Assembly (NCBI RefSeq): GCF_027474405.1
Contig: NZ_CP114871.1
Location: 1,125,001-1,189,000, forward strand
Direction of reading: 5' to 3'
Length of the DNA: 64,000 bases
Source of the DNA: Caulobacter sp. NIBR2454
GTDB taxonomy: Bacteria > Pseudomonadota > Alphaproteobacteria > Caulobacterales > Caulobacteraceae
The position numbers and the translations under genes were made by a program. Of the stretch, positions 1-64,000 are shown in pieces; the stretch's first letter is position 1; each line of letters begins with the position of its first letter. Below the pieces are notes generated by a model that ran no database searches, was not told where the DNA came from, and was given only the letters and a program-made list of their open reading frames with translations.

Positions 1-226
1 GAGGACCGGGATGGACACACCTCTGGTGGACCTGTCGTGGCGCCAGCCGCGCAGCAGGGTAGCTAAGTGTGGAATAGATAACCGCTGAAAGCATCTAAGC
101 GGGAAACTAGCCTCAAAACAAGGCTTCGCCGAGAGCCGTAGTAGACCACTACGTTGATAGGCCAGGTGTGGAAGCGCGGTGACGCGTGTAGCTTACTGGT
201 ACTAATAGCTCGATAGGCTTGATCGT
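1..226 (+). rRNA. 23S ribosomal RNA, 3' end (partial)
   Basis: The first ~225 bases match the conserved 3' terminal part of bacterial 23S rRNA: the stretch around 70-120 (GCATCTAAGCGGGAAACTAG) and the terminal segment around 195-222 (actaatagctcgataggcttgatc) are both characteristic of domain VI. The 5' part lies outside the window. The exact 3' end is approximate. The 5S gene follows about 70 bases downstream, as in a normal rRNA operon. Confidence 0.95.
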
Positions 227-293
227 TCTTCAGTCAAACTCATGACTGTGCACTCTGTATTACAGATAATGATGTCTTCGCATCTTCTCCGCT

Positions 294-411
294 GACCTGG
301 TGGCTATGCCGGGGGTTCCCCACCCGATCCCATTCCGAACTCGGTCGTTAAGTCCCCCAGGGCCAATGGTACTTCGTCTTAAGGCGCGGGAGAGTAGGTC
401 GCCGCCAGGTC
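294..411 (+). rRNA. 5S ribosomal RNA
   Basis: The ends pair (GACCTGG at 294-300 with CCAGGTC at 405-411), and the interior carries the conserved 5S stretch CCCGATCCCATTCCGAACTC (about 322-341) and the GGGAGAGTAGGTCGCCGCC run near the 3' end. Length of about 118 nt fits. It sits downstream of 23S and upstream of a strong terminator, so this is the end of the rRNA operon. Confidence 0.95.
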
Positions 412-464
412 CGCCGAGAAGATGCATACTCAGATCCAAATTCCTTCTTTTCGATACCATCAGC

Positions 465-494
465 AAAAGCCCCGACGTTCGCGTCGGGGCTTTT
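465..494 (+). terminator. Rho-independent terminator of the rRNA operon
   Basis: A perfect hairpin (AAAAGCCCCGACG, loop TTCG region, CGTCGGGGCTTTT) ends in a T run. It lies 54 bases after 5S and just before the convergent gene that ends at 506. Confidence 0.9.
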
Positions 495-505
495 GTCGTT
501 CTGGT

Positions 506-1229
506 CTAGCCTCGCGGGTGGAAGGTCAGGACATCGCCGCCGGCGGTCTCGATTTTCGGACATAGGTCCTTGAGCGGACAGGCCACGCAACGCGGCCGGG
601 CGTGTGTGCAGAACGTCTGCCCCAGCTTCTTCACTAGACAATGCAGTTCGAACAGGTCCTCCGAGCCAGGACTCGGGGATCACGCCCATCAGGCTCGCAT
701 AGGCGGCTTGCGTGTCGCTCCTGCGCGGCGACAGGCCAAGGCGGCGGGTCACGCGATGAACGTGAGTGTCGACGACCAAGGCCCGCATGTTGAGGCGGCT
801 GAAGTTCAGGACGCAGGCGGCGGTCTTGGGCCCGACGGCCGGCAGGCCATTCAGCCAGGCCATGGCGTCCTCCACGGTCTCACGGGCGAGGAAGTCCAGA
901 TCAAGCGCGCCGCGTCTGTGTTTGAGCATCCGAAGTAGAACTGGCAGCTGACGCGCCTTGGCTTCAGGAAAGGTGGTGGGAGAGAGGATGGCCTCGAGCT
1001 CGGCGCCAGGCGCAAGGCTGAGCGCCTCCCAATCGGCGTTGTACCGAGTCCGCAGGCGGAAGAAGGCGTTCCAGGACACCTCGTCATAGGTCCGGCCGCT
1101 GATCGCCGATTTCACCAGCTGCGAGACCGGGTCCATGCGAGCGACGCTGACCTGCGGGCCATAGATCGCAAGGAGCGGCCGGCGGATGTCGGGGAGCGGC
1201 GAGGCCCCGAAGTCGAAGGATCTCTGCAT
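506..1229 (-). pseudogene. Endonuclease III-like base-excision DNA glycosylase, broken by a one-base frameshift
   Basis: Family: HhH-GPD DNA glycosylases of the endonuclease III type (repair of oxidised pyrimidines). The N-terminal frame, starting at MQRSFDFG (1229), contains the helix-hairpin-helix LPAVGPKTAACV and the catalytic Asp in VDTHVHR. After PESW the frame changes: the next frame reads SEDLFELHCLVKKLGQ and then carries a textbook [4Fe-4S] motif, CTHARPRC-VA-C-PLKDL-C (C-x6-C-x2-C-x5-C), ending with TAG at 506-508. One extra base near 665 accounts for it; the span of 724 nt is 3n+1. Left uncorrected, the first frame runs on to 348 through unrelated sequence. Either a recent mutation or an assembly error. 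An upstream start at 1286 or 1328 is possible but overlaps doxX. Confidence 0.8.
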
Positions 1230-1339
1230 GCGGCGAGAGTAGAACAAAGTGTGAACAATAGCGAGTCCGCTTCTCAGGCTCGGCATCCTGTCATCTATTG
1301 CCCTGCGCGGCCGAAGCGCCGCCTTCACGGGAGGGGATC

Positions 1340-1765
1340 ATGGGGCGTTGGCTGCTTCTGGAAGACTTGAAGGGGCTTGATGACGCGGCGCTGCTGTTGC
1401 TGCGCTTGGTAGTCGGTTCCTTCCTGGCATGGGGTGTATGGGACAACATCACCAGCGCTGAGCACATGGCGACCTTCGTCGCCTTCCTGACCAAGTTTGG
1501 CTTCCCAGCTCCGCATATGATGGCGCCTCTGTCAGTTGGGGTTCAGTTCGCTTGCGGCGCGGCCTTCGTCATGGGGCTGCTGACGCGGTGGGCGGGGCTG
1601 CTGTGCGCGGTCAACTTCTTGGTGGCGATCGTCATGGTCGACCACACCCTGGGCGTGCGGGGGTCGTTCGCCTCTGCCTGCCTTGTGGTAATCGGCCTTT
1701 ATCTAGCCGCTCACGGGCCGGGACGGTTTGCGCTCGATCCCTTGCTGAGCCGCCGGCTTGGATGA
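1340..1765 (+). CDS. DoxX-family membrane protein
   Basis: 141 aa with four predicted membrane helices: LLLLRLVVGSFLAWGVW near the N-terminus, APLSVGVQFACGAAFVMGLL in the middle, AGLLCAVNFLVAIVMV, and SACLVVIGLYLAAHG near the end. This layout and the G-x-LL-T-R-W-A-G-L loop fit the DoxX/DoxD family, whose cellular role is poorly defined (some members act in quinol oxidation or redox stress). The ATG at 1340 is chosen because a GGGAGGGG ribosome site lies just before it; an upstream in-frame ATG at 1298 lacks one. Divergent from the broken glycosylase gene. Confidence 0.75.
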   Translation: MGRWLLLEDLKGLDDAALLLLRLVVGSFLAWGVWDNITSAEHMATFVAFLTKFGFPAPHMMAPLSVGVQFACGAAFVMGLLTRWAGLLCAVNFLVAIVMVDHTLGVRGSFASACLVVIGLYLAAHGPGRFALDPLLSRRLG

Positions 1766-1830
1766 CTTGGTGACTGGCGTGTAGACCCCTCAGGCTGTAG
1801 GGCAGGCGACCAGTTTGCAGGGGAAGCGCC

Positions 1831-2154
1831 ATGAGCACCGACGATAGCGGCGACTATGTCTATGACGAAGCGACCGGCGAGTGGCTGAGCCCCGCCGAGG
1901 CGGCCGCCAAGTCCGAGGCGTCTCCGTCGGCGTCGGGCGACGTCGAGGTCCGCGACTCCGTCGGCAACCTGTTGGCCGATGGCGACAGCGTGACCCTGAT
2001 CAAGGACTTGGCGGTCAAGGGCGCCGGCCAGACCCTCAAGCGTGGCACGGTGATCAAGTCTATCCGGCTGACCGGCGATGCCCAGGAGATCGACTGTCGC
2101 CACGCCGCCATCAAGGGCCTGGTCCTGCGCGCCGAATTCGTCCGCAAGGTTTAA
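1831..2154 (+). CDS. PhnA/YjdM C-terminal-domain protein
   Basis: 107 aa. Residues ~37-107 (VRDSVGNLLADGDSVTLIKDL ... KRGTVIKSIRLTGDAQEIDC ... IKGLVLRAEFVRKV) match the SH3-like C-terminal domain of PhnA/YjdM proteins. The zinc-ribbon usually found at the N-terminus is absent; instead there is an acidic stretch (DYVYDEATGEWLSPAEAAA). The family was first linked to phosphonate use, but its real function is unclear. ATG follows a GGGGAAG ribosome site. Stand-alone gene before the catabolic operon. Confidence 0.75.
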   Translation: MSTDDSGDYVYDEATGEWLSPAEAAAKSEASPSASGDVEVRDSVGNLLADGDSVTLIKDLAVKGAGQTLKRGTVIKSIRLTGDAQEIDCRHAAIKGLVLRAEFVRKV

Positions 2155-2187
2155 GCCGCAAGCGTTTGACGCAACGTCACCCAAAAC

Positions 2188-2223
2188 GTGACTTGTCAGG
2201 TCGGGTGAAGTCACTTTTATAAT
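2188..2223 (+). promoter_or_regulatory. Promoter with a 7-bp inverted repeat upstream of the thiolase operon
   Basis: GTGACTT (2188-2194) and AAGTCAC (2208-2214) form a perfect inverted repeat with a 13-nt spacer. A consensus -10 hexamer TATAAT sits at 2218-2223; TTGTCA at 2193-2198 is a possible -35 with a long 19-nt spacer. The repeat lies over the -35 region, where a repressor would act. The half-site AAGTCAC recurs in the motif at 13993-14012. Confidence 0.55.
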
Positions 2224-2262
2224 GCGACCCATGGGGCGGCAGACCCCTTGGGAGACGCGACC

Positions 2263-3483
2263 ATGACCTACATTCTCGGCGGCTGGCAGACAGACTTCTC
2301 GGCCAACTGGGCCCGGCAGGGCATGGAGATGGCGGACGCCTTCGCCGAGGTGGTGCGCCACGGCCTGGAGTCCACGGGCCTTGACCCCGAAGATGTCGAA
2401 TGTGGCCATGTCGGTAACTTCGTCGGCGACCTGTTCGCGGGCCAGGGCCTGCTGGGCGGGTTCTTTGGTCTGGTGCATCCCGCATGGGACGGTCTGCCGA
2501 CCGCGCGCCATGAAGCGGCCTGCGCCTCGGGCAGCGTGGCGATCCTGGCCGCGGCCGCCGAGATCGAGGCGGGGCGTTACGATCTGGCCTGCGTGATCGG
2601 TCTGGAGCAGATGCGCAACGTGTCTGGGCATCAAGCGGCGAAGAATTTGGGTGCGGCGGCCTGGGCGGGGCACGAGTACCAGGACGCGCAGTTCGTCTGG
2701 CCGGCCGCCTTCTCGCAGCTGTCAGAGGAGTATGAGCGCCGCTATGGGCTCTCCTACGAGCACCTGATGCGCATCAGCGAGATCAACTTCGCCAACGGCA
2801 AGCGCAACCCCAACGCCCAGACCCGCCAGTGGGCCTTCACGCCCGAGAGCTTCACCGCCGACGATGTGGCCAACCCGGTCGTTGAGGGGCGCACCCGTAA
2901 GCAGGACTGCGGCCAGGTGACCGACGGCGCGGCCGTGGTGTTCTTGGCCTCTCCCAGGCGCGCCGCCGAATACGCCAAAAAGCGCGGCGTCAGCCTCGAC
3001 AGCTTGCCGCGCATCAAGGGCTGGGGGCACCGCTCGTCGCCGATCAGCTATGAGGCCAAGGTCCGCGCCAGCCGCGACCAACCTTACGTCTTCCCGCAGG
3101 TGCGCCGCGCCGTGGAGGAGGCCCGCGCCCGCGCTGGCGTCACCGCGCTTGACCAGATCGACGTGGTCGAGACCCACGACTGCTTCGCCATGACCGAATA
3201 CATGGCCATCGACCATCTAGGCCTGACCGCGCCGGGCGAAAGCTGGAAGGCGGTCGAGGACGGCTCCATCGAGATGGGCGGCCGACTGCCGATCAATCCG
3301 TCGGGCGGACTGATCGGCCTGGGCCACCCGGTGGGCGCCACTGGCGTGCGCATGGCTTTGGACGCCTTCAAGCAGGTGACCGGGACCGCCGGCGACTATC
3401 AGGTGGAGGGCGCCAGGACCTGCCAGACCCTCAACATCGGCGGCTCCACCACCACCACGGTCAGTCTGGTCATCGGCGTCTAG
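2263..3483 (+). CDS. SCP-x type thiolase (acetyl-CoA acetyltransferase family)
   Basis: 406 aa. Thiolase signatures: the nucleophilic Cys in EAACASGSVAI (~residue 90), VVETHDCFAMTEY in the middle, NPSGGLIGLGHPVGATG near the C-terminus, and the terminal CQTLNIGGSTTTTVS block. These features are typical of the sterol-carrier-protein-x subgroup used in beta-oxidation of side chains of steroids and other bulky acyl-CoAs. ATG at 2263 is preferred over TTG at 2248 because GGGAGA precedes it. It is first in a tight operon running to 7894. Substrate is not readable from sequence. Confidence 0.85.
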   Translation: MTYILGGWQTDFSANWARQGMEMADAFAEVVRHGLESTGLDPEDVECGHVGNFVGDLFAGQGLLGGFFGLVHPAWDGLPTARHEAACASGSVAILAAAAEIEAGRYDLACVIGLEQMRNVSGHQAAKNLGAAAWAGHEYQDAQFVWPAAFSQLSEEYERRYGLSYEHLMRISEINFANGKRNPNAQTRQWAFTPESFTADDVANPVVEGRTRKQDCGQVTDGAAVVFLASPRRAAEYAKKRGVSLDSLPRIKGWGHRSSPISYEAKVRASRDQPYVFPQVRRAVEEARARAGVTALDQIDVVETHDCFAMTEYMAIDHLGLTAPGESWKAVEDGSIEMGGRLPINPSGGLIGLGHPVGATGVRMALDAFKQVTGTAGDYQVEGARTCQTLNIGGSTTTTVSLVIGV

Positions 3484-3486
3484 CCC

Positions 3487-3996
3487 GTGGACCGCCGCAC
3501 AGTTCTGGCGGCCGCGGCCGCATCCCCGTTCCTGTTCAGTGAGGCGCTCGCCTCGGAGAGACCCATGTCGCGTCGCTTCCAGATTCTCGACACCGTGATC
3601 GCCGCCTGGCGAGCCAAGGACATCGATGCGGCCCTGTCGCACATGCACGACGACATCGTCTGGCACTATGCCGCCGCCATCGCCCCGCCGCTCAAGGGCA
3701 AGGCCGCCGCGCGCAAGTTCCTGGAGGGGTTCGCCGCCCAGATCGCCGAGGTGAAGTGGCGCATCTTCGACTATGCCGAGAACGGCGACCGCCTCTTCGT
3801 CGAGGGCGTGGACGAATACATCGCCGTCGGCGGCGCCCGCGTGGCCGCGCCCTATGCCGGGGTGGTGGAGTTCAAGGGCGACCTGATCATCGGCTGGCGC
3901 GACTATTTTGATCGCGGCGTGGTCGAAGCGATGAAGGCCGGCGGCGCGGCCTCGGCCCAGGTGGAGCAGTTGATCGCCCGGCCGAGCGCGTCATGA
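3487..3996 (+). CDS. SnoaL-like / NTF2-fold protein
   Basis: 169 aa from a GTG four bases after the thiolase stop. Residues ~27-150 (FQILDTVIAAWRAKDIDAALSHM, HDDIVWHY, LKGKAAARKFL, VEGVDEY) show the SnoaL/limonene-epoxide-hydrolase-like NTF2 fold, a small barrel used for hydration, cyclisation or epoxide opening of hydrophobic substrates. The first ~24 residues (DRRTVLAAAAASPFLFSEALA) resemble a signal or Tat-like leader; if not translated, the ATG at 3565 (MSRRFQIL) is the start. The end overlaps the next gene by an ATGA. Confidence 0.7.
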   Translation: MDRRTVLAAAAASPFLFSEALASERPMSRRFQILDTVIAAWRAKDIDAALSHMHDDIVWHYAAAIAPPLKGKAAARKFLEGFAAQIAEVKWRIFDYAENGDRLFVEGVDEYIAVGGARVAAPYAGVVEFKGDLIIGWRDYFDRGVVEAMKAGGAASAQVEQLIARPSAS

Positions 3997-5780
3997 GCGC
4001 GGCCCTCAAAGCCTCCGAGGATTACCGCAACGCGCCGATGCGCGAGGCGAAGCTCCTGGCGGTGGATCTCGATGTCGACCGTCGCGCCGACGGCACGATC
4101 TACATCGCCTCCAAGGTGCCGCTAAAGGCCTATGAGGCCGATATTCCAGCGGCGTTCTCCAAGCGTGCGGCGCTGATGGGCGACAAGCCGGCCCTGGCGC
4201 GGCGCGGGGGCGACGGCGAGTGGGTTTACACCACCTACGCCCAGCTCAAGCGCGATGTGGATGCGGCCGCGACCTGGCTGGCCGCCCATGTGCCGGCGGG
4301 GCGCACGGTGATGGTCCTGACCGGCAATACGCCGGGGTTCGCCACCTTCTCCTTCGCGGCCTGGAGCGCGGGCCTGCCCGTCTGTCCGGTCAGCACCACC
4401 TATGGCGCGCTGGGCGGCGACTATGGCCGGCTCAAGCACGTGATCGCCAAGGTGCGTCCGGCGTTGATCTTAGCCGAGAACGGCGCGGCCATGGCCAAGG
4501 CGCTTGAGGCGCTGGACCTAGGCGACGCGATCATCGTCACCGCCACGCCAGACGCGATCACCAAGCCGGCGACCGCCTGGAGCGAGGTCCTGGCGACCGA
4601 GCCCAACCCACCGATCGTCGCGCGCAAGGCCGACGATGTCGCGGCCTACATGCTGACCTCAGGCTCCACCGGCCTGCCCAAGATCGTGCCCATCACCTTC
4701 GACAACCTGGCCGCCAACAGCGCCCAGTGCCAGCAGATGATTGGCGAGGCCGCCGGCTGGCACGACGTGATGCTGGATTGGCTGCCCTGGCACCACGCGG
4801 CGGGGGCGTTCGTTCTTCGCACCACGCTCTTGGAGGGCGGCACGCTCTATATCGACGACGGCAAGCCGGCTCCGGGGCTGTTCAATGAGTCGATCCGGAA
4901 CCTGCGCGAGATCGGCGTCGCCTATTTCAACAATGTGCCCCTGGGCTACACCCTGCTGGTCGAGGCGCTGGAGACCGATCCGGTCCTGCGCAAGACCTTC
5001 TTCTCGCGTCTGCGGCTGATGCTGTACGGCGGGGCGGGGTTGTCGCAGCCGGTCTATGACCGTCTGCAGGCCCTGGCCGTGGCCGAGACCGGCCACCGCA
5101 TCATGATGACCAGCGGCTACGGGGCGACCGAGACGGTCTCGGCCTTCATGGCCATCCACTTCGAGACCGACAAGGTGGGTATCGGCCTGCCGGCGCCGGG
5201 GGCGAGCCTCAAGCTGGTCCCGACCGGCGACCGCTACGACGTGCGGGCCAAGGGGCCGAACGTTACCACCGGCTACCTCGACGAGCCGGGCAAGACGGCG
5301 GAGGCTTTCGATGACGAGGGCTACTACCGCACCGGCGACCTGGCCGTGTTCCATGAGCCGGGCGACCCGACCCAGGGCCTGGCCTTCGCCGGCCGCGCGG
5401 CCGAGGAGTTCAAGCTGTCGAGCGGGACCTGGGTCTATGGCGGAAAGGCCCGCGACGACCTGCTCAAGGCCCTGTCGCCCCTGGCGACCGAGGTGGTCCT
5501 GGCCGACGACAACCGCCCGTTCCTGACCGTGATGCTGTGGCCGGCGCCCGGCGCGACCCGCGAGGCGATCGCGCAGAAACTGGCGGCGTTCAACGCCGGC
5601 CAGCATGGCGGCTCGCGCATCCATCGCGCCCTGTTGCTCAGTGAACCGCCGCAGCCCAACGCCCACGAGATGTCCGACAAGGGCACGGTCAACCGCCGCG
5701 CCGTCATCGACCGCCGCAAGTCAGAGGTGGAGCGGCTGTACGCCGACGCCCCCGACGCCGACGTCATCGTCCTGTCCTAG
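3993..5780 (+). CDS. Feruloyl-CoA synthase-like AMP-forming acyl-CoA ligase
   Basis: 595 aa, ANL superfamily adenylating enzyme. Visible motifs: P-loop YMLTSGSTGLPKIVP (~residue 216), LPWHHAAGA, SGYGATETVS (~375), YYRTGDLAVF (~440), and FKLSSGTWV (~470), the last characteristic of feruloyl-CoA synthases and relatives that activate hydroxycinnamates with CoA and ATP. The N-terminal LAVDLDVDRRADGTIYI also fits that subgroup. Translationally coupled to the upstream SnoaL gene (ATGA). Exact acid substrate unknown; ferulate is one candidate, a larger acid another. Confidence 0.8.
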   Translation: MSAALKASEDYRNAPMREAKLLAVDLDVDRRADGTIYIASKVPLKAYEADIPAAFSKRAALMGDKPALARRGGDGEWVYTTYAQLKRDVDAAATWLAAHVPAGRTVMVLTGNTPGFATFSFAAWSAGLPVCPVSTTYGALGGDYGRLKHVIAKVRPALILAENGAAMAKALEALDLGDAIIVTATPDAITKPATAWSEVLATEPNPPIVARKADDVAAYMLTSGSTGLPKIVPITFDNLAANSAQCQQMIGEAAGWHDVMLDWLPWHHAAGAFVLRTTLLEGGTLYIDDGKPAPGLFNESIRNLREIGVAYFNNVPLGYTLLVEALETDPVLRKTFFSRLRLMLYGGAGLSQPVYDRLQALAVAETGHRIMMTSGYGATETVSAFMAIHFETDKVGIGLPAPGASLKLVPTGDRYDVRAKGPNVTTGYLDEPGKTAEAFDDEGYYRTGDLAVFHEPGDPTQGLAFAGRAAEEFKLSSGTWVYGGKARDDLLKALSPLATEVVLADDNRPFLTVMLWPAPGATREAIAQKLAAFNAGQHGGSRIHRALLLSEPPQPNAHEMSDKGTVNRRAVIDRRKSEVERLYADAPDADVIVLS

Positions 5781-5792
5781 CGAGTTTCCCTC

Positions 5793-6320
5793 ATGTCCCA
5801 CGCCCCTGAAATCCAGGCCCTGCTCGACAAGCAGGCGATCACCGAGGTGCTGCACCTCTATTGCCGCGGGGCTGACCGGGCCGACATCGATCTGGTGGCG
5901 GGCGCCTATCACCCCGACGCCATCGAGGACCACGGCGGGGTCTATGAGGGGCCAGCGGCGGCCTATGTGGAGAACATGGCCAAGATCCTGCCCAAGGCCG
6001 GGCAGATGAACCACATGACCACCAATGTGATCATCGAACTCAACGGCGATGTGGCGAAGGTGGAGTCCTACATCCTGGCCTTCTCGCGGATGAAGAAGGA
6101 CGGGGAGAAGTTCGACACCCTGACCCTAGCCCGCGCCCTGGATCGCTTCGAGAAGCGCGCGGGTGAGTGGAAGATCGCTAAGCGCCAGATCATTTGGGAG
6201 TGGAACCACGAGATGCCCTTCGCCGAGACCTGGGGCCGCGGGATGATGGCGCCCGATCCGTCGGTACTGGTGCGCGCAGGCAAGAAACCTAACGACGCCC
6301 TTTACGCGATGGAGGCCTAA
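5793..6320 (+). CDS. SnoaL-like (SnoaL_4) protein
   Basis: 175 aa. Opening IQALLDKQAITEVLHLYCRGADRADIDLVAGAYHPDAIEDHG and central HMTTNVIIELNGDVAKVESY are typical of the SnoaL_4 group of NTF2-fold proteins, which includes the bile-acid 7-alpha-dehydratase BaiE family. The conserved Y..D and H in YHPDAIEDHG are candidate active-site residues. Second such protein of this operon, 12 bases after the ligase. Likely a dehydratase, isomerase or binding partner; no function can be assigned. Confidence 0.8.
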   Translation: MSHAPEIQALLDKQAITEVLHLYCRGADRADIDLVAGAYHPDAIEDHGGVYEGPAAAYVENMAKILPKAGQMNHMTTNVIIELNGDVAKVESYILAFSRMKKDGEKFDTLTLARALDRFEKRAGEWKIAKRQIIWEWNHEMPFAETWGRGMMAPDPSVLVRAGKKPNDALYAMEA

Positions 6321-6321
6321 G

Positions 6322-7080
6322 GTGGAGGTTTCCGGCTCGGTCGCCCTGGTCACGGGCGGAAATCGCGGCATCGGCGAGGCCTTCGTGCGCGCTTTCCTCG
6401 CGGCGGGCGCGGCCAAGGTCTATGTGGGCGCGCGTGACCCCAAGAACGCCGCGCATCTGGTCGAGGAGGGCGCCGGCAAGGTGGTGGCCCTGACGCTGGA
6501 TGTGGCCAAGCCCGAACAGATCGAGGCGGCGGCCAAGGAGGCCAGGGACGTCTCCATCCTGGTCAACAACGCCGGGGCATTCCTTAATCAGCGCCTGATC
6601 GGCGCTGATGATATGTCGGCCGCTCGCGAGGAGATGGAGGTCAACTATTTCGGCCTCGTCGGCATGTGCCGCGCTTTCGCGCCGGCGCTGAAGGCCAACG
6701 GCGGCGGCGCGATCGTCAATGTGCTGTCGTCAGGCGGCCTGGTCGCGGTGCCGGCCATGGGCGGCTACAGCCCGTCCAAGTTCGCGGGCCGGGCGGCGAC
6801 CACCAACATCCGCGCCGAGCTGGCGGGGCAGGGCACGCAAGTCAGCGCCCTGATCGTCGGATCGGTGGACACCCGCATGGCCGCGCACGTGCAGGGCCAG
6901 AAGGAACAGCCGTCCGATATCGCCAGGATCGGCCTGCAGGCCATCAAGCGCGGATCCGACGAGGTCGATACCGATCGCATGGCGTTGGAGGTGCGCGCGA
7001 ACCTGGCGCGCGATCCCAAAGCGCTGGAACGGGCGATGGCGCGTATGCTGGGCGCTGATACCGTCTCGACCGGACGCTAA
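6322..7080 (+). CDS. Short-chain dehydrogenase/reductase (SDR)
   Basis: 252 aa from GTG, one base after the previous stop. Classical SDR: cofactor loop TGGNRGIG (~residues 11-18), NNAG (~85), catalytic Ser region NVLSSGG and YSPSKFAGRA (Tyr-x-x-x-Lys, ~150). Acts as NAD(P)-dependent alcohol/ketone oxidoreductase in the cytoplasm. Fifth gene of the thiolase operon, so probably a 3-hydroxyacyl or ring-hydroxyl oxidation step. Confidence 0.85.
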   Translation: MEVSGSVALVTGGNRGIGEAFVRAFLAAGAAKVYVGARDPKNAAHLVEEGAGKVVALTLDVAKPEQIEAAAKEARDVSILVNNAGAFLNQRLIGADDMSAAREEMEVNYFGLVGMCRAFAPALKANGGGAIVNVLSSGGLVAVPAMGGYSPSKFAGRAATTNIRAELAGQGTQVSALIVGSVDTRMAAHVQGQKEQPSDIARIGLQAIKRGSDEVDTDRMALEVRANLARDPKALERAMARMLGADTVSTGR

Positions 7081-7099
7081 GGGAGCTTTGGGGCAAGCT

Positions 7100-7894
7100 A
7101 TGGACCTAATCACGATACTGGCGGTCAACGCCGCCGTCAGCGCTGGGGCCATGGGCCTTTTGTGGCTAATCTGCCTGAAGCTGGGCGATGTGACCGTCGT
7201 CGACAGCTGGTGGTCGATGGGCATGCTGCTGCTGGCGGCCACGACCTTCATCCAGCTCGGCGAGCCGACGCCGCGGCGCTGGTTGCTACTGGTGCTGTGC
7301 GCCCTGTGGGCGGTGCGGTTGGGCGGCTATCTGTTCTGGCGCTGGCGCGATCACGGGCCCGACCGTCGCTATCAGTCCATGCTGGGCAAGGTGCAGTCGG
7401 AAAAGGGCTGGAGCTTCGCCAAGGCGTCGTTGCTGTTCGTGTTCATGACCCAGGCGCCGCTGCAGTTCATCGTCGCCCTGCCCGTGCAACTGGGGCAGAT
7501 TCAGGCTGAGCCGGCCCTGGGCGTGCTGGCCTATGCCGGCGCGGCCCTGGCGGTGTTTGGCGTGCTGTTCGAGAGCATTGGCGACTGGCAGCTGACCCGC
7601 TTCCGCAAGAACCCCGATAGTAAGGGCAAGGTGCTCAACACCGGGCTTTGGCGCTACACGCGGCACCCCAACTACTTCGGCGACGCCTGCGTGTGGTGGG
7701 GGCTCTATCTGATCGCCGCCGAGACGCCGCTGGGCCTGTGGGCGCTGCCGGGGCCGATCCTGCTGACCTGGACGCTGATGAAGTGGAGCGGCGCCCCGAC
7801 CCTGGAGCATCGCCTCAAGAAGACCCGTCCGGACTATGCCGACTACATCGCGCGCACCTCGGGTTTCGTGCCCTGGCCGCCGAAGAAGACCTAA
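7100..7894 (+). CDS. DUF1295 / steroid 5-alpha-reductase C-terminal domain membrane protein
   Basis: 264 aa with about six membrane helices. The C-terminal half (GLWRYTRHPNYFGDACVWWGLYL ... LEHRLKKTRPDYADYIARTSGFVPWPPKK) is the signature of the DUF1295 family, related to steroid 5-alpha reductases and isoprenylcysteine methyltransferases. Start ATG at 7100 rather than TTG at 7088. Last gene of the operon, 19 bases after the SDR. Its presence suggests a hydrophobic polycyclic or prenyl-like substrate, but the family reaction is mostly unproven. Confidence 0.8.
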   Translation: MDLITILAVNAAVSAGAMGLLWLICLKLGDVTVVDSWWSMGMLLLAATTFIQLGEPTPRRWLLLVLCALWAVRLGGYLFWRWRDHGPDRRYQSMLGKVQSEKGWSFAKASLLFVFMTQAPLQFIVALPVQLGQIQAEPALGVLAYAGAALAVFGVLFESIGDWQLTRFRKNPDSKGKVLNTGLWRYTRHPNYFGDACVWWGLYLIAAETPLGLWALPGPILLTWTLMKWSGAPTLEHRLKKTRPDYADYIARTSGFVPWPPKKT

Positions 7895-7924
7895 AAGCCC
7901 TTCCACCCTCGGAAGAACTCGACG

Positions 7925-7964
7925 AGCCGGCGCGGAGGGGTGAAGCCCGCGCCGGCTTCTTTTT
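7925..7964 (+). terminator. Rho-independent terminator after the thiolase operon
   Basis: AGCCGGCGCG (7925-7934) pairs with CGCGCCGGCT (7948-7957) and is followed by TCTTTTT. It separates the operon from the convergent gene ending at 7973. Confidence 0.85.
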
Positions 7965-7972
7965 GCCCGCTG

Positions 7973-9016
7973 CTAGAAGCGCGCTCGATAGGGGCCGGGC
8001 GCGTCGTAGGCGAAAAAGCCGGGATCGGCCGCGCAGACATCGGGGATGGCGCGGATCGCCACCGCCACCGTCGCGTCAGTGAGGGCGCGGGCGGGCGGCG
8101 CCTTGGCGTCGCCCTCGTGGATGTCCAGGGTCAGGCTGATGTTAGGCCGCCCCTCGATGTCCACGGTCCAGTGGCCGGTGACGTCCGCGCCGTGCATGGC
8201 CGGATCGGCCGTCCACAGAATCGAAAGGGTCATGGCCGAGCCGTTGGAGAAGCGGGCGTTCCAGCGCCATTCGGTGGCGGCCACCGTGCCTTTCGGGATC
8301 GGGCCGGCGGCCACCGCCATGTCGTGCGGCGCCAGGGTCAGGCGGTGGTCGGGGGACAGCGCCTCGATCGTCGCGCCCATGGCCTGGGCCACATAGGCGA
8401 ACACCTCTCCGAACAGGCTGGTGTAGAGGGCCGCCAGCGGGCCTTGGGTGATGTCCTCTTGGGCCGGATCCTTGGCGAAGCCCATGAAGTCGTAGACGAA
8501 GATCGGCTGGGCCATGGCGCGGGCGTCGACCATCTCGCGCACGGTGATCTTGTCGAGTTGGGCGCACATGCCGGTAGCTGACATGACGATCCGTTCGACC
8601 AGGGCGCCGGGGTTGACCCCCAGCCCCGCGAGACTGGCGTCGCCCGCCAAGCAGGCGTCGAGCAACGGTCGCGCATAGGCGCCGCCCTGGTGCGTGGGCC
8701 AGTGGAAACCGGCGGTGGAGATGACGTTCTTGCCCGAGGCCAGCAGCCGCGCCACGTCGTCGTTGAGCGCGTCATAGGGCAGGGTGATGCGCGGCGTGTG
8801 GATCACCACATCGGCGTCGAGCCCCAGGATGTCCTCGATGCGGTTGGTGGCGATGACGCCTGTCGCGGGGCGCTTGGCGATGTCGCCGGCGTCCAGGCCC
8901 GCCTTGTCGTCGCTGTAGACATAGACGCCCACGAGTTCGAGATCGGGATGGTCGATGATGCGCCTCAGCGCCGTGCGCCCCATGGCGCCTGTCGCCCACT
9001 GAATGACCCGATACAT
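7973..9016 (-). CDS. DapB-like NAD(P)-binding dehydrogenase
   Basis: 347 aa. The N-terminus MYRVIQWATGAMGRTALRRII is a Rossmann nucleotide-binding motif, followed by a dihydrodipicolinate-reductase-like fold (VVIHTPRIT, GKNVISTAGF, GVNPGALVERIV). The family includes 2,4-diaminopentanoate dehydrogenase and many uncharacterised members in steroid and aromatic catabolic clusters. The ATG at 9016 has a GGGAGG ribosome site. Divergent from the acyl-CoA ligase at 9156, with two motif copies between them. Substrate not predictable. Confidence 0.75.
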   Translation of the reverse strand: MYRVIQWATGAMGRTALRRIIDHPDLELVGVYVYSDDKAGLDAGDIAKRPATGVIATNRIEDILGLDADVVIHTPRITLPYDALNDDVARLLASGKNVISTAGFHWPTHQGGAYARPLLDACLAGDASLAGLGVNPGALVERIVMSATGMCAQLDKITVREMVDARAMAQPIFVYDFMGFAKDPAQEDITQGPLAALYTSLFGEVFAYVAQAMGATIEALSPDHRLTLAPHDMAVAAGPIPKGTVAATEWRWNARFSNGSAMTLSILWTADPAMHGADVTGHWTVDIEGRPNISLTLDIHEGDAKAPPARALTDATVAVAIRAIPDVCAADPGFFAYDAPGPYRARF

Positions 9017-9055
9017 GACGTCCCGCCTCCCGTTCGACCTGAAATGACCAAAGTC

Positions 9056-9075
9056 AGTCTCGTCATGCAAGTGGT
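9056..9075 (+). promoter_or_regulatory. Shared 20-bp operator-like motif, copy 1
   Basis: AGTCTCGTCATGCAAGTGGT, 40 bases upstream of the start at 9016 (minus strand). It aligns without gaps to five other sites (9090, 13993, 17345, 17438, 21469). Consensus AGTCTCGTTATGCAAGTTAC; invariant positions are G2 T3 C4 T8 G12 A14 A15 G16 T17. Confidence 0.6.
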
Positions 9076-9089
9076 TGTCGCCCTGCGCT

Positions 9090-9109
9090 AGTCGTTTTAT
9101 GAAAGTCTC
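9090..9109 (+). promoter_or_regulatory. Shared 20-bp operator-like motif, copy 2
   Basis: AGTCGTTTTATGAAAGTCTC, 47 bases upstream of the acyl-CoA ligase start at 9156. Closest to the copy at 17345 (16 of 18 core bases). It lies 15 bases after copy 1, so each divergent gene has its own site. Confidence 0.55.
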
Positions 9110-9155
9110 AACGAGAGAGCGGCGCGCGACGCGGCTCCACAAGGGAGACGACCTG

Positions 9156-10844
9156 ATGTTCCTGACCCCGCGCGAGCGTATCGACGCCTATGTGGCCAAG
9201 GGCTGGTGGGGCCAGATGGTCATCGACGACCTGACCCAACGCAACCGCGCCGAAGTCTGCGATCGCGAGGCCCTGGTCGATGCGGTCAACCGCGAGAAGC
9301 TTGATGGGCGCGAGCCGCGCCGCCTGACCTGGGCGCAACTGGGCGATGAGGTGGACCGCATGGCCGCCGGCCTGCTGGACCTGGGGTTCGTCAAGGACGA
9401 CATCGTCTGCGTGCAGGCGCCCAATGTGGCCGAGACGGTGATCTTGGCCCTGGCCTGCGCCCGCATCGGCCTGATCATCAGCCCGGTGGTCATGCAGTAT
9501 CGCGAGCATGAGCTGGCCTATGTGATTGGCAAGGTGAAGCCCAAGGCCTTCATCACCACGGGCGTCTTCGCCGGCCACGACCATGCGGCCATGGTTCTCG
9601 GCCTCAAGGGCGACTTCCAGGCGGTGGTGATGAACGGCTGGGCGCCGCAAGGCGCGATCAGTCTCGACGAAGCGGTCGCCGCCGCCGATCCGGCCAAGGC
9701 CGCCGCCTATCAGGCCGCCCATCCGGTGCAAGCGGGCGAGGTCTTCACCATCTGCTGGACCTCGGGGACCGAGAGCCGGCCCAAGGGCGTACCACGCGAC
9801 CACAACCACTGGATCGTCAACGCCCGCATGGTGTCGGAAGCCACCGAGCTGCAGGAAGGCGAGGTGGTCCTGAACCCCTTCCCGTTGGTCAATATCGCCG
9901 CCTTTGGGATGATGATGTCGTGGCTGTGGCGACGCGGGACGATGGTGCTGCACCACCCCTTCGATCTGCCGGTGTTCCTGGGCCAGATCGGCGCGGAGCG
10001 CGTGAACTACACCATCGCCCCGCCGGCGATCCTCAACGCGCTTTTGAAGACGCCGCAGCTGCTGGCGATCACCGACCTGTCCAGCGTGCGCGCCATCGGT
10101 TCGGGCTCGGCGCCGCTGTCGCCCTGGATGATAGAGGGCTTCCTGAACGATCACGGCATCCAGGTCTGCAACATCTTCGGCTCCAACGAAGGCGCGTCGC
10201 TGTTCAGCGGCGCGGCGGACGTGCCCGATCCCATCGAGCGGGCCCGCTACTTCCCCCGCATGGGTGTCGAGGGCTTTGGCTGGAACAGCCCTACGGCCCA
10301 GATGATACGCACCCGCATCGTCGATCCGGACACCGAGGTGGAGATCACCACTCCCGAGACCCCGGGCGAGTTGCGCATCGACGGGGCGGCGACCTTCAGC
10401 GGCTATTGGCAGGCTGATGAGCTCAACGCCGCGGCCTTCGACGGCGAGGGGTTCTTCAAGACCGGGGACCTGTTCGAGATCGCTGGCGAGGGGGAACTGG
10501 CGCGGTTCTATCGTTTCGTCGGTCGCTGCAAGGACATCATCGTGCGGGGCGGAGTGAACATCTCCCCCGCCGAGATCGACGACCTGCTGGCGGGTCATCC
10601 AGCGCTGAAGGAGGCGGCGGTGGTGGGCGTGCCCGACGACGTGCTGGGCGAGCGCATGTGCGTGGCCGTGGTGCCGTCGGGCGAGACGCCGCAACTGGCC
10701 GAGGTCGCCAGTTGGCTGAAGGACAAGGGCCTGGCGGTCTTCAAGCTGCCCGAGAAGCTGGTGGTGGTGGACGCCCTGCCGCGCAACGCCATGAACAAGG
10801 TGGTGCGAAGCGAACTGCGCGAGCAGGTGCTGGGACAGCTATAG
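9156..10844 (+). CDS. AMP-dependent acyl-CoA synthetase
   Basis: 562 aa, ANL superfamily. P-loop TICWTSGTESRPKGVPRDH (~residue 205), SNEGASLF in the A5 region, FFKTGDLFEI, hinge motif YRFVGRCKDIIVRGGVNISPAEID (~450), and the catalytic Lys near the end in PRNAMNKVVRSEL. It activates a carboxylic acid with ATP and CoA. ATG at 9156 follows AAGGGAGACG. Stand-alone unit with an upstream motif shared by the surrounding genes, hence part of the same pathway. Confidence 0.85.
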   Translation: MFLTPRERIDAYVAKGWWGQMVIDDLTQRNRAEVCDREALVDAVNREKLDGREPRRLTWAQLGDEVDRMAAGLLDLGFVKDDIVCVQAPNVAETVILALACARIGLIISPVVMQYREHELAYVIGKVKPKAFITTGVFAGHDHAAMVLGLKGDFQAVVMNGWAPQGAISLDEAVAAADPAKAAAYQAAHPVQAGEVFTICWTSGTESRPKGVPRDHNHWIVNARMVSEATELQEGEVVLNPFPLVNIAAFGMMMSWLWRRGTMVLHHPFDLPVFLGQIGAERVNYTIAPPAILNALLKTPQLLAITDLSSVRAIGSGSAPLSPWMIEGFLNDHGIQVCNIFGSNEGASLFSGAADVPDPIERARYFPRMGVEGFGWNSPTAQMIRTRIVDPDTEVEITTPETPGELRIDGAATFSGYWQADELNAAAFDGEGFFKTGDLFEIAGEGELARFYRFVGRCKDIIVRGGVNISPAEIDDLLAGHPALKEAAVVGVPDDVLGERMCVAVVPSGETPQLAEVASWLKDKGLAVFKLPEKLVVVDALPRNAMNKVVRSELREQVLGQL

Positions 10845-10849
10845 GGCGG

Positions 10850-11544
10850 TCAGGCGCCGGACAGGAAGCGGCGCAGCCAATTGGCGACGCGCTCACGGTC
10901 ATCCTCGGCGCTCAGCGAAGCGATCGCCCCATCGGCGAAGGCCTCGTCGATGCGTGAGCCCGCCGGCTCTCGATCAGGGCGCGGGTGTAGGCGGCCTCGA
11001 ATTCCGGATGGGCCTGCAGCGATAGCGCGCGCCGCTCGGGGTAGGCGAGCATCGCCAGGGGCGTGAAGGCGCTGGCGGCGACGATCTGGGCGCCCGGCGG
11101 CAGGGTCACGACTTGATCCTGATGCGACACCGACAGGGCGACGGGGGCGTCGTCGTCCATCCAGGGCTGCGGCGCGACGATCTCATAGGTGTGCAGACCC
11201 ACGCCCCAGCCCTTGGGCGACTTGATCACCTCACCCCCGAAGGCGTCTGCCATCACCTGATGGCCAAAGCAGATCCCGACCATGGGCGCGGCGCCTGAAG
11301 CGTCTTGCAAGAAAGCCTTCAGATCGGCGATCCATGGCTCGGGATCGTAGACGCCAGCGGCCGAGCCGGTAATCAGCCAGGCGTCGCACTCGGCGCCGTC
11401 GCTCGGCAGCCGCCCGGCCCGCACATCGTAGGTCGTCGCTTCGAATCCGGGACCGAGCATGCGCCGCATCATGTCGCCATAGCTCGCAAAGCGCGCCGCA
11501 AGTTGAGCAGGCGGTCCGCCCGTCTCGAGGATGCCAAGGTTCAT
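10850..11544 (-). pseudogene. Class I glutamine amidotransferase-like protein, C-terminus broken by a one-base frameshift
   Basis: Type 1 GATase fold: oxyanion region LITGSAAGVYD, nucleophile Cys in VGICFGHQVMADAFGG (~residue 90), and the catalytic His/Glu in SLQAHPEFEAAY (~180). Similar to GuaA-type and stand-alone GATases. After ALIESR the reading frame ends at 10912 with an unlikely tail, whereas the neighbouring frame continues GSRIDEAFADGAIASLSAEDDR ... ERVANWLRRFLSGA to a TGA at 10850-10852, the usual family ending. One missing base in the G/C run at 10958-10967 explains this; the span of 695 nt is 3n-1. Catalytic residues are intact, so a shortened protein might still fold. Start ATG 11544 has GGGAG upstream. 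Confidence 0.75.
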
Positions 11545-11616
11545 GGCTCCCAGATGGGATGTCTCGCCCCGCAAGCCAAGCCGGAAAACATCGAGCGGGC
11601 AGCTTCCTCAGAGGGC

Positions 11617-11665
11617 TTGACCTTTGGACTACATCTGTAGTCTTATTGGTCTACAAACGTAGACC
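11617..11665 (+). promoter_or_regulatory. BlaI/MecI-type operator-promoter
   Basis: Two perfect dyads: GACTACA-TC-TGTAGTC (11627-11642) and GGTCTAC-AAAC-GTAGACC (11648-11665), with the TACA/TGTA cores known for BlaI/MecI operators. A -35 TTGACC (11617-11622) and a -10 TCTTAT (11641-11646) are spaced 18 bases, so the dyads cover the promoter. A BlaI-family gene lies two genes downstream (12131). Confidence 0.8.
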
Positions 11666-11675
11666 GGAGGAGATG

Positions 11676-12125
11676 ATGAAGATGCAAGTCCGCGCCGCCA
11701 TGGCGGCGCCTATGATCGCCTTGCCAGGCTTGGCGAAGGCCCAGACGCTGACCCCCGCGACCATCTTCGGGGACGCAGCGCTCCCCGTGCAGCTGGCGAT
11801 GATCGCACTGATGGCGGCCGCGGCAGGGGGGGTGGCGGTCACCGTGCGCAAGCTGCGGTCGGGCCCGCAGGTCGCCGGAGGATCGGCCTATCTGAGCGCT
11901 CTGCGCCTTGGTGGGCCGCTGGTCGGGCTTCTCAGCGCCGCGTTCACCGCCCTGATGATGTTCGTGGGCTTGTCCAACCTGGGGCCGCAGCCGGTCAACG
12001 TGCTGGCGCCAGGCCTGGCCGAGGCGACCTTTGTCCTGCTGCTGGGCCTGTTTACCGGGCTCGTGGCCGTGGTGTGCCATTGGGTGGTCGAGGCGCGTAT
12101 CGACCGCGCCGTGCTGCAATCCTGA
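11676..12125 (+). CDS. Small MotA/TolQ/ExbB-like membrane protein
   Basis: 149 aa. N-terminal hydrophobic leader (AAMAAPMIALPGLAKAQ) resembling a signal peptide, then helix LPVQLAMIALMAAAAGGVAV, helix LGGPLVGLLSAAFTALMMFVGL, and LAPGLAEATFVLLLGLFTGLVAVVCHWVVEARID. The pattern GPLxGLL ... LAPGLAEA...GL is that of the proton-channel domain of MotA/TolQ/ExbB proteins, although the protein is short. Starts at ATG 11676 (or 11673) after GGAGGAG. Transcribed from a BlaI-type operator together with blaI. The usual partner of BlaI, the BlaR1 sensor peptidase, is not seen. Family assignment is inference. Confidence 0.6.
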   Translation: MKMQVRAAMAAPMIALPGLAKAQTLTPATIFGDAALPVQLAMIALMAAAAGGVAVTVRKLRSGPQVAGGSAYLSALRLGGPLVGLLSAAFTALMMFVGLSNLGPQPVNVLAPGLAEATFVLLLGLFTGLVAVVCHWVVEARIDRAVLQS

Positions 12126-12130
12126 CTGCG

Positions 12131-12484
12131 GTGGAGATCGCGGTCACCCCCGCCGAAAGCGAGGTGCTCGCGGTGCTCTGGCGCCGTGGCCCCTTGCCCT
12201 TCGCGACTTTGATCGAGGCGGTGAAGGCCGGCCGTCCCTGGGCGGACTCGACGATCAAGACCCTGCTCAGCCGGCTGATCCAGAAGGGCGCGCTAGAGAT
12301 CGTCCGCGAGAGCGGCCGCCAGCGCTATCGCCCGCTGATCTCACGCGAGGCTTATGTGGAGAGCGAAATCCAGGCCTTGGCCGACCGCCTGTTTGGCGGT
12401 GACCGTCCAGCCCTGGTCCAGCACTTGATCGAGGCGGGTCTGTCCGGGCCCGTCAGGCCGCCGCCGGGATCACGCCGTCCCTGA
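12131..12484 (+). CDS. BlaI/MecI/CopY-family transcriptional repressor
   Basis: 117 aa from GTG 12131, six bases after the membrane protein stop. Winged helix: VTPAESEVLAVLWRRGPLPFATLIEAV ... WADSTIKTLLSRLIQKGALEIVRE, then RQRYRPLISREAYVESEIQALADRLFGG, the typical dimerisation tail. Proteins of this family repress their own operon and are relieved by proteolysis. The two dyads at 11627-11665 are the obvious target. The 3' end overlaps the convergent dioxygenase gene by about 30 bases. Confidence 0.85.
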   Translation: MEIAVTPAESEVLAVLWRRGPLPFATLIEAVKAGRPWADSTIKTLLSRLIQKGALEIVRESGRQRYRPLISREAYVESEIQALADRLFGGDRPALVQHLIEAGLSGPVRPPPGSRRP

Positions 12485-13937
12485 TGAACTGGCGATCGGC
12501 CCACACCGAGTGCGTGCCGCTGCAGATCTTGTGGGGCAGGGCGATGCGAGCGACCGGGCCGTCCTTGAACTTCTTGCAGTCGATCAGCACGCATTCGGAC
12601 CGGCCGGTGTTCTCGTCCATGATGAAGCTGACCAGATAGCCGTCATCTTCCGAGGTCGCGTTGATGCGGGGCGCGAACGGCGCCTCGCTGGCGTAGCGGC
12701 CTTCGGGCAGCTTGATCTCCCAGGACTGCCCCGTCTGCAGATCGTGTTTGACGAAGCCGTTGAACAGGAACCAGCCAGGCTTGGACGTGGTCGAATAGGC
12801 GTAGCGGTACGGCCGGCCGGCGTAGCGCTGGTTGATCATGCCGAACTCGAGAATCCGCTCGTCGAGGTGACCCTCGGTGGTAGCGCCGGTCTTCAGGTTG
12901 AAGCGCCAGCGATGCAGCTTTGAGCGGAAGCTGTGCTCGTCCAGATAGGACATCAGGTGGCCGTGGCCGTCGGGGGCGCTTTCCAGAGGACCTGGCGTCG
13001 GGTTCTCCTGGAAGTAGCCGTCCATGATCAGTTCGTCGCCATCCTCATAGGCGTTGAGGAAGTGCAGGACGTAGCAGGGATCGGCCTCGAACCAGCGGAT
13101 GTCCTGGGTCTTGCCGTAACGGGGAATGACCGCGAACCTGGACTTTAGCCCCTCATGCAGGCGCACGGCGTGGATGCCGCGCTCCAGCAGGCGCTGGTCC
13201 CAGAACACCGGAAAATCGTTGAGGATCGAGAAGCGCTCGCTGAACGCCATGTCGTGCGGCAGGCGCGGACCGGGCGTGGGAATGGCGGTGTAGTTGACCA
13301 CCTTGCCGTCCCGATCGACCACGCCGTAGTGCATGTAGGGCGCGTGCTTGGAGTAGTTGAAGAACAATAGCTCGCCCGTGGCCTCATCGACCTTGGTGTG
13401 GGCCGACACGCCATCTAGCGGGGCCCAGGGCGCGACGCCCTTCTGCTCCAGGGTTTCAGGATCGAGGCAATAGGCCTCGCCGCATTGGTAGAAGGTCGAG
13501 ATGGCGCGGCCGCCGTGAATCACCACGTCGGTGCTGGCGGTGTCCTTCAGGCCCCCATGGGCGCCAAAGCCCGGGCGCAGGGAGGTTCCAGGGCCGTCCA
13601 TCAGGCCGCCCCACAGGGACTGGCCGGCTTCCTGTTCCGCCTCGAAGCTACGGGTGCGAACCCAGCGGTTTCGATAGTCCGCCTTGCCGCCCTGGAAGCT
13701 GATCTGGTGCAGCATGCCGTCCCCGTCGAACGGGTGATGGCGGCCCAGCGGCTGATGGACCTGGTTCTCGGTATTGCGGATGTAGACGCCGTCGATGTCG
13801 TGCGGGATCGCCCCCTCGATGACCTCAAGGTCGAAGGCGTCCACCTCCTCATGCAGGGGCGTCCACGCCCCGGTCAGGTAGGGGTGGTTGCTCGGCAGCA
13901 GCGAGGTGACGACGGGCGGCTGGCGCTCAACCTTCAT
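12453..13937 (-). CDS. Carotenoid oxygenase / lignostilbene alpha,beta-dioxygenase family
   Basis: 494 aa, seven-bladed propeller family with a four-His iron site. Candidate ligands are the His in VSAHTKVD, LPHDMAFS, VLHFLNAYED and the C-terminal SGTHSVWA. Also seen are the family's DGDGMLHQI near the N-terminus and FNYSKHAPYMHYGVVD. Members cleave a central C=C bond of stilbenes, carotenoids or isoeugenol-type phenylpropanoids with O2. Start ATG 13937 (MKVERQPPVV) fits the family. A shared operator-like motif sits at 13993-14012, 56 bases upstream. In context with coniferyl-aldehyde dehydrogenase and feruloyl-CoA synthase-like genes, a lignin-derived substrate is plausible. Confidence 0.85.
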   Translation of the reverse strand: MKVERQPPVVTSLLPSNHPYLTGAWTPLHEEVDAFDLEVIEGAIPHDIDGVYIRNTENQVHQPLGRHHPFDGDGMLHQISFQGGKADYRNRWVRTRSFEAEQEAGQSLWGGLMDGPGTSLRPGFGAHGGLKDTASTDVVIHGGRAISTFYQCGEAYCLDPETLEQKGVAPWAPLDGVSAHTKVDEATGELLFFNYSKHAPYMHYGVVDRDGKVVNYTAIPTPGPRLPHDMAFSERFSILNDFPVFWDQRLLERGIHAVRLHEGLKSRFAVIPRYGKTQDIRWFEADPCYVLHFLNAYEDGDELIMDGYFQENPTPGPLESAPDGHGHLMSYLDEHSFRSKLHRWRFNLKTGATTEGHLDERILEFGMINQRYAGRPYRYAYSTTSKPGWFLFNGFVKHDLQTGQSWEIKLPEGRYASEAPFAPRINATSEDDGYLVSFIMDENTGRSECVLIDCKKFKDGPVARIALPHKICSGTHSVWADRQFIRDGVIPAAA

Positions 13938-13992
13938 GACAGTCTCCGACGAGGCGACACATGCCTCTCTCGAAGCGACTCTAGTGCATGCG

Positions 13993-14012
13993 CGTCTTGT
14001 TGTGCAAGTCAC
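13993..14012 (+). promoter_or_regulatory. Shared 20-bp operator-like motif, copy 3
   Basis: CGTCTTGTTGTGCAAGTCAC, upstream of the dioxygenase gene (start 13937, minus strand). It matches 16 of 20 positions of the consensus AGTCTCGTTATGCAAGTTAC. Confidence 0.55.
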
Positions 14013-14054
14013 CAAAGCGAGCTTGAACGCACTGAAAACGCACGACTTTGAGGT

Positions 14055-15014
14055 TTACGTAGCGGGACCCGAGTTGACGATGTTCACTTCGCCATCGCCG
14101 TGGTCGCAGGTGATGCGGCCGACCAGAGGCTGACCACATGGGCGGTGGTGCAGGATCGCGGGCGGGCCTTCCGGGCCTGACAGCCAGCGATCGCCCCACC
14201 GGATCAGCTCGGCGATCAGGGGGAACAGGTCCAGGCCCTCCGCGGTGAGGCGGTATTCCCAGCGCTCGGGCCGCTCCTGGTAGAGCACCTTGCGCAGCAC
14301 GCCCAATTCGACCAGGCGCGCCAGGCGGTCGGCCAGGATATTGGGCGCCACGCCCAAGGCGCTCTGGAGTTCGGTGAACCGGCGACGGCCCATGAAGGTC
14401 GAGGCGATGAGGTGGGCGATCCAACGATCGCCGATCACTTCCAGGGCCCGCTCCAGCATCGGATCGCCGGGTGTCAGGTTTTCGGACGGCACGATGGAGC
14501 GGCGCTGGGCGCGCGGCTTTTGCGGCGGATCCTCGCCGGCTCCCGGGCCGTCGACGGCGAAGGTGTCGCGGGCGACGACCTCGCGGTCGCAGTGGGCGCA
14601 GCGGAACTGGGGGGTGAACTCGTGGCCGTTATGGACGAGGCGGTGGGCGGGGCTGGCCGGATCGTAGAACCAGCGCTTTTCCCAGCGGATGATCATCAGG
14701 GCCGCGCCGTAGAGGTCCAGCCCCATGTCCGTCAGGCGGTATTCGTCGCGCGGGGGGCGTTCCTGATAGCGGTCGCGGCGCATGACACCAGCGGCCTCAA
14801 GACGACGCAGGCGGTCGGTCAGCAGGCTGCGGGCAAGGCCGATGCGGGCCTGGAAATCCTCGAACCGACGCACCCTGAAGAAGGCCTGATGCAGGATCAT
14901 CAGCGTCCATCGGTCGCCGAGGATGTTCAGTGCGCGGGTGGCGGAATTGGCCTGGACGAGCTGGGTGGCCCGGGTGACGGGCGGTGTCCGAGGCTTGCGG
15001 GGAGGGGCGGCCAT
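14055..15014 (-). CDS. Tandem HxlR-type winged-helix regulator
   Basis: 319 aa with two complete HxlR domains in one chain. First: ALNILGDRWTLMILHQAFFRVRRFEDF ... SLLTDRLRRLEAAGVMRRDRYQERPPRDEYRLT (~residues 28-110). Second: ALEVIGDRWIAHLIASTFMGRRRFTEL ... NILADRLARLVELGVLRKVLYQERPERWEYRLT (~195-275). A CAHCD motif between them and a final CGQ...C region may bind metal or be structural. HxlR proteins normally dimerise with one domain per chain; here a monomer has the equivalent of a dimer. It sits directly upstream of the dioxygenase gene inside the catabolic cluster and is a candidate for the regulator that reads the shared motif. Confidence 0.8.
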   Translation of the reverse strand: MAAPPRKPRTPPVTRATQLVQANSATRALNILGDRWTLMILHQAFFRVRRFEDFQARIGLARSLLTDRLRRLEAAGVMRRDRYQERPPRDEYRLTDMGLDLYGAALMIIRWEKRWFYDPASPAHRLVHNGHEFTPQFRCAHCDREVVARDTFAVDGPGAGEDPPQKPRAQRRSIVPSENLTPGDPMLERALEVIGDRWIAHLIASTFMGRRRFTELQSALGVAPNILADRLARLVELGVLRKVLYQERPERWEYRLTAEGLDLFPLIAELIRWGDRWLSGPEGPPAILHHRPCGQPLVGRITCDHGDGEVNIVNSGPAT

Positions 15015-15060
15015 ATCGGGCGGGACCGTCGTGGCGACGCGGGTTTAAGTCAAGCGCTTT

Positions 15061-15083
15061 GGGGCGGCCGTCGCGGCCGCCCC
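15061..15083. terminator. GC-rich hairpin after the TonB receptor gene
   Basis: GGGGCGGCCG (15061-15070) and CGGCCGCCCC (15074-15083) form a perfect 10-bp stem with a TCG loop just past the receptor stop. No T run follows on either strand, so termination is only suggested by position. Confidence 0.4.
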
Positions 15084-15092
15084 ACGCCTTGC

Positions 15093-17309
15093 TCAGAAGC
15101 GACCCGAAAGGCGCACGCCGTAGGTGCGCGGCGGCCCAAACAGCGAAACCTCATCGCCCACGAACGGGATGATGCTGGAGCGATAGAGCTTGTCGGTCAG
15201 GTTCTTGCCGAAGACGGCGACGTTCCAGCCACGATCCTGGCGGCCAAAGCTGATGCGCGCGTCCAGCTGGCCGTAACCGTCCTCCATGTTGGTCTCTTCG
15301 GGACCCCAGAAGATGTCGTCCTGGTAGCTGTACTCGATATGGGCCGCCAGCTCGTAGTCCGAGGCCACCTCGTGACGCCAGTCAGCGCCGACGTTGAACT
15401 GGTAGTCGGGCGTGCGCTGGATCTTGTTGCCGCCGTAGTTGATGCCGCGCAGCGGGTCGATGTAGTCGTCGTACTTGGCGTCGAGCAACGAGCCCGAAGC
15501 GAAGATGCTGAACGAGCGCGTCAGCTGAGCCTGGGTCTCGACCTCGACGCCCTTGATCTTGGCGTTGGCGGCGTTGGCGATCACCAGAGTCAGGTTGACG
15601 TCGTCCAGCAGCTCGACCTGCAAGTCCTTGAAGCTGGTGTAGAAGGCCGCGATGTTGACGCGCAGGCGACGGTCGAACCAGTCGGTCTTCAGGCCGCCTT
15701 CGTAGTTCCAGGCGGTTTCAGGCTCGTAAGGCTTGGCGGCCCCGGCCGCATTGGCCGCCGCGCCCTGCCAACCGCCGCCCTTGAAGCCCTTCGAGGCCGA
15801 GGCGTAGAGCAGCTTGCCGGGCGACATCTTCCAGTCGAGCGAGAACTTGGGCGTGAACTCCGACCAGTCCTTGCCGACGCCGATGCTGTAGGGCGCCAGC
15901 AGGGGCGAGGGTGACAGGGTGTTGGGCAGGCCGACCGGACCCAGGCTGATGATCTCGGCGCGGGAGGTGAACGATTTTTCGTCCTTGGTGTAGCGGCCGC
16001 CGACCGTGAAGGTCAGGTCCTCGGTGATGTCGAAGTTGGCCTCGCCGAACACCGCGTAGTTCTTGGACTGGCCATTGCCGATGAAGATGTTGTCGCCGTC
16101 CAGGCTGTCGCGCGTGCTGCCTGCGCCGCCGGGCAGATAAGACTTGGCGGTGTTACGCGACGAGCGGTCGGTTTCTTCGTTCAGGTAGTAGAGGCCAGCC
16201 AGCCAGCGCAGCCGGGACGCGCGGGGAGACGCCAGGCGCAGTTCCTGGGTGATGCCGCGATAGTCCTCGGCCTGGGTGAGCGTCGAGTCGGTGATCGACG
16301 GAGGCGATCCAGCGCCGGCCTGGGTCCAGCGGTTGCGGCCCTCGCCCTCGCGGACAGCCGACACGTAGGTGAGCGTGTAGTCGCCCAGATCCCAGTCGGC
16401 TCGGGCGGTGAGGCCGCGCGTGTTGCGCCGCGCGTATTGCGGATAGGGCGACTCGTTGGTGCGCGGATCTTGCGAGCGCAGGTTGGGGGTGATGAACCCA
16501 AAGCCGGCTCGGGTCGGATCGTCCACCGCATGGCGCGAAGGACCGCCGCCCTCATCGCTGCTGATATCGGCCGTCACCAGGACACGGAAGGTCTCGGACG
16601 GGTCCCAGCTGACGGAAATGCGTCCGGCGTAGGATTCCAGGTCTTCCAGGTCCTGGCCGGTGACGATGTTCTTGGCGTAGCCGTCATGGCTGTTCTGATA
16701 GAGCGCGATACGGATCGCGGCGGTGTCGCTCAGGGGGCCGGTGATGTGGGCCTGGGTGGTGATGGCGTTGTAGTTGCCATAGGAGATTGAGCCGCTGCCG
16801 CCCACGACGTGTTCGGGCTTGGCGGTGATCAGGCTGATTGCCCCGCCGACGATGTTCTTGCCGAACAGGGTGCCTTGCGGACCGCGCAGCACTTCCACGC
16901 GGGCCAGATCGAAGATCGGCGGCGTGGCCGAGCCGCGACGGCCGATATAGACCTCGTCCAGGAAGGTGCCGATCGAGGGGTCGGCGGTGGCGCCGTTCAG
17001 GCGTACCGAGCCCACCCCGCGGATGAACATCTCCGACTCCATGGAGTTCTGCTGCTGGTAGGTGAAGCTCGGAATGCGGGAGGCGATCTGAGACAGGTCG
17101 GTGATGGCTCCGGCCTTCAGAGCCTCAGCGCCGATGGCGGTGACGGCCACGGGAACCGACTGCAGGTTCTCTTCGGTCTTGCGGGCGGTAACGATCACTT
17201 CTTCGATCTGGCCAGCCTGGGCGAAAGCGTTTGAGCTGGCCCCGGCGGTCAGGGCCGCAGCGGCCGATGCGGCGCAAAGCGACAGCCGTCCCATACGGTT
17301 ACGCGTCAT
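15093..17309 (-). CDS. TonB-dependent outer-membrane receptor
   Basis: 738 aa. Signal peptide MTRNRMGRLSLCAASAAAALTAGASSNAFAQ split as residues 1-31; plug domain from IEEVIVTARKTEENLQSVPV with VEVLRGPQGTLFGKNIVGGAI (~residues 140-160); then a beta barrel ending in a terminal Phe (VRLSGRF). The sequence groups with alphaproteobacterial receptors for hydrophobic organic compounds rather than classic siderophore receptors. Divergent from the SnoaL gene at 17481 with one shared motif copy near each. Probably imports the substrate of the surrounding pathway. Confidence 0.9.
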   Translation of the reverse strand: MTRNRMGRLSLCAASAAAALTAGASSNAFAQAGQIEEVIVTARKTEENLQSVPVAVTAIGAEALKAGAITDLSQIASRIPSFTYQQQNSMESEMFIRGVGSVRLNGATADPSIGTFLDEVYIGRRGSATPPIFDLARVEVLRGPQGTLFGKNIVGGAISLITAKPEHVVGGSGSISYGNYNAITTQAHITGPLSDTAAIRIALYQNSHDGYAKNIVTGQDLEDLESYAGRISVSWDPSETFRVLVTADISSDEGGGPSRHAVDDPTRAGFGFITPNLRSQDPRTNESPYPQYARRNTRGLTARADWDLGDYTLTYVSAVREGEGRNRWTQAGAGSPPSITDSTLTQAEDYRGITQELRLASPRASRLRWLAGLYYLNEETDRSSRNTAKSYLPGGAGSTRDSLDGDNIFIGNGQSKNYAVFGEANFDITEDLTFTVGGRYTKDEKSFTSRAEIISLGPVGLPNTLSPSPLLAPYSIGVGKDWSEFTPKFSLDWKMSPGKLLYASASKGFKGGGWQGAAANAAGAAKPYEPETAWNYEGGLKTDWFDRRLRVNIAAFYTSFKDLQVELLDDVNLTLVIANAANAKIKGVEVETQAQLTRSFSIFASGSLLDAKYDDYIDPLRGINYGGNKIQRTPDYQFNVGADWRHEVASDYELAAHIEYSYQDDIFWGPEETNMEDGYGQLDARISFGRQDRGWNVAVFGKNLTDKLYRSSIIPFVGDEVSLFGPPRTYGVRLSGRF

Positions 17310-17344
17310 CTAGTCCCCCTAATGTTCTATGCGACGCCTTGGTG

Positions 17345-17364
17345 GGTCGCTTTAAGAAAGTCTT
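17345..17364 (+). promoter_or_regulatory. Shared 20-bp operator-like motif, copy 4
   Basis: GGTCGCTTTAAGAAAGTCTT, 36 bases upstream of the TonB receptor start (17309, minus strand). Closest to the copy at 9090-9109. Confidence 0.5.
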
Positions 17365-17437
17365 CCGCCGGGTTGTGGGTCTTGTCAAGATAGTGACTAG
17401 GAGAGCCCGCATTTGACAGGCGCGGCCTTCGTCGCTC

Positions 17438-17457
17438 ATAACTTTCATAACGAGACT
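17438..17457 (-). promoter_or_regulatory. Shared 20-bp operator-like motif, copy 5
   Basis: Read on the minus strand: AGTCTCGTTATGAAAGTTAT. It ends 23 bases before the SnoaL gene start at 17481. Confidence 0.6.
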
Positions 17458-17480
17458 ATAAACGAGTTAGGGAGACGATC

Positions 17481-17954
17481 ATGAAGGCGATGCTGGCCAT
17501 GGGTGCGGCGGTTTTGGCGATGGCTCTGGCTGCGCCGGCAAGCGCGGCCCCTGCCGATGACGCGGCCAAGCTGGCGGTGGTCAATGAGATGATCGCCGCC
17601 TGGAAAGATCAAAACTGGCGCAAGGTGGCCGACCTCTTCACCGAAGATGGCGTCCTGCATTCGATGATGGTCGAACCGGTGAAGGGCCGTGAGGCGATCT
17701 ACCAGCGGATCGCGGGCCTGGGCGCGGGTGTGGACGCCGGCGGCGTCGTTCTGGACACCCGCAATCTTGGCGTCATCAACGGGGTCGTCTTCCTCGAGCG
17801 CGTCGACCGCTTTTCCTACAAGGGGCACAAGGGTGATGTGCCGGTGGTCGGCGTGATGGAATTCAGCGGCGGCCGCATCAAGGAATGGCGTGAGTATTAC
17901 GACCGCGCCCAACTGCTGTCGGAAATGGGCGTGAAGGGCGACTTCACGCACTAG
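17481..17954 (+). CDS. Secreted or periplasmic SnoaL-like (NTF2-fold) protein
   Basis: 157 aa with a clear signal peptide (MKAMLAMGAAVLAMALAAP, then ASAAP cleavage region). Mature part: LAVVNEMIAAWKDQNWRKVADLFTEDGVLHSMMVEPVKGREAI ... VMEFSGGRIKEWREYYDRA, a limonene-1,2-epoxide-hydrolase-like NTF2 fold. Its export and its divergence from the TonB receptor suggest it works on a substrate in the periplasm. ATG follows TTAGGGAGACG. Confidence 0.8.
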   Translation: MKAMLAMGAAVLAMALAAPASAAPADDAAKLAVVNEMIAAWKDQNWRKVADLFTEDGVLHSMMVEPVKGREAIYQRIAGLGAGVDAGGVVLDTRNLGVINGVVFLERVDRFSYKGHKGDVPVVGVMEFSGGRIKEWREYYDRAQLLSEMGVKGDFTH

Positions 17955-18013
17955 GCGAGATCGGCTGGTCCCGGCGCCCGCTCCTCGGCGCGGACGTCGG
18001 GGCCGCTTTGCTG

Positions 18014-18802
18014 TCAGACGGTCGGAACCGTTCCGCCATCGACGGTGAGTTCCGATCCATGGATCGAAGAGGCGCGATCCGAGGCCAGGAAGGCGATGGC
18101 TTCGGCGACCTCGAAGGGTTCTGCTCCGCGACCGATCGAAATGCCGCCGAGACCGTGCAGGACCAGTTGGCGGGCGTCCTCGATCGTGCCGCCGTTGGCG
18201 TCCTGGATGCGCTTGAGAAACGCGCCGGTCCCCTCGGTCATGATCCACCCGGGCGACAGGGTATTGACCCGCACGCCCTTGGGACCGAGTTCCTTGGAGA
18301 TGGACTTGCTGTAGGTCCGGAGCGCCGCCTTGGCCGCAGCATAGGCGGTGGTCGCGTCCGGGAGAGGCAGGACCGACTGGATGGAGGTGACGTGGACCAC
18401 CGCCCCGGCGCCCCGTTCGATCATCTGCGGGATGAGGAGGCGATCAAGACGAACCGTCGCGAGAAGGTTCAGGTTCAGTTCGCTAAGCCAGTGTTCGTCC
18501 GTCAGGGCTGTGAAGCCGCCGCCCGGAGTCGCCGAACCGCCGAGCACGTGAACCAGGATATCGACGCCGCCCAAGCGATCGAGCGCCGCCTTGGCGAAGG
18601 CTTCACCGCCTTCGGCCGTCGTCAGGTCCGCTTGGACGAATTCCACGCCGTCGATGGGGTCAAGAGCTCCGCGGGCGGAGGTGATGACCCGCGCGCCGCC
18701 GGCCAGGAAGCGGTCGACGGTGGCGCGGCCCAAACCCTTGGTCCCGCCGCTGACGAGCACGCGCTTGCCAGCGAACTCTTGCGGATTCGCCGGGGCGCTC
18801 AT
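18014..18802 (-). CDS. Short-chain dehydrogenase/reductase
   Basis: 262 aa. SDR signatures: VSGGTKGLG (~residues 16-24), VHVLGGS (NNAG-equivalent), VHVTSIQSV (catalytic Ser), [12 protein letters not shown] (Tyr-x-x-x-Lys, ~158), and [14 protein letters not shown] at the end. Overlaps the upstream NTF2-like gene by ATGA, so the two are co-translated and probably act together. Divergent LysR gene at 19256. Confidence 0.85.
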
Positions 18803-19128
18803 GCCGTGATCTCCAGGGCCTTGATGACGTCGCCGTCGAGGTCGAAGCGGTAGGTGAAGCGGATCGGGCTGCCCTTGAAATCGCCGTGCGCCGGACCTTC
18901 GACGACCACCTGACCATCGTCGTGACGGATCGTGTCGGGGGTGAAGATCGCTTTGAGGTCGGTCCCCATTTCCGTGAGCAGGGTGCGAATCTCTGCCTGG
19001 CCCGCGAAGCGTTTGCCGTTGTCCAGCAGGACGGCATCGGCGGCGAAGGGCTTCATCATGCCGTCTATATCGAGCCGTGCGTTGGCCGCGACATAGTCTG
19101 CGATTGGAAGCGGAAGTTCGAGCGACAT
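18799..19128 (-). CDS. NTF2-fold (SnoaL-like) protein
   Basis: 109 aa: [45 protein letters not shown] ... [19 protein letters not shown] is a typical short SnoaL-like domain. ATG at 19128. First gene of a two-gene unit with the SDR, divergent from LysR. Function unknown; likely an isomerase or lyase partner, or a stress-related protein. Confidence 0.7.
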
Positions 19129-19207
19129 TGTCCTTGTCCTCTTGGCTGCGGTCGCGGCTCTGGCTGGCTGCAACTCTGATGAAGCCAAGTTAGCGATGGA
19201 CATGCGG

Positions 19208-19230
19208 CGCGATAATCGGGACAAATCGCG
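19208..19230. promoter_or_regulatory. LysR-type operator (T-N11-A inside an inverted repeat)
   Basis: CGCGAT (19208-19213) and ATCGCG (19225-19230) are a perfect inverted repeat separated by 11 bases, giving the classic T-N11-A LysR box. It lies between the LysR gene start (19256) and the NTF2/SDR unit start (19128). Confidence 0.7.
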
Positions 19231-19255
19231 ATGTGTCATCACGGAAATCAGGACA

Positions 19256-20197
19256 ATGGGGCAGAGCGGTCTGATGGAGCTGGATGCCGTCCTGACGGTC
19301 GCGCGCCGCGGAAAGTTCCGGACGGCGGCGCTTGAGCTTGGCGTGTCGACGACCGCGCTCAGCAACGCGGTAGGCAAGCTGGAGCGCACCCTCGGGGTCC
19401 GGCTCTTCAACCGGACGACGAGGAGTGTCTCCCTAACGGAAGCGGGCGAACAGTTCGTCGCGCAGGTTGCGCCTGCTGTGCGGGACATCCACGAGGCCAT
19501 GAACATCGCGCGTTCCCGGCAGGTGACGCCCTCAGGCACGCTGCGTATCAACGCCTTTCCGACAGCCGCGCGGGAGATTTTCTCGTCGCTCGTCCTGCCG
19601 TTCCAGCGGGAGCACCCGCTGGTCCACATCGACATTGTCACGGAGGGTCGCCTGGTGGACGTGGTCGCGGGCGGTTTCGACTTCGGCGTTCGTAGCTCCG
19701 ACCTGGTTCCTGTGGACATGATCGCTCTTCCGCTGGGGCTCGCCCGGCGCAATGTCGTTGTCGGCTCGCCGAGCTATCTTGAAGCACGGGGAACACCCAT
19801 CGTCCCCCAGGACCTCCTCGGACATTCTTGCTTGCGCGTCCGATTGCCGAATGGCGCGATCTACCGCTGGCCGTTCGAGAAGGACGGACAGTCAGTTCAT
19901 GTCGATGTCGAAGGCGCGCTCACCCTCGATGAAGCGAGCCTTGCCCGCACCGCCGTCCTCGCTTCGGTTGGTCTAACCCTGGCGATGGAATCGGACGTTC
20001 GAGACGACATCGAGGCAGGCCGCCTTGTGCGGGTTCTTGAAGACTGGACGCCCACCTTGCCGCCTTTGAGTCTCTACTATCCAAGCCGGCGAAATCCGAC
20101 CGCCGCCTTCAAGGCGTTCGTGGACTTCGCGCGCCGGCACGGCGGAGCGGGCGACGCCTTGGGTCGAATGCGGCCTTCCTCGCCGGTCGCCGGATAA
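19256..20197 (+). CDS. LysR-family transcriptional regulator
   Basis: 313 aa. N-terminal [61 protein letters not shown]; the rest is a periplasmic-binding-like effector domain ([23 protein letters not shown] ... [30 protein letters not shown]). Start ATG 19256; 19274 is an alternative. Divergent from the NTF2-SDR pair with a T-N11-A palindrome between, so it most likely controls that pair. Confidence 0.85.
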
Positions 20198-20218
20198 GGG
20201 ATCCGCGCGCTTATTCGG

Positions 20219-21427
20219 TCAGGTCCGCTCCAGCACCATGGCCGCCCCGACGCCGATCCCGCCGGTGGCGGCGACCACGCCGGTCTCCACGTTGGTCTGG
20301 CGCATGACGTCGATCAGGGTCCCCAGCAGGATCGCGCCGGTGGCGCCCATGGGGTGACCCATGGCCAGGTGTCCACCGTTGACGTTGAGCTTGGCCATGT
20401 CGGGCGAGCGGTCGCGCTCCAACTTCACTGGTACGGCGGCGAAGGCCTCCATGAACTCGACGGCGCCGACCGATCCCAGATCGAGTCCCGCGCGATCCAG
20501 CGCCTTGTCGAGAGCGGTGAAGCCGGCGGTCAGTTGCATCACGCGGTCGCCCGCCGCTTCGGCCACGCTACGGATGCGGGCGAGCGGCGTCAGACCCCAG
20601 CGTTCCCCTGCGGCCTTCGAGCCGACCAGGATCATCGCCGCCCCGTCAGAGATCGGCGGGCAGTGGGCGACGGTGTGGCGGTGAGCGACTTCGGTCACAT
20701 CTGGACGATGGGCTAGGAGGATGTTGTCGAAACCAGCAGCGCCGAAGGGAGCGAATACCGGCGGCAGCTTCTTGAGCGACGCGCCGTCGCCAAAATCACG
20801 GATGTTCTCGTCATGGGCTAGGGCGACGGCCCCGTCCGGATGAGTGATCGCCACGACCCGATCGGCATAGCGGCCATCCGCCCAGGCCTTCGCCGCGCGC
20901 TGATGCGAGCGCAGGACGGCGGCGTCCATGGCGTCCCGGTCGATGTTCTCGGTGGTGGCCAGCAGATCGGCGGCGACCCCCACGGGCGACCAGCCCATGG
21001 CTGAGGCCATCCCCATGTCGGCGTAGTAGGTGGCCTTGTCGGTCATGAACTCGACCTGGGACATGGACTCCACGCCGCCGGCCAGGGCCAGCTCCGCCTC
21101 GCCGGACGCCACGCGCCGGGCAGCGTCCGCAACGGCCGAAAGGCCCGAGACGCAGAAGTTGTTGACGGTCAGAACCGGCACGTCGTCGGGCAGGTCGGCG
21201 CGAATGCGCGAAGCGAGTGCGATGTGCCCGCCCTGGGCGCCGACTTGGGTCACGCAGCCCAGGATGAAGGCCCCGGCGGCATGGATCGCCTCACGACCGT
21301 TGCGGGCCTCCAGCGCCTTCACCAGTTGAGCGACGAGCTCCACCGGCGGGATCGTGGAAAGCGAGCCGCCTGGCCGGCCCTTGCCCCGCGGGGTGCGCAC
21401 CGCGTCATAGACATAGACCTCGGTCAT
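20219..21427 (-). CDS. Acetyl-CoA C-acyltransferase (thiolase) lacking the second catalytic Cys
   Basis: 402 aa. Thiolase: VYDAVRTPRGKGRPGG at the N-terminus, nucleophile Cys in VNNFCVSGLSAVAD (~residue 92), NVNGGHLAMGHPMGATGAI with the catalytic His (~350). At the C-terminus the usual Cys-containing motif (C-x-G-G-G) reads VVAATGGIGVGAAMVLE, so the general-base Cys is replaced. It may be a degenerate or mechanistically altered thiolase. Divergent from the nitronate monooxygenase-like gene; a shared motif copy lies between them. Confidence 0.8.
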   Translation of the reverse strand: MTEVYVYDAVRTPRGKGRPGGSLSTIPPVELVAQLVKALEARNGREAIHAAGAFILGCVTQVGAQGGHIALASRIRADLPDDVPVLTVNNFCVSGLSAVADAARRVASGEAELALAGGVESMSQVEFMTDKATYYADMGMASAMGWSPVGVAADLLATTENIDRDAMDAAVLRSHQRAAKAWADGRYADRVVAITHPDGAVALAHDENIRDFGDGASLKKLPPVFAPFGAAGFDNILLAHRPDVTEVAHRHTVAHCPPISDGAAMILVGSKAAGERWGLTPLARIRSVAEAAGDRVMQLTAGFTALDKALDRAGLDLGSVGAVEFMEAFAAVPVKLERDRSPDMAKLNVNGGHLAMGHPMGATGAILLGTLIDVMRQTNVETGVVAATGGIGVGAAMVLERT

Positions 21428-21468
21428 TTCCTGTCTCCCCGCTTGCGGCCTTGCATGCCGTCTTGGTA

Positions 21469-21488
21469 AGTCTCGTAACGCAAGTTAC
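21469..21488 (+). promoter_or_regulatory. Shared 20-bp operator-like motif, copy 6
   Basis: AGTCTCGTAACGCAAGTTAC, between divergent genes starting at 21427 (minus) and 21525 (plus). It contains a small inverted repeat GTAAC-GCAA-GTTAC. Confidence 0.6.
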
Positions 21489-21524
21489 ATGGCGGGTGAA
21501 CCGCCTGACAAGGGGAGAGCGCCT

Positions 21525-22442
21525 TTGACGCCGCGTGAGAAGCTTCAGCAGGGTCTGCGCATTCCGGCCATCGCCGCGCCCATGTTTCTGGTCTCTGGCC
21601 CAGACATGGCCATCGCCGCCTGCCGGGCGGGGATCATCGGCTCCTTCCCGGCCAACAACGCCCGTACCCTCGACGTGCTCGACGAATGGATGATCCGCAT
21701 CAAGGCGGAAATTCCGGCCGACGGTCCCGCCTGGGCGGTGAATATCATGGTCCATCCGACCTACGCCCGGCTGCGGGACGAGATGGCGCTGGTGATGAAG
21801 CATCAGCCTCCGGTGGTGATCACCGCCCTGGGCAGCCCGGCGCCGATAGTCCAGGCGGTTCAGTCCTACGGCGGCATCGTCCTGGCCGACGTCAATTCGC
21901 TCAAGCATGCCAGGAAGGCCGCCTCCATCGGGGTGGACGGACTGGTGCTGGTCGCGGCGGGCGCGGGTGGTCACACCGGCCAGATCGCAGGCTTCGCCTT
22001 CGCTCCGGCGGTGCGCGAGTTTTTCGACGGGATCATCGTGCTGGGCGGCGGCATCGGCACGGGCCAGGCGGTCCGGGCCGCCGCGACCCTGGGCGCAGAC
22101 TTCGCCTATCTGGGCACGCGGTTGATCGCCTGCGGCGAAAGCCTGGCTGACCCCGCCTACAAGCAGATGCTGATCGAGGCGACGGCCGAGGACATCGTCT
22201 GCTCGGCGGCCCTGACCGGCGCCTACGCCAACTGGCTGCGGCCCAGCCTGATCGCCGCCGGCTATGATCCCGACCAGATGGGCGAGAAGGCGCAGATGAA
22301 CCTGGGTGCGCCAGAAGACGCCGCCGCCAAGCGCTGGCGCGACGTCTGGTCGGCCGGCCACGGGGTGGGCGGGGTCAAGGCCGTCGAACCGCTTGGCGTG
22401 ATTGTCGAAGGCCTGGCGGCGGAATACGGCCGCGCGGGCTAG
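21525..22442 (+). CDS. Nitronate monooxygenase / 2-nitropropane dioxygenase family flavoprotein
   Basis: 305 aa TIM-barrel FMN enzyme. IPAIAAPMFLVSGPDMAIAACRAG at the N-terminus, VVAAGAGGHTGQIAGFAFAPAVREF with the active-site His, and FMN phosphate loop IIVLGGGIGTGQAVRAAATLGADFAYLGTRLIA. In catabolic clusters this family often acts as an enoyl-reductase-like or unknown FMN oxidoreductase instead of on nitronates. TTG at 21525 is chosen because AGGGGAG precedes it; an in-frame ATG at 21489 abuts the operator-like site and has no ribosome site. Confidence 0.75.
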   Translation: MTPREKLQQGLRIPAIAAPMFLVSGPDMAIAACRAGIIGSFPANNARTLDVLDEWMIRIKAEIPADGPAWAVNIMVHPTYARLRDEMALVMKHQPPVVITALGSPAPIVQAVQSYGGIVLADVNSLKHARKAASIGVDGLVLVAAGAGGHTGQIAGFAFAPAVREFFDGIIVLGGGIGTGQAVRAAATLGADFAYLGTRLIACGESLADPAYKQMLIEATAEDIVCSAALTGAYANWLRPSLIAAGYDPDQMGEKAQMNLGAPEDAAAKRWRDVWSAGHGVGGVKAVEPLGVIVEGLAAEYGRAG

Positions 22443-23875
22443 CGCTTGATTTGGCCGTCCACGTACTTGCGCATGCCGTCGCCGTAGGGCGGGCGCAGCA
22501 TCTTCAACGGCCCGATGTCCTTCTTGATCTGCGTGAAGATCGACTTGCGGTGGCTGAATTCCCGGAAACCGTCCACGCCGTGATAGCTGCCCATGCCCGC
22601 CGGACCGACACCGCCAAAGGGCAGGTTCTCCTGCGCCACATGGAAGATCACATCGTTGATCGTGACGCCGCCGGCGGTGGTTTCTGACAGCACCGTGTCC
22701 TGCTCGGCCGCATCGGCGCCGAAATAGTAGAGGCCGAGCGGGCGGTCGTGGGCGTTGATGTAGTCAACCGCCTCGTCGATCCGGTCATAGGTCTTCACCG
22801 GCAGGAGCGGGCCGAAGATCTCCTCCTGCATGACCTTCATGTCGTCGGTGGGGTCGATGATCAGGGTCGGGGCGATCTTGCGATGTTCCTGCTGCGAGAG
22901 GGTCTCGCCGGCGGGGTTGATCTCGACCACCCGCGCGCCCTTGGCGCGGGCGTCGTCCAGATAGCCCTGCATGCGGTCGTAGTGCCGCTGGGAGACGAGG
23001 GCGGTGTAGTCGGGGTTGTCGCGGATGGTCGGGAACATGCGGGCGACGGACTTGGTCGCCTCGTCCACAAAGGCGTCCAGCCTGTCGCGCGGCGCCAGCA
23101 CATAATCGGGCGCTAGACAGATCTGGCCCGCGTTCAGGGTCTTGCCGTTCATCACCCTGGCGGCGGCGGTGGCCATATCGGCGGAGCGTCCCAAGATCAC
23201 AGGGCTCTTGCCGCCCAGTTCCAGGGTCACGGGGACGAGGTTCTCGGCGGCCGCGCGCATCACATGGCGGCCGATGCTGGTCGCGCCGGTGAACAGGATG
23301 TGGTCGAAGGGGAGGTGGGTGAACGCCTCGCCGATCTGAGGTCCCCCGGTGATCACCGCGACCTCTTCCTCCGAAAACACCGAGCCGAACATCTGGGCCA
23401 TCAGGGCGGAGGTGGCGGGCGTGTGCTCGGACGGCTTGATCATCGCCCGGTTGCCCGCCGCCAGCACGCCGGCCAGGGGCGCGAAAGTCAGGTTGACGGG
23501 GAAGTTCCAGGGGCTGATCACCCCCACTACGCCCTTGGGCTGGAAGTGGATCTCGGCCTTGGCGCCGAACAGCCCCAGGATGGCCGGGGTGGTCTTACGC
23601 TTCTCGGGCCGCATCCATTTGGCCACGTTCGCCTTGGCGTGCTTGAGCGCGCCGATCGAGGCGGCGATGTCGGTGAAGGCGGTGGCGTCGCGCGAGCGGG
23701 CGCCGAAGTCCTGATTGGCGGCGTCCTCGATGTCGCGGCGGTGGTCCACCAGCAAGGCGATGCAGCGTTCGATACGCTCGGCCCGAAGTTGCGCCGACGG
23801 CGCGCCGTCACGCAGGTGGGCGGCCTTCTGGCGGGCCAGGATGGCGGTCATCGGACCAGTGAGGCTGGCGTCCAT
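22439..23875 (-). CDS. Coniferyl-aldehyde dehydrogenase
   Basis: 478 aa aldehyde dehydrogenase. PWNFPVNLTFAPLAGVLAAGNRAMIKPSEHTPAT (cofactor loop, ~residue 118), FTGATSIGRHVM, catalytic Glu in VTLELGGKSPVI (~220) and catalytic Cys in LNAGQICLAPDYVL (~255). The LFGAKAEIHFQPKGVVGVISPWN region and overall form fit the coniferyl-aldehyde dehydrogenase (CalB) subgroup, which oxidises coniferaldehyde to ferulate with NAD. Convergent with the preceding gene, overlapping it by 4 bases. Supports a phenylpropanoid theme. Confidence 0.8.
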   Translation of the reverse strand: MDASLTGPMTAILARQKAAHLRDGAPSAQLRAERIERCIALLVDHRRDIEDAANQDFGARSRDATAFTDIAASIGALKHAKANVAKWMRPEKRKTTPAILGLFGAKAEIHFQPKGVVGVISPWNFPVNLTFAPLAGVLAAGNRAMIKPSEHTPATSALMAQMFGSVFSEEEVAVITGGPQIGEAFTHLPFDHILFTGATSIGRHVMRAAAENLVPVTLELGGKSPVILGRSADMATAAARVMNGKTLNAGQICLAPDYVLAPRDRLDAFVDEATKSVARMFPTIRDNPDYTALVSQRHYDRMQGYLDDARAKGARVVEINPAGETLSQQEHRKIAPTLIIDPTDDMKVMQEEIFGPLLPVKTYDRIDEAVDYINAHDRPLGLYYFGADAAEQDTVLSETTAGGVTINDVIFHVAQENLPFGGVGPAGMGSYHGVDGFREFSHRKSIFTQIKKDIGPLKMLRPPYGDGMRKYVDGQIKR

Positions 23876-23988
23876 TGGCGTCTTCTCCCGAGCGCCCTTT
23901 GGATGTTCTTAGCGACGTGGGCGCGCTTATCCTGTCAGTGAAGGTCGGGCGCCGCTAGGTCAGTCAATCCGGTCTTGGGGATGGACGC

Positions 23989-24372
23989 TCAGCCGTGGCC
24001 AAGCGCTAGGGCGACCAACGAAGCGAGCTCGGCCTGATCAAACGGCTTGGTCAGGAAGCCCAGCGCGCCGCCGTCCAGCGCCTGTCTTTGACGCCGTTCG
24101 TCCGGGAAGGCAGTGACGAAAATGATGGGCGTGGCGCGGCCTTCACCCCTCAGCCGCGCTAGCAGCTCCAGGCCATTCATGCCGGGCATCTGCACGTCGC
24201 TGACGATGCAGGCGGGGGCGGCGACGGTCGGGTCGTCCAACCAGGCTTCGGCCGAAGCGAACAGCTGGACGCTGTACCCGAGCGAGCGAAGGAGGCGGCC
24301 GGTGGCGGCGCGCACGGATGGATCGTCGTCGATGACGCAGATGAGCGGAGAGGGGGACACGGGGGCACGCAA
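23989..24372 (-). CDS. Stand-alone FixJ-type receiver domain protein
   Basis: 127 aa if TTG 24372 is used (GTG 24360 is an equally good start; neither has a clear ribosome site). Receiver only: ICVIDDDPSVRAATGRLLRSLG, phospho-acceptor Asp in SDVQMPGMNG, FVTAF, and TKPFD with the conserved Lys. No output domain. Located downstream of a histidine kinase/FixJ operon and preceded by the same DNA site as that operon (24443-24456), so it may compete for phosphate as a sink or act as a modulator. Confidence 0.8.
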   Translation of the reverse strand: MRAPVSPSPLICVIDDDPSVRAATGRLLRSLGYSVQLFASAEAWLDDPTVAAPACIVSDVQMPGMNGLELLARLRGEGRATPIIFVTAFPDERRQRQALDGGALGFLTKPFDQAELASLVALALGHG

Positions 24373-24442
24373 CCAATCAACGCCGCGGGAAGAAGACTGC
24401 GACCCACTCTGAATGCGTCAAAGCCGCGTTGGGAGATATCAT

Positions 24443-24456
24443 ACTGTGGTCGTAAC
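24443..24456. promoter_or_regulatory. Candidate FixJ-type regulator site, copy 1
   Basis: ACTGTGGTCGTAAC, about 70 bases upstream of the stand-alone receiver. Matches 11 of 14 bases of the site at 26740-26753. Confidence 0.5.
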
Positions 24457-24470
24457 CGACGCTGTCGATA

Positions 24471-25112
24471 TCACCTCGTCCCATCGTCGCGCCGCAAGCG
24501 TCGCACGCCAAGCTCGTCGGCCATGCCGATGAGATCGACTACGCCGCGGGCGCCCAGCTTCTGCATCATGTTGCCCCGGTGGATCTTAACGGTGACCTCG
24601 GCAAGGCCCAGCTCGTGGGCGATCTGCTTGTTGAGCAAGCCGCGGGCGACCAGGGCGAAGACCTCGCGCTCCCGAGGCGTCAGCGTCTCAAAGCGTGCGC
24701 GCAGCACGTCCATGGAGGCTTCCAGGCGGCGGGAGACACGATCGCGCTCCAGCGCCGCGGTGACGGCGTCGAGCATCTCCTGATCGCGAAAGGGCTTGGA
24801 CAGAAAGTCCACGGCGCCGGCCTTCATGGCCTGCACCGACATGGGCACGTCGCCGTGACCTGTCATAAAGACGATCGGCACGTTGCGGCCCTGACGCGAC
24901 AGCTGGCTCTGCAGGTCGAGCCCGCTCAGGCCCGGCATACGCACGTCCAGCACAAGGCAGGTCGGACCGTCGGGAAAGGGCGCTTGAATCAGCTCGGCGG
25001 CGGAGCTGAACAACTGTGCGGACAGGCCAACGCTGCGAAACAGCCTGCCGAGCGCCTCGCGCAGGGCGTTGTCGTCGTCCACAACCAGCACGCACGACTG
25101 CGACGCGTTCAT
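24471..25112 (-). CDS. FixJ/NarL-family response regulator
   Basis: 213 aa: receiver domain VLVVDDDNALREALGRLF ... LDVRMPGLSGLDLQ (Asp) ... FMTGHGDVPMSVQAMKAGAVDFLSKPF, then a LuxR-type HTH LTPREREVFALVARGLLNKQIAHELGLAEVTVKIHRGNMM (~residues 145-185). Starts inside the stop of the histidine kinase (ATGA, 25109-25112), so both are translationally coupled. Likely binds ACTAYGGTCGTAGT-like sites found upstream of the kinase and of the receiver gene. Confidence 0.9.
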   Translation of the reverse strand: MNASQSCVLVVDDDNALREALGRLFRSVGLSAQLFSSAAELIQAPFPDGPTCLVLDVRMPGLSGLDLQSQLSRQGRNVPIVFMTGHGDVPMSVQAMKAGAVDFLSKPFRDQEMLDAVTAALERDRVSRRLEASMDVLRARFETLTPREREVFALVARGLLNKQIAHELGLAEVTVKIHRGNMMQKLGARGVVDLIGMADELGVRRLRRDDGTR

Positions 25113-26659
25113 GCTCTTTCTCCGACGGGCAGTTCGAAGCTGAATGTGGCGCCATGCTCTGGATTGTCGCCAGCCCAGATCCGCCCGCCGTGGGTCTCGA
25201 CGATGGAACGGCAGATGGAGAGCCCCATCCCCAGGCCGTCTGGACGGGTCGTATAGAAGGCGTCGAACAGGCGCATCGCGCCATCGGAGCCCAGGCCGAC
25301 GCCGGTGTCGGTCACGGACACGCCCGCCCGGTCGTCGCGGCGCCAGGTTGAGACCGTCAGACGCCGCTCGCGGCCTTCGACGGCCTCCATGGCGTGTACC
25401 CCATTCAGCATCAGGTTCAGGAGGACCTGCTGCAGCTCGATCCTGTCGCCGAGCGGGCCAGGCCCTTCGTGGGCAAGGTCCAGCGCCATGGTCACCTGGT
25501 TTTGCGAACACTGGCGCTCCACAAGCCGGACTGTCTCCTCCACCAGAACGCCCAGATCGACCGGCTCCGTCTGTCGCGGACTCTTGCGGGCGAGGGCGCG
25601 TAGCCGCGCCACGACGGCGCTGGCCCGGTCGGCGTCAGCCACGCTCTGGCGTACGCCTTCACGCACTTCATCCAAGGGCGGCGGGTCAAGATCGAGGAAG
25701 CGCAAGGTGGCCTGGCCGTTGGTCACGATGGCGGCGAGGGGCTGGTTGACCTCGTGGGCGATCGACGCGGTCAGTTCGCCAAGCGCGGTCACCCGGCTGA
25801 CGTGGGCCAGGGCGCTCTGGGCCTCCATCAAGGCTTCCTGGGCCCGGTTACGCTCGCTGACGTCGAAGATGCTGCCCATCGCCCAACCCTGTTCGCGGCC
25901 TTCGGCGGGGAAGGTGAGGACAAAGTGGACGGCGATCCTGCGGCCGTCGAGGGTGTTGAGGAAGGTGTCGGCCTGCACCTGATCGCGCCCTTCCCACAGG
26001 GCCTGGAGGATCTCGGAAAAGGCGTTGGTGGCCGCCTGCCGCACCTCGTCCTGCGCCGCCAGCAGCGAGGCCTTGTCCGGCGCGGCGAGCACCTTGAGCG
26101 TGGCCTCGTTGGCGTCGATGAGGCGCGCCTTGCTGGACGCCTCGTCGATGATATGCGGGTTATCCGCCAAGTGCCGCGCCAGGTCCCTGACGCCCTGGGT
26201 CCGCAGCGACTGCAGAAGCGAAAGCACTTGCGACCAGTCCTCCTCCCACAGCATGGCGCCGGCGGAATCAAAGATCGTCCGATAGCGGCGCTCCCGTGCG
26301 CGCAGGGCTTCGGTGCTCTGCAACGAGCGGACGGCGAGGGTCGTGGTGATGGCGATGGCCGACAGGCTCACCGCGCAGCGCGCCAAGGCGCCGCCGACGG
26401 CGCCGTGGTGGACCAGTCCATAGCTGAGGAGCGTCAGGCCCCCGCAGGCGCCGCCAACGATCAGCACGCCGCGCGTGCCCGTGAAGGTCATCGAGAGCAT
26501 GATCACCACCACGTAGAGGACGGCGACAGTGAACGTCTCGGCGCGGAAGGTGTCGAAGATGAAGATCGCCGCGGCCAGGGCGACGGCAGTGGCGATGCGC
26601 ACTGGCGTAGCGGGCCATGGGCGCGGTTCGCCGCCGGCGGCGGAGTGCGGCGGTGTCAA
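25109..26659 (-). CDS. PAS-type sensor histidine kinase
   Basis: 516 aa. N-terminal membrane region with several helices (ATAVALAAAIFIFDTF, VAVLYVVVIMLSMTF, GVLIVGGACGGLTLLSYGL, CAVSLSAIAITTTLAVRSL; residues ~22-115), a PAS-like domain (~125-270, ending GSIFDVSERNRAQEALMEAQ), HisKA with phospho-His in ASIAHEVNQPLAAIVTNGQA (~300), and an HATPase domain (LMLNGVHAME, DTGVGLG, GLGMGLSICRSIVETHGG). Similar in layout to FixL/StyS-type sensors. Operon with the FixJ-type regulator downstream. Confidence 0.9.
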   Translation of the reverse strand: MTPPHSAAGGEPRPWPATPVRIATAVALAAAIFIFDTFRAETFTVAVLYVVVIMLSMTFTGTRGVLIVGGACGGLTLLSYGLVHHGAVGGALARCAVSLSAIAITTTLAVRSLQSTEALRARERRYRTIFDSAGAMLWEEDWSQVLSLLQSLRTQGVRDLARHLADNPHIIDEASSKARLIDANEATLKVLAAPDKASLLAAQDEVRQAATNAFSEILQALWEGRDQVQADTFLNTLDGRRIAVHFVLTFPAEGREQGWAMGSIFDVSERNRAQEALMEAQSALAHVSRVTALGELTASIAHEVNQPLAAIVTNGQATLRFLDLDPPPLDEVREGVRQSVADADRASAVVARLRALARKSPRQTEPVDLGVLVEETVRLVERQCSQNQVTMALDLAHEGPGPLGDRIELQQVLLNLMLNGVHAMEAVEGRERRLTVSTWRRDDRAGVSVTDTGVGLGSDGAMRLFDAFYTTRPDGLGMGLSICRSIVETHGGRIWAGDNPEHGATFSFELPVGERA

Positions 26660-26739
26660 TTGTCGTCTCCCCTTGCGGCCGGGGCTTTGCGCCCGACGGC
26701 CGCCCCGTCCTGGCGCAACCTGAGCCGCTGGCCAATAAC

Positions 26740-26753
26740 ACTATGGTCGTAGT
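26740..26753. promoter_or_regulatory. Candidate FixJ-type regulator site, copy 2
   Basis: ACTATGGTCGTAGT, a quasi-palindrome (ACTA...TAGT) 81 bases upstream of the kinase start. Second copy before the receiver gene, suggesting autoregulation. Confidence 0.5.
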
Positions 26754-26777
26754 GGAGGAGCAACGGGTCGGTGCCCG

Positions 26778-28046
26778 TCAGGCCTCGCCATAGACCGCAT
26801 TTCGGAAGTCATGGTGCAAGGTTCCATCAAACGGAATGCGCTGCACCAGGAAGACGGCGGCCAGGTCGTTGGCCGGGTCGATCCAGAACAGGGTCGAGGC
26901 GTAGCCATCCCAGAAGAATTCGCCGACCTCGCCGCGATTTTCCGCCGGATCGGCTGGCGGGGCGGTCCGGACGGCGAAGTCGAAACCGAACCCGACCGAA
27001 CCCTTGCTCGGCAGGAAGTGGCGTGAGGTTATCGCCGGATCGAGCTGGTCGCTGGCCATCAACCGGATGGTCGAGGGTTTCAGGATCTTGGCGCCATCCA
27101 GTGTGCCGCCCGCCAGAAGCATCCGGCAAAAGCGCATGTAGTCGTCGATGGACGAGACCAGTCCGGCGCCGCCCATGGTCAAGCGTCGGGATGGGGCGAA
27201 GTTGTTGGCCCGGGTCTGCTCATCGGACTGGCGCACGAGGCCGCCTTGCTGTCCGCCCACATAGACAGTCGCGAGGCGATCCAGCTTGGCGGCGGGCTGG
27301 GTCCAGCCCGTATCGGCCATCTTCAACGGCTCGAGCACGCGACGGCGCACATGAGCCTCGAAGGGCTCGCCCGCCAGGGTCTCCACCAGCAGCGCCTGCA
27401 CATCGACGGCGGCGCTGTAGCTCCAGATTTCGCCAGGATCGGCCAGCAGCGGCAGCGAGGCCAGGCGGCGCCCCGCCTCGGCGAGGTCATTGGCGGGATT
27501 GAGCGGATCGGCCCGCTTGTAGGCCAGGTCGGCCGCCGTCTCGCCGGAGCCATAGGACAGGCCTGCGGTGTGCCGTAGCAGATCGCGGATAAGAACCGGG
27601 CGGCTCGCGGGGCTCAAGCCGCCCGCGCCGCGGTCGACCTGCATCTGCGCGAATTGGGGCAGATAGCGCGCGATCGGATCGTCCAGATGGAACCGGCCCT
27701 GCTCCCAAAGCTGCATGAGCGCCACGCCGGTGACGGGCTTGGTCATCGAATAGATCTGAAACAGCGTGCGCCGGTCCAGGGGGCGGCGAGCCTCCCGGTC
27801 CGCGAAACCTGTGGCGTGGAAATATCGCTCGCGGCCGCCCTGCCAGATCAGGGCCGAGGCTCCCGCCACCCGGCCGGCGGCCACCATCTGATCCAGAGCA
27901 GAGTCGATCCGGCGCGGCTGCAGCCGAAGCACCTTTGGCCGCGACGCGACGTGGGCGGCGGCGCCTGAGGCGGGCAGGGCCCAGCCGGCCATGGCGGCGG
28001 CGCCAACCGTCTTGATGAAGCGTCGGCGGTCATTTGGCGGGGGCAT
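26778..28046 (-). CDS. Beta-lactamase-fold serine hydrolase (class C-like esterase/peptidase)
   Basis: 422 aa. Twin-arginine-type leader (NDRRRFIKTVGAAAMAGWALP, residues ~5-25). Catalytic S-x-x-K is SMTK in FQIYSMTKPVTGVAL (~residue 100); the Tyr motif is WSYSAAVD (~205). Family: beta-lactamase/transpeptidase-like, mostly esterases (EstB-like) or D-aminopeptidases. ATG 28046 chosen over an in-frame TTG three bases earlier. Divergent from the AraC regulator at 28178. Confidence 0.85.
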   Translation of the reverse strand: MPPPNDRRRFIKTVGAAAMAGWALPASGAAAHVASRPKVLRLQPRRIDSALDQMVAAGRVAGASALIWQGGRERYFHATGFADREARRPLDRRTLFQIYSMTKPVTGVALMQLWEQGRFHLDDPIARYLPQFAQMQVDRGAGGLSPASRPVLIRDLLRHTAGLSYGSGETAADLAYKRADPLNPANDLAEAGRRLASLPLLADPGEIWSYSAAVDVQALLVETLAGEPFEAHVRRRVLEPLKMADTGWTQPAAKLDRLATVYVGGQQGGLVRQSDEQTRANNFAPSRRLTMGGAGLVSSIDDYMRFCRMLLAGGTLDGAKILKPSTIRLMASDQLDPAITSRHFLPSKGSVGFGFDFAVRTAPPADPAENRGEVGEFFWDGYASTLFWIDPANDLAAVFLVQRIPFDGTLHHDFRNAVYGEA

Positions 28047-28177
28047 CAAAACCGTCCTTGTGCAATAAGGCTCGCGTTTCGCAAGCGCTGGCTGGCGCTA
28101 CTGTCCTTCGGCGGAGCGTGGTTGTGAAGCGTCGCCTTGCTGGCTTTGCCGCGCTCAATGGGCTGATAGTCTAGGGT

Positions 28178-28987
28178 ATGGCTGCTCCGTCCTTTTCCTC
28201 TGGCGCCTTCCTGGGCGACCGGTCCCGCGCCATCCAGGTTGCGGGTTTCAAGGTGGGGCTCTGGCGGGCGAGCCTGCCGCCCGAAGGCGTCCACACCCAT
28301 ATCCATGAGGACGCTCACTTCGTCCTCGCGCTCGACGGCGGCTACCACAGCCTCGCTCACGACGCCCGCACGCCGCGCGGCGTCGCGTTCGGGCCGGGAG
28401 CGCTGGTCTGGAATCCGCCGGGCGTGGAGCATCGCGATTCCTTCGAAAGGCCTGGCGGCCGCTTCTTGTCGGTCAGTTTCATGCCGCCCCAGGGAGCCGC
28501 CCAGGGCGACCCGCTGCGCTTGAGGGAGCACTGCGCGGGCGCGGCGGCCCGTCGGCTAGTTGGGAGGCTCGCGCGCCTCGCCGATGGTGATGAGATCGCC
28601 GTGGAGGGTTTGGTGCTTGAAATGGCCGGCGCTGTGCTGACGGCGGCCGAGCTGGAGGAGGATCCGGCGCCGGACTGGCTGTTGCTGGCCGACGAGATGA
28701 TCGGCGATCTTTCCTGTCAGGCAGGGCTTGAGGTGCGTGAAGTGGCCCGCCAGGTCGGTGTGCATCCCGTCAGCCTGGCCCGCCGCTACCGGCGTCACTT
28801 TGGCCGCTCACCCGCAACCGCGATCCGTCTGGCGCGCGCGGACAGGGCTGCGGATTTGATCGCCCGCGGACGAGATTTGGTGGAGACCGCTATCGTCGCC
28901 GGCTACGCGGACCAGAGCCATCTGACGCGCGATTTTCGCGCCATCTATGGGTTGCCTCCTGCCCGGTATCGCGCCGCTTTCGCCTGA
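28178..28987 (+). CDS. AraC-family transcriptional regulator
   Basis: 269 aa. N-terminal cupin-like sensor (HTHIHEDAHFVLALDGGYHSLAHD ... FGPGALVWNPPGVEHRDSF, residues ~38-100) and C-terminal double HTH (VREVARQVGVHPVSLARRYRRHFGRSP ... LVETAIVAGYADQSHLTRDFRAIYGLPPARYR). Lies between the two serine hydrolase genes, so it may control either. Confidence 0.85.
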   Translation: MAAPSFSSGAFLGDRSRAIQVAGFKVGLWRASLPPEGVHTHIHEDAHFVLALDGGYHSLAHDARTPRGVAFGPGALVWNPPGVEHRDSFERPGGRFLSVSFMPPQGAAQGDPLRLREHCAGAAARRLVGRLARLADGDEIAVEGLVLEMAGAVLTAAELEEDPAPDWLLLADEMIGDLSCQAGLEVREVARQVGVHPVSLARRYRRHFGRSPATAIRLARADRAADLIARGRDLVETAIVAGYADQSHLTRDFRAIYGLPPARYRAAFA

Positions 28988-29059
28988 GCGGTTTCAGCTG
29001 TTCAAGATGTCGCGTCGGGCCGGCGCTATGGCGAACGCCAGTCACATCGGGGAATCCAT

Positions 29060-30142
29060 ATGCGTCTTCTGGTTACCGCCGCGCTTGGTCTAATCCTTCT
29101 GGCCGCGCCAGCTGGCGCGCAATCACCGCCTACAACACCGGTCAGTCCGGTGGTCGCCGCTGAAGGGCTGGCGGCCATGGATGCGCAAATCCGCGACGGC
29201 AAGTTCCAGAAGATCACCAGCGTCCTGATCGCCCAGCGCGGCCGGATGGTGCATGAGGCCTATTTCGACGAGGGGGGCGCGCAGGCGCGTCGCAACACCC
29301 GCTCGGTGACCAAGACGGTCACGGCGATGCTGGTGGGCGCCGCTATCGCGCGTGGCGACCTCAAGGGCGTGGACGTCCCGGTCGCTCCGTTCATCCCCGG
29401 GCCTTTCGAGCACCCGGACCCGCGCAAGTCGCGCATCACGGTCGAGGACTTCCTGACCATGAGTTCGCTGCTGGAGTGCGATGACTCCAACTCGTTCTCG
29501 CGCGGCAACGAGGAGCGGATGTACCTGATCGAGGACTGGGCCAAGTTCGCCCTCGACCTGCCGATCAAGGGCTTTCCCGAATGGACGCTCAAGCCGCAGG
29601 ATTCGCCCTATGGCCGCTCGTTCAGCTATTGCACGGCCGGGGTCGTCACCCTCGGCGCGGTGGTTCAGAAGGCGACCGGCCAGCCGTTGCCTGCCTTCGC
29701 CCACGACGCCCTGTTCGCTCCGCTCGGAATCGAGGGTGAGCGCTGGCAAGGATCGCCCACGGGCCTAGCCATGGGCGGCGGCGGCCTTGGCCTGCGCAGC
29801 CGCGATCTCCTGGCGCTGGGACGGCTGCTGCTTGATGGCGGTCGATGGGAGGGCCGCCAGGTGTTGCCGCCAGCCTGGGTGAAGGCGATGACCACCCCAC
29901 ATGCCAGCGTGTCCCCCGATCGTGGCGACTACGGCTATCTGGTCTGGCTGCCGACTTACAAGGTCGGCGAAGTCGCGCACAAGGCCTGGATGATGTCGGG
30001 CAGCGGCGGCAACAAGGTGATCGTGTTCCCCGATCTGGAGGCGGTGGTCGTGGTGACGACCGAGAACTTCAGAGTTCGCAACCCGCACGACGTCACCGAT
30101 TCGCTGATCACCGAGCATGTGCTGCCCGCCATTGGGCGCTGA
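29060..30142 (+). CDS. Exported beta-lactamase-fold serine hydrolase
   Basis: 360 aa. Signal peptide MRLLVTAALGLILLAAPAG-AQS. Catalytic S-x-x-K in NTRSVTKTVTAMLVG (~residue 80), Tyr motif RSFSYCTAGVV (~190), and a C-terminal MMSGSGGNKVIVFPDLE (K/H-S-G equivalent). Same superfamily as the gene at 26778 but only distantly similar. Periplasmic. ATG at 29060 follows GGGGAATCC. Substrate unknown. Confidence 0.85.
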   Translation: MRLLVTAALGLILLAAPAGAQSPPTTPVSPVVAAEGLAAMDAQIRDGKFQKITSVLIAQRGRMVHEAYFDEGGAQARRNTRSVTKTVTAMLVGAAIARGDLKGVDVPVAPFIPGPFEHPDPRKSRITVEDFLTMSSLLECDDSNSFSRGNEERMYLIEDWAKFALDLPIKGFPEWTLKPQDSPYGRSFSYCTAGVVTLGAVVQKATGQPLPAFAHDALFAPLGIEGERWQGSPTGLAMGGGGLGLRSRDLLALGRLLLDGGRWEGRQVLPPAWVKAMTTPHASVSPDRGDYGYLVWLPTYKVGEVAHKAWMMSGSGGNKVIVFPDLEAVVVVTTENFRVRNPHDVTDSLITEHVLPAIGR

Positions 30143-30211
30143 CGACGAAGCCGCCGCAAACCAAGTTCAGCAGCGGTTTCGTCAGTCTTCAGCGATGTGT
30201 GGAGGAAGTGG

Positions 30212-30284
<73 letters not shown>

Positions 30285-30364
30285 ACGTCCGTCTTCAGGC
30301 CCTGCGGCCCGTCAGCGAGGCGCGGAACATACTCGAAAACTTTCGCTTGGCAAGGGCGGTTTAC

Positions 30365-30706
30365 ATGGCGCGTCGAGACCTAACCGGAGCGGTCGATTTT
30401 CCTTATCTGGAGGGGTTTGCGGCGGGAGATCTGGGAGTGATCGAGGAGGTTCTGGCGCTCTTTTGTGAGCAGGCGGAGATCTGGAGCGCGCTGCTGGACA
30501 CCGATGGCGACCAGTGGATCGACGCCGTGCATACCATCAAGGGCGCGGCGCGGGGTGTGGGGGCCTTCGCCTTGGGCGATGCTTGCGAGCGCGCCGAGGC
30601 CATCGGTCCCGCGGGAATCGGAGCCGTCAAGGACGCCCTGGCGGCGGCGTTGATGGATGTGGCGGCCTATCGCCATGAGATGGCGCTAAGATCGCTGAAG
30701 GCCTGA
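30365..30706 (+). CDS. Hpt-domain phosphotransfer protein
   Basis: 113 aa. LEGFAAGDLGVIEEVLALFCEQAEIWSALL and AVHTIKGAARGVGAFALGDACERAE form the four-helix Hpt fold with the phospho-accepting His in H-T-I-K-G-A-A (~residue 57). Stand-alone Hpt proteins relay phosphate between hybrid kinases and response regulators. The ATG at 30365 is preferred over 30347 by domain start. No kinase next to it. Confidence 0.8.
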   Translation: MARRDLTGAVDFPYLEGFAAGDLGVIEEVLALFCEQAEIWSALLDTDGDQWIDAVHTIKGAARGVGAFALGDACERAEAIGPAGIGAVKDALAAALMDVAAYRHEMALRSLKA

Positions 30707-30709
30707 GCT

Positions 30710-31045
30710 TTAACCCTCGCGGGTCTTGTCCCAGACGGTGAATTCGTAGGCGATGCAGCGGTCGATCAGCTGGCGCCAAACCGGCTCGGCGATGGCTTCC
30801 GACAGACCAGCCTCGCGGGCGGCGGCCTTTACCTTGGTCACCACATCCTCGATGCGGGCGCGGTCGTGGACGGCGTTGCGGTTCGGCTTGATCCGCGCGG
30901 CGGCGTCCATATAGCGCTGACGCTCGGCCAGCATCAGGACAAGGGCCCGGTCGAGGGCGTCAACGCCCTGGCGCACATCGGCCATGGTCGTGCAGTCGGC
31001 GGGCGCTGGCCGGGGGTCGGTCGCGCTGAGGATGTCGTGGGGCAT
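30710..31045 (-). CDS. Chorismate mutase (type II, AroQ class)
   Basis: 111 aa: MADVRQGVDALDRALVLMLAERQRYMDAAARIKPNRNAVHDRARIEDVVTKVKAAAREAGL is the AroQ-alpha helical fold with the usual Arg/Lys residues (VDALD, R-x2-Y, K, R-x3-V). It converts chorismate to prephenate for Phe/Tyr synthesis. Start at MPHDIL (31045). Lies 7 bases after the LysR gene stop and may be co-transcribed with it. Convergent with hpt (3-base gap). Confidence 0.8.
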   Translation of the reverse strand: MPHDILSATDPRPAPADCTTMADVRQGVDALDRALVLMLAERQRYMDAAARIKPNRNAVHDRARIEDVVTKVKAAAREAGLSEAIAEPVWRQLIDRCIAYEFTVWDKTREG

Positions 31046-31052
31046 GAAGTCT

Positions 31053-32009
31053 CTAGATACCGGCGCCGTTGTCGAGGGTGCGGAGCGCCGCCTCATGGGC
31101 GGCGGCCTCCTCCAGAAGCCAGGAGACGAAGGCCTTCACCTGAGGCAGCCGTCCCTTGGCCTTGGGATGGACGACGTAATAGGCGAAGTCCACGGCGGTG
31201 GCGATCTCGAAAGGCGTCACCAGCCGACCCGACTCCAGGTCGGCCTGCGCCAGGGTGCGCTTGGCCAGGGCGACGCCGCGACCGTTGGCGGCCGCCTCGA
31301 TCACCAGGCTGGACTGGTTGAAGCGCGGCCCGCGCGCGCCATCCACAGTCTTGATGCCCCGCGCCGCCAGCCACATGGCCCAGTCGGGGCAGGAGTCGTC
31401 GGCGTCGGGCGAGCCGTCGTGCAGCAGGATGTGGCGCGCCAGATCGCTCGGATCGTTCAGCGGGTTCTGAGCCAGCAGGTCCGGGCTGGCCACGGGAATC
31501 ACGGTCTCGCTGAGCAGGCGGATGGTCTCAAGCCCCGGATAGCGGCCGGCGCCGTAGCGGATGGCCAGGTCCACTTCCCCGGCGGCGAAATCCACCACCT
31601 CCATGCCGGCCGACAGCCATACGTCTACCTGGGGTTGCGCCTCCTCGAACTTGCCAAGGCGTGGGACCAGCCACTTGGCGGCGAAGGAGGGGGCGGCGGT
31701 CAGGCTGAGGCGGCGGCCATCCACGGCTGCGGTCAGAAGGCTGGCCGCTTCTGCTAGACGATCGAAGGCCTCGCGCAGGGCCGGCAGGGCGGTCTGCGCC
31801 GCGTCAGTCAGCAGGAGCCCCTTGGGCGTGCGCTTGAACAAGGCCGCGCCCACATAGTCTTCGAGGTTCTGGATCTGCTGCGAGACCGCGCCGGGCGTCA
31901 CCGACAGCTCATCGGCGGCGCGGCTGAAGTTCAGATGGCGTGCGGCGGCCTCGAATGCGCGCAGGGCGTTCAGGGGCGGCAGGCGCCGTCTCTCGGTGCT
32001 TTTTTCCAT
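31053..32009 (-). CDS. LysR-family regulator (GcvA/AmpR-like)
   Basis: 318 aa. HTH region LPPLNALRAFEAAARHLNFSRAADELSVTPGAVSQQIQNLEDYVGAALFKRT is typical of the GcvA/AmpR group; effector domain follows (LSLTAAPSFAAKWLVPRL ... FAAGEVDLAIRYG). ATG at 32009 (MEKSTERRRL). Divergent from the sulfate-assimilation operon, with a 10-bp inverted repeat in the 176-base gap, so it is a candidate regulator of that operon. Confidence 0.85.
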   Translation of the reverse strand: MEKSTERRRLPPLNALRAFEAAARHLNFSRAADELSVTPGAVSQQIQNLEDYVGAALFKRTPKGLLLTDAAQTALPALREAFDRLAEAASLLTAAVDGRRLSLTAAPSFAAKWLVPRLGKFEEAQPQVDVWLSAGMEVVDFAAGEVDLAIRYGAGRYPGLETIRLLSETVIPVASPDLLAQNPLNDPSDLARHILLHDGSPDADDSCPDWAMWLAARGIKTVDGARGPRFNQSSLVIEAAANGRGVALAKRTLAQADLESGRLVTPFEIATAVDFAYYVVHPKAKGRLPQVKAFVSWLLEEAAAHEAALRTLDNGAGI

Positions 32010-32043
32010 GAGTTTTACTGAACGCCCCGGCAGAAGACCTCGT

Positions 32044-32076
32044 TTGCGAATTGGACCCTCGCGGATCAATTTGCAA
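32044..32076. promoter_or_regulatory. Inverted repeat between lysR and the cys operon
   Basis: TTGCGAATTG (32044-32053) and CAATTTGCAA (32067-32076) pair at 9 of 10 positions across a 13-nt spacer. Position 35 bases from the lysR start and 110 from cobA fits a LysR operator. Confidence 0.55.
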
Positions 32077-32185
32077 CCACCCGCTGGCGTATCGGCCCTT
32101 TTCGCTCGCGGGGGCTGCGGGGCGGATCTTCGGGTCTGCCCCGCAGGCGATTCCAGGAGCCAGCTTATAGAGGACCTAAAGCCTC

Positions 32186-33028
32186 ATGTCCCGCCAGGGC
32201 GCTTCCCCCGCAAAGCCCGGCCGGCTCGTCGTCCTCCGCGGCGGGCCTTCGAACACTCGCGTCACGGGCCGCGTGGTCCTGGTCGGCGCCGGTCCCGGCG
32301 ACCCAGAACTGCTGACGATCAAGGCGCTGAAAGCCCTGCAAGCCGCTGACGTGATCGTCCACGACGGCCTGGTCTCTCCCGAAATCCTCGATCTCGCTTC
32401 GTCCGCCGCCCGACGCATCGATGTGGCCAAGCGCAAGTCGCGCCACACCTTGCCGCAGGACGAGATCAACCGCTTGCTGGTGGCCTTGGCCCAGGAGGGT
32501 CTGTCGGTGGTGCGCCTCAAGGGCGGCGACCCCTTCATCTTCGGCCGCGGCGGCGAGGAGCTTGAGGCCTGCCGTGCGGCGGGCGTCGAGTGCGCCGTCA
32601 TTCCCGGCGTCACCGCCGCTCTGGCCGCCGGCGCCTCGGCTGGCGCGCCCCTGACCCATCGCGGCGCGGCCCAGGCGGTGACCTTCGTCACGGGCCATGC
32701 CGCACATGGCGAACCCGATCTGGACTGGGCGGCCCTGGCGCGTCCCAACCACACGGTCGTCATCTATATGGGCCTGTCGACCGCCGGCGTGATCGCCGAT
32801 CGCCTGACGGGCGCCGGTCGCTCGGCGGCGACGCCCGCGCTGGTCGTCGTCAACGCCAGCCGCGCCGACGAGCAGCGTATCGTCACCACGCTTGGCCAAC
32901 TTCCCGCCGTCGCGGCCGGGCTTGCCGGTCCGGCCCTCCTGATGGTGGGCGAGGCCATGGCCCTCGCCGCCGCCGGCGCGTCCGAGATCGTCCAACCCCT
33001 CCTGTCCAGCCGGAGCGTGGGCGCATGA
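32186..33028 (+). CDS. cobA: Uroporphyrinogen-III C-methyltransferase
   Basis: 280 aa. SAM-binding VVLVGAGPGDPELLTIKALKAL (~residue 32), GGDPFIFGRGGEELEACR (~120), IPGVTAALAAGASAGAPLTHRG (~145). Converts uroporphyrinogen III to precorrin-2, the siroheme precursor. Only the methyltransferase domain of CysG is present; the dehydrogenase/ferrochelatase part is absent here. First gene of the sulfate-assimilation operon, supplying siroheme for CysI. Confidence 0.9.
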   Translation: MSRQGASPAKPGRLVVLRGGPSNTRVTGRVVLVGAGPGDPELLTIKALKALQAADVIVHDGLVSPEILDLASSAARRIDVAKRKSRHTLPQDEINRLLVALAQEGLSVVRLKGGDPFIFGRGGEELEACRAAGVECAVIPGVTAALAAGASAGAPLTHRGAAQAVTFVTGHAAHGEPDLDWAALARPNHTVVIYMGLSTAGVIADRLTGAGRSAATPALVVVNASRADEQRIVTTLGQLPAVAAGLAGPALLMVGEAMALAAAGASEIVQPLLSSRSVGA

Positions 33029-33384
33029 AAGTACTCACCGCCAACCGCCTGATCGATGGCGAGGTCGTGTTCTGGAAGGCCGGCCAGTGGGTCGAGCGCT
33101 TCGCCGACGCTGAGCTGTTCACCGAGATCGAGCCAGGCGAGGCCGCCGTGGCCGTCGGCAAGAGCCAGCCCACCGTGATCGTCGAGCCCTATCTGATCGA
33201 CGTCGTCGAGGCGGGCGCGGGCTTGGCCCCGGTCAGCTATCGCGAGCGCATTCGCGCGCTCGGCCCCACCAATGAGCTGGGCCACGGCAAGCAGTCCGAG
33301 GGCGGCGACGCCATCGAGGCCCTGCAGCACGCCTCCGGCGCGGCCCGCTCCACCGGTCGTCTCGACCTGATCCGCAGAAAGTAG
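33025..33384 (+). CDS. DUF2849 protein
   Basis: 119 aa: MKVLTANRLIDGEVVFWKAGQWVERFADAELF ... VIVEPYLIDVVEAGAGLAPVSYRERIRALGPTNELGHGKQ. This is the DUF2849 family, found in alphaproteobacteria next to sulfite reductase genes, function unknown. Overlaps cobA by ATGA and precedes cysI by 13 bases. Context suggests help in sulfite reduction, possibly electron supply or assembly (inference). Confidence 0.8.
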   Translation: MKVLTANRLIDGEVVFWKAGQWVERFADAELFTEIEPGEAAVAVGKSQPTVIVEPYLIDVVEAGAGLAPVSYRERIRALGPTNELGHGKQSEGGDAIEALQHASGAARSTGRLDLIRRK

Positions 33385-33397
33385 AGGGAGGGAGCCG

Positions 33398-35056
33398 ATG
33401 TATCTGTACGACGCCCTCGATAAGGAATTCCTGGCTGACCGGTCCGCGGAGTTCCGCGGCCAGGTGGCGCGGCGCCTCGCCGGCGAGCTGAGCGAGGATC
33501 AGTTCAAGCCTCTGCGGCTGATGAACGGCCTTTATCTGCAACTGCACGCCTACATGCTGCGGGTGGCGATCCCCTATGGCTCGCTGAACGCGGCGCAGGC
33601 GCGCCGCCTGGCCGATATCGCCCGCCGCTACGACAAGGGCTACGGCCACTTCACCACCCGCCAGAACATCCAGTTCAACTGGATCAAGCTGGGCGACGCG
33701 CCAGACATCCTCGACCAACTGGCCGAGGTGGACCTGCACGCCATCCAGACCAGCGGCAATTGCATCCGCAACGTCACGTCCGACCCCTATGCCGGCGCCA
33801 CCGCCGACGAAGTCGATGATCCGCGCGTGTGGTCGGAGGTGATCCGCCAATGGTCGACGCTGCATCCGGAATTCTCGTTCCTGCCGCGCAAGTTCAAGAT
33901 CGCCATCACCGCCGCGCCCAAGGACCGCACGGCGGCGCGTGTGCATGACATCGGCCTGGTGGCCCGTCGCGGTCGCGACGGCTCGCTCGGCTTTGAAGTG
34001 ATCGTCGGCGGCGGGCAGGGGCGTACGCCCTATGTCGGTCCGACCATCAAGGAGCATCTGCCGGCGTCGCGCCTGCTGAGCTACCTGGAGGCGGTGCTGC
34101 GCGTCTACAACCGCTACGGACGGCGCGACAACATCTACAAGGCCCGGATCAAGATCCTGGTCGCCGCCCTGGGCGCCGAGGAATTCGGCCGTCAGGTCGA
34201 GGAAGAGTGGGCCAAGATCGACGCCGCCCGCGCCGACCTGCCCGACACCGAACTGGCCCGCATCCGCGGCGCCTTCGCCTCCACGCCCTTCGAGACCCTG
34301 CCGGCGACGTCGGCGGCGTTCGATGCGGCCAAGACCGCTGATCCCGCCTTCGCCCGGTTCGTGCGCAACAACGTCAAGCCGCACAAGAAAGCCGGCTACG
34401 CCATCGTCGAGGTTTCGTTGAAGGCGATCGGCCAGACGCCGGGCGACGCCACGGCCGATCAGCTCGATATCGCCGCCGACCTGGCCGAGCGCTACAGCCT
34501 CAACGACCTGCGCGTCACCCACGCCCAGAACCTGGTGCTGCCGCACGTGAAGCTGGACGACGTTCCGGTGGTGCATGCGGCCTTGCAAAAGGCGGGTCTG
34601 GCCACGGCCAATATCGACCTGGCGTCTGACATCATCGCCTGCCCGGGTCTGGACTATTGCGCCCTGGCCAACGCCCGCGCGATCCCGGTGGCTCAGCATA
34701 TCGCCGAGAAATTCGCCGACGCCGACTACGCCGAGAAGGTCGGCGAACTGAAGATCAAGATCAGCGGCTGCATCAACGCCTGCGGCCACCACCACGTCGC
34801 CCACATCGGTGTGCTGGGCGTCGATAAGAAGGGCGAGGAGTTTTACCAGCTCTCGCTGGGCGGCTCCGGCGCCGAGGACGCCAGCATCGCCCAGATTCTC
34901 GGCCCGGCCTTGCCTGCCGACAAGGTGGCGGGCGCGGTGGACGTTCTGGTGGAGAAGTACCTGTCAGTGCGCGAGGGCGAGGAGCGTTTCCTCGACACCT
35001 TCCGCCGCATCGGCATGGCCCCGTTCAAGGAGGCCGTCTATGCCGACGCTCATTAA
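33398..35056 (+). CDS. cysI: Sulfite reductase hemoprotein subunit
   Basis: 552 aa. Nitrite/sulfite reductase fold with two ferredoxin-like repeats; siroheme/[4Fe-4S] ligands C-x5-C in IIACPGLDYCALAN (~residue 415) and C-x3-C in ISGCINACGHHH (~455). Early motif KGYGHFTTRQNIQFNW. Reduces sulfite to sulfide with six electrons. ATG follows GGGAGGGAG. No flavoprotein subunit (CysJ) is nearby, so another electron donor is used. Confidence 0.9.
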   Translation: MYLYDALDKEFLADRSAEFRGQVARRLAGELSEDQFKPLRLMNGLYLQLHAYMLRVAIPYGSLNAAQARRLADIARRYDKGYGHFTTRQNIQFNWIKLGDAPDILDQLAEVDLHAIQTSGNCIRNVTSDPYAGATADEVDDPRVWSEVIRQWSTLHPEFSFLPRKFKIAITAAPKDRTAARVHDIGLVARRGRDGSLGFEVIVGGGQGRTPYVGPTIKEHLPASRLLSYLEAVLRVYNRYGRRDNIYKARIKILVAALGAEEFGRQVEEEWAKIDAARADLPDTELARIRGAFASTPFETLPATSAAFDAAKTADPAFARFVRNNVKPHKKAGYAIVEVSLKAIGQTPGDATADQLDIAADLAERYSLNDLRVTHAQNLVLPHVKLDDVPVVHAALQKAGLATANIDLASDIIACPGLDYCALANARAIPVAQHIAEKFADADYAEKVGELKIKISGCINACGHHHVAHIGVLGVDKKGEEFYQLSLGGSGAEDASIAQILGPALPADKVAGAVDVLVEKYLSVREGEERFLDTFRRIGMAPFKEAVYADAH

Positions 35057-35540
35057 GCTGACCGACGCCGGCTATGCCGAGATCGACAACGACTTCGTCC
35101 ATGTGGCGGACGAGGACGACGCGCCCAATGCCGACGCGGTGATCTTGTCCCACGCCCGGTTCCAGGCCGAAGGCGAAGCCCTGCTGGCCGCCGGCCGCAA
35201 GGTGGGGGTTCGGTTGGAGAGCGATCAGGCGGTCGAGGACCTGGCCTATGACCTGCCGCGCCTGTCAGTGGTGGCCCTGGCCTTCCCGAAATTTCGCGAC
35301 GGCCGCGCCTTCACCAGCGCCCGGCTGTTGCGCGAACGTCTGGGATTCACGGGCGAGGTGAGGGCGGTGGGGGACGTGTTCCGCGAGCAGGCTGGTTTCA
35401 TGGTCCGCTGCGGGTTCGACGCCTTCGAGCCGTCGGACGGCTCCAATGCACAGGAGTGGGGGAAGGCCGCCGGGCGGTTCCGGCATGTGTACCAGCGCGC
35501 CGCCGACGACCGCGCGCCGGCCTTCGAGGAAAGGGCCTGA
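35040..35540 (+). CDS. DUF934 protein
   Basis: 166 aa: MPTLIKLTDAGYAEIDNDFVHVADED ... VALAFPKFRDGRAFTSARLLRERLGFTGEVRAVGDVFREQAGFMVRCGFDAFE. DUF934 family, regularly encoded between cysI and cysH in proteobacteria; proposed as an oxidoreductase-linked accessory of sulfite reduction, unproven. ATG at 35040 overlaps the last 17 bases of cysI. Confidence 0.8.
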   Translation: MPTLIKLTDAGYAEIDNDFVHVADEDDAPNADAVILSHARFQAEGEALLAAGRKVGVRLESDQAVEDLAYDLPRLSVVALAFPKFRDGRAFTSARLLRERLGFTGEVRAVGDVFREQAGFMVRCGFDAFEPSDGSNAQEWGKAAGRFRHVYQRAADDRAPAFEERA

Positions 35541-35542
35541 CC

Positions 35543-36280
35543 ATGGCCTTCGACCGCGAGCATCCCCATTCCTTCGCCGCGCGGCTGAACGCCGATCTGC
35601 GCGACGCGCCGCCCCAACGGGTGCTCGAGGCCGCCTGGGCCGTCTATGGCGACAAGCTGGCTCTGGTCTCTTCTTTCGGGGCGGAGTCTGCGGTGTTGCT
35701 GCACATCGCGGCCCAGATCACCCGCAAGATTCCGGTCCTGTTCCTGGACACCGGCATGCTGTTTGGTCAGACGCTCGACTACCGCAGGCAATTGGCCGAG
35801 CGCCTGGGCCTGACTGACGTGCGCGACTTGCGCCCCAAGTTCGCTGATCTGGCGCTCAAGGATCCGGCGTCAAATCTTTGGAAGACCAGCACCGACGCCT
35901 GCTGCGACATCCGCAAGGTGCGCCCGCTCGATGAAGCGCTGGGCGGGTTCGAGGCTTGGATCACCGGCCGCAAGCGGTTCCACGGCGGCGATCGGCTGCA
36001 CCTGCCGGTGGTCGAAGAGGCAGGGTCGCAGGTGAAGTTCAACCCGCTGGCCAATTGGTCCAAGGCCGAACTGGACGCCTATGCGGCCAAGCATGAACTG
36101 CCGGCCCATCCACTGGTGGCGAACGGTTTCCCGTCGATCGGCTGCTGGCCCTGCACCAAACCGGTTGAGGCCGGCGCGGACGTGCGCGCCGGCCGTTGGC
36201 AGGGTCAGGAGAAGACCGAATGCGGCATCCACGTCGCCCGCGCGCCTGGTCGTGAAACCAGCATGGGCGAGGGGATCTAG
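35543..36280 (+). CDS. cysH: Adenylylsulfate/phosphoadenylylsulfate reductase
   Basis: 245 aa. LVSSFGAESAVLLHIAAQI (PP-loop, ~residue 45), LFLDTGMLF, and the Cys pattern CC in TSTDACCDIRKVRPL, C-x2-C in SIGCWPCTKPV and catalytic Cys in TECGIHVAR. The CC...CxxC set binds a [4Fe-4S] cluster in bacterial enzymes that use APS. Reduces APS to sulfite with thioredoxin. Last gene of the operon, 2 bases after DUF934. Confidence 0.9.
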   Translation: MAFDREHPHSFAARLNADLRDAPPQRVLEAAWAVYGDKLALVSSFGAESAVLLHIAAQITRKIPVLFLDTGMLFGQTLDYRRQLAERLGLTDVRDLRPKFADLALKDPASNLWKTSTDACCDIRKVRPLDEALGGFEAWITGRKRFHGGDRLHLPVVEEAGSQVKFNPLANWSKAELDAYAAKHELPAHPLVANGFPSIGCWPCTKPVEAGADVRAGRWQGQEKTECGIHVARAPGRETSMGEGI

Positions 36281-36449
36281 ACCCTCCCGGGTGGGGCCAA
36301 CCGCGCTCGGAGATGGCCTGCGCGCAAAGCCTCGCCGGTGGCTTGCCCGTTGCGCGCGGCGGCAATCAACCTCAGCCATGAGTAGAGTCCGCGGGCCGAA
36401 TCTGGCCATGTGCTGGTTGGACGCTGCGGCTTGAGGGAAGGGAGGGGAA

Positions 36450-39400
36450 ATGGTCTCACCGATCATCAAGTACTCCCTGGCCCAGTTCAGCGCCCTTTCG
36501 GCCACCGAGGCCCAGAGCCTGACGGCGGCCGACATGAGGCTGCTATCGACCTCGCAGCTGAGCGCCATGAGCGCCACCGCCATCGGCGAGCTGTCCCAGG
36601 CGCAGGTCGAGGCGCTCTCCACAGCGCAGGTCAAAGGGCTCAAGGCCGCCCAGATACCGCATCTGGATTCGGCGGTGTCCTTTTCGGTGGCCCAGCTGAA
36701 GGTGTTCGCGGCCGACCAGATGCGCGGGTTCGACACCACTCGCATCGCTGGCCTCGACGCGGGTGAACTGGCCGTTCTGTCGGGCCAGCAGCTATCAGGA
36801 CTTGCGGACACGGCGATCAACGCCCTGGTGGCCACCCAGCTGGACGCCCTGAGCGCTCGCCAACTGGCGGGGCTGACTGCCATGGCGCTGTCGCAACTGG
36901 ACGCCACGCGGATTGGCCTGCTCGACAGCGACCAGATCAGGGGCCTGACCGCCGTCCAGATGAAAGACCTGAGCGCCGCCGATTTCTCCGAGTTCACCAC
37001 CACCCAGGTTTCGGCGATGACCGGCGGCCAACTCGGCGCCCTGTCGGGGACCAACCTGCAGTCGCTATCGCTGACCCAGATGATGTCCCTGGACGCGACC
37101 CAGGTGCGCGGTCTGACGGCGACGCAACTGCGGATGCTGGGCGCCGGCGACCTGGCCGAGTTCGGGACCACCCAGATTGCCGCGCTCACAGCGGGTCAGG
37201 TTGCGGCGCTCAGCAGCACGCAGCTGGCCGGGCTCGATCAGACCCAGGTGCGCGCCCTCGGCGGCGCTCAGATGCGCGCGATCTCGCCCAGTTTGCTGGC
37301 CGTCCTGACGGCGGCCGACATCGCAAGGTTTGGCGCCGACCAGATCGGCGGACTGACCGCCGCGCAGCTAAAGGTTCTAAGCAGCGCGACGCTCGCAACG
37401 CTCGACGAGACCCAGGTCCGCGCCCTGCCGGCCAGCCAGATTCAGGGGCTGTCGCCGACCGCCTTTGCTGGCTTGAGCCAGACCCAGGTCTCCTGGCTGA
37501 ACGTGTCCCAGATCAGGGGGCTGTCGACCAGCCAGGTGCGCGCCTTGGACGCCGGCGCGTTTGAGCGGCTTGACGCCACCCAGGTATCGGCCCTGACCGG
37601 CGCCCAGCTCGGCGCCCTATCGACGACGAACCTGCTGAGCCTCGACGCCACCCAGGTGCGCGGACTGGACGCCAGCCAGATGCGCGGCATCACGGCTGGC
37701 CAACTTCGCGCGATGACCGAGACTGATCTGGCCGAGCTCGGCGTCTCCCAGATCGCCTCGCTCCTGGGCACGCAGGTCACCGCCCTCAGCGCCACGCAGC
37801 TTTCAGCCCTTGACCGCACCCAGGTCCAGGCGTTGGGCGCGGCCCAGATGCGCGGCGTCACCGCCGGCCAGATGGCCGGCCTGTCGGTCACCGACCTGGG
37901 CGAGTTCGCTGCGACCCAAATCCAGGCCCTGTCAGCCGCGCAATTGGGCGTCCTGGGCGCAGCCGCCGCGTCGGTCATGGACGAGGCTTGGCTCGACGCC
38001 CTTTCGACCCGGCAGATCGCCGGACTGTCCACCGCCGCTCTCAACCAGTTCAGCGCCACGCAGTTGGCCAGTCTGAGCCTTGAACAGGTCAAGGGCCTGA
38101 CCGCGCTTCAGATACGCTCCCTAGACGCCACCGCTTTCGGCGGCCTCAACGATGAGCAGTTGGCCGCCTTCAGCGGCGCGCAACTGGCTGCGCTGTCGGC
38201 GACCAACCTCAACAGCCTGGACAGCGCCCAAATGCAGGCGCTGGACGCGACAAAGCTCAAGGCGCTCGCCGCTTCGCAGCTTGCCGGGTTGTCCGCGACC
38301 CGGATCGCCGATCTTGGCCCCACCCAGATCGCGGCGCTCGCGCCCTCCCAGATCAAGGGTCTGTCGGCCACCGCCTTCGCCGCCCTCGATGCGGGGCAGG
38401 TGGGCTCCCTGAGCGCACCGCAGATCCAGGCCCTGGCGCCCACGCAACTGTCGCTTCTGGACGCGACCGGCGTCGCGAAATTCAGCAACACGCAGCTTAG
38501 GGCTCTGAGCGGAGGGCAATTGAGCGGCTTGCCGTCTCTGTCCATGCTCGATGCGGCCAACCTGGACCGGCTGACGGCGGCGCAGCTTGGCGGGCTGCGG
38601 CCCGGGCAGTTGAGCTCGCTGACCCAGACCCAGATGGCTTCGCTGGAGGCCAGCCAGATCCGCGGCCTGACCGCCCAGCAGATCAAGGCCCTGGCCGCCA
38701 CGGACCTGGCCGAATTTGGCCCAACCCAGATCGCCGCCCTGACCGCGGCCCAACTCACGGCCTTGAGCGCCCCGCAACTGGCGGCCCTAGCCGACACCCA
38801 GTTGCAGGCGCTGACCGCCTCACAGGTGCGCGCGCTGTCGGTCACCACGCTGAAGGCCATCCCCGCCGCCGAGCTTGCAAGGTTTGGCCCCGAGCAATTG
38901 TCAGGTCTCACATCGCCGCAGCTGGCGGCCTTGGGCTCCGACAGGTTCGGTGATCTCGACAGGACACAGATCGGGGGGCTCAAGGCCAGTCAGCTGTCGG
39001 CCCTGACCGCCCAGGCGTTCGCCCAACTGACCAGCACCCAGGTCGGCTGGCTCGATGCGACCCAGATCAGGGGTCTGACGGCCGCGCAGTTGCGGGGGCT
39101 GGCGGCGGCGGACTTCGCCGAGTTCACCACCACCCAGATCGGCGCCCTCACGGGCGCCCAGCTGGGCGCGCTTTCGCTCACCAGCTTCGCGGGCCTGAGC
39201 GCCACGCAACTGGGCGATCTGGACGCGACCCAGGTCCGTGGTCTCGCCGCCAGCCAACTGGCCCAGCTGACCGCTGGCCAGATGGCGGCCCTGGGTGAGA
39301 CCCAAATCCGCGCCCTGTCCCAGGTGCAGGTGCGCGCGCTGGCGGCCACCAGCATCGGGCAGCTGGACGCCACCCAGATCGGCTTTCTTGGAGCCACGCA

Positions 39401-39710
39401 GATACAGGGCCTCAGCCTGACCCAACTGCGGCAATTGTCGGCCACCGAATTTGGGCGCCTTACGTCCGCACAGGTGATGGCCATGACGCGCCTGCAGATG
39501 CCAGGACTGTCGGAGGGCGTGCTGGACGCGCTGACCATCACCGACATGGCCCTCTTTGCGCCCACCCAGATCGCCGGCCTGGCGGCCAGCCAGCTTGATC
39601 GTCTGAGCGCCGCGCACATCGCGGCGCTGACCGATGAACAGGTGGCGGCCATGACCGCGGCGCAGATCCAGTCGCTGGATGAAGCCCAGCGCCAGGCGCT
39701 GGTTCAGTAG
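36450..39710 (+). CDS. Giant octapeptide-repeat protein
   Basis: 1086 aa made almost entirely of eight-residue repeats, pattern [S/T]-x-x-Q-[L/V/I]-x-x-L, about 134 in a row (for example QVRGLTAT, QLRMLGAG, QIAALTAG). Hydrophobic residues recur at octad positions 2 and 5, Q/D/N/A at 1, S/T/D around 6. No Cys and few aromatics; no signal peptide or membrane helix seen. Strong ribosome site GGGAGGGGAAATG. A longer 56-residue order overlies the octads. I recognise no named family; a solenoid, surface or secreted structural role is inference. Gene order places it directly upstream of a TPR-FkbM methyltransferase. Confidence 0.85.
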   Translation: MVSPIIKYSLAQFSALSATEAQSLTAADMRLLSTSQLSAMSATAIGELSQAQVEALSTAQVKGLKAAQIPHLDSAVSFSVAQLKVFAADQMRGFDTTRIAGLDAGELAVLSGQQLSGLADTAINALVATQLDALSARQLAGLTAMALSQLDATRIGLLDSDQIRGLTAVQMKDLSAADFSEFTTTQVSAMTGGQLGALSGTNLQSLSLTQMMSLDATQVRGLTATQLRMLGAGDLAEFGTTQIAALTAGQVAALSSTQLAGLDQTQVRALGGAQMRAISPSLLAVLTAADIARFGADQIGGLTAAQLKVLSSATLATLDETQVRALPASQIQGLSPTAFAGLSQTQVSWLNVSQIRGLSTSQVRALDAGAFERLDATQVSALTGAQLGALSTTNLLSLDATQVRGLDASQMRGITAGQLRAMTETDLAELGVSQIASLLGTQVTALSATQLSALDRTQVQALGAAQMRGVTAGQMAGLSVTDLGEFAATQIQALSAAQLGVLGAAAASVMDEAWLDALSTRQIAGLSTAALNQFSATQLASLSLEQVKGLTALQIRSLDATAFGGLNDEQLAAFSGAQLAALSATNLNSLDSAQMQALDATKLKALAASQLAGLSATRIADLGPTQIAALAPSQIKGLSATAFAALDAGQVGSLSAPQIQALAPTQLSLLDATGVAKFSNTQLRALSGGQLSGLPSLSMLDAANLDRLTAAQLGGLRPGQLSSLTQTQMASLEASQIRGLTAQQIKALAATDLAEFGPTQIAALTAAQLTALSAPQLAALADTQLQALTASQVRALSVTTLKAIPAAELARFGPEQLSGLTSPQLAALGSDRFGDLDRTQIGGLKASQLSALTAQAFAQLTSTQVGWLDATQIRGLTAAQLRGLAAADFAEFTTTQIGALTGAQLGALSLTSFAGLSATQLGDLDATQVRGLAASQLAQLTAGQMAALGETQIRALSQVQVRALAATSIGQLDATQIGFLGATQIQGLSLTQLRQLSATEFGRLTSAQVMAMTRLQMPGLSEGVLDALTITDMALFAPTQIAGLAASQLDRLSAAHIAALTDEQVAAMTAAQIQSLDEAQRQALVQ
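36486..39705 (+). repeat. 24-bp tandem coding repeat array (octapeptide array)
   Basis: In-frame 24-bp units, diverged in sequence but constant in period, encode the octads. Acidic octads of type D-[LFI]-x-[ER]-[FL] replace the Q octad at residues 178, 234, 290, 426, 482, 752, 808 and 888. Five gaps among the first five and the 752/808 pair equal 56 residues (7 octads) or a multiple of 8, showing growth by block duplication. Confidence 0.8.
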
Positions 39711-39755
39711 CGGTATGCCCTCCCTGTCAGCCGCATCCCGCGGACACCTGTACCG

Positions 39756-41825
39756 ATGACTATGCAGCAAGGCGCGGCGCGTGCGCCGTCGGCCTACGTT
39801 CAACCAAACCAGAAGGCGGCCCAGATCAACGTCATGATAGATTCCGACTTCCGCGCGAGCGCTGGCGACTATCTGATCAAATCCCTGGACTGGGCCGTGC
39901 TTGATCCGCACGGACTGGCCGGAGCGGTCGATCCCGAGCTCCTCGATTTTCTGATTCATACCGCCCGCAACCATCGGTTCGGGCGCTTTATCTCCATGCG
40001 GGACCTTGCCCACGCTGTCCGCAGGACACAAGGCGACGATCCAGCCAGCCTGAGCTGGTCCTATGAGGGTATCGCCGCCGCGGAGCTTGGTGACGCACAG
40101 CGCGCCTTTCAATGCCTGATGACTGCGGCCGCTGTCACGCCACAGCTGCCCGCCCACCACTACAACTGCGCGATCCTGGTGATCCGCAGCAATGGCGACT
40201 ACGAAGCCGCCGCGGCCTGCTTCGAGCGCGCCCTGGCGTGCGACCCCGGTCACACGCCATCGTGGGGAGGGCTGGCGGTCGCGGCCCTCAAGCTTGGCGA
40301 AAACGAACGGGCCATCAACGCGGCGCGCAAGGCCCTTGAGCATGGCGGGGAAGGCCGCGCCTTGAACCATCTTTGTCTCGCCGCCGCTCAGGAGCGCCTT
40401 GGCAGAGACTTCGACTTCCCCGCGGCGCCCAACCCCGCCCCCATGGCGATTCCCCCCCTGGAGCTTGAGCCGCCGTCCATCGTGCTGACGGTGGCCCTGG
40501 ATGACGCGGGCGTCGAACAGGCCCTGCGGCTGGCGACTTCGGTCGCTCAAAGCGCCGCCGGCTGGGCGGTCCATGTGCTTGCTTGCAATCCATCGCCCTG
40601 GGCGCGCCAGAGCCTGGAGGCGGCAAGCGCCCAAGGCGCGTGGTTTTCATGGTCCGCTGAGCTGATGGTCGGTTCTACGCCGTCTGAGCTCAGGACCTTG
40701 GCCGCCCGGATCACCCTATCGCGCTTGCGCGACCTGGCCCGCACGCCCGATGTCAGTGTTGTCCTGGCCCGCTCCTCAATGGTCTTCCACACCGATCCCG
40801 GCGTGATCCTGCCGTCCACCGCACAAGGGGCGGCGGCGCTCATCGGCGAAGGTCTGTTGTGGGACCAGGTGGCGAGCCATGTCATGGCGTTGCGCGGCGG
40901 CGCGGCCGCCGTGCGGTTCGTGGACGCCGCGCTCGCCGCCATGGACGGGCCCTGGAGAACGACGCCCCTGGCTCTGGGCGTGGGACTTTGGCGGGCCTGT
41001 CGCGGGCAGGAAATACGCGCCCTGACGCCCGCCGATCTGCGGATCGTCACAGAGGCGCCGCCCATCACGCAAGCTGCGCCAGCGCGCGGCGACATCAATG
41101 AGCTCGTCGCGTCGCGCTACGGGCAGATGGTTCTCAACAGACACGATCTTTATGTGACTCCCGGCGTGCGCGAGACCGGAGCATGGTCCCAGGACGAGCT
41201 GGACCTGCTCGCCCAACTGATCAAACCAGGTCAGACGGTGCTCGACGTCGGCGCCAACATGGGCAGCCACACGCTCGCCTTCTGCAACTTCGTCGGCCCC
41301 TCCGGGCAGGTGCATGCCTTCGAACCGCAGCGGGTGATGTTCCAGGCGATGGTGGCGGGCGTGGCGCTCAACAGCTGGACCAACGCCTGGTGCTACATGG
41401 CGGCCGTCGGGGCGAAGCGCGGACACATCGAGGTGCCCGACGTCGCCTATGACGAGCCCAGCAATTTCGGGATTATGTCGCTGGTTCCCGGCTGGGAGGG
41501 CGCGGACAATCTTCGCCTCGCCGCGCGGACGCAGACGGTCGAGGTCCTCACGATCGATGGCCTTGGCCTGTCGCGCTGCGACCTGATCAAGATCGATGTG
41601 GAGGGAATGGAAAGGGACGTCCTGGCCGGCGCCGCGGCGACCCTGAAAGCGCACCGGCCCATCCTCTATATGGAGTGCCAGGAGGGCCCCCGCGGCGCTG
41701 AGTGTCTGGCCTACCTCAAGCAGTTCGGCTACCGCGCCTGGTGGCATGGCCATGCCGGATCCCAGAACGTCGTCGCCTTTCCGCAGGAAAGCGCGCCCGC
41801 GACCCTGGGGCTGCAGGAAGCTTGA
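39756..41825 (+). CDS. TPR protein fused to an FkbM-type methyltransferase
   Basis: 689 aa. Residues ~95-215 hold tetratricopeptide-like repeats (SWSYEGIAAAELGDAQRAFQCL, YEAAAACFERALACDPGHTPSW, NERAINAARKALEHGG). Residues ~230-430 are a segment without clear family (SIVLTVALDDAGVEQALRLATSVAQ). Residues ~470-670 are an FkbM methyltransferase: TVLDVGANMGSHTLAFCNFVGPSG (SAM loop), VHAFEPQ, LIKIDVEGMERDVLAGA, ILYMECQ. FkbM enzymes O-methylate sugars or polyketides. 45 bases after the repeat protein, likely same transcript; may modify glycans on the cell surface or on the repeat protein (inference). Start ATG 39756 lacks a good ribosome site; 39762 is an alternative. Confidence 0.75.
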   Translation: MTMQQGAARAPSAYVQPNQKAAQINVMIDSDFRASAGDYLIKSLDWAVLDPHGLAGAVDPELLDFLIHTARNHRFGRFISMRDLAHAVRRTQGDDPASLSWSYEGIAAAELGDAQRAFQCLMTAAAVTPQLPAHHYNCAILVIRSNGDYEAAAACFERALACDPGHTPSWGGLAVAALKLGENERAINAARKALEHGGEGRALNHLCLAAAQERLGRDFDFPAAPNPAPMAIPPLELEPPSIVLTVALDDAGVEQALRLATSVAQSAAGWAVHVLACNPSPWARQSLEAASAQGAWFSWSAELMVGSTPSELRTLAARITLSRLRDLARTPDVSVVLARSSMVFHTDPGVILPSTAQGAAALIGEGLLWDQVASHVMALRGGAAAVRFVDAALAAMDGPWRTTPLALGVGLWRACRGQEIRALTPADLRIVTEAPPITQAAPARGDINELVASRYGQMVLNRHDLYVTPGVRETGAWSQDELDLLAQLIKPGQTVLDVGANMGSHTLAFCNFVGPSGQVHAFEPQRVMFQAMVAGVALNSWTNAWCYMAAVGAKRGHIEVPDVAYDEPSNFGIMSLVPGWEGADNLRLAARTQTVEVLTIDGLGLSRCDLIKIDVEGMERDVLAGAAATLKAHRPILYMECQEGPRGAECLAYLKQFGYRAWWHGHAGSQNVVAFPQESAPATLGLQEA

Positions 41826-41844
41826 CCCGGCGGGCATGCGATTG

Positions 41845-41869
41845 AAGGGAGCCCCTGGGGGCTCCCTTT
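41845..41869 (+). terminator. Rho-independent terminator
   Basis: GGGAGCCCC (41847-41855) pairs with GGGGCTCCC (41858-41866), flanked by AA and TTT. It ends the repeat-protein/FkbM unit; the reverse strand also gives a hairpin for the convergent RTX remnant. Confidence 0.8.
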
Positions 41870-41877
41870 CTGTCTGC

Positions 41878-42212
41878 CTAAAGCACGAAATCGGCGGCGG
41901 TGAGTGAGCTTACTCCAAGCAACAGAACGCGGAAATCACCCAGCCCATCCCCTTTGACGTCCGCCTCGAACCCCACGTTCGCTCCGGACACCACATAGCG
42001 AAGCTGCCCCGAAACGCCTGTAAAAGCCGCCGTTCCAAGGAAGGTGAAGGCCTGGTTGCCCGAGACATTGCTCCGCGCATCGAGGGCCGAGACATCAATG
42101 CGATCCACTCCGGACACGAAGTCGAAGATGTTGTCGTACCACTGGAAGTGATTGGAGCCGGTGATCGCAGCATAGACGAAGGTGTCGGCTCCGGCGCCGC
42201 CATAGAGGTGAT
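41878..42212 (-). pseudogene. C-terminal remnant of an RTX/type I-secreted protein
   Basis: About 110 residues: [22 protein letters not shown] ... [18 protein letters not shown] ... [22 protein letters not shown]. This is the end of the calcium-binding GGxGxDxF repeat region plus the C-terminal secretion/M10-type domain of type I-secreted proteins. Upstream of NHLYGG the frame runs into the opposite-strand lactate dehydrogenase remnant and the similarity stops. The 5' part of the gene is missing. Any translated ORF from 42357 would have an unrelated start. Confidence 0.75.
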
Positions 42213-42885
42213 TACGGTCGATATGCCCGTGCCCGGCGCCCGTTACCGCGACGCCCACTCTGGGATGAGCGGGCCTTATGCGTCGCTGCGCCGCATGCTG
42301 CAGGCCGCCACCCATCCGGCCTGGGCTTGGGATGTGGGTGTTGGCGGACGGCCGCACGACCTGGGCAATGTTTCGCGCTATCTGGGCAAGGCCACCGGAT
42401 TGGGCGACTACATCGGCTGGCTGGGCGCCAACTTCGAGCCGTCAATCTCCTGGCGCGACCTGCAATGGATCCGGGACTTCTGGGACGGCCCGATGATCAT
42501 CAAGGGCGTGCTCGATCCGCAGGACGCACGCGACGCGGTGACCTTTGGCGCGGACGGCATCGTCGTCTCCAATCACGGCGGGCGGCAGCTGGACGGAGTG
42601 CTGTCCTCGGCCCGGGCGCTGCCGACAATCGCCGAGGCGGTTCAGGGCGACATCCGCATCTTGCTGGATTCGGGCGTACGCAGCGGCCTTGACGTGGTCC
42701 GGGCTCTGGTTTTGGGCGCGGACGCCGTCATGCTTGGCCGACCCTTCGTCTACGCCCTGGCGGCGGGCGGGCAGGCGGCCGTGGCCAACCTGCTCGATCT
42801 GATGGCCAAGGAGATGCGCGTGGCCATGACCCTGACGGGGGCCAGAGCCGTCACCGATCTGGGCGCGCATACGCTCGCCCGATAG
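42208..42885 (+). pseudogene. lldD: L-lactate dehydrogenase (FMN), 5'-truncated
   Basis: About 225 of ~380 residues remain: [23 protein letters not shown] ... [18 protein letters not shown] block ... [22 protein letters not shown] ... [25 protein letters not shown]. These are the C-terminal two thirds of the FMN alpha-hydroxy-acid oxidase LldD, with the catalytic His in [10 protein letters not shown]. The N-terminal third is gone and the sequence abuts the RTX remnant at about 42205-42215. FMN phosphate and substrate residues are partly retained, but the product cannot be a normal enzyme. Confidence 0.8.
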
Positions 42886-42899
42886 GCGGCGAAGAAAGC

Positions 42900-43397
42900 T
42901 TATTTCGGGGGGCAGCCCTTGAACTGGCCGGCCTTGGTGACCGTCAGTTTGGAGAGGTTCAGCGGCATCATCGGGCTCATGGAGCCGCGGCCCGAGCCGG
43001 TGAAGAGGTCGATGCGCTCGCCCTTGATCGCGCCGCCGACGTCGGAGGCGTACCAGTAGCCGTCATGGACGCCGCCGTCGGGCATGGGCAGGCCGACGGT
43101 TTCCTTGATGAACAGGACGGTGCGGCGGGGAATCAGGTTGCGGTCGATGGCCGCGGTGCGCATGGCCACGACCTTGCAGCCCAGCGAATCCAGCGCGCCC
43201 ACGCCGCGGGCGCCGGCATGGTAGAGCGTCGCCTTCAGCTTGAAGTCGGCTAGGCCCGGCGTGATGGCCGACAGGGCGTTGATGATCACGTCGCCCAAGG
43301 GATCGGATCCCGAGGTCTGGGCGTTCTGAGCATGAGCGGCGGTCGTGAAACCGGCCGCGACGGCTAGGGCGGCCAGAAGGCCAACAAGGCGTCGCAT
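42900..43397 (-). CDS. Exported 3D-domain protein
   Basis: 165 aa. Signal peptide MRRLVGLLAALAVAAGFTTAAHA. The C-terminal half (NLIPRRTVLFIKETVGLPMPDGGVHDGYWYASDVGGAIKGERIDLFTG) is a 3D domain, the double-psi barrel with conserved Asp residues found at the end of lytic transglycosylases (MltA) and in other cell-wall proteins. Possibly acts on peptidoglycan. ATG at 43397. Confidence 0.75.
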   Translation of the reverse strand: MRRLVGLLAALAVAAGFTTAAHAQNAQTSGSDPLGDVIINALSAITPGLADFKLKATLYHAGARGVGALDSLGCKVVAMRTAAIDRNLIPRRTVLFIKETVGLPMPDGGVHDGYWYASDVGGAIKGERIDLFTGSGRGSMSPMMPLNLSKLTVTKAGQFKGCPPK

Positions 43398-43488
43398 GGG
43401 AGGGTATCCTCTTTGGCGGCGTATCTGGTTGTGCGGCCCTCTGCTTAGGCTATCAAGGCCTCCTGGGCAACCTCCTGGGAGTCGCACC

Positions 43489-44076
43489 GTGGCCTTGCGC
43501 ATCTTCGGCGATAGCATTTCGGGCAACTGCCTAAAGGTTAAGTGGGTCGCCGATTTCCTAGGGATTTCTTACGTCTGGACCGAAACCAGCGTGCTTAACG
43601 GGCAGACCCGGACACCGGAATTTCTGGCCCTGAATCCCGCCGGCCAGGCGCCGCTGATTATTCTCGAGGACGGCCGCCCGCTGGCCCAATCCAACGCCAT
43701 CATCACCTACCTGGCCCAGGGTTCGGAGCTGATTCCCGCCGATGCCTATGACCGCGCCCGGATGCTGGAGTGGATGTTCTGGGAGCAGTACAGCCACGAG
43801 CCTTATGTGGCCGTGGCCCGTTTCCAGATGCATTACCTGGGCAAGACCCGCGAGGACCTGGACGAGAAGCTGCTGGTGCGTGGCGCCGCGGCGCTCAAGC
43901 GGCTGGACGACGGCTTGGCCGCCAGCCCCTTCCTGGTCGGCGATCGGGTCAGCCTCGCGGACGTAGCGCTGGTGGCCTATACCCGCGTCGCCCATGAGGG
44001 CGGGTTCGACCTTTCCGACTATCCCGCCGTCAAGGCCTGGGTGGCGCGCGTCGAAGCCGCCCTCGGCATCGCCTGA
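43489..44076 (+). CDS. Glutathione S-transferase family protein
   Basis: 195 aa from GTG 43489 after CTGGGAG. N-terminal thioredoxin-like domain: LRIFGDSISGNCLKVKWVADFLGISYVW, LNPAGQAPLIILEDGRPLAQSNAIITYLA (cis-Pro and the Ser/Glu GSH site at QSNAI); helical C-terminal domain ending PFLVGDRVSLADVALVAYTRVA (N-capping/ALAD motif). Cytosolic; substrate unknown. Confidence 0.85.
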   Translation: MALRIFGDSISGNCLKVKWVADFLGISYVWTETSVLNGQTRTPEFLALNPAGQAPLIILEDGRPLAQSNAIITYLAQGSELIPADAYDRARMLEWMFWEQYSHEPYVAVARFQMHYLGKTREDLDEKLLVRGAAALKRLDDGLAASPFLVGDRVSLADVALVAYTRVAHEGGFDLSDYPAVKAWVARVEAALGIA

Positions 44077-44094
44077 TCCTTTCGGAGACCCTGC

Positions 44095-45111
44095 ATGCGT
44101 CGCGTCGCACTCGCCCTTGTTCTCAGCCTCGCCGCGGCGGCGCCCGCCGCGCCGGCCTTCGCCTGGGGCGCCCATGGCCACCGGCTGGTCGGACGCCTGG
44201 CGACCGAGGCTTTGCCGGCCGAGGTTCCGGGCTTCCTGCGCACGCCCCGGGCTATCGACGACATCGGTGAGCTGGCGCGTGAGCTGGACCGGTCCAAGGG
44301 CTCGGGCAAGATCCACGATCACGACCGAGACGCCGGCCACTTCGTCGACATCGACGAGGAGGGCCGGGTGCTGGGCGGGCCGAAGTTCGCGCCGTTCCCC
44401 GCCACCAAGGCCGACTATGAGACCGGCCTGCGCGCCGCCAACCTCGACATGTGGAAGGCCGGCTACCTGCAATACTCGATCATCGACGGGTACCAGCAGC
44501 TGGTGAAGGACTTCACCTACTGGCGCATCCTGACCATCGTCGAGAAGCGGGCCAAGAGCGCCGAGCAGCGCCGGTACTACCGCGCCGACCGCATCCGCCG
44601 CGAGGCCCTGCTGATCCGCGACCTGGGCGTCTGGGCCCACTATGTGGGCGACGCATCCCAGCCGCTGCACGCCTCGATCCACTACAACGGCTGGGGCGAC
44701 TACCCCAACCCCAAGGGCTACAGCCAGGAGCGCAGCATCCATGGCGTCTTCGAGGGCGAGGCGGTGACCGCCAACGTCACGGCCGCCTCGGCCAAGGCGC
44801 GGATGCAGCCGTTCGATGACTGCCAGTGCGCGGTCGAGCAGCGGGTCGCCGACTTCCTGGTCGGTTCGGCCGCCCAGGCCGAGCCTATCTACGTGCTGTG
44901 GGCCGACAAGGTGTTCAAGGAACCCAACCCGCGCGCCGCAGCTTTCCTGAACGACCGCATCGCGGCGGGCGCGTCCGAGCTTCGGGACCTGGTGGTCCTG
45001 GCCTGGCGCGAGAGCGCGAACGGCTCGATCGGCTACCGCCCGACCATCTCCGTGAAGGACGTGGAGAGCGGCAAGGCCGATCCGTGGAAGGACCTTTACG
45101 GGAAGGACTAG
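44095..45111 (+). CDS. S1/P1-type zinc nuclease (exported)
   Basis: 338 aa. Signal peptide MRRVALALVLSLAAAAPAAPAFA; the mature protein begins WGAHGHRLVG with the N-terminal Trp and His that bind zinc in S1/P1 nucleases. Further zinc residues: HDRDAGHFVDID (~residue 80), WAHYVGDASQPLHAS (His-x3-Asp and QPLH, ~180), HGVFEGE (His/Glu ~220). Single-strand-specific nuclease/3'-nucleotidase in the periplasm or secreted. A NUDIX gene begins 2 bases after. Confidence 0.85.
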   Translation: MRRVALALVLSLAAAAPAAPAFAWGAHGHRLVGRLATEALPAEVPGFLRTPRAIDDIGELARELDRSKGSGKIHDHDRDAGHFVDIDEEGRVLGGPKFAPFPATKADYETGLRAANLDMWKAGYLQYSIIDGYQQLVKDFTYWRILTIVEKRAKSAEQRRYYRADRIRREALLIRDLGVWAHYVGDASQPLHASIHYNGWGDYPNPKGYSQERSIHGVFEGEAVTANVTAASAKARMQPFDDCQCAVEQRVADFLVGSAAQAEPIYVLWADKVFKEPNPRAAAFLNDRIAAGASELRDLVVLAWRESANGSIGYRPTISVKDVESGKADPWKDLYGKD

Positions 45112-45112
45112 C

Positions 45113-45568
45113 ATGCTGCACCAGTTCGGCGATCCGCGGTCCGGCCTCACCTATGTGGAGCGGCCGGCGGCCTTCGGGATCGCCGAGCGGGACGGCAAGG
45201 TGGCCGTGGTCGAGGTCGATCGCGGCGACGGCGCGCCCTATTGGGACCTGCCGGGCGGGGCCATCGATCCGGGCGAGGACGAAGCCAAGGCCCTGATCCG
45301 CGAGTTCGGCGAGGAGACCGGCCTGCGCGTCCGGCTGGGCAAGCGGGTGGTCAACGTGGCCCAGCGCTTTTTGAAGGACCCGCGCTCGCCGGTGAACAAC
45401 CGCGGCGGGGTCTATCAGGTCGAGATCGAGGGCGAGGACGCCGCCCTGAAGATCGAGGCCGACCACACCCTGGTCTGGGTCGAGCCCGGCGAGGCGGCCG
45501 TGCGGCTGCGGCACGAGGCCCACGCGGTGGCCGTGCTGCTGTGGATGCGGTTGCGCAACGCGGCCTGA
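45113..45568 (+). CDS. NUDIX hydrolase
   Basis: 151 aa. Nudix box GGAIDPGEDEAKALIREFGEETGL (G-x5-E-x7-R-E-x2-E-E-x-G; residues ~47-70) preceded by VVEVDRGDGAPYWDLPG. Hydrolyses nucleoside diphosphates linked to another group; exact substrate unknown. Starts one base after the nuclease stop, likely one operon. Confidence 0.85.
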   Translation: MLHQFGDPRSGLTYVERPAAFGIAERDGKVAVVEVDRGDGAPYWDLPGGAIDPGEDEAKALIREFGEETGLRVRLGKRVVNVAQRFLKDPRSPVNNRGGVYQVEIEGEDAALKIEADHTLVWVEPGEAAVRLRHEAHAVAVLLWMRLRNAA

Positions 45569-45604
45569 GCGACTAGGCCGTGGCGCAACTTCGAGGAGCT
45601 TCCC

Positions 45605-46498
45605 ATGGCTGACGCGACCATCATCGACGGCAAGGCCTTCGCGGCCGATCTGCGCGGCCGCATCGCCGAGGAGGTCGCCGCCCTGAAGGCCGACCACGGG
45701 ATCACGCCGGGCCTGGCGGTGGTGCTGGTGGGCGAGGACCCGGCCAGCCAGATCTACGTCCGCAACAAGGGCGAGCAGACCGAGGCGGCCGGCATGCATT
45801 CGGTCACGCACCGCCTGCCGGCCGACGTCGCCGAGCCCGAGCTGATGGGCCTGATCGCGGCGCTGAACGACGATCCGGCCATCCACGGCATCCTGGTGCA
45901 GTTCCCGGTTCCGGCTCATCTGAGCCAGGACCGGATCGTGGCCGCCATCCATCCGGACAAGGATGTGGACGGGCTGAACGTCATCAACGCCGGGCGTCTG
46001 GCCAGCGGCCTGCCGGCCCTGACCGCCTGCACGCCCGTGGGCTGCATGATGCTGCTCAAGGACGTCCTGGGCGATCTGAAGGGCAAGCGGGCGGTGGTCA
46101 TCGGCCGCTCCAACCTGATGGGCAAGCCCATGGCCCAACTGCTGCTGGCCGCCGACTGCACGGTCACGATCGCCCATTCGCGCACCGTCGACCTGCCCGC
46201 CGTCTGCCGCGAGGCCGACATCCTGGTGGCCGCCGTGGGCCGGGCCGAGATGGTCAAGGCCGACTGGATCAAGCCCGGCGCCGCGGTCATCGACGTGGGC
46301 ATCAACCGCCTGCCGGCCCGCGATCCCGAGGCCGCCGCCGCCGGCAAGACCCGCGTGGTCGGCGACGTGGCCTTCGACGAGGCCAAGACCGTGGCCGGCT
46401 GCATCACCCCGGTACCCGGCGGCGTCGGCCCCATGACCATCGCCTGCCTGCTGCAGAACACGCTCACCGCCGCCCGGCGGCTGAACGGGTTGGGGTAG
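45605..46498 (+). CDS. folD: Methylenetetrahydrofolate dehydrogenase / cyclohydrolase
   Basis: 297 aa. [48 protein letters not shown] (NADP site) and [20 protein letters not shown] are the classic FolD signatures. Bifunctional one-carbon enzyme (5,10-methylene- to 10-formyl-THF). ATG 45605 after GAGGAGC. Confidence 0.95.
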
Positions 46499-46527
46499 GG
46501 GGCGTCGGGCGCTCCTGCGGGCCGTGC

Positions 46528-46618
46528 GTGCTTCGACTGGTCGCTGGCGCTCCCGCTCAGCATGACGAATGTGGGTGGCTGCTCTGAGTTCGTCATCCTG
46601 AGCTTGTCGAAGGACGCA
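46528..46618. repeat. REP-like inverted pair
   Basis: Two arms of one REP-like element in opposite orientation: 46528-46571 (GTGCTTCGACT ... CTCAGCATGACGAATG) and 46586-46618 (GTTCGTCATCCTGAG ... CGAAGGACGC). Similar arms occur at 47221-47322. Confidence 0.6.
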
Positions 46619-46637
46619 TCGCTTTTCAGGTCCGCCT

Positions 46638-46740
46638 CCCCAGGCCCTGTGCCTGGGGTCCCTCGTTCGGCGGGCAGGGTGTTGACCGACGGCTGGCGAT
46701 GAGGAAGCGGACACAGGGGCCCTAGGCACAAGGCCTAGGG
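46638..46740. repeat. Covarying hairpin repeats with unit B (copy 1)
   Basis: Hairpins CCCCAGGC-CCTGT-GCCTGGGG (46638-46658) and CCCTAGGC-ACAAG-GCCTAGGG (46720-46740) flank a 64-nt unit (46655-46718) ending GAAGCGGACACAGGG, which recurs at 51177-51240. Stems differ between copies but keep pairing; the loop is 5 nt in all. No protein coding seen. Confidence 0.65.
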
Positions 46741-46763
46741 AGTCGGGTTTGGTTTGCGGAGCC

Positions 46764-47135
46764 TCACCCCTGCAAATCAGCAGCCTCGTAGATCGGCCTG
46801 ATCTCGATTTCGCTGGGGCCGAACATGGGGTTGGGGCAGCGCTTCACCCAGGCGACGGCCTCCTCCATGTCCTTGACCTCCCACAGCCAGAAGCCGGCGA
46901 CCAGATCGCGGGGGTTGTCGAAGGGGCCGTCGATGACGGTGCGGCTGGCGCCGTCGAAGGCGACGCGCTTGGCGGCGGACGACGGCTTGAGCCCGTCGCC
47001 GTCCAGCAGCACGCCGGCGGCGATCAGCTCGTCGTTGAAGCGGCCCATGGCCTCCATCATCGCGTCGGTCTGGGGCGTGCGGACAAAGCCCTTTTCGCTA
47101 TCCTCGGTCGCTTTGACGAAAATCATCACGCGCAT
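46764..47135 (-). CDS. YCII-related (DGPF-type) protein
   Basis: 123 aa: MRVMIFVKATEDSEKGFVRTPQTDAMMEAMGRFNDELIAAGVLLDGDGLKPSSAAKRVAFDGASRTVIDGPFDNPRDLVAGFWLWEV is the YCII/DGPF family (ferredoxin-like fold), often linked to extracytoplasmic-function sigma factors, role unknown. Flanked on both sides by REP-like repeats. Confidence 0.85.
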   Translation of the reverse strand: MRVMIFVKATEDSEKGFVRTPQTDAMMEAMGRFNDELIAAGVLLDGDGLKPSSAAKRVAFDGASRTVIDGPFDNPRDLVAGFWLWEVKDMEEAVAWVKRCPNPMFGPSEIEIRPIYEAADLQG

Positions 47136-47220
47136 TGGGTCTCTCCCGTGTGTGTGCAGTGTCGTTGATAGGACGAACGGCGGGCGGGGAAACCGACATT
47201 GGGCGGGGAGGAATTTGTGC

Positions 47221-47322
47221 GTCCTTCGAGACGCTGGCTGCGCCAGCGCCTCAGGATGACGGATTCAGTAGCAACCCGCTTCGTCATGCTGAGGAGCGCG
47301 ATAGCGCGTCTCGAAGCACGCA
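47221..47322. repeat. REP-like inverted pair, second copy
   Basis: 47221-47262 (CTTCGAGACGC...CTCAGGATGACGG) and 47278-47322 (CGTCATGCTGAGG...CGTCTCGAAGCACG) are the two arms in inverted orientation, 15 bases apart. Confidence 0.6.
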
Positions 47323-47328
47323 AGGCCC

Positions 47329-47679
47329 TTATCCCCTCAGGATCTTCTCCATCGCCTTGCCCTTGGCCAGTTCGTCGATGAGCTTGTCCAGGTAGCGGAT
47401 CTCCCGCATCAGCGGGTCGGCGACCTCCTCGACGCGGACGCCGCAGACCAGGCCCTTGATCTGCGCGCGGGCGGGGTTCAGGCGGGGCGCCTGGGCGAAG
47501 AAGGTCTCAAAATCGGTCCGGGCCGCGATGTGGGCGTCGAGCTGGTCCTGGCGGAGGCCCGTGAGCCACAGGATGATCTGATCGACCTCGGCCTTGGTGC
47601 GGCCCTTGCGCTCGGCCTTGGTCACATAGTGCGGATAAACGCTGGCGAAACTGGTCGTGTAGATGCGGTGCTGGGTCAT
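47329..47679 (-). CDS. DUF2200 protein
   Basis: 116 aa: [42 protein letters not shown] ... [48 protein letters not shown] is the DUF2200 family, small cytosolic protein of unknown function. The upstream in-frame extension to 48117 is low-complexity Pro/Arg-rich and is not included. Confidence 0.85.
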
Positions 47680-48323
47680 CGGGGTCCGTCCGCGTGGGCC
47701 TGTGGGACGATGAGTAGCATCTCGCGGGCGGGGCGAAAGCCGGGGGCTGGCGCGGTCTGTTTTGTCTTCGAAGTCTCCAGGTGACGGGATCGGGGTGATT
47801 TCGGTGACGGGCGGCGGGTCGGGGAGACCCTTAGCCCCACCATTGTCGCCCGGCGGGCGGGGGTGGGGACAGTTTGGCCGGGGCGACGGCCGATCCCGCC
47901 GTTTCTCAGGCGTGGGCCGAGGTCCGGGCGAGGGGATAGCCGGGGCCGGGGCGGCGGAGGGCGCGGCGGTCGGAGCGGCGCTGGCTCCGTGATCGCGGCC
48001 CGTCAGCGGCGGGGCGAAAATGTATCCAGTGTCTCCGCCGAGTGGTCTGAAGTCGCGAGAGTATCGGTCTCCAGAGTCTCCACTTCTCCTCACCGCAAGC
48101 GGGGTAGGAAAAAGCATGGGCCTCCTGCACTCGTCTCTGATCCATTAACGATCAGGGATCTGACAGCCCGGGCGTCTTAGAGCGACTAGCTAGCGCCATG
48201 CGTAAAGTGCTTGAGAAAGCCGTGGGTCAGCCCGCGCCACCGCGGGGTAGCAGACCGATGGTCCCCCCGTGGCGCGCTCCTACCGGAGAACTACTTATGA
48301 GAGATGCAAAGCGAATGCTCGCT
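47680..48323. other. Gene-free GC-rich stretch next to the AT-richer island
   Basis: No convincing gene. 47780-48000 is a G-rich run (repeats of GGGGCCGGGG type). An imperfect hairpin, GCGCCACCGCGGGG ... CCCCCCGTGGCGCG, lies at about 48234-48273 close to where base composition drops at ~48300. No tRNA, integrase or attachment-site repeat recognised. Confidence 0.4.
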
Positions 48324-48812
48324 TCATCCAGCCTTGCGTGACTTCCATTCCTCCAGCGATGCTGCTTGCATTTCTGCAACGTCATCGGTGAAGTCCAGGA
48401 TCATCTGAATAGGCGGATCTGCACGATTTACGTCGTTGTAGTGATCCACATCCTGCTTCAATTGAAAGCTGTCATCAGTGATTGATTTGCGCCGTTGCGA
48501 GAAGGATTTTTCCATAAACGAGCGAGGGGCGTAATCTATGTCCGCCCACAGGCTGAGCTGAACACCTGACACAGTTGTTCGAACGGAGTGCTTTGCTCGA
48601 TATTGGCGCCCTTGATCGTCCGTTCTTTTTTCTTGTCGCAAGCTATCTGCAAGAGCGTCCCGGCATATCTTGATGACGTCCTTGGGTGCCGGATAGAAAA
48701 GGCCTTGGTCAATGGCCCAGGCCGCGACCTCATCGAGAGATACGGGGCCGCTATCCACTTCGGTGTTGTACCGATTAAAGATGCGCTGCATTTGCTCTGA
48801 AAATTTGGCCAT
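48324..48812 (-). CDS. Unknown protein, third gene of the HigBA-ImmA module
   Basis: 162 aa, not recognised. Features: MAKFSEQMQRIFNRYNTEVDSGPVSLDEVAAWAIDQGLFYPAPKDVIKICRDALADSLRQEKRTDDQG suggests a helical N-terminal domain; the C-terminal half (YNDVNRADPPIQMILDFTDDVAEMQAASLEEWKS) is acidic. 12 bases after the HigA-ImmA gene, same strand, low GC like its neighbours. Could be a toxin, immunity partner or phage-derived protein; no function assigned. Confidence 0.7.
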   Translation of the reverse strand: MAKFSEQMQRIFNRYNTEVDSGPVSLDEVAAWAIDQGLFYPAPKDVIKICRDALADSLRQEKRTDDQGRQYRAKHSVRTTVSGVQLSLWADIDYAPRSFMEKSFSQRRKSITDDSFQLKQDVDHYNDVNRADPPIQMILDFTDDVAEMQAASLEEWKSRKAG

Positions 48813-48824
48813 CTGAGTCTCTAA

Positions 48825-49955
48825 CTAAAGTTTAGCCTCGACAATATGGCTCCAGCCATCCGTCATAGCGGTTTCTGAAAGGAACTTACGCACGGGGACC
48901 TGGTATTTTCTGAGATAATCATAACGCTTCATTCGGCGTTGTAGTTGTCCAACTACTATTGCCGGGTGTACGGAAAGTATTGATGCAAATCCGATAACAT
49001 CGCGTTCCGAAAAATATGGCTTCTTCCTAAGGTAAAAAGATTCAAGCTTGCTCTGAGATATCGCAAATTCTGCTGCGGCCTCATTGGCAATTTTTTCCTC
49101 GTCTTCAATGTCGCCCGACGAGGAGGAGTTTTCTCCAGCGAGATAATCTATTCTTCCGTATGTGCTCTTCCCGTGACCCTGTATTACGTGTTCAATTTCA
49201 TGTCGGAGCACAAACCAAAAATTGTCCAGCCTATCATAAAGAGTAGAGAGCCCAATAACGGGTGATTTATCGTCTAGCCAAGTGCAAACTCCATCAATCT
49301 TCGCACCTGGAAGAACCTCAACTACCACCAGTCGAACGCCGCAGGATGCAAGTATCGATGGCACTTCCTTCACCGCCTCGGGGTCAATCATCAAACTTTT
49401 GAGGCGCGGGAGTGAAGAAGTAAGTTCATCAAGGGAAAACGGCGCGACGTTCTGTTGTCGCGCGAGTTGACGTACTCGAAATAGCCAAGCGAGCTGTTGC
49501 GGGGACACGTCGCCATAATGAGTCTTTTTAGCTGCGTGAGGCACCGCGACTTCACCTGCAATATCATTTGCGGCTTCAAAGAAGCGGGCAACTTCAAGCC
49601 GCATGAGGGAGGCCTCGCGCTGCTCAATCCAGCCTCGGCGGATCATATCGCGTACAGGCCATTCCGATTGGAGTTCGGCCCGCGCGCGAACAGCGGGATC
49701 TGGCTCCTTCGCGTTCGCCAAATCGTACTGACTTTGCAAATTCGCAAAGAACTGCGGGGGCACGCCAAAAGCGTCGCCTAGCAAGCGAGCCATGTCAGGG
49801 CTAATGGTTCTCTTGCCTGACAGAAGAGGATTTAGCTGTTGCTCTGCCTGACCTAGAATGAAAGCTAAGTCCCGCTGGCTCCATCCGCGCGCGTCAAGCT
49901 CGAGCTTGATAAAGGTACCCGGAGGATCGGTGGCGACAATCCTTGGTTTGCTCAT
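48825..49955 (-). CDS. HigA-type antitoxin fused to an ImmA/IrrE metallopeptidase
   Basis: 376 aa. XRE HTH: GTFIKLELDARGWSQRDLAFILGQAEQQLNPLLSGKRTISPDMARLLGDAFG (~residues 13-64). ImmA/IrrE zinc site HEIEH at residues 252-256, with a downstream Glu in IANEAAAEFAI as likely third ligand. In phages and some TA modules such proteins cleave repressors. First codon overlaps the HigB stop (TAATG). Low GC relative to the flanks. Family assignment from motifs is firm; natural substrate unknown. Confidence 0.85.
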   Translation of the reverse strand: MSKPRIVATDPPGTFIKLELDARGWSQRDLAFILGQAEQQLNPLLSGKRTISPDMARLLGDAFGVPPQFFANLQSQYDLANAKEPDPAVRARAELQSEWPVRDMIRRGWIEQREASLMRLEVARFFEAANDIAGEVAVPHAAKKTHYGDVSPQQLAWLFRVRQLARQQNVAPFSLDELTSSLPRLKSLMIDPEAVKEVPSILASCGVRLVVVEVLPGAKIDGVCTWLDDKSPVIGLSTLYDRLDNFWFVLRHEIEHVIQGHGKSTYGRIDYLAGENSSSSGDIEDEEKIANEAAAEFAISQSKLESFYLRKKPYFSERDVIGFASILSVHPAIVVGQLQRRMKRYDYLRKYQVPVRKFLSETAMTDGWSHIVEAKL

Positions 49956-50263
49956 TATGCCGCCCCCCGGAACTGCTGTCGTAGGTCTTTGATGGTTGCC
50001 TTAGGTGGTGTCGTAGTCGTGTCGAGTTGAATCCACATGTGCCAATCGTCTCGGATGACAACGAGGTGCTCATTGGCGGCTACGCTCTGGCATCCTCGGT
50101 AGCCAAAGCTTTTCCACAGTTTGAGCATTTCGAAGTCGGGCGCTGCTCGAAGCAAGACTAGTCGTTGCCGTGCAGCATGAATGACAGCAACCGGCAGGCC
50201 GGTGTCTGCGGCTCCGTCGGTCTCGACCAGCGTTAGGTCGCTACTGGCAAATTCGACATCCAT
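49955..50263 (-). CDS. HigB/RelE-like toxin
   Basis: 102 aa: MDVEFASSDLTLVETDGAADTGLPVAVIHAARQRLVLLRAAPDFEMLKLWKSFGY ... LVVIRDDWHMWIQLD has the HigB layout (FxxxDLxxLETD, VVxAxRxRLxxLRAAPD, RxxDxWRxxx). Ribosome-dependent mRNA interferase fold (RelE superfamily). Upstream of the HigA-ImmA gene with shared stop/start; a palindrome upstream at 50309-50321. Several typical basic residues are replaced, so activity is unsure. Confidence 0.75.
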   Translation of the reverse strand: MDVEFASSDLTLVETDGAADTGLPVAVIHAARQRLVLLRAAPDFEMLKLWKSFGYRGCQSVAANEHLVVIRDDWHMWIQLDTTTTPPKATIKDLRQQFRGAA

Positions 50264-50308
50264 CCTAGCGTCATAGCTGCGCCAGTCCGCATCGTCAATA
50301 ACATACTT

Positions 50309-50321
50309 AACGCAATGCGTT
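50309..50321. promoter_or_regulatory. Palindrome upstream of higB
   Basis: AACGCA-A-TGCGTT, perfect 6-bp arms, about 46 bases before the higB start. Fits an operator for the HTH antitoxin; no clear -10/-35 assigned. Confidence 0.55.
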
Positions 50322-50469
50322 TAGTTTTGAAATGAGGGTTGGTTGCGTCCTGGGCTGCGGGATGCGCTTTGGGACAGCCCGCCCCCACGTTTGACAAAGC
50401 CTTCACCCCCGCCCACCTTTAAGCCCATGTGCTCACGACCGGCATTTCGGCGGTTCTTTCATCACGGCG

Positions 50470-50558
50470 GGAGCCTTCAGGCAGGCTCCTAGCCCCGGAT
50501 GCGTGCGGGTGCGCGACGTCCGGGGATGGACGTCCTGATCCCGCCGGCCCTGGCCGGC
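50470..50558 (+). promoter_or_regulatory. Structured leader upstream of rnk
   Basis: Three consecutive hairpins: GGAGCCT-tcaggc-AGGCTCC (50470-50489), GACGTCC-ggggat-GGACGTC (50515-50534) and GCCGGCC-ct-GGCCGGC (50543-50558), ending 27 bases before the rnk start. A regulatory 5' leader is likely; rnk leaders are known in gammaproteobacteria, but homology here is not shown. Confidence 0.45.
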
Positions 50559-50584
50559 TCCGCCCTGAATTTTAAGAGCCCATC

Positions 50585-50995
50585 ATGCAAAGTTTGCAGG
50601 CCGCCGTCGCGCGGCCGCCCATCGTCCTCGCCGAGAGCGAGGCCGACCGCCTGGCCGTATTGGCCGAACAACACCCCTCCGTCGGCGCCGCGCTGCTTTT
50701 GCAGGAGATCGAGCGCGCCGACATCGTGCCCGACGAGCAGGCGTCCGATGACGTGGTGCGCATGCACTCCATCGTCGAGTTCGTGGACGAGGCGCGGGAC
50801 GTGCGGCGCACGGTGGTGCTGGTCTATCCGCGCGAGGCCGACATCGCGGCGGGCAAGATCTCGATCACCTCGCCCGTGGGGGCGGGGCTGATCGGCCTGT
50901 CCGTGGGGCAGGAGATATCGTGGCCCGACCGCGAGGGGCGCGAGCGGCCGCTGCGGATACTGAAGGTGCGGGCGCCGGCGCGGTTGGTGTTCTGA
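50585..50995 (+). CDS. rnk: Nucleoside diphosphate kinase regulator (Rnk)
   Basis: 136 aa. LAESEADRLAVLAEQHPSVGAALLLQEIERADIVPDEQASDDVVRMHSIVEFVDEARDVRRTVVLVYPREADIAAGKISITSPVGAGLIGLSVGQEI is the Rnk family: short coiled coil plus FKBP-like GreA C-terminal domain that binds RNA polymerase. Confidence 0.85.
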   Translation: MQSLQAAVARPPIVLAESEADRLAVLAEQHPSVGAALLLQEIERADIVPDEQASDDVVRMHSIVEFVDEARDVRRTVVLVYPREADIAAGKISITSPVGAGLIGLSVGQEISWPDREGRERPLRILKVRAPARLVF

Positions 50996-51040
50996 GGGGG
51001 GGCGTTGGCGGTGGCCGGCGTTAGTCAACCCATTCCCGTC

Positions 51041-51063
51041 ATCCTCGCCCTTGTGGCGAGGAT
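51041..51063. repeat. Hairpin repeat (5-nt-loop family)
   Basis: ATCCTCGCC-CTTGT-GGCGAGGAT, 9-bp stem, 5-nt loop. Same family as 46638, 46720, 51137, 51242 and 51319. Confidence 0.6.
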
Positions 51064-51103
51064 CCAGACACGGCTGAGGTTCCGGGTTCGCGGGGCGGCG
51101 CCA

Positions 51104-51354
51104 CTGCGGTCTTCCGGTCGAGGCGGAGTCTCTGGGCCCTAGGCACGAGGCCTAGGGTGACGAGGGTTTTGGGAGTGGGGTCCCTGTTTCGGCGGACAGG
51201 GCGTGGGCAGGTGGTCAAGGTCAGCGAAGCGGACACAGGGACCCTCGCCACAGGGGCGAGGGAGGCGGCTGTTAATCAGCCGGCGCTGCGGTCTTCCGGT
51301 CGAGGCGGAGTCTATGGGCCCTAGGCACGAGGCCTAGGGTGACGAGGTTTTGGG
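51104..51354. repeat. Repeat cluster: two ~70-nt direct repeats with hairpins and unit B copy 2
   Basis: 51104-51173 and 51286-51354 are near-identical (about 68 of 70 bases; one substitution and one indel), each holding hairpin CCCTAGGC-ACGAG-GCCTAGGG (51137-51157; 51319-51339). Between them a 64-nt unit (51177-51240) matches 46655-46718, followed by hairpin CCCTCGCC-ACAGG-GGCGAGGG (51242-51262). No coding gene lies between 50996 and 51361. Confidence 0.75.
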
Positions 51355-51361
51355 GCGCCGC

Positions 51362-52003
51362 CTACTTCGCCTTCGCGCCGTGGTCGTTGGTCCAGTCGAC
51401 GATCTCGGCCAGGACCTTGGCGGTCGCCTGGTCGTAAGCGGCGACGATGGGGGTCTGGCGGTTGTCGGCGGCGCGGACGGTGGCGGTGAACATGCGGTCG
51501 TCCAGCAGGCTGCGGTCGCTGGTCTTGAGCAGCACGCCGCGCACGGCGACGGTGACGGCCGGCGGGGCGCCCGCGCCGTTGTCGTAGCGGGCCTCGAAGG
51601 TGCGCACGTCCAGGCGCATCTGCATGTCGGCGCTTCGGCGCTCGCCCCGGGCGATCAGGCGGGCCGCGCCGGTGTTGACGTCGAACGCCTTCTGCACGGC
51701 CTCGTCCCACAGGACCACGGCGGGAGCGACCCAGCGGCCGCCGGCCACATAGGCCGCCTCGCCGCCGGCGGAGACCGTCAGGATGCGGTCGCCGGCCGAG
51801 GGGGCGGTGAAGCTGCTGGGCGGCTTGAGCACGCCTACGGTGGAGGTGTTGCTGACCGCGCCCTCCGCCGAGGGCGGGACGTCGCCAAAGCGGTACATCT
51901 GGGCCGGGTCGGCCTTGGGGAACAGCGAGATGCAGCCGCCGAGGGGGAGGGCCAGGGCGGCCGTGACCGCCAGGGCCTTGAGGGTGCGCGGGGTTGCGAT
52001 CAC
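51362..52003 (-). CDS. ABC-transport auxiliary lipoprotein
   Basis: 213 aa. Lipoprotein signal with lipobox LPLGGC (~residue 23), then RFGDVPPSAE ... LKPPSSFTAPSAGDRILTVSAGGEAAYVAGGRWVAP, typical of the ABC_trans_aux family that accompanies Mla-like lipid transporters. GTG 52003 overlaps the MlaD stop (GTGA). Probably outer-membrane or periplasmic part of the lipid export/import system. Confidence 0.8.
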   Translation of the reverse strand: MIATPRTLKALAVTAALALPLGGCISLFPKADPAQMYRFGDVPPSAEGAVSNTSTVGVLKPPSSFTAPSAGDRILTVSAGGEAAYVAGGRWVAPAVVLWDEAVQKAFDVNTGAARLIARGERRSADMQMRLDVRTFEARYDNGAGAPPAVTVAVRGVLLKTSDRSLLDDRMFTATVRAADNRQTPIVAAYDQATAKVLAEIVDWTNDHGAKAK

Positions 52004-52938
52004 GGCTTGATCTCCACTTCCTTGGCGGGCGACTTGCTGACGAGGGAGCGCGGGTTCTGCTCCACCTGACTGACCAGGCGGCTCATGGACTCGGCGGCCT
52101 CCTGCAGGCTGACGATGGCGCTGGTGAGCTGGGGCAGGCCCTGGCGAGCGAACTCGCCGGTGGGCTCCTTGAGCTGGTTGACCATGCCGCGCACGTCCTT
52201 GGCGGCGGCCGAGATCTCGGAGGCGGCGCTGGACAGCTCGTTCAGGGTCTTGCGGCCGTCGTTGTCGACCAGGCTGTTGGTGTTCTCGATCAGCTTCTGG
52301 GCCGACTGGACCGAGGCGTCGATGGACTGCAGGGCCTTTTGCGCGTCGGCGATGATCGACTTGCGCTCGCGCAGCTCGGCGGTGACGGCCTGGACGTCGT
52401 CGAGGCTGGCGCTGAAGGTCTTGATGTTGTCGTCGGACAGCACGCGGTTCATGCGGTCCAGAGCCTCGATGGTGCGGGTCAGGACGGTGCCGCCGCCTTC
52501 CAGCAGGTCGGACAGGGCGCTGCGCTGGGTGCGCAGGACCGGGATCTGGTTGTCCGGCACCGTGTCCTTGAGCAGGGGATTGGTCGGCTGGCCGGCGGTG
52601 ATCTGGACGTAGTTGACGCCGGTGATGCCCTGCGGCTCCAGCGTGGCGTAGCTGTCGGTGCGGATCGGCACGTCGGAGGTGACGCGGGCGCGGGCGATGA
52701 CGCGGTTGGGGTCGCGCTTGTCGAGGCCGATCTCGGACACCTCGCCGACCTTGATGCCGTTGAAGTGGACCTCGCCGCCCTCCGACAGGCCGCGGACGGG
52801 GCCGATGAACAGGATGTCGTACTGGTCGTACTCGCGGTTGAACTGCAGCCGCGCCAGCCAGACGACGAAGACCACCAGGCCCACGAACAGGGCCAGGGAG
52901 ATGATCCCCACCAGGCCGTAGTTTGCGTTTCTCTCCAT
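52000..52938 (-). CDS. MlaD-like MCE-domain protein
   Basis: 312 aa. N-terminal membrane helix LVGIISLALFVGLVVFVVWL, MCE domain residues ~35-120 (YDILFIGPVRGLSEGGEVHFNGIKVGEVSEIGL ... YATLEPQGITGVNYVQITAG), then a long heptad-rich coiled-coil tail (TRTIEALDRMNRVL ... LNELSSAASEISAAAKDV). Periplasmic lipid-shuttle component anchored to the inner membrane. Part of mlaE-mlaF-mlaD-lipoprotein operon. Confidence 0.85.
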   Translation of the reverse strand: MERNANYGLVGIISLALFVGLVVFVVWLARLQFNREYDQYDILFIGPVRGLSEGGEVHFNGIKVGEVSEIGLDKRDPNRVIARARVTSDVPIRTDSYATLEPQGITGVNYVQITAGQPTNPLLKDTVPDNQIPVLRTQRSALSDLLEGGGTVLTRTIEALDRMNRVLSDDNIKTFSASLDDVQAVTAELRERKSIIADAQKALQSIDASVQSAQKLIENTNSLVDNDGRKTLNELSSAASEISAAAKDVRGMVNQLKEPTGEFARQGLPQLTSAIVSLQEAAESMSRLVSQVEQNPRSLVSKSPAKEVEIKP

Positions 52939-52947
52939 GGTCTTCCC

Positions 52948-53766
52948 CTAACCCGCCTGGCGGGCGGTTTGCGCCGCCCGTCCGCGCTTGCCCAGGAAAT
53001 ACTCCTGGATCCACGGATGGTCGGAACGCTCGAGTTTCGAAACCGGCGCCACGGCCACGACCTTCTTGTCGGCGATCACGGCCACGCGGTCGGTGATGGC
53101 GTAGAGCGTGTCCAGATCGTGGGTGATCATGAACACGGTCAGGTCGAGGCTGTCGGACAGGTCCTTGATGAGGTCGTCGAAGGCGGCCGCCCCGATGGGA
53201 TCGAGGCCCGCCGTGGGCTCGTCCAGGAACAGCAGTTCGGGGTCCATGGCCAGCGCCCGGGCCAGGCCCGCGCGCTTGCGCATGCCGCCGGAAAGCTCTG
53301 CGGGCTTCAGCGCGCCGGCGCGGGCGGGCAGGCCGGCCAGGGCGATCTTCAGATCGGCCAGCTGCTCGACCTCGTGCTTGGGCAGGTCGGTGTGCTCGTA
53401 CAGCGGCGCGGCGACGTTCTCGCGCACCGTCAGGTTCGAGAACAGGGCGCCCTGCTGGAAGAGGACCCCCCACTTGCGCTCGATGGCGCTCCACCGGCGG
53501 CGGGAGGCGCGCTGGGTGTCCTGGCCGAAGAGCTTGACCTCGCCGCCGTCGGGAGACTTCAGCCCGATGATGGTGTTGAGCAGCACCGACTTGCCGGCGC
53601 CCGAACCGCCCACCACGCCCAGGACCTCGCCGCGCTTGACGGTCAGGTCGAGGCCGTCGTGGACCACGTTGTCGCCAAAGCGCGAGACCAGACCCTTGAT
53701 CTGGACCGGGGCGACGGTGTCGTCCAGCAGCTCGTCGTCGCTGAGATGGTCTTCGTTGGGGCTCAT
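52948..53766 (-). CDS. MlaF-like ABC transporter ATPase
   Basis: 272 aa. Walker A GVVGGSGAGKSVLLNTI (~residue 60), ABC signature LSGGMRKRAGLARALAM (~165), Walker B LLFLDEPTAGLDPIG. ATP-binding subunit for the MlaE permease. Starts inside the MlaE stop (ATGA). Confidence 0.9.
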   Translation of the reverse strand: MSPNEDHLSDDELLDDTVAPVQIKGLVSRFGDNVVHDGLDLTVKRGEVLGVVGGSGAGKSVLLNTIIGLKSPDGGEVKLFGQDTQRASRRRWSAIERKWGVLFQQGALFSNLTVRENVAAPLYEHTDLPKHEVEQLADLKIALAGLPARAGALKPAELSGGMRKRAGLARALAMDPELLFLDEPTAGLDPIGAAAFDDLIKDLSDSLDLTVFMITHDLDTLYAITDRVAVIADKKVVAVAPVSKLERSDHPWIQEYFLGKRGRAAQTARQAG

Positions 53767-54875
53767 ATGTTGAGCTCCATGTAGATAAGCGCGAAGACCG
53801 CGTCGATCAGGATGATCGAGAAGATGGCCTGGACCACGGCGGTGGTCACCCGGCGGCCGAGGCTTTCGACGTCGTTGCCGACCTCCAGCCCCTGGCGGCA
53901 GCCGATGCCGGCGATCACGGCGGCCATGACCGGGGCCTTGGACAGGCCGACCCAGAAGTGGGTGGCGCCCACATTGTCGATGATGCGCTGGAAGAAGAAT
54001 CCGGGCGACAGGTCCAGCACGCTCCAGGTGACCAGCATCCCGCCCGCCAGGCCCGCCAGCGTCGCCACAAAGGTCAGCAGCGGGATCATGATCAAGAGGG
54101 CGAAGAAGCGCGGCATGACCAGCGCCTCGAACGGATCGACGCCCAGGATCTGCATGGCGTCGATCTCCTGCTGCATCTTCATCGAGCCGATCTCGGCGGC
54201 GAAGGACGAGGCCGAGCGGCCGGCCAGCAGCACGGCGGTGATGATGATGTTGAACTCGCGCAGGACGGCGATGCCGATCAGCTCGACGGCGAATACCTGG
54301 GCCCCGAACTGCGTGAGCATGTTGGCGCCCAAAAGGCCCACGACCGCCCCGATGAAGAAGGTGGTGGTGGCCACGATGGGAATGGCGTCCAGCCCCGCCC
54401 GCTCGGCCATGGAGACGATGGCCGCCCAGCGGATGCGCTTGGGGTTCTTCAGGCTGCGGCCGATGGCGACGACCAGGTGGCCGATGAAGGCCATGGTCTC
54501 CCAGAACTCGTGGCCCAGGTTGAACACCCCACGGCCCAGACGCTCCACAAGGTCGGTGGTGCCCCGGCGCTTGGGCACCGGAGTCGGCTCGGCCTTCACC
54601 GCGTTGTCCACCAGGTGCAGCAGGCGGTTGGTGGCGGCGCGGGCGAGGATCTTCTTCTTCTCGACGTCGCAGCCGGCGCGGATCACCGCATAGGCGCCGG
54701 CCGTGTCGAAGCGGCCGATCTGGCGCAGGTCGAACACCGCCGCCCCGCCGCCAGACACCGCCTGGGCCAGGCGCGCGGGCGCGTCCTCGAGGGTGGTCGC
54801 CGTCCAGTCGCCCGTCAGCACGGCGGTGGCGCCTTGCTCGGTCGTCTCGACGCTGAAGTCGGCGTTGGTGTCCAT
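53763..54875 (-). CDS. MlaE-like permease with N-terminal STAS domain
   Basis: 370 aa. Residues ~1-90 form a STAS-like domain (AVLTGDWTATTLEDAPARLAQ ... VFDLRQIGRFDTAGAYAVIRAG); the rest is the MlaE permease (AVELIGIAVLREFNIIITAVLLAGRSASSFAAEIGSMKMQQEIDAMQILGVDPFEALVMPR). In this subtype STAS and permease are fused, replacing separate MlaB. ATG 54875 chosen over TTG 54893. First gene of the operon. Confidence 0.85.
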   Translation of the reverse strand: MDTNADFSVETTEQGATAVLTGDWTATTLEDAPARLAQAVSGGGAAVFDLRQIGRFDTAGAYAVIRAGCDVEKKKILARAATNRLLHLVDNAVKAEPTPVPKRRGTTDLVERLGRGVFNLGHEFWETMAFIGHLVVAIGRSLKNPKRIRWAAIVSMAERAGLDAIPIVATTTFFIGAVVGLLGANMLTQFGAQVFAVELIGIAVLREFNIIITAVLLAGRSASSFAAEIGSMKMQQEIDAMQILGVDPFEALVMPRFFALLIMIPLLTFVATLAGLAGGMLVTWSVLDLSPGFFFQRIIDNVGATHFWVGLSKAPVMAAVIAGIGCRQGLEVGNDVESLGRRVTTAVVQAIFSIILIDAVFALIYMELNI

Positions 54876-55064
54876 ATGCCCCAGAACTCGCAAACCCGTT
54901 GCGGGCTAACCCACACAAGCCTGCCATACCTATGCAGGTTCCGAACGTCTTTAAAGCTCAGGTTGTTCCGGGGAGAGGCGTTCGCACACATTGCTGGCTT
55001 AAGCCGGCCACATTGAAGCCGTCAGCACGCGCTCTTCTACCTCTGGTTGTCACCGGAGCGCTCT

Positions 55065-55907
55065 ATGTCTGATTTTTATTTAAATGATGCCGACCATCCA
55101 ACCCCGGACTTTGTGCTCGCGGCGGCGACCGACGTCGCCGAATTACTGGTCATAGGCAAACGGCCTGACAACTGGCCCGAGACCCAACTGCCAATCGGCG
55201 CCGTGGCGTTCGAAGACGGCTACTATGGTTTGTGGAAGAAGACGGAAGACGGACAGACGCAATATACGGCGCCGCATGCCGAAGTGCCCAACGACTTCGC
55301 CATCGACATCCAGGTAAGCGGTGCACAAGGAACCCAGACGGCCCTTTTCCTCGCCAAGGCGATTGCTGCGGTCGACAAGAAGATGTTGGCCAATTTTTCG
55401 CCCTTGGCCAGCTTTGCGTCGAGCGCCGGGACAATCCGTGGCAGCGACGTGAGGGAGGACTGGCAAAACCTCAAGGTCAAGGTCGTCACTGTGATCCCGG
55501 GCTATGAGAGCACGCCAGCTGACGAGCAGCCGGTTATGGCGATCCGGCCGGACGGCGCGATGTACGTGACGCCAAAGATCATGGACGACGGGAACTACGG
55601 CGACCCGAATTATATGAGCGGCAAGGGCATGAATTACGCGATCATGCACGAAATGGCCCACCAGACGGACCGCGGTATCGCGGTCGCGGCAGAGCAACAG
55701 CATCAATACAGGCAACAACACGAGGGCAGCCTTGCCGGCTACTATGATCGAGCCACACCCAACAAGTACATGGTCGAGCAGGAGCATCAGGTGAACAACA
55801 TCGCCATCAACATGGGTTTGTACATCGGCCTCGACGTCCCGCTGACCGGCATCACCTATGGCTGGCAAACTGGCGATTACGGTGGCTTCACGGGAAATCC
55901 GTCATGA
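55065..55907 (+). CDS. Predicted zinc metallopeptidase (HExxH)
   Basis: 280 aa, not matched to a named family. HEMAH at residues 195-199 (MNYAIMHEMAHQTDRG) is a zincin-type motif; a likely third ligand is in MVEQEHQVNNIAINMG (~238-241). N-terminal region DFVLAAATDVAELLVIGKRPDNWPETQLP. No signal peptide seen. ATG 55065 follows CCGGAG. Overlaps the exported gene at 55904 by ATGA, so both likely act together. Confidence 0.65.
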   Translation: MSDFYLNDADHPTPDFVLAAATDVAELLVIGKRPDNWPETQLPIGAVAFEDGYYGLWKKTEDGQTQYTAPHAEVPNDFAIDIQVSGAQGTQTALFLAKAIAAVDKKMLANFSPLASFASSAGTIRGSDVREDWQNLKVKVVTVIPGYESTPADEQPVMAIRPDGAMYVTPKIMDDGNYGDPNYMSGKGMNYAIMHEMAHQTDRGIAVAAEQQHQYRQQHEGSLAGYYDRATPNKYMVEQEHQVNNIAINMGLYIGLDVPLTGITYGWQTGDYGGFTGNPS

Positions 55908-56521
55908 TCGGCGCCCTGTTTTGCATGCTCCTAGGCGCTGCGCCTGGCGCCGCATCGTCCTCCCTTGAGGCCGCCCAGGTCGGCTTCGTGCCTGAGATCG
56001 GTGGCGAGCTTGCTTTCGTGTCAGCGACGCGCTTCCCGGCGCCGCAGTTGAAGGGCGCCGCGGTGCGCAGCATGGCGGCGGCCAACCTAGCGCAAACAGA
56101 CACCGGCGCCTGGTTGCGCTGGCAGGGCTCGCCGTCGGGAGGGACGCTGGAGATCGCCTACGACGATGCGGCAGCGCGCAGCAAGGGATGGGCCTTGCCT
56201 GACCCAATCCCGCCGTCGGTATCAGCGCCGCCAATGCACTACGACAATTGTGCGCTGGTCGCCGCGGCGCCCGGGAGGCAGGTGGGTCTTGCTCAATGCG
56301 GGGCGTCGAATACACATACGACCGTCGTGAGGATCGGCGTCGCGCGCTTAACACCACTCGCGCGGGTGAACGGGCGGTTTGACGCCATCGGAACGGCTGT
56401 CATTCCTCATGGCGGCTGGCGGACTGTCACGCTTAGCGACATCGATGCGGCGAGTGGCGATCTGACCGTACTCCAACTCACCTGGGCGCCTACTTTTCCG
56501 GCAGCGCCCCCCAAGCCTTAG
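55904..56521 (+). CDS. Exported protein of unknown function
   Basis: 205 aa. Signal peptide MIGALFCMLLGAAPGAASS. Mature part contains two Cys (NCALVAAAP, GLAQCGASN) that may form a disulfide, and regular beta-rich segments (GTLEIAYDD, GWRTVTLSDIDAASGDLTVLQLTWAP). Not recognised. Co-translated with the predicted zincin upstream; substrate, inhibitor or chaperone are possibilities. Confidence 0.6.
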   Translation: MIGALFCMLLGAAPGAASSSLEAAQVGFVPEIGGELAFVSATRFPAPQLKGAAVRSMAAANLAQTDTGAWLRWQGSPSGGTLEIAYDDAAARSKGWALPDPIPPSVSAPPMHYDNCALVAAAPGRQVGLAQCGASNTHTTVVRIGVARLTPLARVNGRFDAIGTAVIPHGGWRTVTLSDIDAASGDLTVLQLTWAPTFPAAPPKP

Positions 56522-56542
56522 TGCCGAGGAGGTCGTGCGGCT

Positions 56543-56710
56543 CTATACGCCCGCGGTGTATGTCCCCGGACCCTCCTCGATCCGCCACTCGCTTCCCGGT
56601 CCCGACGGGCCATCCTTTTGGGTCCATGTGCCGACGTATTCGGCAAAGCCGGCGGCCGTGGCGACGGCGGGCGCCGCGACGATAGCGGCGACGAGGATGG
56701 CGATACGCAT
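56543..56710 (-). CDS. Small exported protein
   Basis: 55 aa: MRIAILVAAIVAAPAVATA signal peptide, then GFAEYVGTWTQKDGPSGPGSEWRIEEGPGTYTAGV. The start of the mature part resembles the beginning of lipocalin-like small periplasmic domains but stops early; it may be a remnant. AGGA ribosome site before ATG 56710. Confidence 0.45.
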   Translation of the reverse strand: MRIAILVAAIVAAPAVATAAGFAEYVGTWTQKDGPSGPGSEWRIEEGPGTYTAGV

Positions 56711-56853
56711 AATGAATTTCCTCAGGTCTCCTCGCCACGTTGCCAAGGCGGGCGCGTAGATGTCCAGTGGGCCCATCACGGAACGATCGTGCGAAGCATG
56801 GCAGAGTCAGAAACGCGACCGATGACGACAACGCTTCCAGGTGAGGTGGCTGA

Positions 56854-57261
56854 ATGACGATATCCCGCGGGCGGTTCATCATCTGCGCAGCTCTTGCATC
56901 GGCTCTCGTCTCTGCCTGCCACCCCGATCCCGAGCGGCGGGACCAAAAGCGGTTCGCCCGCCAAATTCTTCGCCAGGCGGAAGGTGGCTCTCAGAGGGTG
57001 CAGTTGATCAACCTCGTCATGAGTCCGGATCGCACAGTGATTTGCGGCATGGCTCGCATCGGGCCCGTCCGAACGACGCCGTACTGGATCAAGCTGACCC
57101 GGCCGTACCCCGATAGAGGCGGACCAACCCGGGTGCGCCTGGCGCCGTCCATCGATGCCGCCAAAGACAAGCCCGCCGCCCGAACAGCGGTGATGCGGGC
57201 GCTGTCGGAAATTCCCGAGCGGTGCGCTGCGGCCGGCGCGCCGTTGCCCAGCTACCTCTAG
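56854..57261 (+). CDS. Predicted lipoprotein of unknown function
   Basis: 135 aa. Lipoprotein signal MTISRGRFIICAALASALVSAC with lipobox LVSAC. Mature part: FARQILRQAEGGSQRVQLINLVMSPDRTVICGMARIGPVRTTPYWIKL ... IPERCAAAGAP. Not recognised; divergent from the small exported gene. Confidence 0.6.
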   Translation: MTISRGRFIICAALASALVSACHPDPERRDQKRFARQILRQAEGGSQRVQLINLVMSPDRTVICGMARIGPVRTTPYWIKLTRPYPDRGGPTRVRLAPSIDAAKDKPAARTAVMRALSEIPERCAAAGAPLPSYL

Positions 57262-57674
57262 CTCGTGGGGCAGGTGGCGTGTGAACAGGTTGGGCCTGGC
57301 GTCCGACCTAGGGCGCCGCTTTCGGCTCATAGATGCCGGTAGGCACTTCCGCTCACGAGAACCATGCGGCGGCTCGGGAAAGTCGTCTAGGGGTGGGGAA
57401 CGGACGTTCGGCTCGTTGGCCCACGGCAACCTGCAGCGCAGACCTGATAATCGGGGTCACTTCGTGTGCGGCCGTCCTCTGAATCAATGGGAACGGTCGG
57501 CGCAGATGCCTGCCCGTATCTTGGTAAGCCATCTGGTGAGGGCGTCGTCACGCGGCGCAACGACTCGCGCAGAGATACTAGCAAACTAGGCCCGCCCCAT
57601 TCGTAAACACCCTGGAAATTGTACCAAAAGGTACAGACTTGACCTATCGGTACAAAATCGGCTATGGATCCTTT
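57262..57674. other. Gene-free stretch with TetR promoter at its end
   Basis: No supportable gene between 57262 and 57600. The last part (57618-57667) holds the TetR operator-promoter described separately. Confidence 0.5.
57620..57667 (+). promoter_or_regulatory. TetR operator and promoter
   Basis: TGTACC-AAAA-GGTACA (57620-57635), perfect 6-bp arms; a second half-site GGTACA at 57649-57654. -35 TTGACC (57639-57644) and -10 CTATGG (57662-57667), 17 bases apart. The half-sites bracket the -35. Confidence 0.65.
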
Positions 57675-58226
57675 ATGGCTCGTACCGTTGCTGACAAATC
57701 AGATACCCTGGAACCCCTCGCGCGTGTGTTCCGCGAACACGGCTACGAGGGCGCGAGCGTCTCGATGCTCTGTGAGGCGACCGGGCTCGGTAAAGGCAGC
57801 CTCTACCACTTCTACCCCAAGGGTAAGGCGGAGATGGCGGCCACCGTCCTGGCCGCATGGGACGGCTGGTTCGAGACCAACGTCTTCTTGCCGCTCAGGA
57901 GCGCCGAAGACGGCAAACAGGCCGTCGGGGCAATGCTCGACAGTCTGACGGAGACTTATCGGTCAGGTCGACGGATCTGCATCTTCGGGATGCTGGCTCT
58001 CGGGAGTGCGAGGGACGAGTTCGCGTCAGCGATATCCGGCTACTTCGAGAAGTGGATCGACGCGCTCGAGGTCCCGCTCGAGCAGGCCGGCGTCGACGAT
58101 CCACGGGTCGTCGCCCAAGAAATCATCGCCAGCATCCAGGGCGCGATCGTCCTCGCAAGGGCGCTCGATGACGCTGAACTGTTCAACAACGCCATGGTCC
58201 GCATCCGGAAACAGTACGTTTCCTGA
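57675..58226 (+). CDS. TetR/AcrR-family regulator
   Basis: 183 aa. HTH: LARVFREHGYEGASVSMLCEATGLGKGSLYHFYPKGKAEM (~residues 12-52). C-terminal domain is the TetR_C_33-like type (ICIFGMLALGSARDEFASAISGYFEKWIDAL). ATG 57675 after GATCCTTT. Likely represses itself and the following NTF2 and SDR genes through the GGTACA palindrome. Confidence 0.8.
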   Translation: MARTVADKSDTLEPLARVFREHGYEGASVSMLCEATGLGKGSLYHFYPKGKAEMAATVLAAWDGWFETNVFLPLRSAEDGKQAVGAMLDSLTETYRSGRRICIFGMLALGSARDEFASAISGYFEKWIDALEVPLEQAGVDDPRVVAQEIIASIQGAIVLARALDDAELFNNAMVRIRKQYVS

Positions 58227-58331
58227 GAGAAGCAAACCCGCGAAATTCAATGTGAATGAGAGCCGGTCAATCGATCTGATCTCGGCCCATTGGGTGTTCA
58301 CAAACAAATCTGAAAAACAGGAGAATAAACG

Positions 58332-58739
58332 ATGGCCGACCGAAGCAACTTCGAACTCGTCAAACATTTTTACGACAGCTTCGTCAGGGGCGATATCGAC
58401 GCCGTCCTCGCGACCCTCAGCGATGACCTCGACTGGCGCGAATCCGAAAACTTCCTTCTCGGCGATCGCAACCCGTACCGGACGCCGGCGGCGGTCGCTG
58501 AAGGCGTATTCAAGCGTGTCGCGGCGGAGTTTCAGGACTATGTGGCAGGACCTGACGAGTTGATCGACGCCGGCGACACGATCGTCGCCGTCGGCCGATC
58601 GAAAGGCGTCATGGCCTCGACCGGAAAGCCGTTTGACGCAAAGTATACGCATATCGTGCGCGTCGCTGACGGCAAGATCGTGAGTTGGCATCAACTGATC
58701 GACACGCTCGAGATCTGGCGCGCACAGCAACCGAACTAA
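58332..58739 (+). CDS. SnoaL/NTF2-fold protein
   Basis: 135 aa: FELVKHFYDSFVRGDIDAVLATLSDDLDWRESENF ... AAVAEGVFKRVAAEFQDYVAGPDELIDAGDTIVAVGRSKGVMASTGKPFDAKYTHIVRVADGKIVSWHQLIDT is the SnoaL_2-type fold, often in ketosteroid-isomerase-like proteins. ATG follows AGGAGAATAAACG. 105 bases after tetR. Confidence 0.8.
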   Translation: MADRSNFELVKHFYDSFVRGDIDAVLATLSDDLDWRESENFLLGDRNPYRTPAAVAEGVFKRVAAEFQDYVAGPDELIDAGDTIVAVGRSKGVMASTGKPFDAKYTHIVRVADGKIVSWHQLIDTLEIWRAQQPN

Positions 58740-58969
58740 ATGCAGGCTGCAGGAAGGCGGCGTAGATCCGCAGCGGTCGCTGATCTAGCCGTCGCCTCCC
58801 TTGCCACTGAATGTGCAACAGCTTCGACCCGTGCGCTGGGTCTGGCCATGCATCCAACCCCAGTCCCGATGCGACGTCCCCAGACCCACCGGGGGATCAG
58901 AATCCTGGTCGCTGCTTTGCGAGCAGCCAAACCGTCGACTCTGCGTCGAGCAACATAAGGAAATATCTG

Positions 58970-59707
58970 ATGACGCTTACAGGCAAGAAGGCGCTCGTGA
59001 CCGGCGGCAGCCGGGGAATCGGCGCGGCGATCGCAAAAACGCTGGCCGCCGAAGGCGCAGCCGTCGCGATCACCTATGAGAAGTCCAATGATCAGGCCGA
59101 CGCAGTGGTGTCGGAGATCAAGGCGCTGGGCCAGTTCGCCGTAGCGATCCAGGCCGACAGCGCGGACATCGAGGCGATACAGGCTTCGGTCGACAAGGCG
59201 GCCGAAGACCTCGGCGGCCTCGACATCCTCGTCAATAACGCCGGGATCATTCGCATGAACGATCTCGCCGACATCTCCATCGAGAATGTCCAGGCGCTCC
59301 TCGACGTCAACGTCCGCGGGCCGATTCTGACGAGCAAGGCCGCCCTCGCCCATTTGAATGAGGGCGGGAGCATCATCACCATCGGCAGCTTCTTCGCCGA
59401 TCGTGTGCCCTATGGCGGCTTGGGCGTCTATGCGGCCACGAAGTCCGCGCTCACGGCCTTCAACCAGGGGCTCGCACGCGAACTCGGCCCCCGGGGCATA
59501 ACGGCGAACATCGTCCAGCCTGGCTCGATCGACACGGATATGAACCCGGCCCATGGTCCCTTTGGCGATCCGATGCGCGCTTTGACCGCAAACGGCCGCT
59601 TCGGCCAGGGCGCCGAGATCGGGCATGCCGTCGCCTATCTGGCCAGCGACAAGGCCCGCTACGTCACCGGCACGACGCTGACGGTGGACGGCGGCGCCAA
59701 CGCCTGA
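58970..59707 (+). CDS. Short-chain dehydrogenase/reductase
   Basis: 245 aa. TGGSRGIGAAIAKTLAAEGAAV (~residues 10-31), VNNAGIIRMND, IGSFFADRVPYGGLGVYAATKSALTAF (Ser/Tyr/Lys), GTTLTVDGGANA at the end. Close in form to 3-oxoacyl-ACP reductase-like SDRs. ATG 58970 after ATAAGGAAATATC. Third gene of the TetR module. Confidence 0.85.
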   Translation: MTLTGKKALVTGGSRGIGAAIAKTLAAEGAAVAITYEKSNDQADAVVSEIKALGQFAVAIQADSADIEAIQASVDKAAEDLGGLDILVNNAGIIRMNDLADISIENVQALLDVNVRGPILTSKAALAHLNEGGSIITIGSFFADRVPYGGLGVYAATKSALTAFNQGLARELGPRGITANIVQPGSIDTDMNPAHGPFGDPMRALTANGRFGQGAEIGHAVAYLASDKARYVTGTTLTVDGGANA

Positions 59708-59767
59708 CCCGGATCGGACCGCCCGGCGGATATCCTCCGGGCGTCCTTGCCCGCTGCGGACTGTCCG

Positions 59768-60376
59768 CTAGGCCGCGGTGAAATCCGGCGTCTCGGACAT
59801 TGTCCTGATCGAGAGCGCCGCGCTCCTCGCAACAGCGACGAGACGGTCGGTCGACCAACCCTGCCGGGCGTGTGCGGACAATCCCTGCATGACAGACGCG
59901 ACTAGGTCGCTGACCGGCTCCGCCAGATCCGGTCGCGACCTGGCGACAAGGTCGCGGACGCGCAGGCGGCCGCCCTCGGCGATCTCTCCGGCGACCGCCG
60001 CGGCGCCGGCGTCGCTGCAGGTCCGGGTCGCGTTCAGAACCAGGCAGCCCTTCGTCACAGCGTCCTGGCTGTAGGCCTCGGCACGCGCGACCAGATAATT
60101 TTCGACACGCATCGCGACAGGGTCACTCTCCACAGTGAATACGTCGATCAACGGCGTAGCGTCGCTGTAACGGCTCAAAATCTTCTGGAAGAAGTCCGCC
60201 TTGCTCCCGAACGCGGCGTAGAAACTGGGCGCGGCGATGCCGATCGCAGACGTCAGATCGGACAGGGACACGCCGTCGTAGCCGCGCTCGTGAAAGAGTT
60301 TCTGGCCGACCTCAAGGGCGTTCTCCAGCTCGAACGAGCGGGGCCGCCCGGCCCGGCCGGATTTTTTATCAGACAC
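59768..60376 (-). CDS. TetR/AcrR-family regulator
   Basis: 202 aa. GRPRSFELENALEVGQKLFHERGYDGVSLSDLTSAIGIAAPSFYAAFGSKADFFQKIL is the HTH; the C-terminal part fits TetR proteins controlling efflux. GTG 60376 is chosen because AGGGAG precedes it; a TTG at 60439 extends into the promoter. Divergent from the MFS gene, which it likely represses. Confidence 0.8.
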   Translation of the reverse strand: MSDKKSGRAGRPRSFELENALEVGQKLFHERGYDGVSLSDLTSAIGIAAPSFYAAFGSKADFFQKILSRYSDATPLIDVFTVESDPVAMRVENYLVARAEAYSQDAVTKGCLVLNATRTCSDAGAAAVAGEIAEGGRLRVRDLVARSRPDLAEPVSDLVASVMQGLSAHARQGWSTDRLVAVARSAALSIRTMSETPDFTAA

Positions 60377-60409
60377 TAAAGATTCTCCCTTGTCGGCGGC
60401 GGCGTTGTA

Positions 60410-60439
60410 TATATAGCGCTCACTAAAATATTTATTCAA
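60410..60439 (-). promoter_or_regulatory. Promoter of the second tetR gene
   Basis: On the minus strand TTGAAT (60439-60434), 18-nt AT-rich spacer, TATATA (60415-60410). Confidence 0.5.
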
Positions 60440-60551
60440 CCGTGACTACCGGTCCACCGCCGCACATCGACCGCATCGCCTCGACTGAGATTCAGCGGCG
60501 GCCCGGCTCCTGCGGCGAGGCATCGATGTCCTGAGCAATCCTGGAACTACA

Positions 60552-62051
60552 ATGGAAGATCAGTCTCCGACGTGGCGTTCCGCGGCCGTTCTTGTGGCCG
60601 TCTGTCTCGCCTCCGCGTCGATGCCGCTCGCCTTCACCGGCCCCACCGTCGCGCTGCCCGCCATAGGCGAGGCGCTTGGCGGATCACCGGTCGCGATCAA
60701 CTGGGCGACAAACGCCTATCTGTTGACCTTCGGAAGCCTGCTTCTCGCGGCCGGGGCGCTAGCGGACCGATACGGTCGCAAGCGGGTGTTTGCCATCGCG
60801 ACGGGCGTATTCGGCATTCTTTCGGTGATGATCGCGTTTTCACCCGACATGACCAGCTTCAACCTGATCCGGGCCGCTCAGGGCGTCATGGCCGCAGCCG
60901 CAATGTCGGCCGGGATGGCCGTTCTGGCGCAGGAGTTCCACGGCCCAGGGCAGCTGCGGGCGTTCAGTTTCGTCGGCGTGAGCTTCGGAGTCGGCCTCTC
61001 GGTCGCCCCGATCGCGTCGGCTTATCTGTTCGAGCTGTTCGGCTGGCGGAGCATCCTGGCGCTGGTGGTCGCCTTTGATGTCGCCGCCTTCCTCATCGGC
61101 ATTGCCTTCATGAAAGAGTCGCGAGATCCGGACGCCACCAGGGTCGACTGGCCGGGAAGCGTCAGCTTCACGGTCGCGCTCGCAGCCCTGACGACGGCGA
61201 TCCTTGAGGGTCCAGGCCGCGGATGGTCGGACCCGGTGGTCGTCGCCCTCTTCGCAGCGGCGGCTGCCATCCTGATCGCGTTCGTCGTGATCGAACGACG
61301 CGTCGCTCGCCCGATGCTGGACCTCGACCTGTTTCGATACCGGCAGTTCGTGGGCGTCCAACTCCTTGCGGCCGCTCCCGCCTATGGCTTCGTCGTCCTT
61401 GTGGTCCTGCTTCCGATCCGGCTTGTAGGAATCGACGGCATGTCCGCTTCTGAAGCTGGCCTTACCATGCTTGCCATGTCCGCGCCTTTGCTGGTGCTGC
61501 CGCTGCTGGCGGGATCGCTGACCCGCTGGCTGTCGCCGGCCACGCTTTGTGGTCTCGGCCTTGTCGTCGCCAGCGTGGGCGTGTTCTGGCTCGGACAGGT
61601 TCCGATTGGTGCTGGAACCGCTGCCATGGTCCCTGCCCTTCTCGTCATCGGCGTCGGCATGAGCTTTCCGTGGGGCCTGATGGACGGGCTTGCCGTCAGT
61701 GTCGTGCCCAAGGAGCGAGCAGGCATGGCCGCAGGCATCTTCGGGACTGTTCGCGTCGCCGGCGAAGGCATCGCCCTGGCGCTGACCACGGCGCTGCTGA
61801 GCGGACTGGCGCAGGCCAAGGTTTCGCCGCTGATAGCACAGCCGACGGCCTCATCTCTGATCGCTGAGCGGCTTGTGACGGGGGACCTGGGGGGCGCCTC
61901 GGCGCTCGCGCCGGAGGTGCCGGCGCCGGCACTGCTTGCAAGTTACGGAGACGCGTTCAGCGCGCTGTCGCTGTGCCTCGCCGCCGTCACGCTCATCACG
62001 GCGGTAGTCGTCTTCCTCTCGCTGCGACGACCGGTGGTCCATCAAGGCTGA
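60552..62051 (+). CDS. MFS efflux transporter (DHA2-like)
   Basis: 499 aa with about 14 membrane helices. Motif A GALADRYGRKRVFAIA (~residue 71) between helices 2 and 3, motif C-like GVSFGVGLSVAPIASAYLFELFGWRSI (~residue 140), and repeated G-rich helices. Fits drug:H+ antiporter family 2. Divergent TetR gene 59768 suggests substrate-induced drug or solvent export. Confidence 0.85.
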   Translation: MEDQSPTWRSAAVLVAVCLASASMPLAFTGPTVALPAIGEALGGSPVAINWATNAYLLTFGSLLLAAGALADRYGRKRVFAIATGVFGILSVMIAFSPDMTSFNLIRAAQGVMAAAAMSAGMAVLAQEFHGPGQLRAFSFVGVSFGVGLSVAPIASAYLFELFGWRSILALVVAFDVAAFLIGIAFMKESRDPDATRVDWPGSVSFTVALAALTTAILEGPGRGWSDPVVVALFAAAAAILIAFVVIERRVARPMLDLDLFRYRQFVGVQLLAAAPAYGFVVLVVLLPIRLVGIDGMSASEAGLTMLAMSAPLLVLPLLAGSLTRWLSPATLCGLGLVVASVGVFWLGQVPIGAGTAAMVPALLVIGVGMSFPWGLMDGLAVSVVPKERAGMAAGIFGTVRVAGEGIALALTTALLSGLAQAKVSPLIAQPTASSLIAERLVTGDLGGASALAPEVPAPALLASYGDAFSALSLCLAAVTLITAVVVFLSLRRPVVHQG

Positions 62052-62267
62052 GTGCTGCTTCATCCCGTAACGCCAAGGCAAATGTCCGCAGTGGGTCGGG
62101 AGCGGGCGTGGGACAGCGCGTCTGAGAGTCCGCTTGCCAGAGGGGAGCCAGGGTCTGGTTATGGCGCAAAGCGACCCTAGAAGAATGGGCTTTCATAAGT
62201 CTCCCACCCCGCCGCTCGCCACATTCCCGCCCTTGACCTTCCGCCCTGGTCGCGGCTTGTGCGGGCG

Positions 62268-63821
62268 ATGGCAGACGACACTCCCCGTTCGGGCGCGCCG
62301 CGCCGCGACGTCTTCGCTGGCCTGGCCGCTCTGGCCGGCCTGATGGCTGTTCCCCGTCTCGCTTCGGCGCAGGCTGAGGGGGCTGCGCAGCCGTTCTCTC
62401 AGGAGAGCTTGCGGGCGCAGGCCCGGGCGCTGGCCGCGCGACCCTATGCGCCGCCGCCGCAGGGGCGGTCGCAGCTGGAGGGGCTGAGCTACGACCAGTA
62501 CCGGCAGATTCGGTTCAACAAGGCGCGTCAGCTGTGGGCGCCCGAGGGGCTGGCTTTCCGGGCCGAGTTTTTCCCGCCGGCCTTCATGTACCCCAAGCCC
62601 GTGGAGCTGTTCGAGGTGATGGAGGGGCAGGCGCGGGCGATCGCCTATGCGCCGGACTTCTTCACCTTCCCCGAGGGGCATCAGGCGTCGGGCGAGAACA
62701 TGGGCGGGTTCTCGGGCCTGCGGCTGCTGTGGCCGATCAACCGGCCGGACGTGCTGGACGAGATCGGGGTCTTCCAGGGGGCGAGCTATTTCCGCAGCCT
62801 GGGCAAGGGCAACTATTACGGCGCCTCGGCGCGGGGGCTGGCCATCGGGACCGGCGAGCCGAACGAGGAGTTCCCGGTCTTCAACGCGTTGTGGATCGAG
62901 CGACCGGCGGCGGGGCAGGGGTTCGTGACCGTTCACGCCCTGATGGACAGCCCCAGCGTGGCGGGGGCCTACAGCTTCAAGATCACGCCGGGGCAGAACA
63001 CCGTCTACGAGGTCGATGCGGCGATCTATCCGCGCAAGACCATCGACAAGGGCGGCGTGGCGGCCATGAGCAGCATGTATCTGTTCGGGCTGTCGGACCG
63101 GCCGGACGACCATGACTTCCGCACCTCGGTCCACGACAGCGACGGGCTGGCCATGTGGACGGGGCGGGGCGAGCGCATCTGGCGGCCGCTGGCCAATCCC
63201 AAGTCCCTGCGCCTCAGTTCGTTCGAGGACGACAGCCCGCGGGGCTTTGGCCTGCTGCAGCGCGAGCGCGACATCGAGGCCTATGGCGACCTGGAGGCGC
63301 GGTACGACAAGCGGCCGGGGATCTGGGTGGAGCCGCTGGAGGACTGGGGTCCTGGGCGGGTGCATCTGGTGGAGATCGCCACCCGAAAGGAGACCGACGA
63401 CAACATCGCCATCTTCTGGCGACCCATCGAGCCGTGGAAGGCCGGGCAGGAGGTGACGCTGCGCTATCGCCTGCATTTCGGAAACGAGCCCTATCCCAGC
63501 CAGCTGGCGCGGGTACGCCGCACGCGGGCGGGCGAGATCGTGCAGGAGGGCGCCGCCGGCGGGTCCGGGGCGCGGATGTTCACCATCGACTTCGAAGGGA
63601 TCGCCCCCGACGCGACCGGCCGCTTCGAGGATGTCGAGGCGGAGATGGAGATTCGCGGCGGGGAGCTGTTATGGCGTGCGGTGGGTCCCTATCCGGCGCC
63701 CAACGCCGCGCGGGCGGCATTCGGCTTCAAGCCCACGGGGCGCGAGGTGGAGCTGATGCTGCGGCTGAAACGCGGCGGGCAGCCGGTGTCGGAGACCTGG
63801 CGTCACCGTTGGAGCGGATGA
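62268..63821 (+). CDS. opgG: Periplasmic glucan biosynthesis protein G/D
   Basis: 517 aa. N-terminal twin-Arg-like leader (PRRDVFAGLAALAGLMAVPRLASAQA). MdoG/OpgG family: LSYDQYRQIRFNKARQLWAPEGLAFRAEFFPPAFMYPKPVELFEV ... GGFSGLRLLWPINRPDVLDEIGVFQGASYFRSLGKGNYYGASARGLAIGTGEPNEEFPVFNALWIERP. Builds osmoregulated periplasmic glucans with OpgH. ATG 62268 preferred over GTG 62259. Confidence 0.9.
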   Translation: MADDTPRSGAPRRDVFAGLAALAGLMAVPRLASAQAEGAAQPFSQESLRAQARALAARPYAPPPQGRSQLEGLSYDQYRQIRFNKARQLWAPEGLAFRAEFFPPAFMYPKPVELFEVMEGQARAIAYAPDFFTFPEGHQASGENMGGFSGLRLLWPINRPDVLDEIGVFQGASYFRSLGKGNYYGASARGLAIGTGEPNEEFPVFNALWIERPAAGQGFVTVHALMDSPSVAGAYSFKITPGQNTVYEVDAAIYPRKTIDKGGVAAMSSMYLFGLSDRPDDHDFRTSVHDSDGLAMWTGRGERIWRPLANPKSLRLSSFEDDSPRGFGLLQRERDIEAYGDLEARYDKRPGIWVEPLEDWGPGRVHLVEIATRKETDDNIAIFWRPIEPWKAGQEVTLRYRLHFGNEPYPSQLARVRRTRAGEIVQEGAAGGSGARMFTIDFEGIAPDATGRFEDVEAEMEIRGGELLWRAVGPYPAPNAARAAFGFKPTGREVELMLRLKRGGQPVSETWRHRWSG

Positions 63822-63937
63822 CGCTCCGATAACGCCGCTCGTCGCAGGCCGGCGCGACGGGGCTGTTCAGCGACCGGGGTTTGTCGGAAACTGCGCGGCC
63901 TGGGGGCTTGGGCGGTGATTTTTCCGATGTTTGGGCG

Positions 63938-64000
63938 ATGAACGAACACACCTCGCCATTCCGCAGGCTGGGCCGCATCACCCTGGCCGTCGAGCCGCCA
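63938..64000 (+). CDS. opgH: Glucan glucosyltransferase OpgH, 5' end (partial)
   Basis: Only the first 21 codons are in the window (MNEHTSPFRRLGRITLAVEPP). Assigned by position right after opgG on the same strand; the visible residues alone are not diagnostic. Confidence 0.5.
   Translation, partial: MNEHTSPFRRLGRITLAVEPP

Follow-up and report, generated by a model that had tools for sequence, protein, structure and literature searches.

Giant ALTTAQ octad arrays in Caulobacter, predicted helical screws and putative substrates of a co-encoded TPR-GT41 glycosyltransferase

Introduction

What is a protein of more than one thousand residues that consists almost wholly of an eight-residue repeat, and what could it do in the cell? 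Such a protein is encoded in Caulobacter sp. NIBR2454, within the window (the whole stretch of 64,000 nucleotides that was analysed), and a preliminary description had assigned it to an unknown family with a possible solenoid or fibrous structure. Here we examine its repeat, family and fold, and the genes that accompany related arrays in this genome and in others.

Results

The features of the array gene are as follows.

36450..39710, + strand: gene of the octad-array (ALTTAQ, PF20080) protein, 1086 aa, 132 in-register octads
36440..36446, + strand: gggaggg, probable ribosome-binding site for the array gene, as read from the sequence
36450..36794, + strand: conserved N-terminal part, residues 1-115, from a comparison of 14 arrays
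36642..36683, + strand: first 14-residue in-register break, residues 65-78, KAAQIPHLDSAVSF, from the octad register
38532..38573, + strand: second 14-residue in-register break, residues 695-708, from the octad register
37572..38291, + strand: residues 375-614, the stretch modelled with AlphaFold2 from a 40-row alignment

The open reading frame is a real gene, and its ATG is preceded by the purine-rich gggaggg. Residue identity reached 0.30 at lag 8 and 0.26-0.31 at lags 16, 24, 32 and 40, against a top value of 0.139 at any lag from 2 to 40 in 200 shuffles. Moreover, a position-specific octad model placed 114 octads (912 of the 1086 residues), spaced by exactly eight residues in 99 of 113 cases, while 50 shuffled versions gave 9.6 octads on average and 16 at most; the claim that the whole protein is an eight-residue repeat is thereby borne out. 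By phase, the protein comprises 132 in-register octads in blocks of 8, 77 and 47, with the two 14-residue breaks plus two terminal residues making up the rest, and hence the earlier count of about 134 repeats is a fair one. The consensus is [S/T/D]-x-[T/A]-Q-[L/I/V]-x-[A/G]-L. As had been noted before, the 1086 residues include no Cys, and neither a signal peptide nor an anchor was seen by eye. Residues 1-115, which contain an IPxFxxxxxFDxxQL-type break, are common to array proteins of the genome and the family (14 arrays, mean column identity 57%).

Low-complexity coding sequence that arose by slippage, with no conserved function, would account for the repetitiveness, for a patchy distribution (arrays in 15 of 99 family genomes) and for the partial 24-bp DNA repeats in the gene of one paralogue array. 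Against this, Tandem Repeats Finder at default score returned no row for the window gene, so that the octad repeat is kept at the protein level. Moreover, pN/pS was 0.12-0.48 across the four compared pairs of related arrays, three of which differ in length by 0-3 residues (the fourth, 812 vs 756). Slippage is disfavoured by these ratios, by the conserved N-terminus and by the retention of a partner GT41 enzyme across records carrying five phylum labels, and we regard it as hardly credible.

The assignment to an unknown family did not survive, because Pfam PF20080 (ALTTAQ_rpt) matches the window array far above its cut-off (279.1 bits vs 26.4; 40 stretches, E 5.9e-85); the protein is a strong member of this family. 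Neither the ice-nucleation octapeptide nor the pentapeptide repeat was among the six Pfam families found for it at E up to 10. The proposed solenoid or fibrous structure, by contrast, gains support from prediction and from a solved sequence relative. A structure prediction of 20-30 octads had been suggested; run with AlphaFold2 on residues 375-614 (pLDDT 95.3, pTM 0.86), it gave 30 predicted helices of 4-6 residues in 240 residues, so that each octad contributes a single short helix. When residues 1-240 were modelled from the single sequence, the pattern was mostly the same (pLDDT 72.3). The octad aligns in register and without gaps with HeliScrew4 (PDB 9zem), at E 1.3e-10 from the single sequence and 1.5e-26 by profile; 9zem was absent among the 50 Foldseek matches listed (library dated April 2026). 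This entry probably corresponds to the designed helical screw described in 2025 in a preprint from the DeGrado laboratory (PMC12822642); we infer both the link and the designed origin, since the abstract and significance statement do not print the name HeliScrew4. Both long in-register blocks carry a superperiod of 3.45-3.5 octads, and the window array is predicted to be a natural alpha-helical screw forming a long rod. A leucine-rich-repeat or armadillo-like protein of known fold is very unlikely: LRR_8 scored 18 bits, below its cut-off of 27, the AlphaFold2 model is all helices with no strands, and the best LRR chain reached only 4.1e-14 by profile.

The adjoining gene contributes two features.

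39756..41825, + strand: neighbour gene, 689 aa, with N-terminal TPR, a middle part without family match and a C-terminal FkbM methyltransferase, from Pfam/TIGR matches
41235..41735, + strand: its FkbM methyltransferase domain (TIGR01444, residues 494-641; PF05050, residues 497-660)

The FkbM domain lies well above its cut-offs (TIGR01444, 96.8 bits vs 37.7, E 1.5e-27; PF05050, 69.3 bits vs 22.7, E 5.6e-19), and TPR_2 matches at 2.8e-10. The gene begins 45 bp downstream of the array on the same strand, and the two presumably share a transcript. The suggested co-occurrence of arrays with FkbM genes stood in part. The full-length TPR-FkbM protein was matched in only one of the 99 family-sample genomes, its own; all remaining matches cover the FkbM part alone, and the middle part matched no other array neighbour. 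On the other hand, of 69 related loci in which at least 2.5 kb is visible beyond the array+GT41 pair, 14 have an FkbM-domain gene on that downstream side (seven by a scripted distance rule and seven read from printed coordinates), in two of them at a distance (L169, about 4.4 kb; L121, about 2.4 kb), and such a gene also accompanies the array in 2 of 23 family-sample array loci (L060 and L062).

Two more giant arrays are encoded in the same genome (PF20080, 727.2 and 557.1 bits). One of these paralogues, of 2221 aa, is followed by the genome's sole match to GT41 (OGT-type), which aligns with the human OGT chain at E 2.7e-85 and with the XcOGT chain at E 4.2e-81; the GYVSSD..H and N..K blocks are kept in array-linked GT41 in the alignment to human OGT. 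The main association, that with a dedicated GT41 encoded in another part of this genome and also found in relatives, lies outside the window.

Among the best 80 relatives of this GT41 (named loci, out of at least 580), an octad array lies directly upstream on the same strand in 77; four of the 80 loci are contigs that also gave query rows, and without them 73 of 76 are linked. With identical copies removed and at least 600 bp visible upstream, 80 of 83 GT41 genes scoring at least 900 were linked to an array, compared with 0 of 28 scoring below 900 by the same model and rule, the latter taken from 20 picked regions and from second GT41 genes of other loci. In a tree of 81 GT41s, a quick search with half of the linked named loci left out and with two long branches, the linked/unlinked label changed five times against a shuffled mean of 25.8. 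A first control on short loci, which gave arrays in 3 of 52 (all three pieces of already known array loci), often fell short of the upstream gene and was superseded by these later controls. The array-linked GT41 subfamily looks dedicated to octad arrays. Its pairing extends to Caulobacter vibrioides DSM 9893, which carries a full array+GT41 pair (L136); for a control genome of C. vibrioides, a PF20080 match and a match to GT41 in general were both reported.

The family sample comprised at least 24 arrays from 14 genomes, among the matches listed and with one fragment (G057) left out. The window array has no GT41 beside it, only the TPR-FkbM gene; an adjacent GT41 was likewise absent from all ten shorter family arrays with a visible downstream side (in an eleventh, L050, that side is cut by the contig end) and from the long arrays L046 and L051.

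We then compared residue composition in 86 GT41-linked arrays (76 of the 80 named loci and ten from the family scan), using the frame with the most octads, as a shadow reading frame had stood in for some loci in earlier octad and neighbour counts. At octad position 3, the linked arrays had a median Ser/Thr fraction of 0.81; the 13 unlinked family arrays gave 0.65 (p 1.4e-4), and a set of 120 other ALTTAQ proteins gave 0.36 (p 3e-33). The same trend held at position 2, linked above unlinked (p 2e-5), while position 1 was alike in linked and unlinked arrays (p 0.38) and lower in linked arrays than in other ALTTAQ proteins (p 6e-9). Four of the 86 are same-contig duplicates, which are included in the p-values; without them the medians are unchanged except at position 1 (0.76 instead of 0.77). 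These differences in composition could partly reflect ancestry.

With Ser/Thr of 18.4%, the window array is the second poorest of 24 family arrays among the matches listed (0.59, 0.15 and 0.60 at positions 1, 2 and 3). It could thus be an unglycosylated scaffold or binding rod whose octads offer an extended surface for docking the TPR-FkbM protein or others, its Thr-rich faces being no more than a helix-capping and solubility preference, the more so as it has no adjacent GT41. Consistent with such a role, the unlinked arrays L050 (from a 79%-complete genome), L051 and L052 keep 0.60-0.75 Ser/Thr at position 3 without this GT41 type, like other unlinked arrays; no GT41 of any kind was found in G028, the genome of L051 and L052, and only L066 (0.19) is low among the four unlinked arrays of this kind. 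However, the near-constant pairing in the best 80 relatives and the enrichment over unlinked family arrays at positions 2 and 3, but not 1, speak for glycosylation, and we consider the scaffold a serious though less probable alternative.

Other neighbours point in a similar direction. A cluster of UDP-glucuronate-decarboxylase-like genes occurs in 9 of the best 80 array+GT41 loci (of at least 580), an identification that rests on the one cluster member tested, with NCBIfam names below their cut-offs; GT61 and UDP-xylose-synthase-like genes also adjoin some pairs. Among those clusters of recurrent array neighbours that were scanned, no secretion gene was recognised, and, as a signal peptide or anchor is also lacking by eye, export is unsupported for the array class. 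If the array were instead an adhesin or stalk outside the cell, a surface fibre that leaves by a type I-like route and is only incidentally modified with sugar, this would fit the two-partner-secretion, RTX, Ig or G8 domains on other ALTTAQ proteins: by hand count, PF05860 is found in 7, PF10162 in 16 and PF00353 in 3 of the 120 relatives listed out of 135. No companion domain of this kind was seen in the pure arrays studied here, and together with the missing export signals this makes an adhesin improbable.

Discussion

We slightly favour the view that the giant arrays are screws O-glycosylated by a dedicated TPR-GT41 enzyme, the window array being a shorter paralogue beside a glycan-methylating TPR-FkbM protein. 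Each octad would form one helix of 4-6 residues, presumably capped by S/T/D at position 1, and about 3.5 octads per superhelical turn would build a long rod. For most long members of the class, the array gene immediately precedes a TPR-GT41 glycosyltransferase gene of its own. The TPR domain of this enzyme may dock on the screw in the cytoplasm while its GT41 domain O-glycosylates the Thr/Ser residues of octad positions 3 and 2; we take these residues to be exposed. The UDP-xylose-synthase-like, GT61 and FkbM genes by some pairs could supply, extend and methylate the sugar, and the product would be a glycan-coated rod, possibly exported. The window array, shorter and Thr-poorer, may itself be glycosylated, and its TPR-FkbM neighbour would most likely methylate that glycan.

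A broader reading, to which we give an even chance, is that such glyco-rods form a widespread class not described before: natural screws of several thousand residues, made in the cytoplasm as heavily glycosylated filaments, Thr-O-glycosylated (perhaps xylosylated) in most octads by a co-encoded TPR-GT41 and decorated by FkbM or GT61 enzymes in some species, with a fold lately presented as a new super-secondary structure from random repeats yet long present in Caulobacter and other bacteria. The ALTTAQ family, already named in Pfam, indicates that large versions of the helical screw exist in nature, and because one GT41 subfamily is almost always paired with them, a testable function can be proposed for these nameless repeats; the link between PF20080 and GT41 was in none of the sources consulted. 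If correct, cytoplasmic O-glycosylation would extend beyond flagellin and adhesins, and a bacterial enzyme of the OGT/SPINDLY type whose candidate acceptor is regular and repetitive would be useful for questions of GT41 site choice.

The window array has the same octad as PF20080 but is pure, while additional domains are frequent among the members; by hand count, calpain (PF00648) occurs in 53 of the 120 relatives listed. HeliScrew4 (120 aa) and the natural array (1086 aa) are both helical screws, the latter by prediction, and differ at positions 2-3, where P and E are common in HeliScrew4 and A and T in the window array. The array-linked GT41 is homologous to the TPR+GT41 enzymes human OGT and XcOGT (PDB 7yeh, 2jlb). 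A close known system is FlmG, the Caulobacter flagellin O-glycosyltransferase, a cytoplasmic protein whose N-terminal TPR domain binds the substrate and whose C-terminal domain is of the GT-B type (PMC7591256); the array system would likewise combine TPR and glycosyltransferase for Ser/Thr O-glycosylation, but with a giant octad screw as presumed substrate and a separate GT41 subfamily encoded beside it. Flagellin glycosylation islands are described as containing GT41 and FkbM enzymes (PMC4875605), similarly clustered with a fibre protein; in the loci studied here, the array protein takes the place of flagellin.

Octad repeat and predicted fold of the array protein

The open reading frame at 36450-39710 (+) encodes a 1086-aa protein, the window array, whose residue identity at lag 8 is 0.30, compared with a maximum of 0.139 at any lag from 2 to 40 in 200 shuffles. 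An octad model placed 114 octads on it, with a spacing of 8 in 99 of 113 cases (50 shuffles gave a mean of 9.6 and a maximum of 16 octads), while reading by phase gave 132 octads, split by two 14-residue breaks into blocks of 8, 77 and 47; the octapeptide repeat of the preliminary description is thus borne out. No DNA-level tandem repeat was reported in the gene, hence the period lives in the protein. Four pairs of related arrays taken from the 99-genome family sample, none including the window array, had pN/pS values of 0.12-0.48.

The family had been regarded as unknown; however, Pfam PF20080 (ALTTAQ repeat) matched the window array with 279.1 bits over 40 stretches, so the family was already described. 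Its closest solved relative by sequence was 9zem, 'HeliScrew4' (E 1.3e-10 with the window protein alone; E 1.5e-26, gap-free across 105 residues, with a 40-row profile), which, judging by its name, is probably the helical-screw protein of a preprint that presents the alpha-helical screw as a new fold (PMC12822642). An AlphaFold2 model of window residues 375-614, built from a 40-row alignment in which 39 rows were GT41-linked arrays, reached a pLDDT of 95.3 and a pTM of 0.86, and placed in each octad a single helix of 4-6 residues, 30 in all. Together with the 9zem match, it upholds the solenoid suggested earlier. Both long blocks showed a superperiod of 3.45-3.5 octads in octad order (power 16.5 in the first, for which 30 octad-order shuffles gave at most 10.2, and 10.4 in the second), which predicts one superhelical turn about every 28 residues. 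Searches with the model by Foldseek and by VIA-align returned weak look-alikes only. The modelling supports the view that a fold recently presented as new occurs naturally in octad arrays, which was a surprise of the analysis.

The model also matched a phage protein in BFVD (A0A6J7X2V1; 34% identity, 113 columns, E 6e-4, TM 0.17), and octad arrays may occur in phages too. Among the matches listed, a PF00648 domain (calpain-type C2 cysteine protease) lay alongside the octads in 53 of 120 ALTTAQ proteins (hand count); these apparently form a separate class.

Pairing of octad arrays with a GT41 glycosyltransferase

PF20080 arrays were found at E 1e-5 in 15 of the 99 family-sample genomes and GT41 in 48; GT41 was present in 13 of the 15 array genomes vs 35 of the 84 others. 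We extracted 24 array genes from 14 of these genomes. The next same-strand gene encoded a GT41 of one subfamily in 10 of them, and in an eleventh (L047) such a gene was separated from the array by one gene and oppositely oriented. These 11 arrays belong to the 13 of at least 1700 aa; no adjacent GT41 was shown for the 11 shorter arrays, at one of which (L050) the contig ends.

In the reverse search, with the 11 GT41 proteins as sole query, 77 of the best 80 named loci (of 580 loci) were immediately preceded on the same strand by an octad array (73 of 76 when four contigs that had supplied query rows are set aside), and the median distance from array stop to start of the GT41 match was 143 bp. 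The exceptions were L179, with an adjacent divergent array; L142, with none within 10 kb, although a 3173-aa open frame at another place in its genome contains one; and L153, with no array shown in its genome and only 123 bp of upstream sequence. After removal of identical copies, and with at least 600 bp upstream, 80 of 83 GT41 genes scoring at least 900 to the subfamily model were array-linked vs 0 of 28 below 900, the latter coming from 20 chosen GT41 regions of the family sample and from second GT41 genes in other loci. In a phylogeny of 81 GT41s, the array-link label required 5 changes vs 25.8 in shuffles. By record label, 75 of the best 80 loci were Pseudomonadota (of the class Alphaproteobacteria in 74 cases), two Verrucomicrobiota, and one each Myxococcota, Thermodesulfobacteriota and Fidelibacterota; since many are metagenome bins, labels may err.

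The 3.83-Mb genome that holds the window (at C1:1125001-1189000) encodes two further pure arrays, which are 1402 and 2221 aa long. They have a conserved N-terminus in common with the window array, including an IPxFxxxxxFDxxQL-type break, and no signal peptide was visible by eye on any of the three. The sole GT41 match of the genome (PF13844, 279 bits) lies directly downstream of the 2221-aa array and is followed by a TPR gene. This enzyme matched the human OGT chain at E 2.7e-85 and the XcOGT chain at E 4.2e-81; both the GYVSSD..H histidine and the N..K-block lysine, which we take to be catalytic, are conserved without exception among the 11 query proteins. The 2221-aa paralogue (L014 8868-11161) contains repeated blocks approximately 741-744 bp apart (about 31 octads), in which the same 24-bp rows recur; this is block duplication, and the window array has no such blocks.

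Ser/Thr content of the octads

Median Ser/Thr fractions at octad positions 1, 2 and 3 were 0.77, 0.48 and 0.81 in linked arrays (n=86), 0.80, 0.33 and 0.65 in unlinked family arrays (n=13), and 0.86, 0.28 and 0.36 in other ALTTAQ proteins (n=120, among the matches listed). Linked and unlinked family arrays differed at positions 2 and 3 (p 2e-5 and 1e-4) and not at position 1 (p 0.38); relative to other ALTTAQ proteins, linked arrays were lower at position 1 (p 6e-9) and higher at positions 2 and 3 (p 3e-17 and 3e-33). The window array itself (0.59, 0.15, 0.60) counts against a reading in which these residues are glycosylated, as do three of four arrays from genomes in which the search turned up no GT41 of this type (position 3: 0.60, 0.65, 0.75), whereas the fourth (L066, 0.19) favours it.

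Many linked arrays end alike, e.g., in STTNIxxLTSTQxxAxTxTQVxSLxxxQIxAYL or FTTTQxxxMTxxQxAAxxxALA, which may be a cap or export signal.

Neighbouring genes

The window array is flanked by:
33398-36280 (+), sulfate-assimilation-like gene cluster, upstream
39756-41825 (+), TPR-FkbM, with a C-terminal FkbM methyltransferase
41878-42357 (-), last part of a C-terminal domain of the M10/RTX protease type, just downstream of TPR-FkbM
42148-42885 (+), FMN-dependent dehydrogenase, overlapping the preceding frame

The upstream cluster, presumably cysI/cysH-like, ends about 170 bp before the array on the same strand. The two overlapping frames look like remnants (the protease-type profile matched from position 83 of 193; the dehydrogenase is without the first 135 profile positions) and suggest an old rearrangement at the edge of the array locus.

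TPR-FkbM starts 45 bp downstream of the array and was found full-length, among 99 genomes, in this one only. Its TPR region weakly resembles GT41 TPRs (E ~2e-4 in a seven-sequence comparison, a value that would be far weaker in a database). Among the 69 loci with at least 2.5 kb downstream, 14 have an FkbM-domain gene after the array-GT41 pair; FkbM enzymes methylate sugars. One gene family recurred downstream of GT41 in 23 of the best 80 of 580 loci; the three relatives scanned showed TPR (two) or FkbM (one), each with a C-terminal part that may, on weak ground, be glycosyltransferase-like, as one of these parts matched PF03407 below the cut-off (E 0.036). A second family (9 of the best 80 loci) has a member matching solved UDP-glucuronate decarboxylase 1 (E ~1e-123), and a GT61 gene is present at one array-GT41 locus. 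The recurrent neighbours included no recognisable secretion gene, and visual inspection of the arrays revealed neither a signal nor an anchor.

Discussion

What appears from gene order and homology to be a dedicated glycosyltransferase of the window array's relatives is the other surprise of this analysis. TPR-FkbM probably acts on the window array, where its target would most likely be the sugar. Flagellin glycosylation islands include genes of the FkbM and GT41 types (PMC4875605). In Caulobacter, the cytoplasmic TPR-GT enzyme FlmG binds flagellin through its TPR domain and is needed for flagellin modification, a step that in such systems precedes export (PMC7591256). Since the components of the array-GT41 pair correspond to those of the FlmG-flagellin system, we interpret the pair, by analogy, as a putative module dedicated to the O-glycosylation of giant screw proteins.
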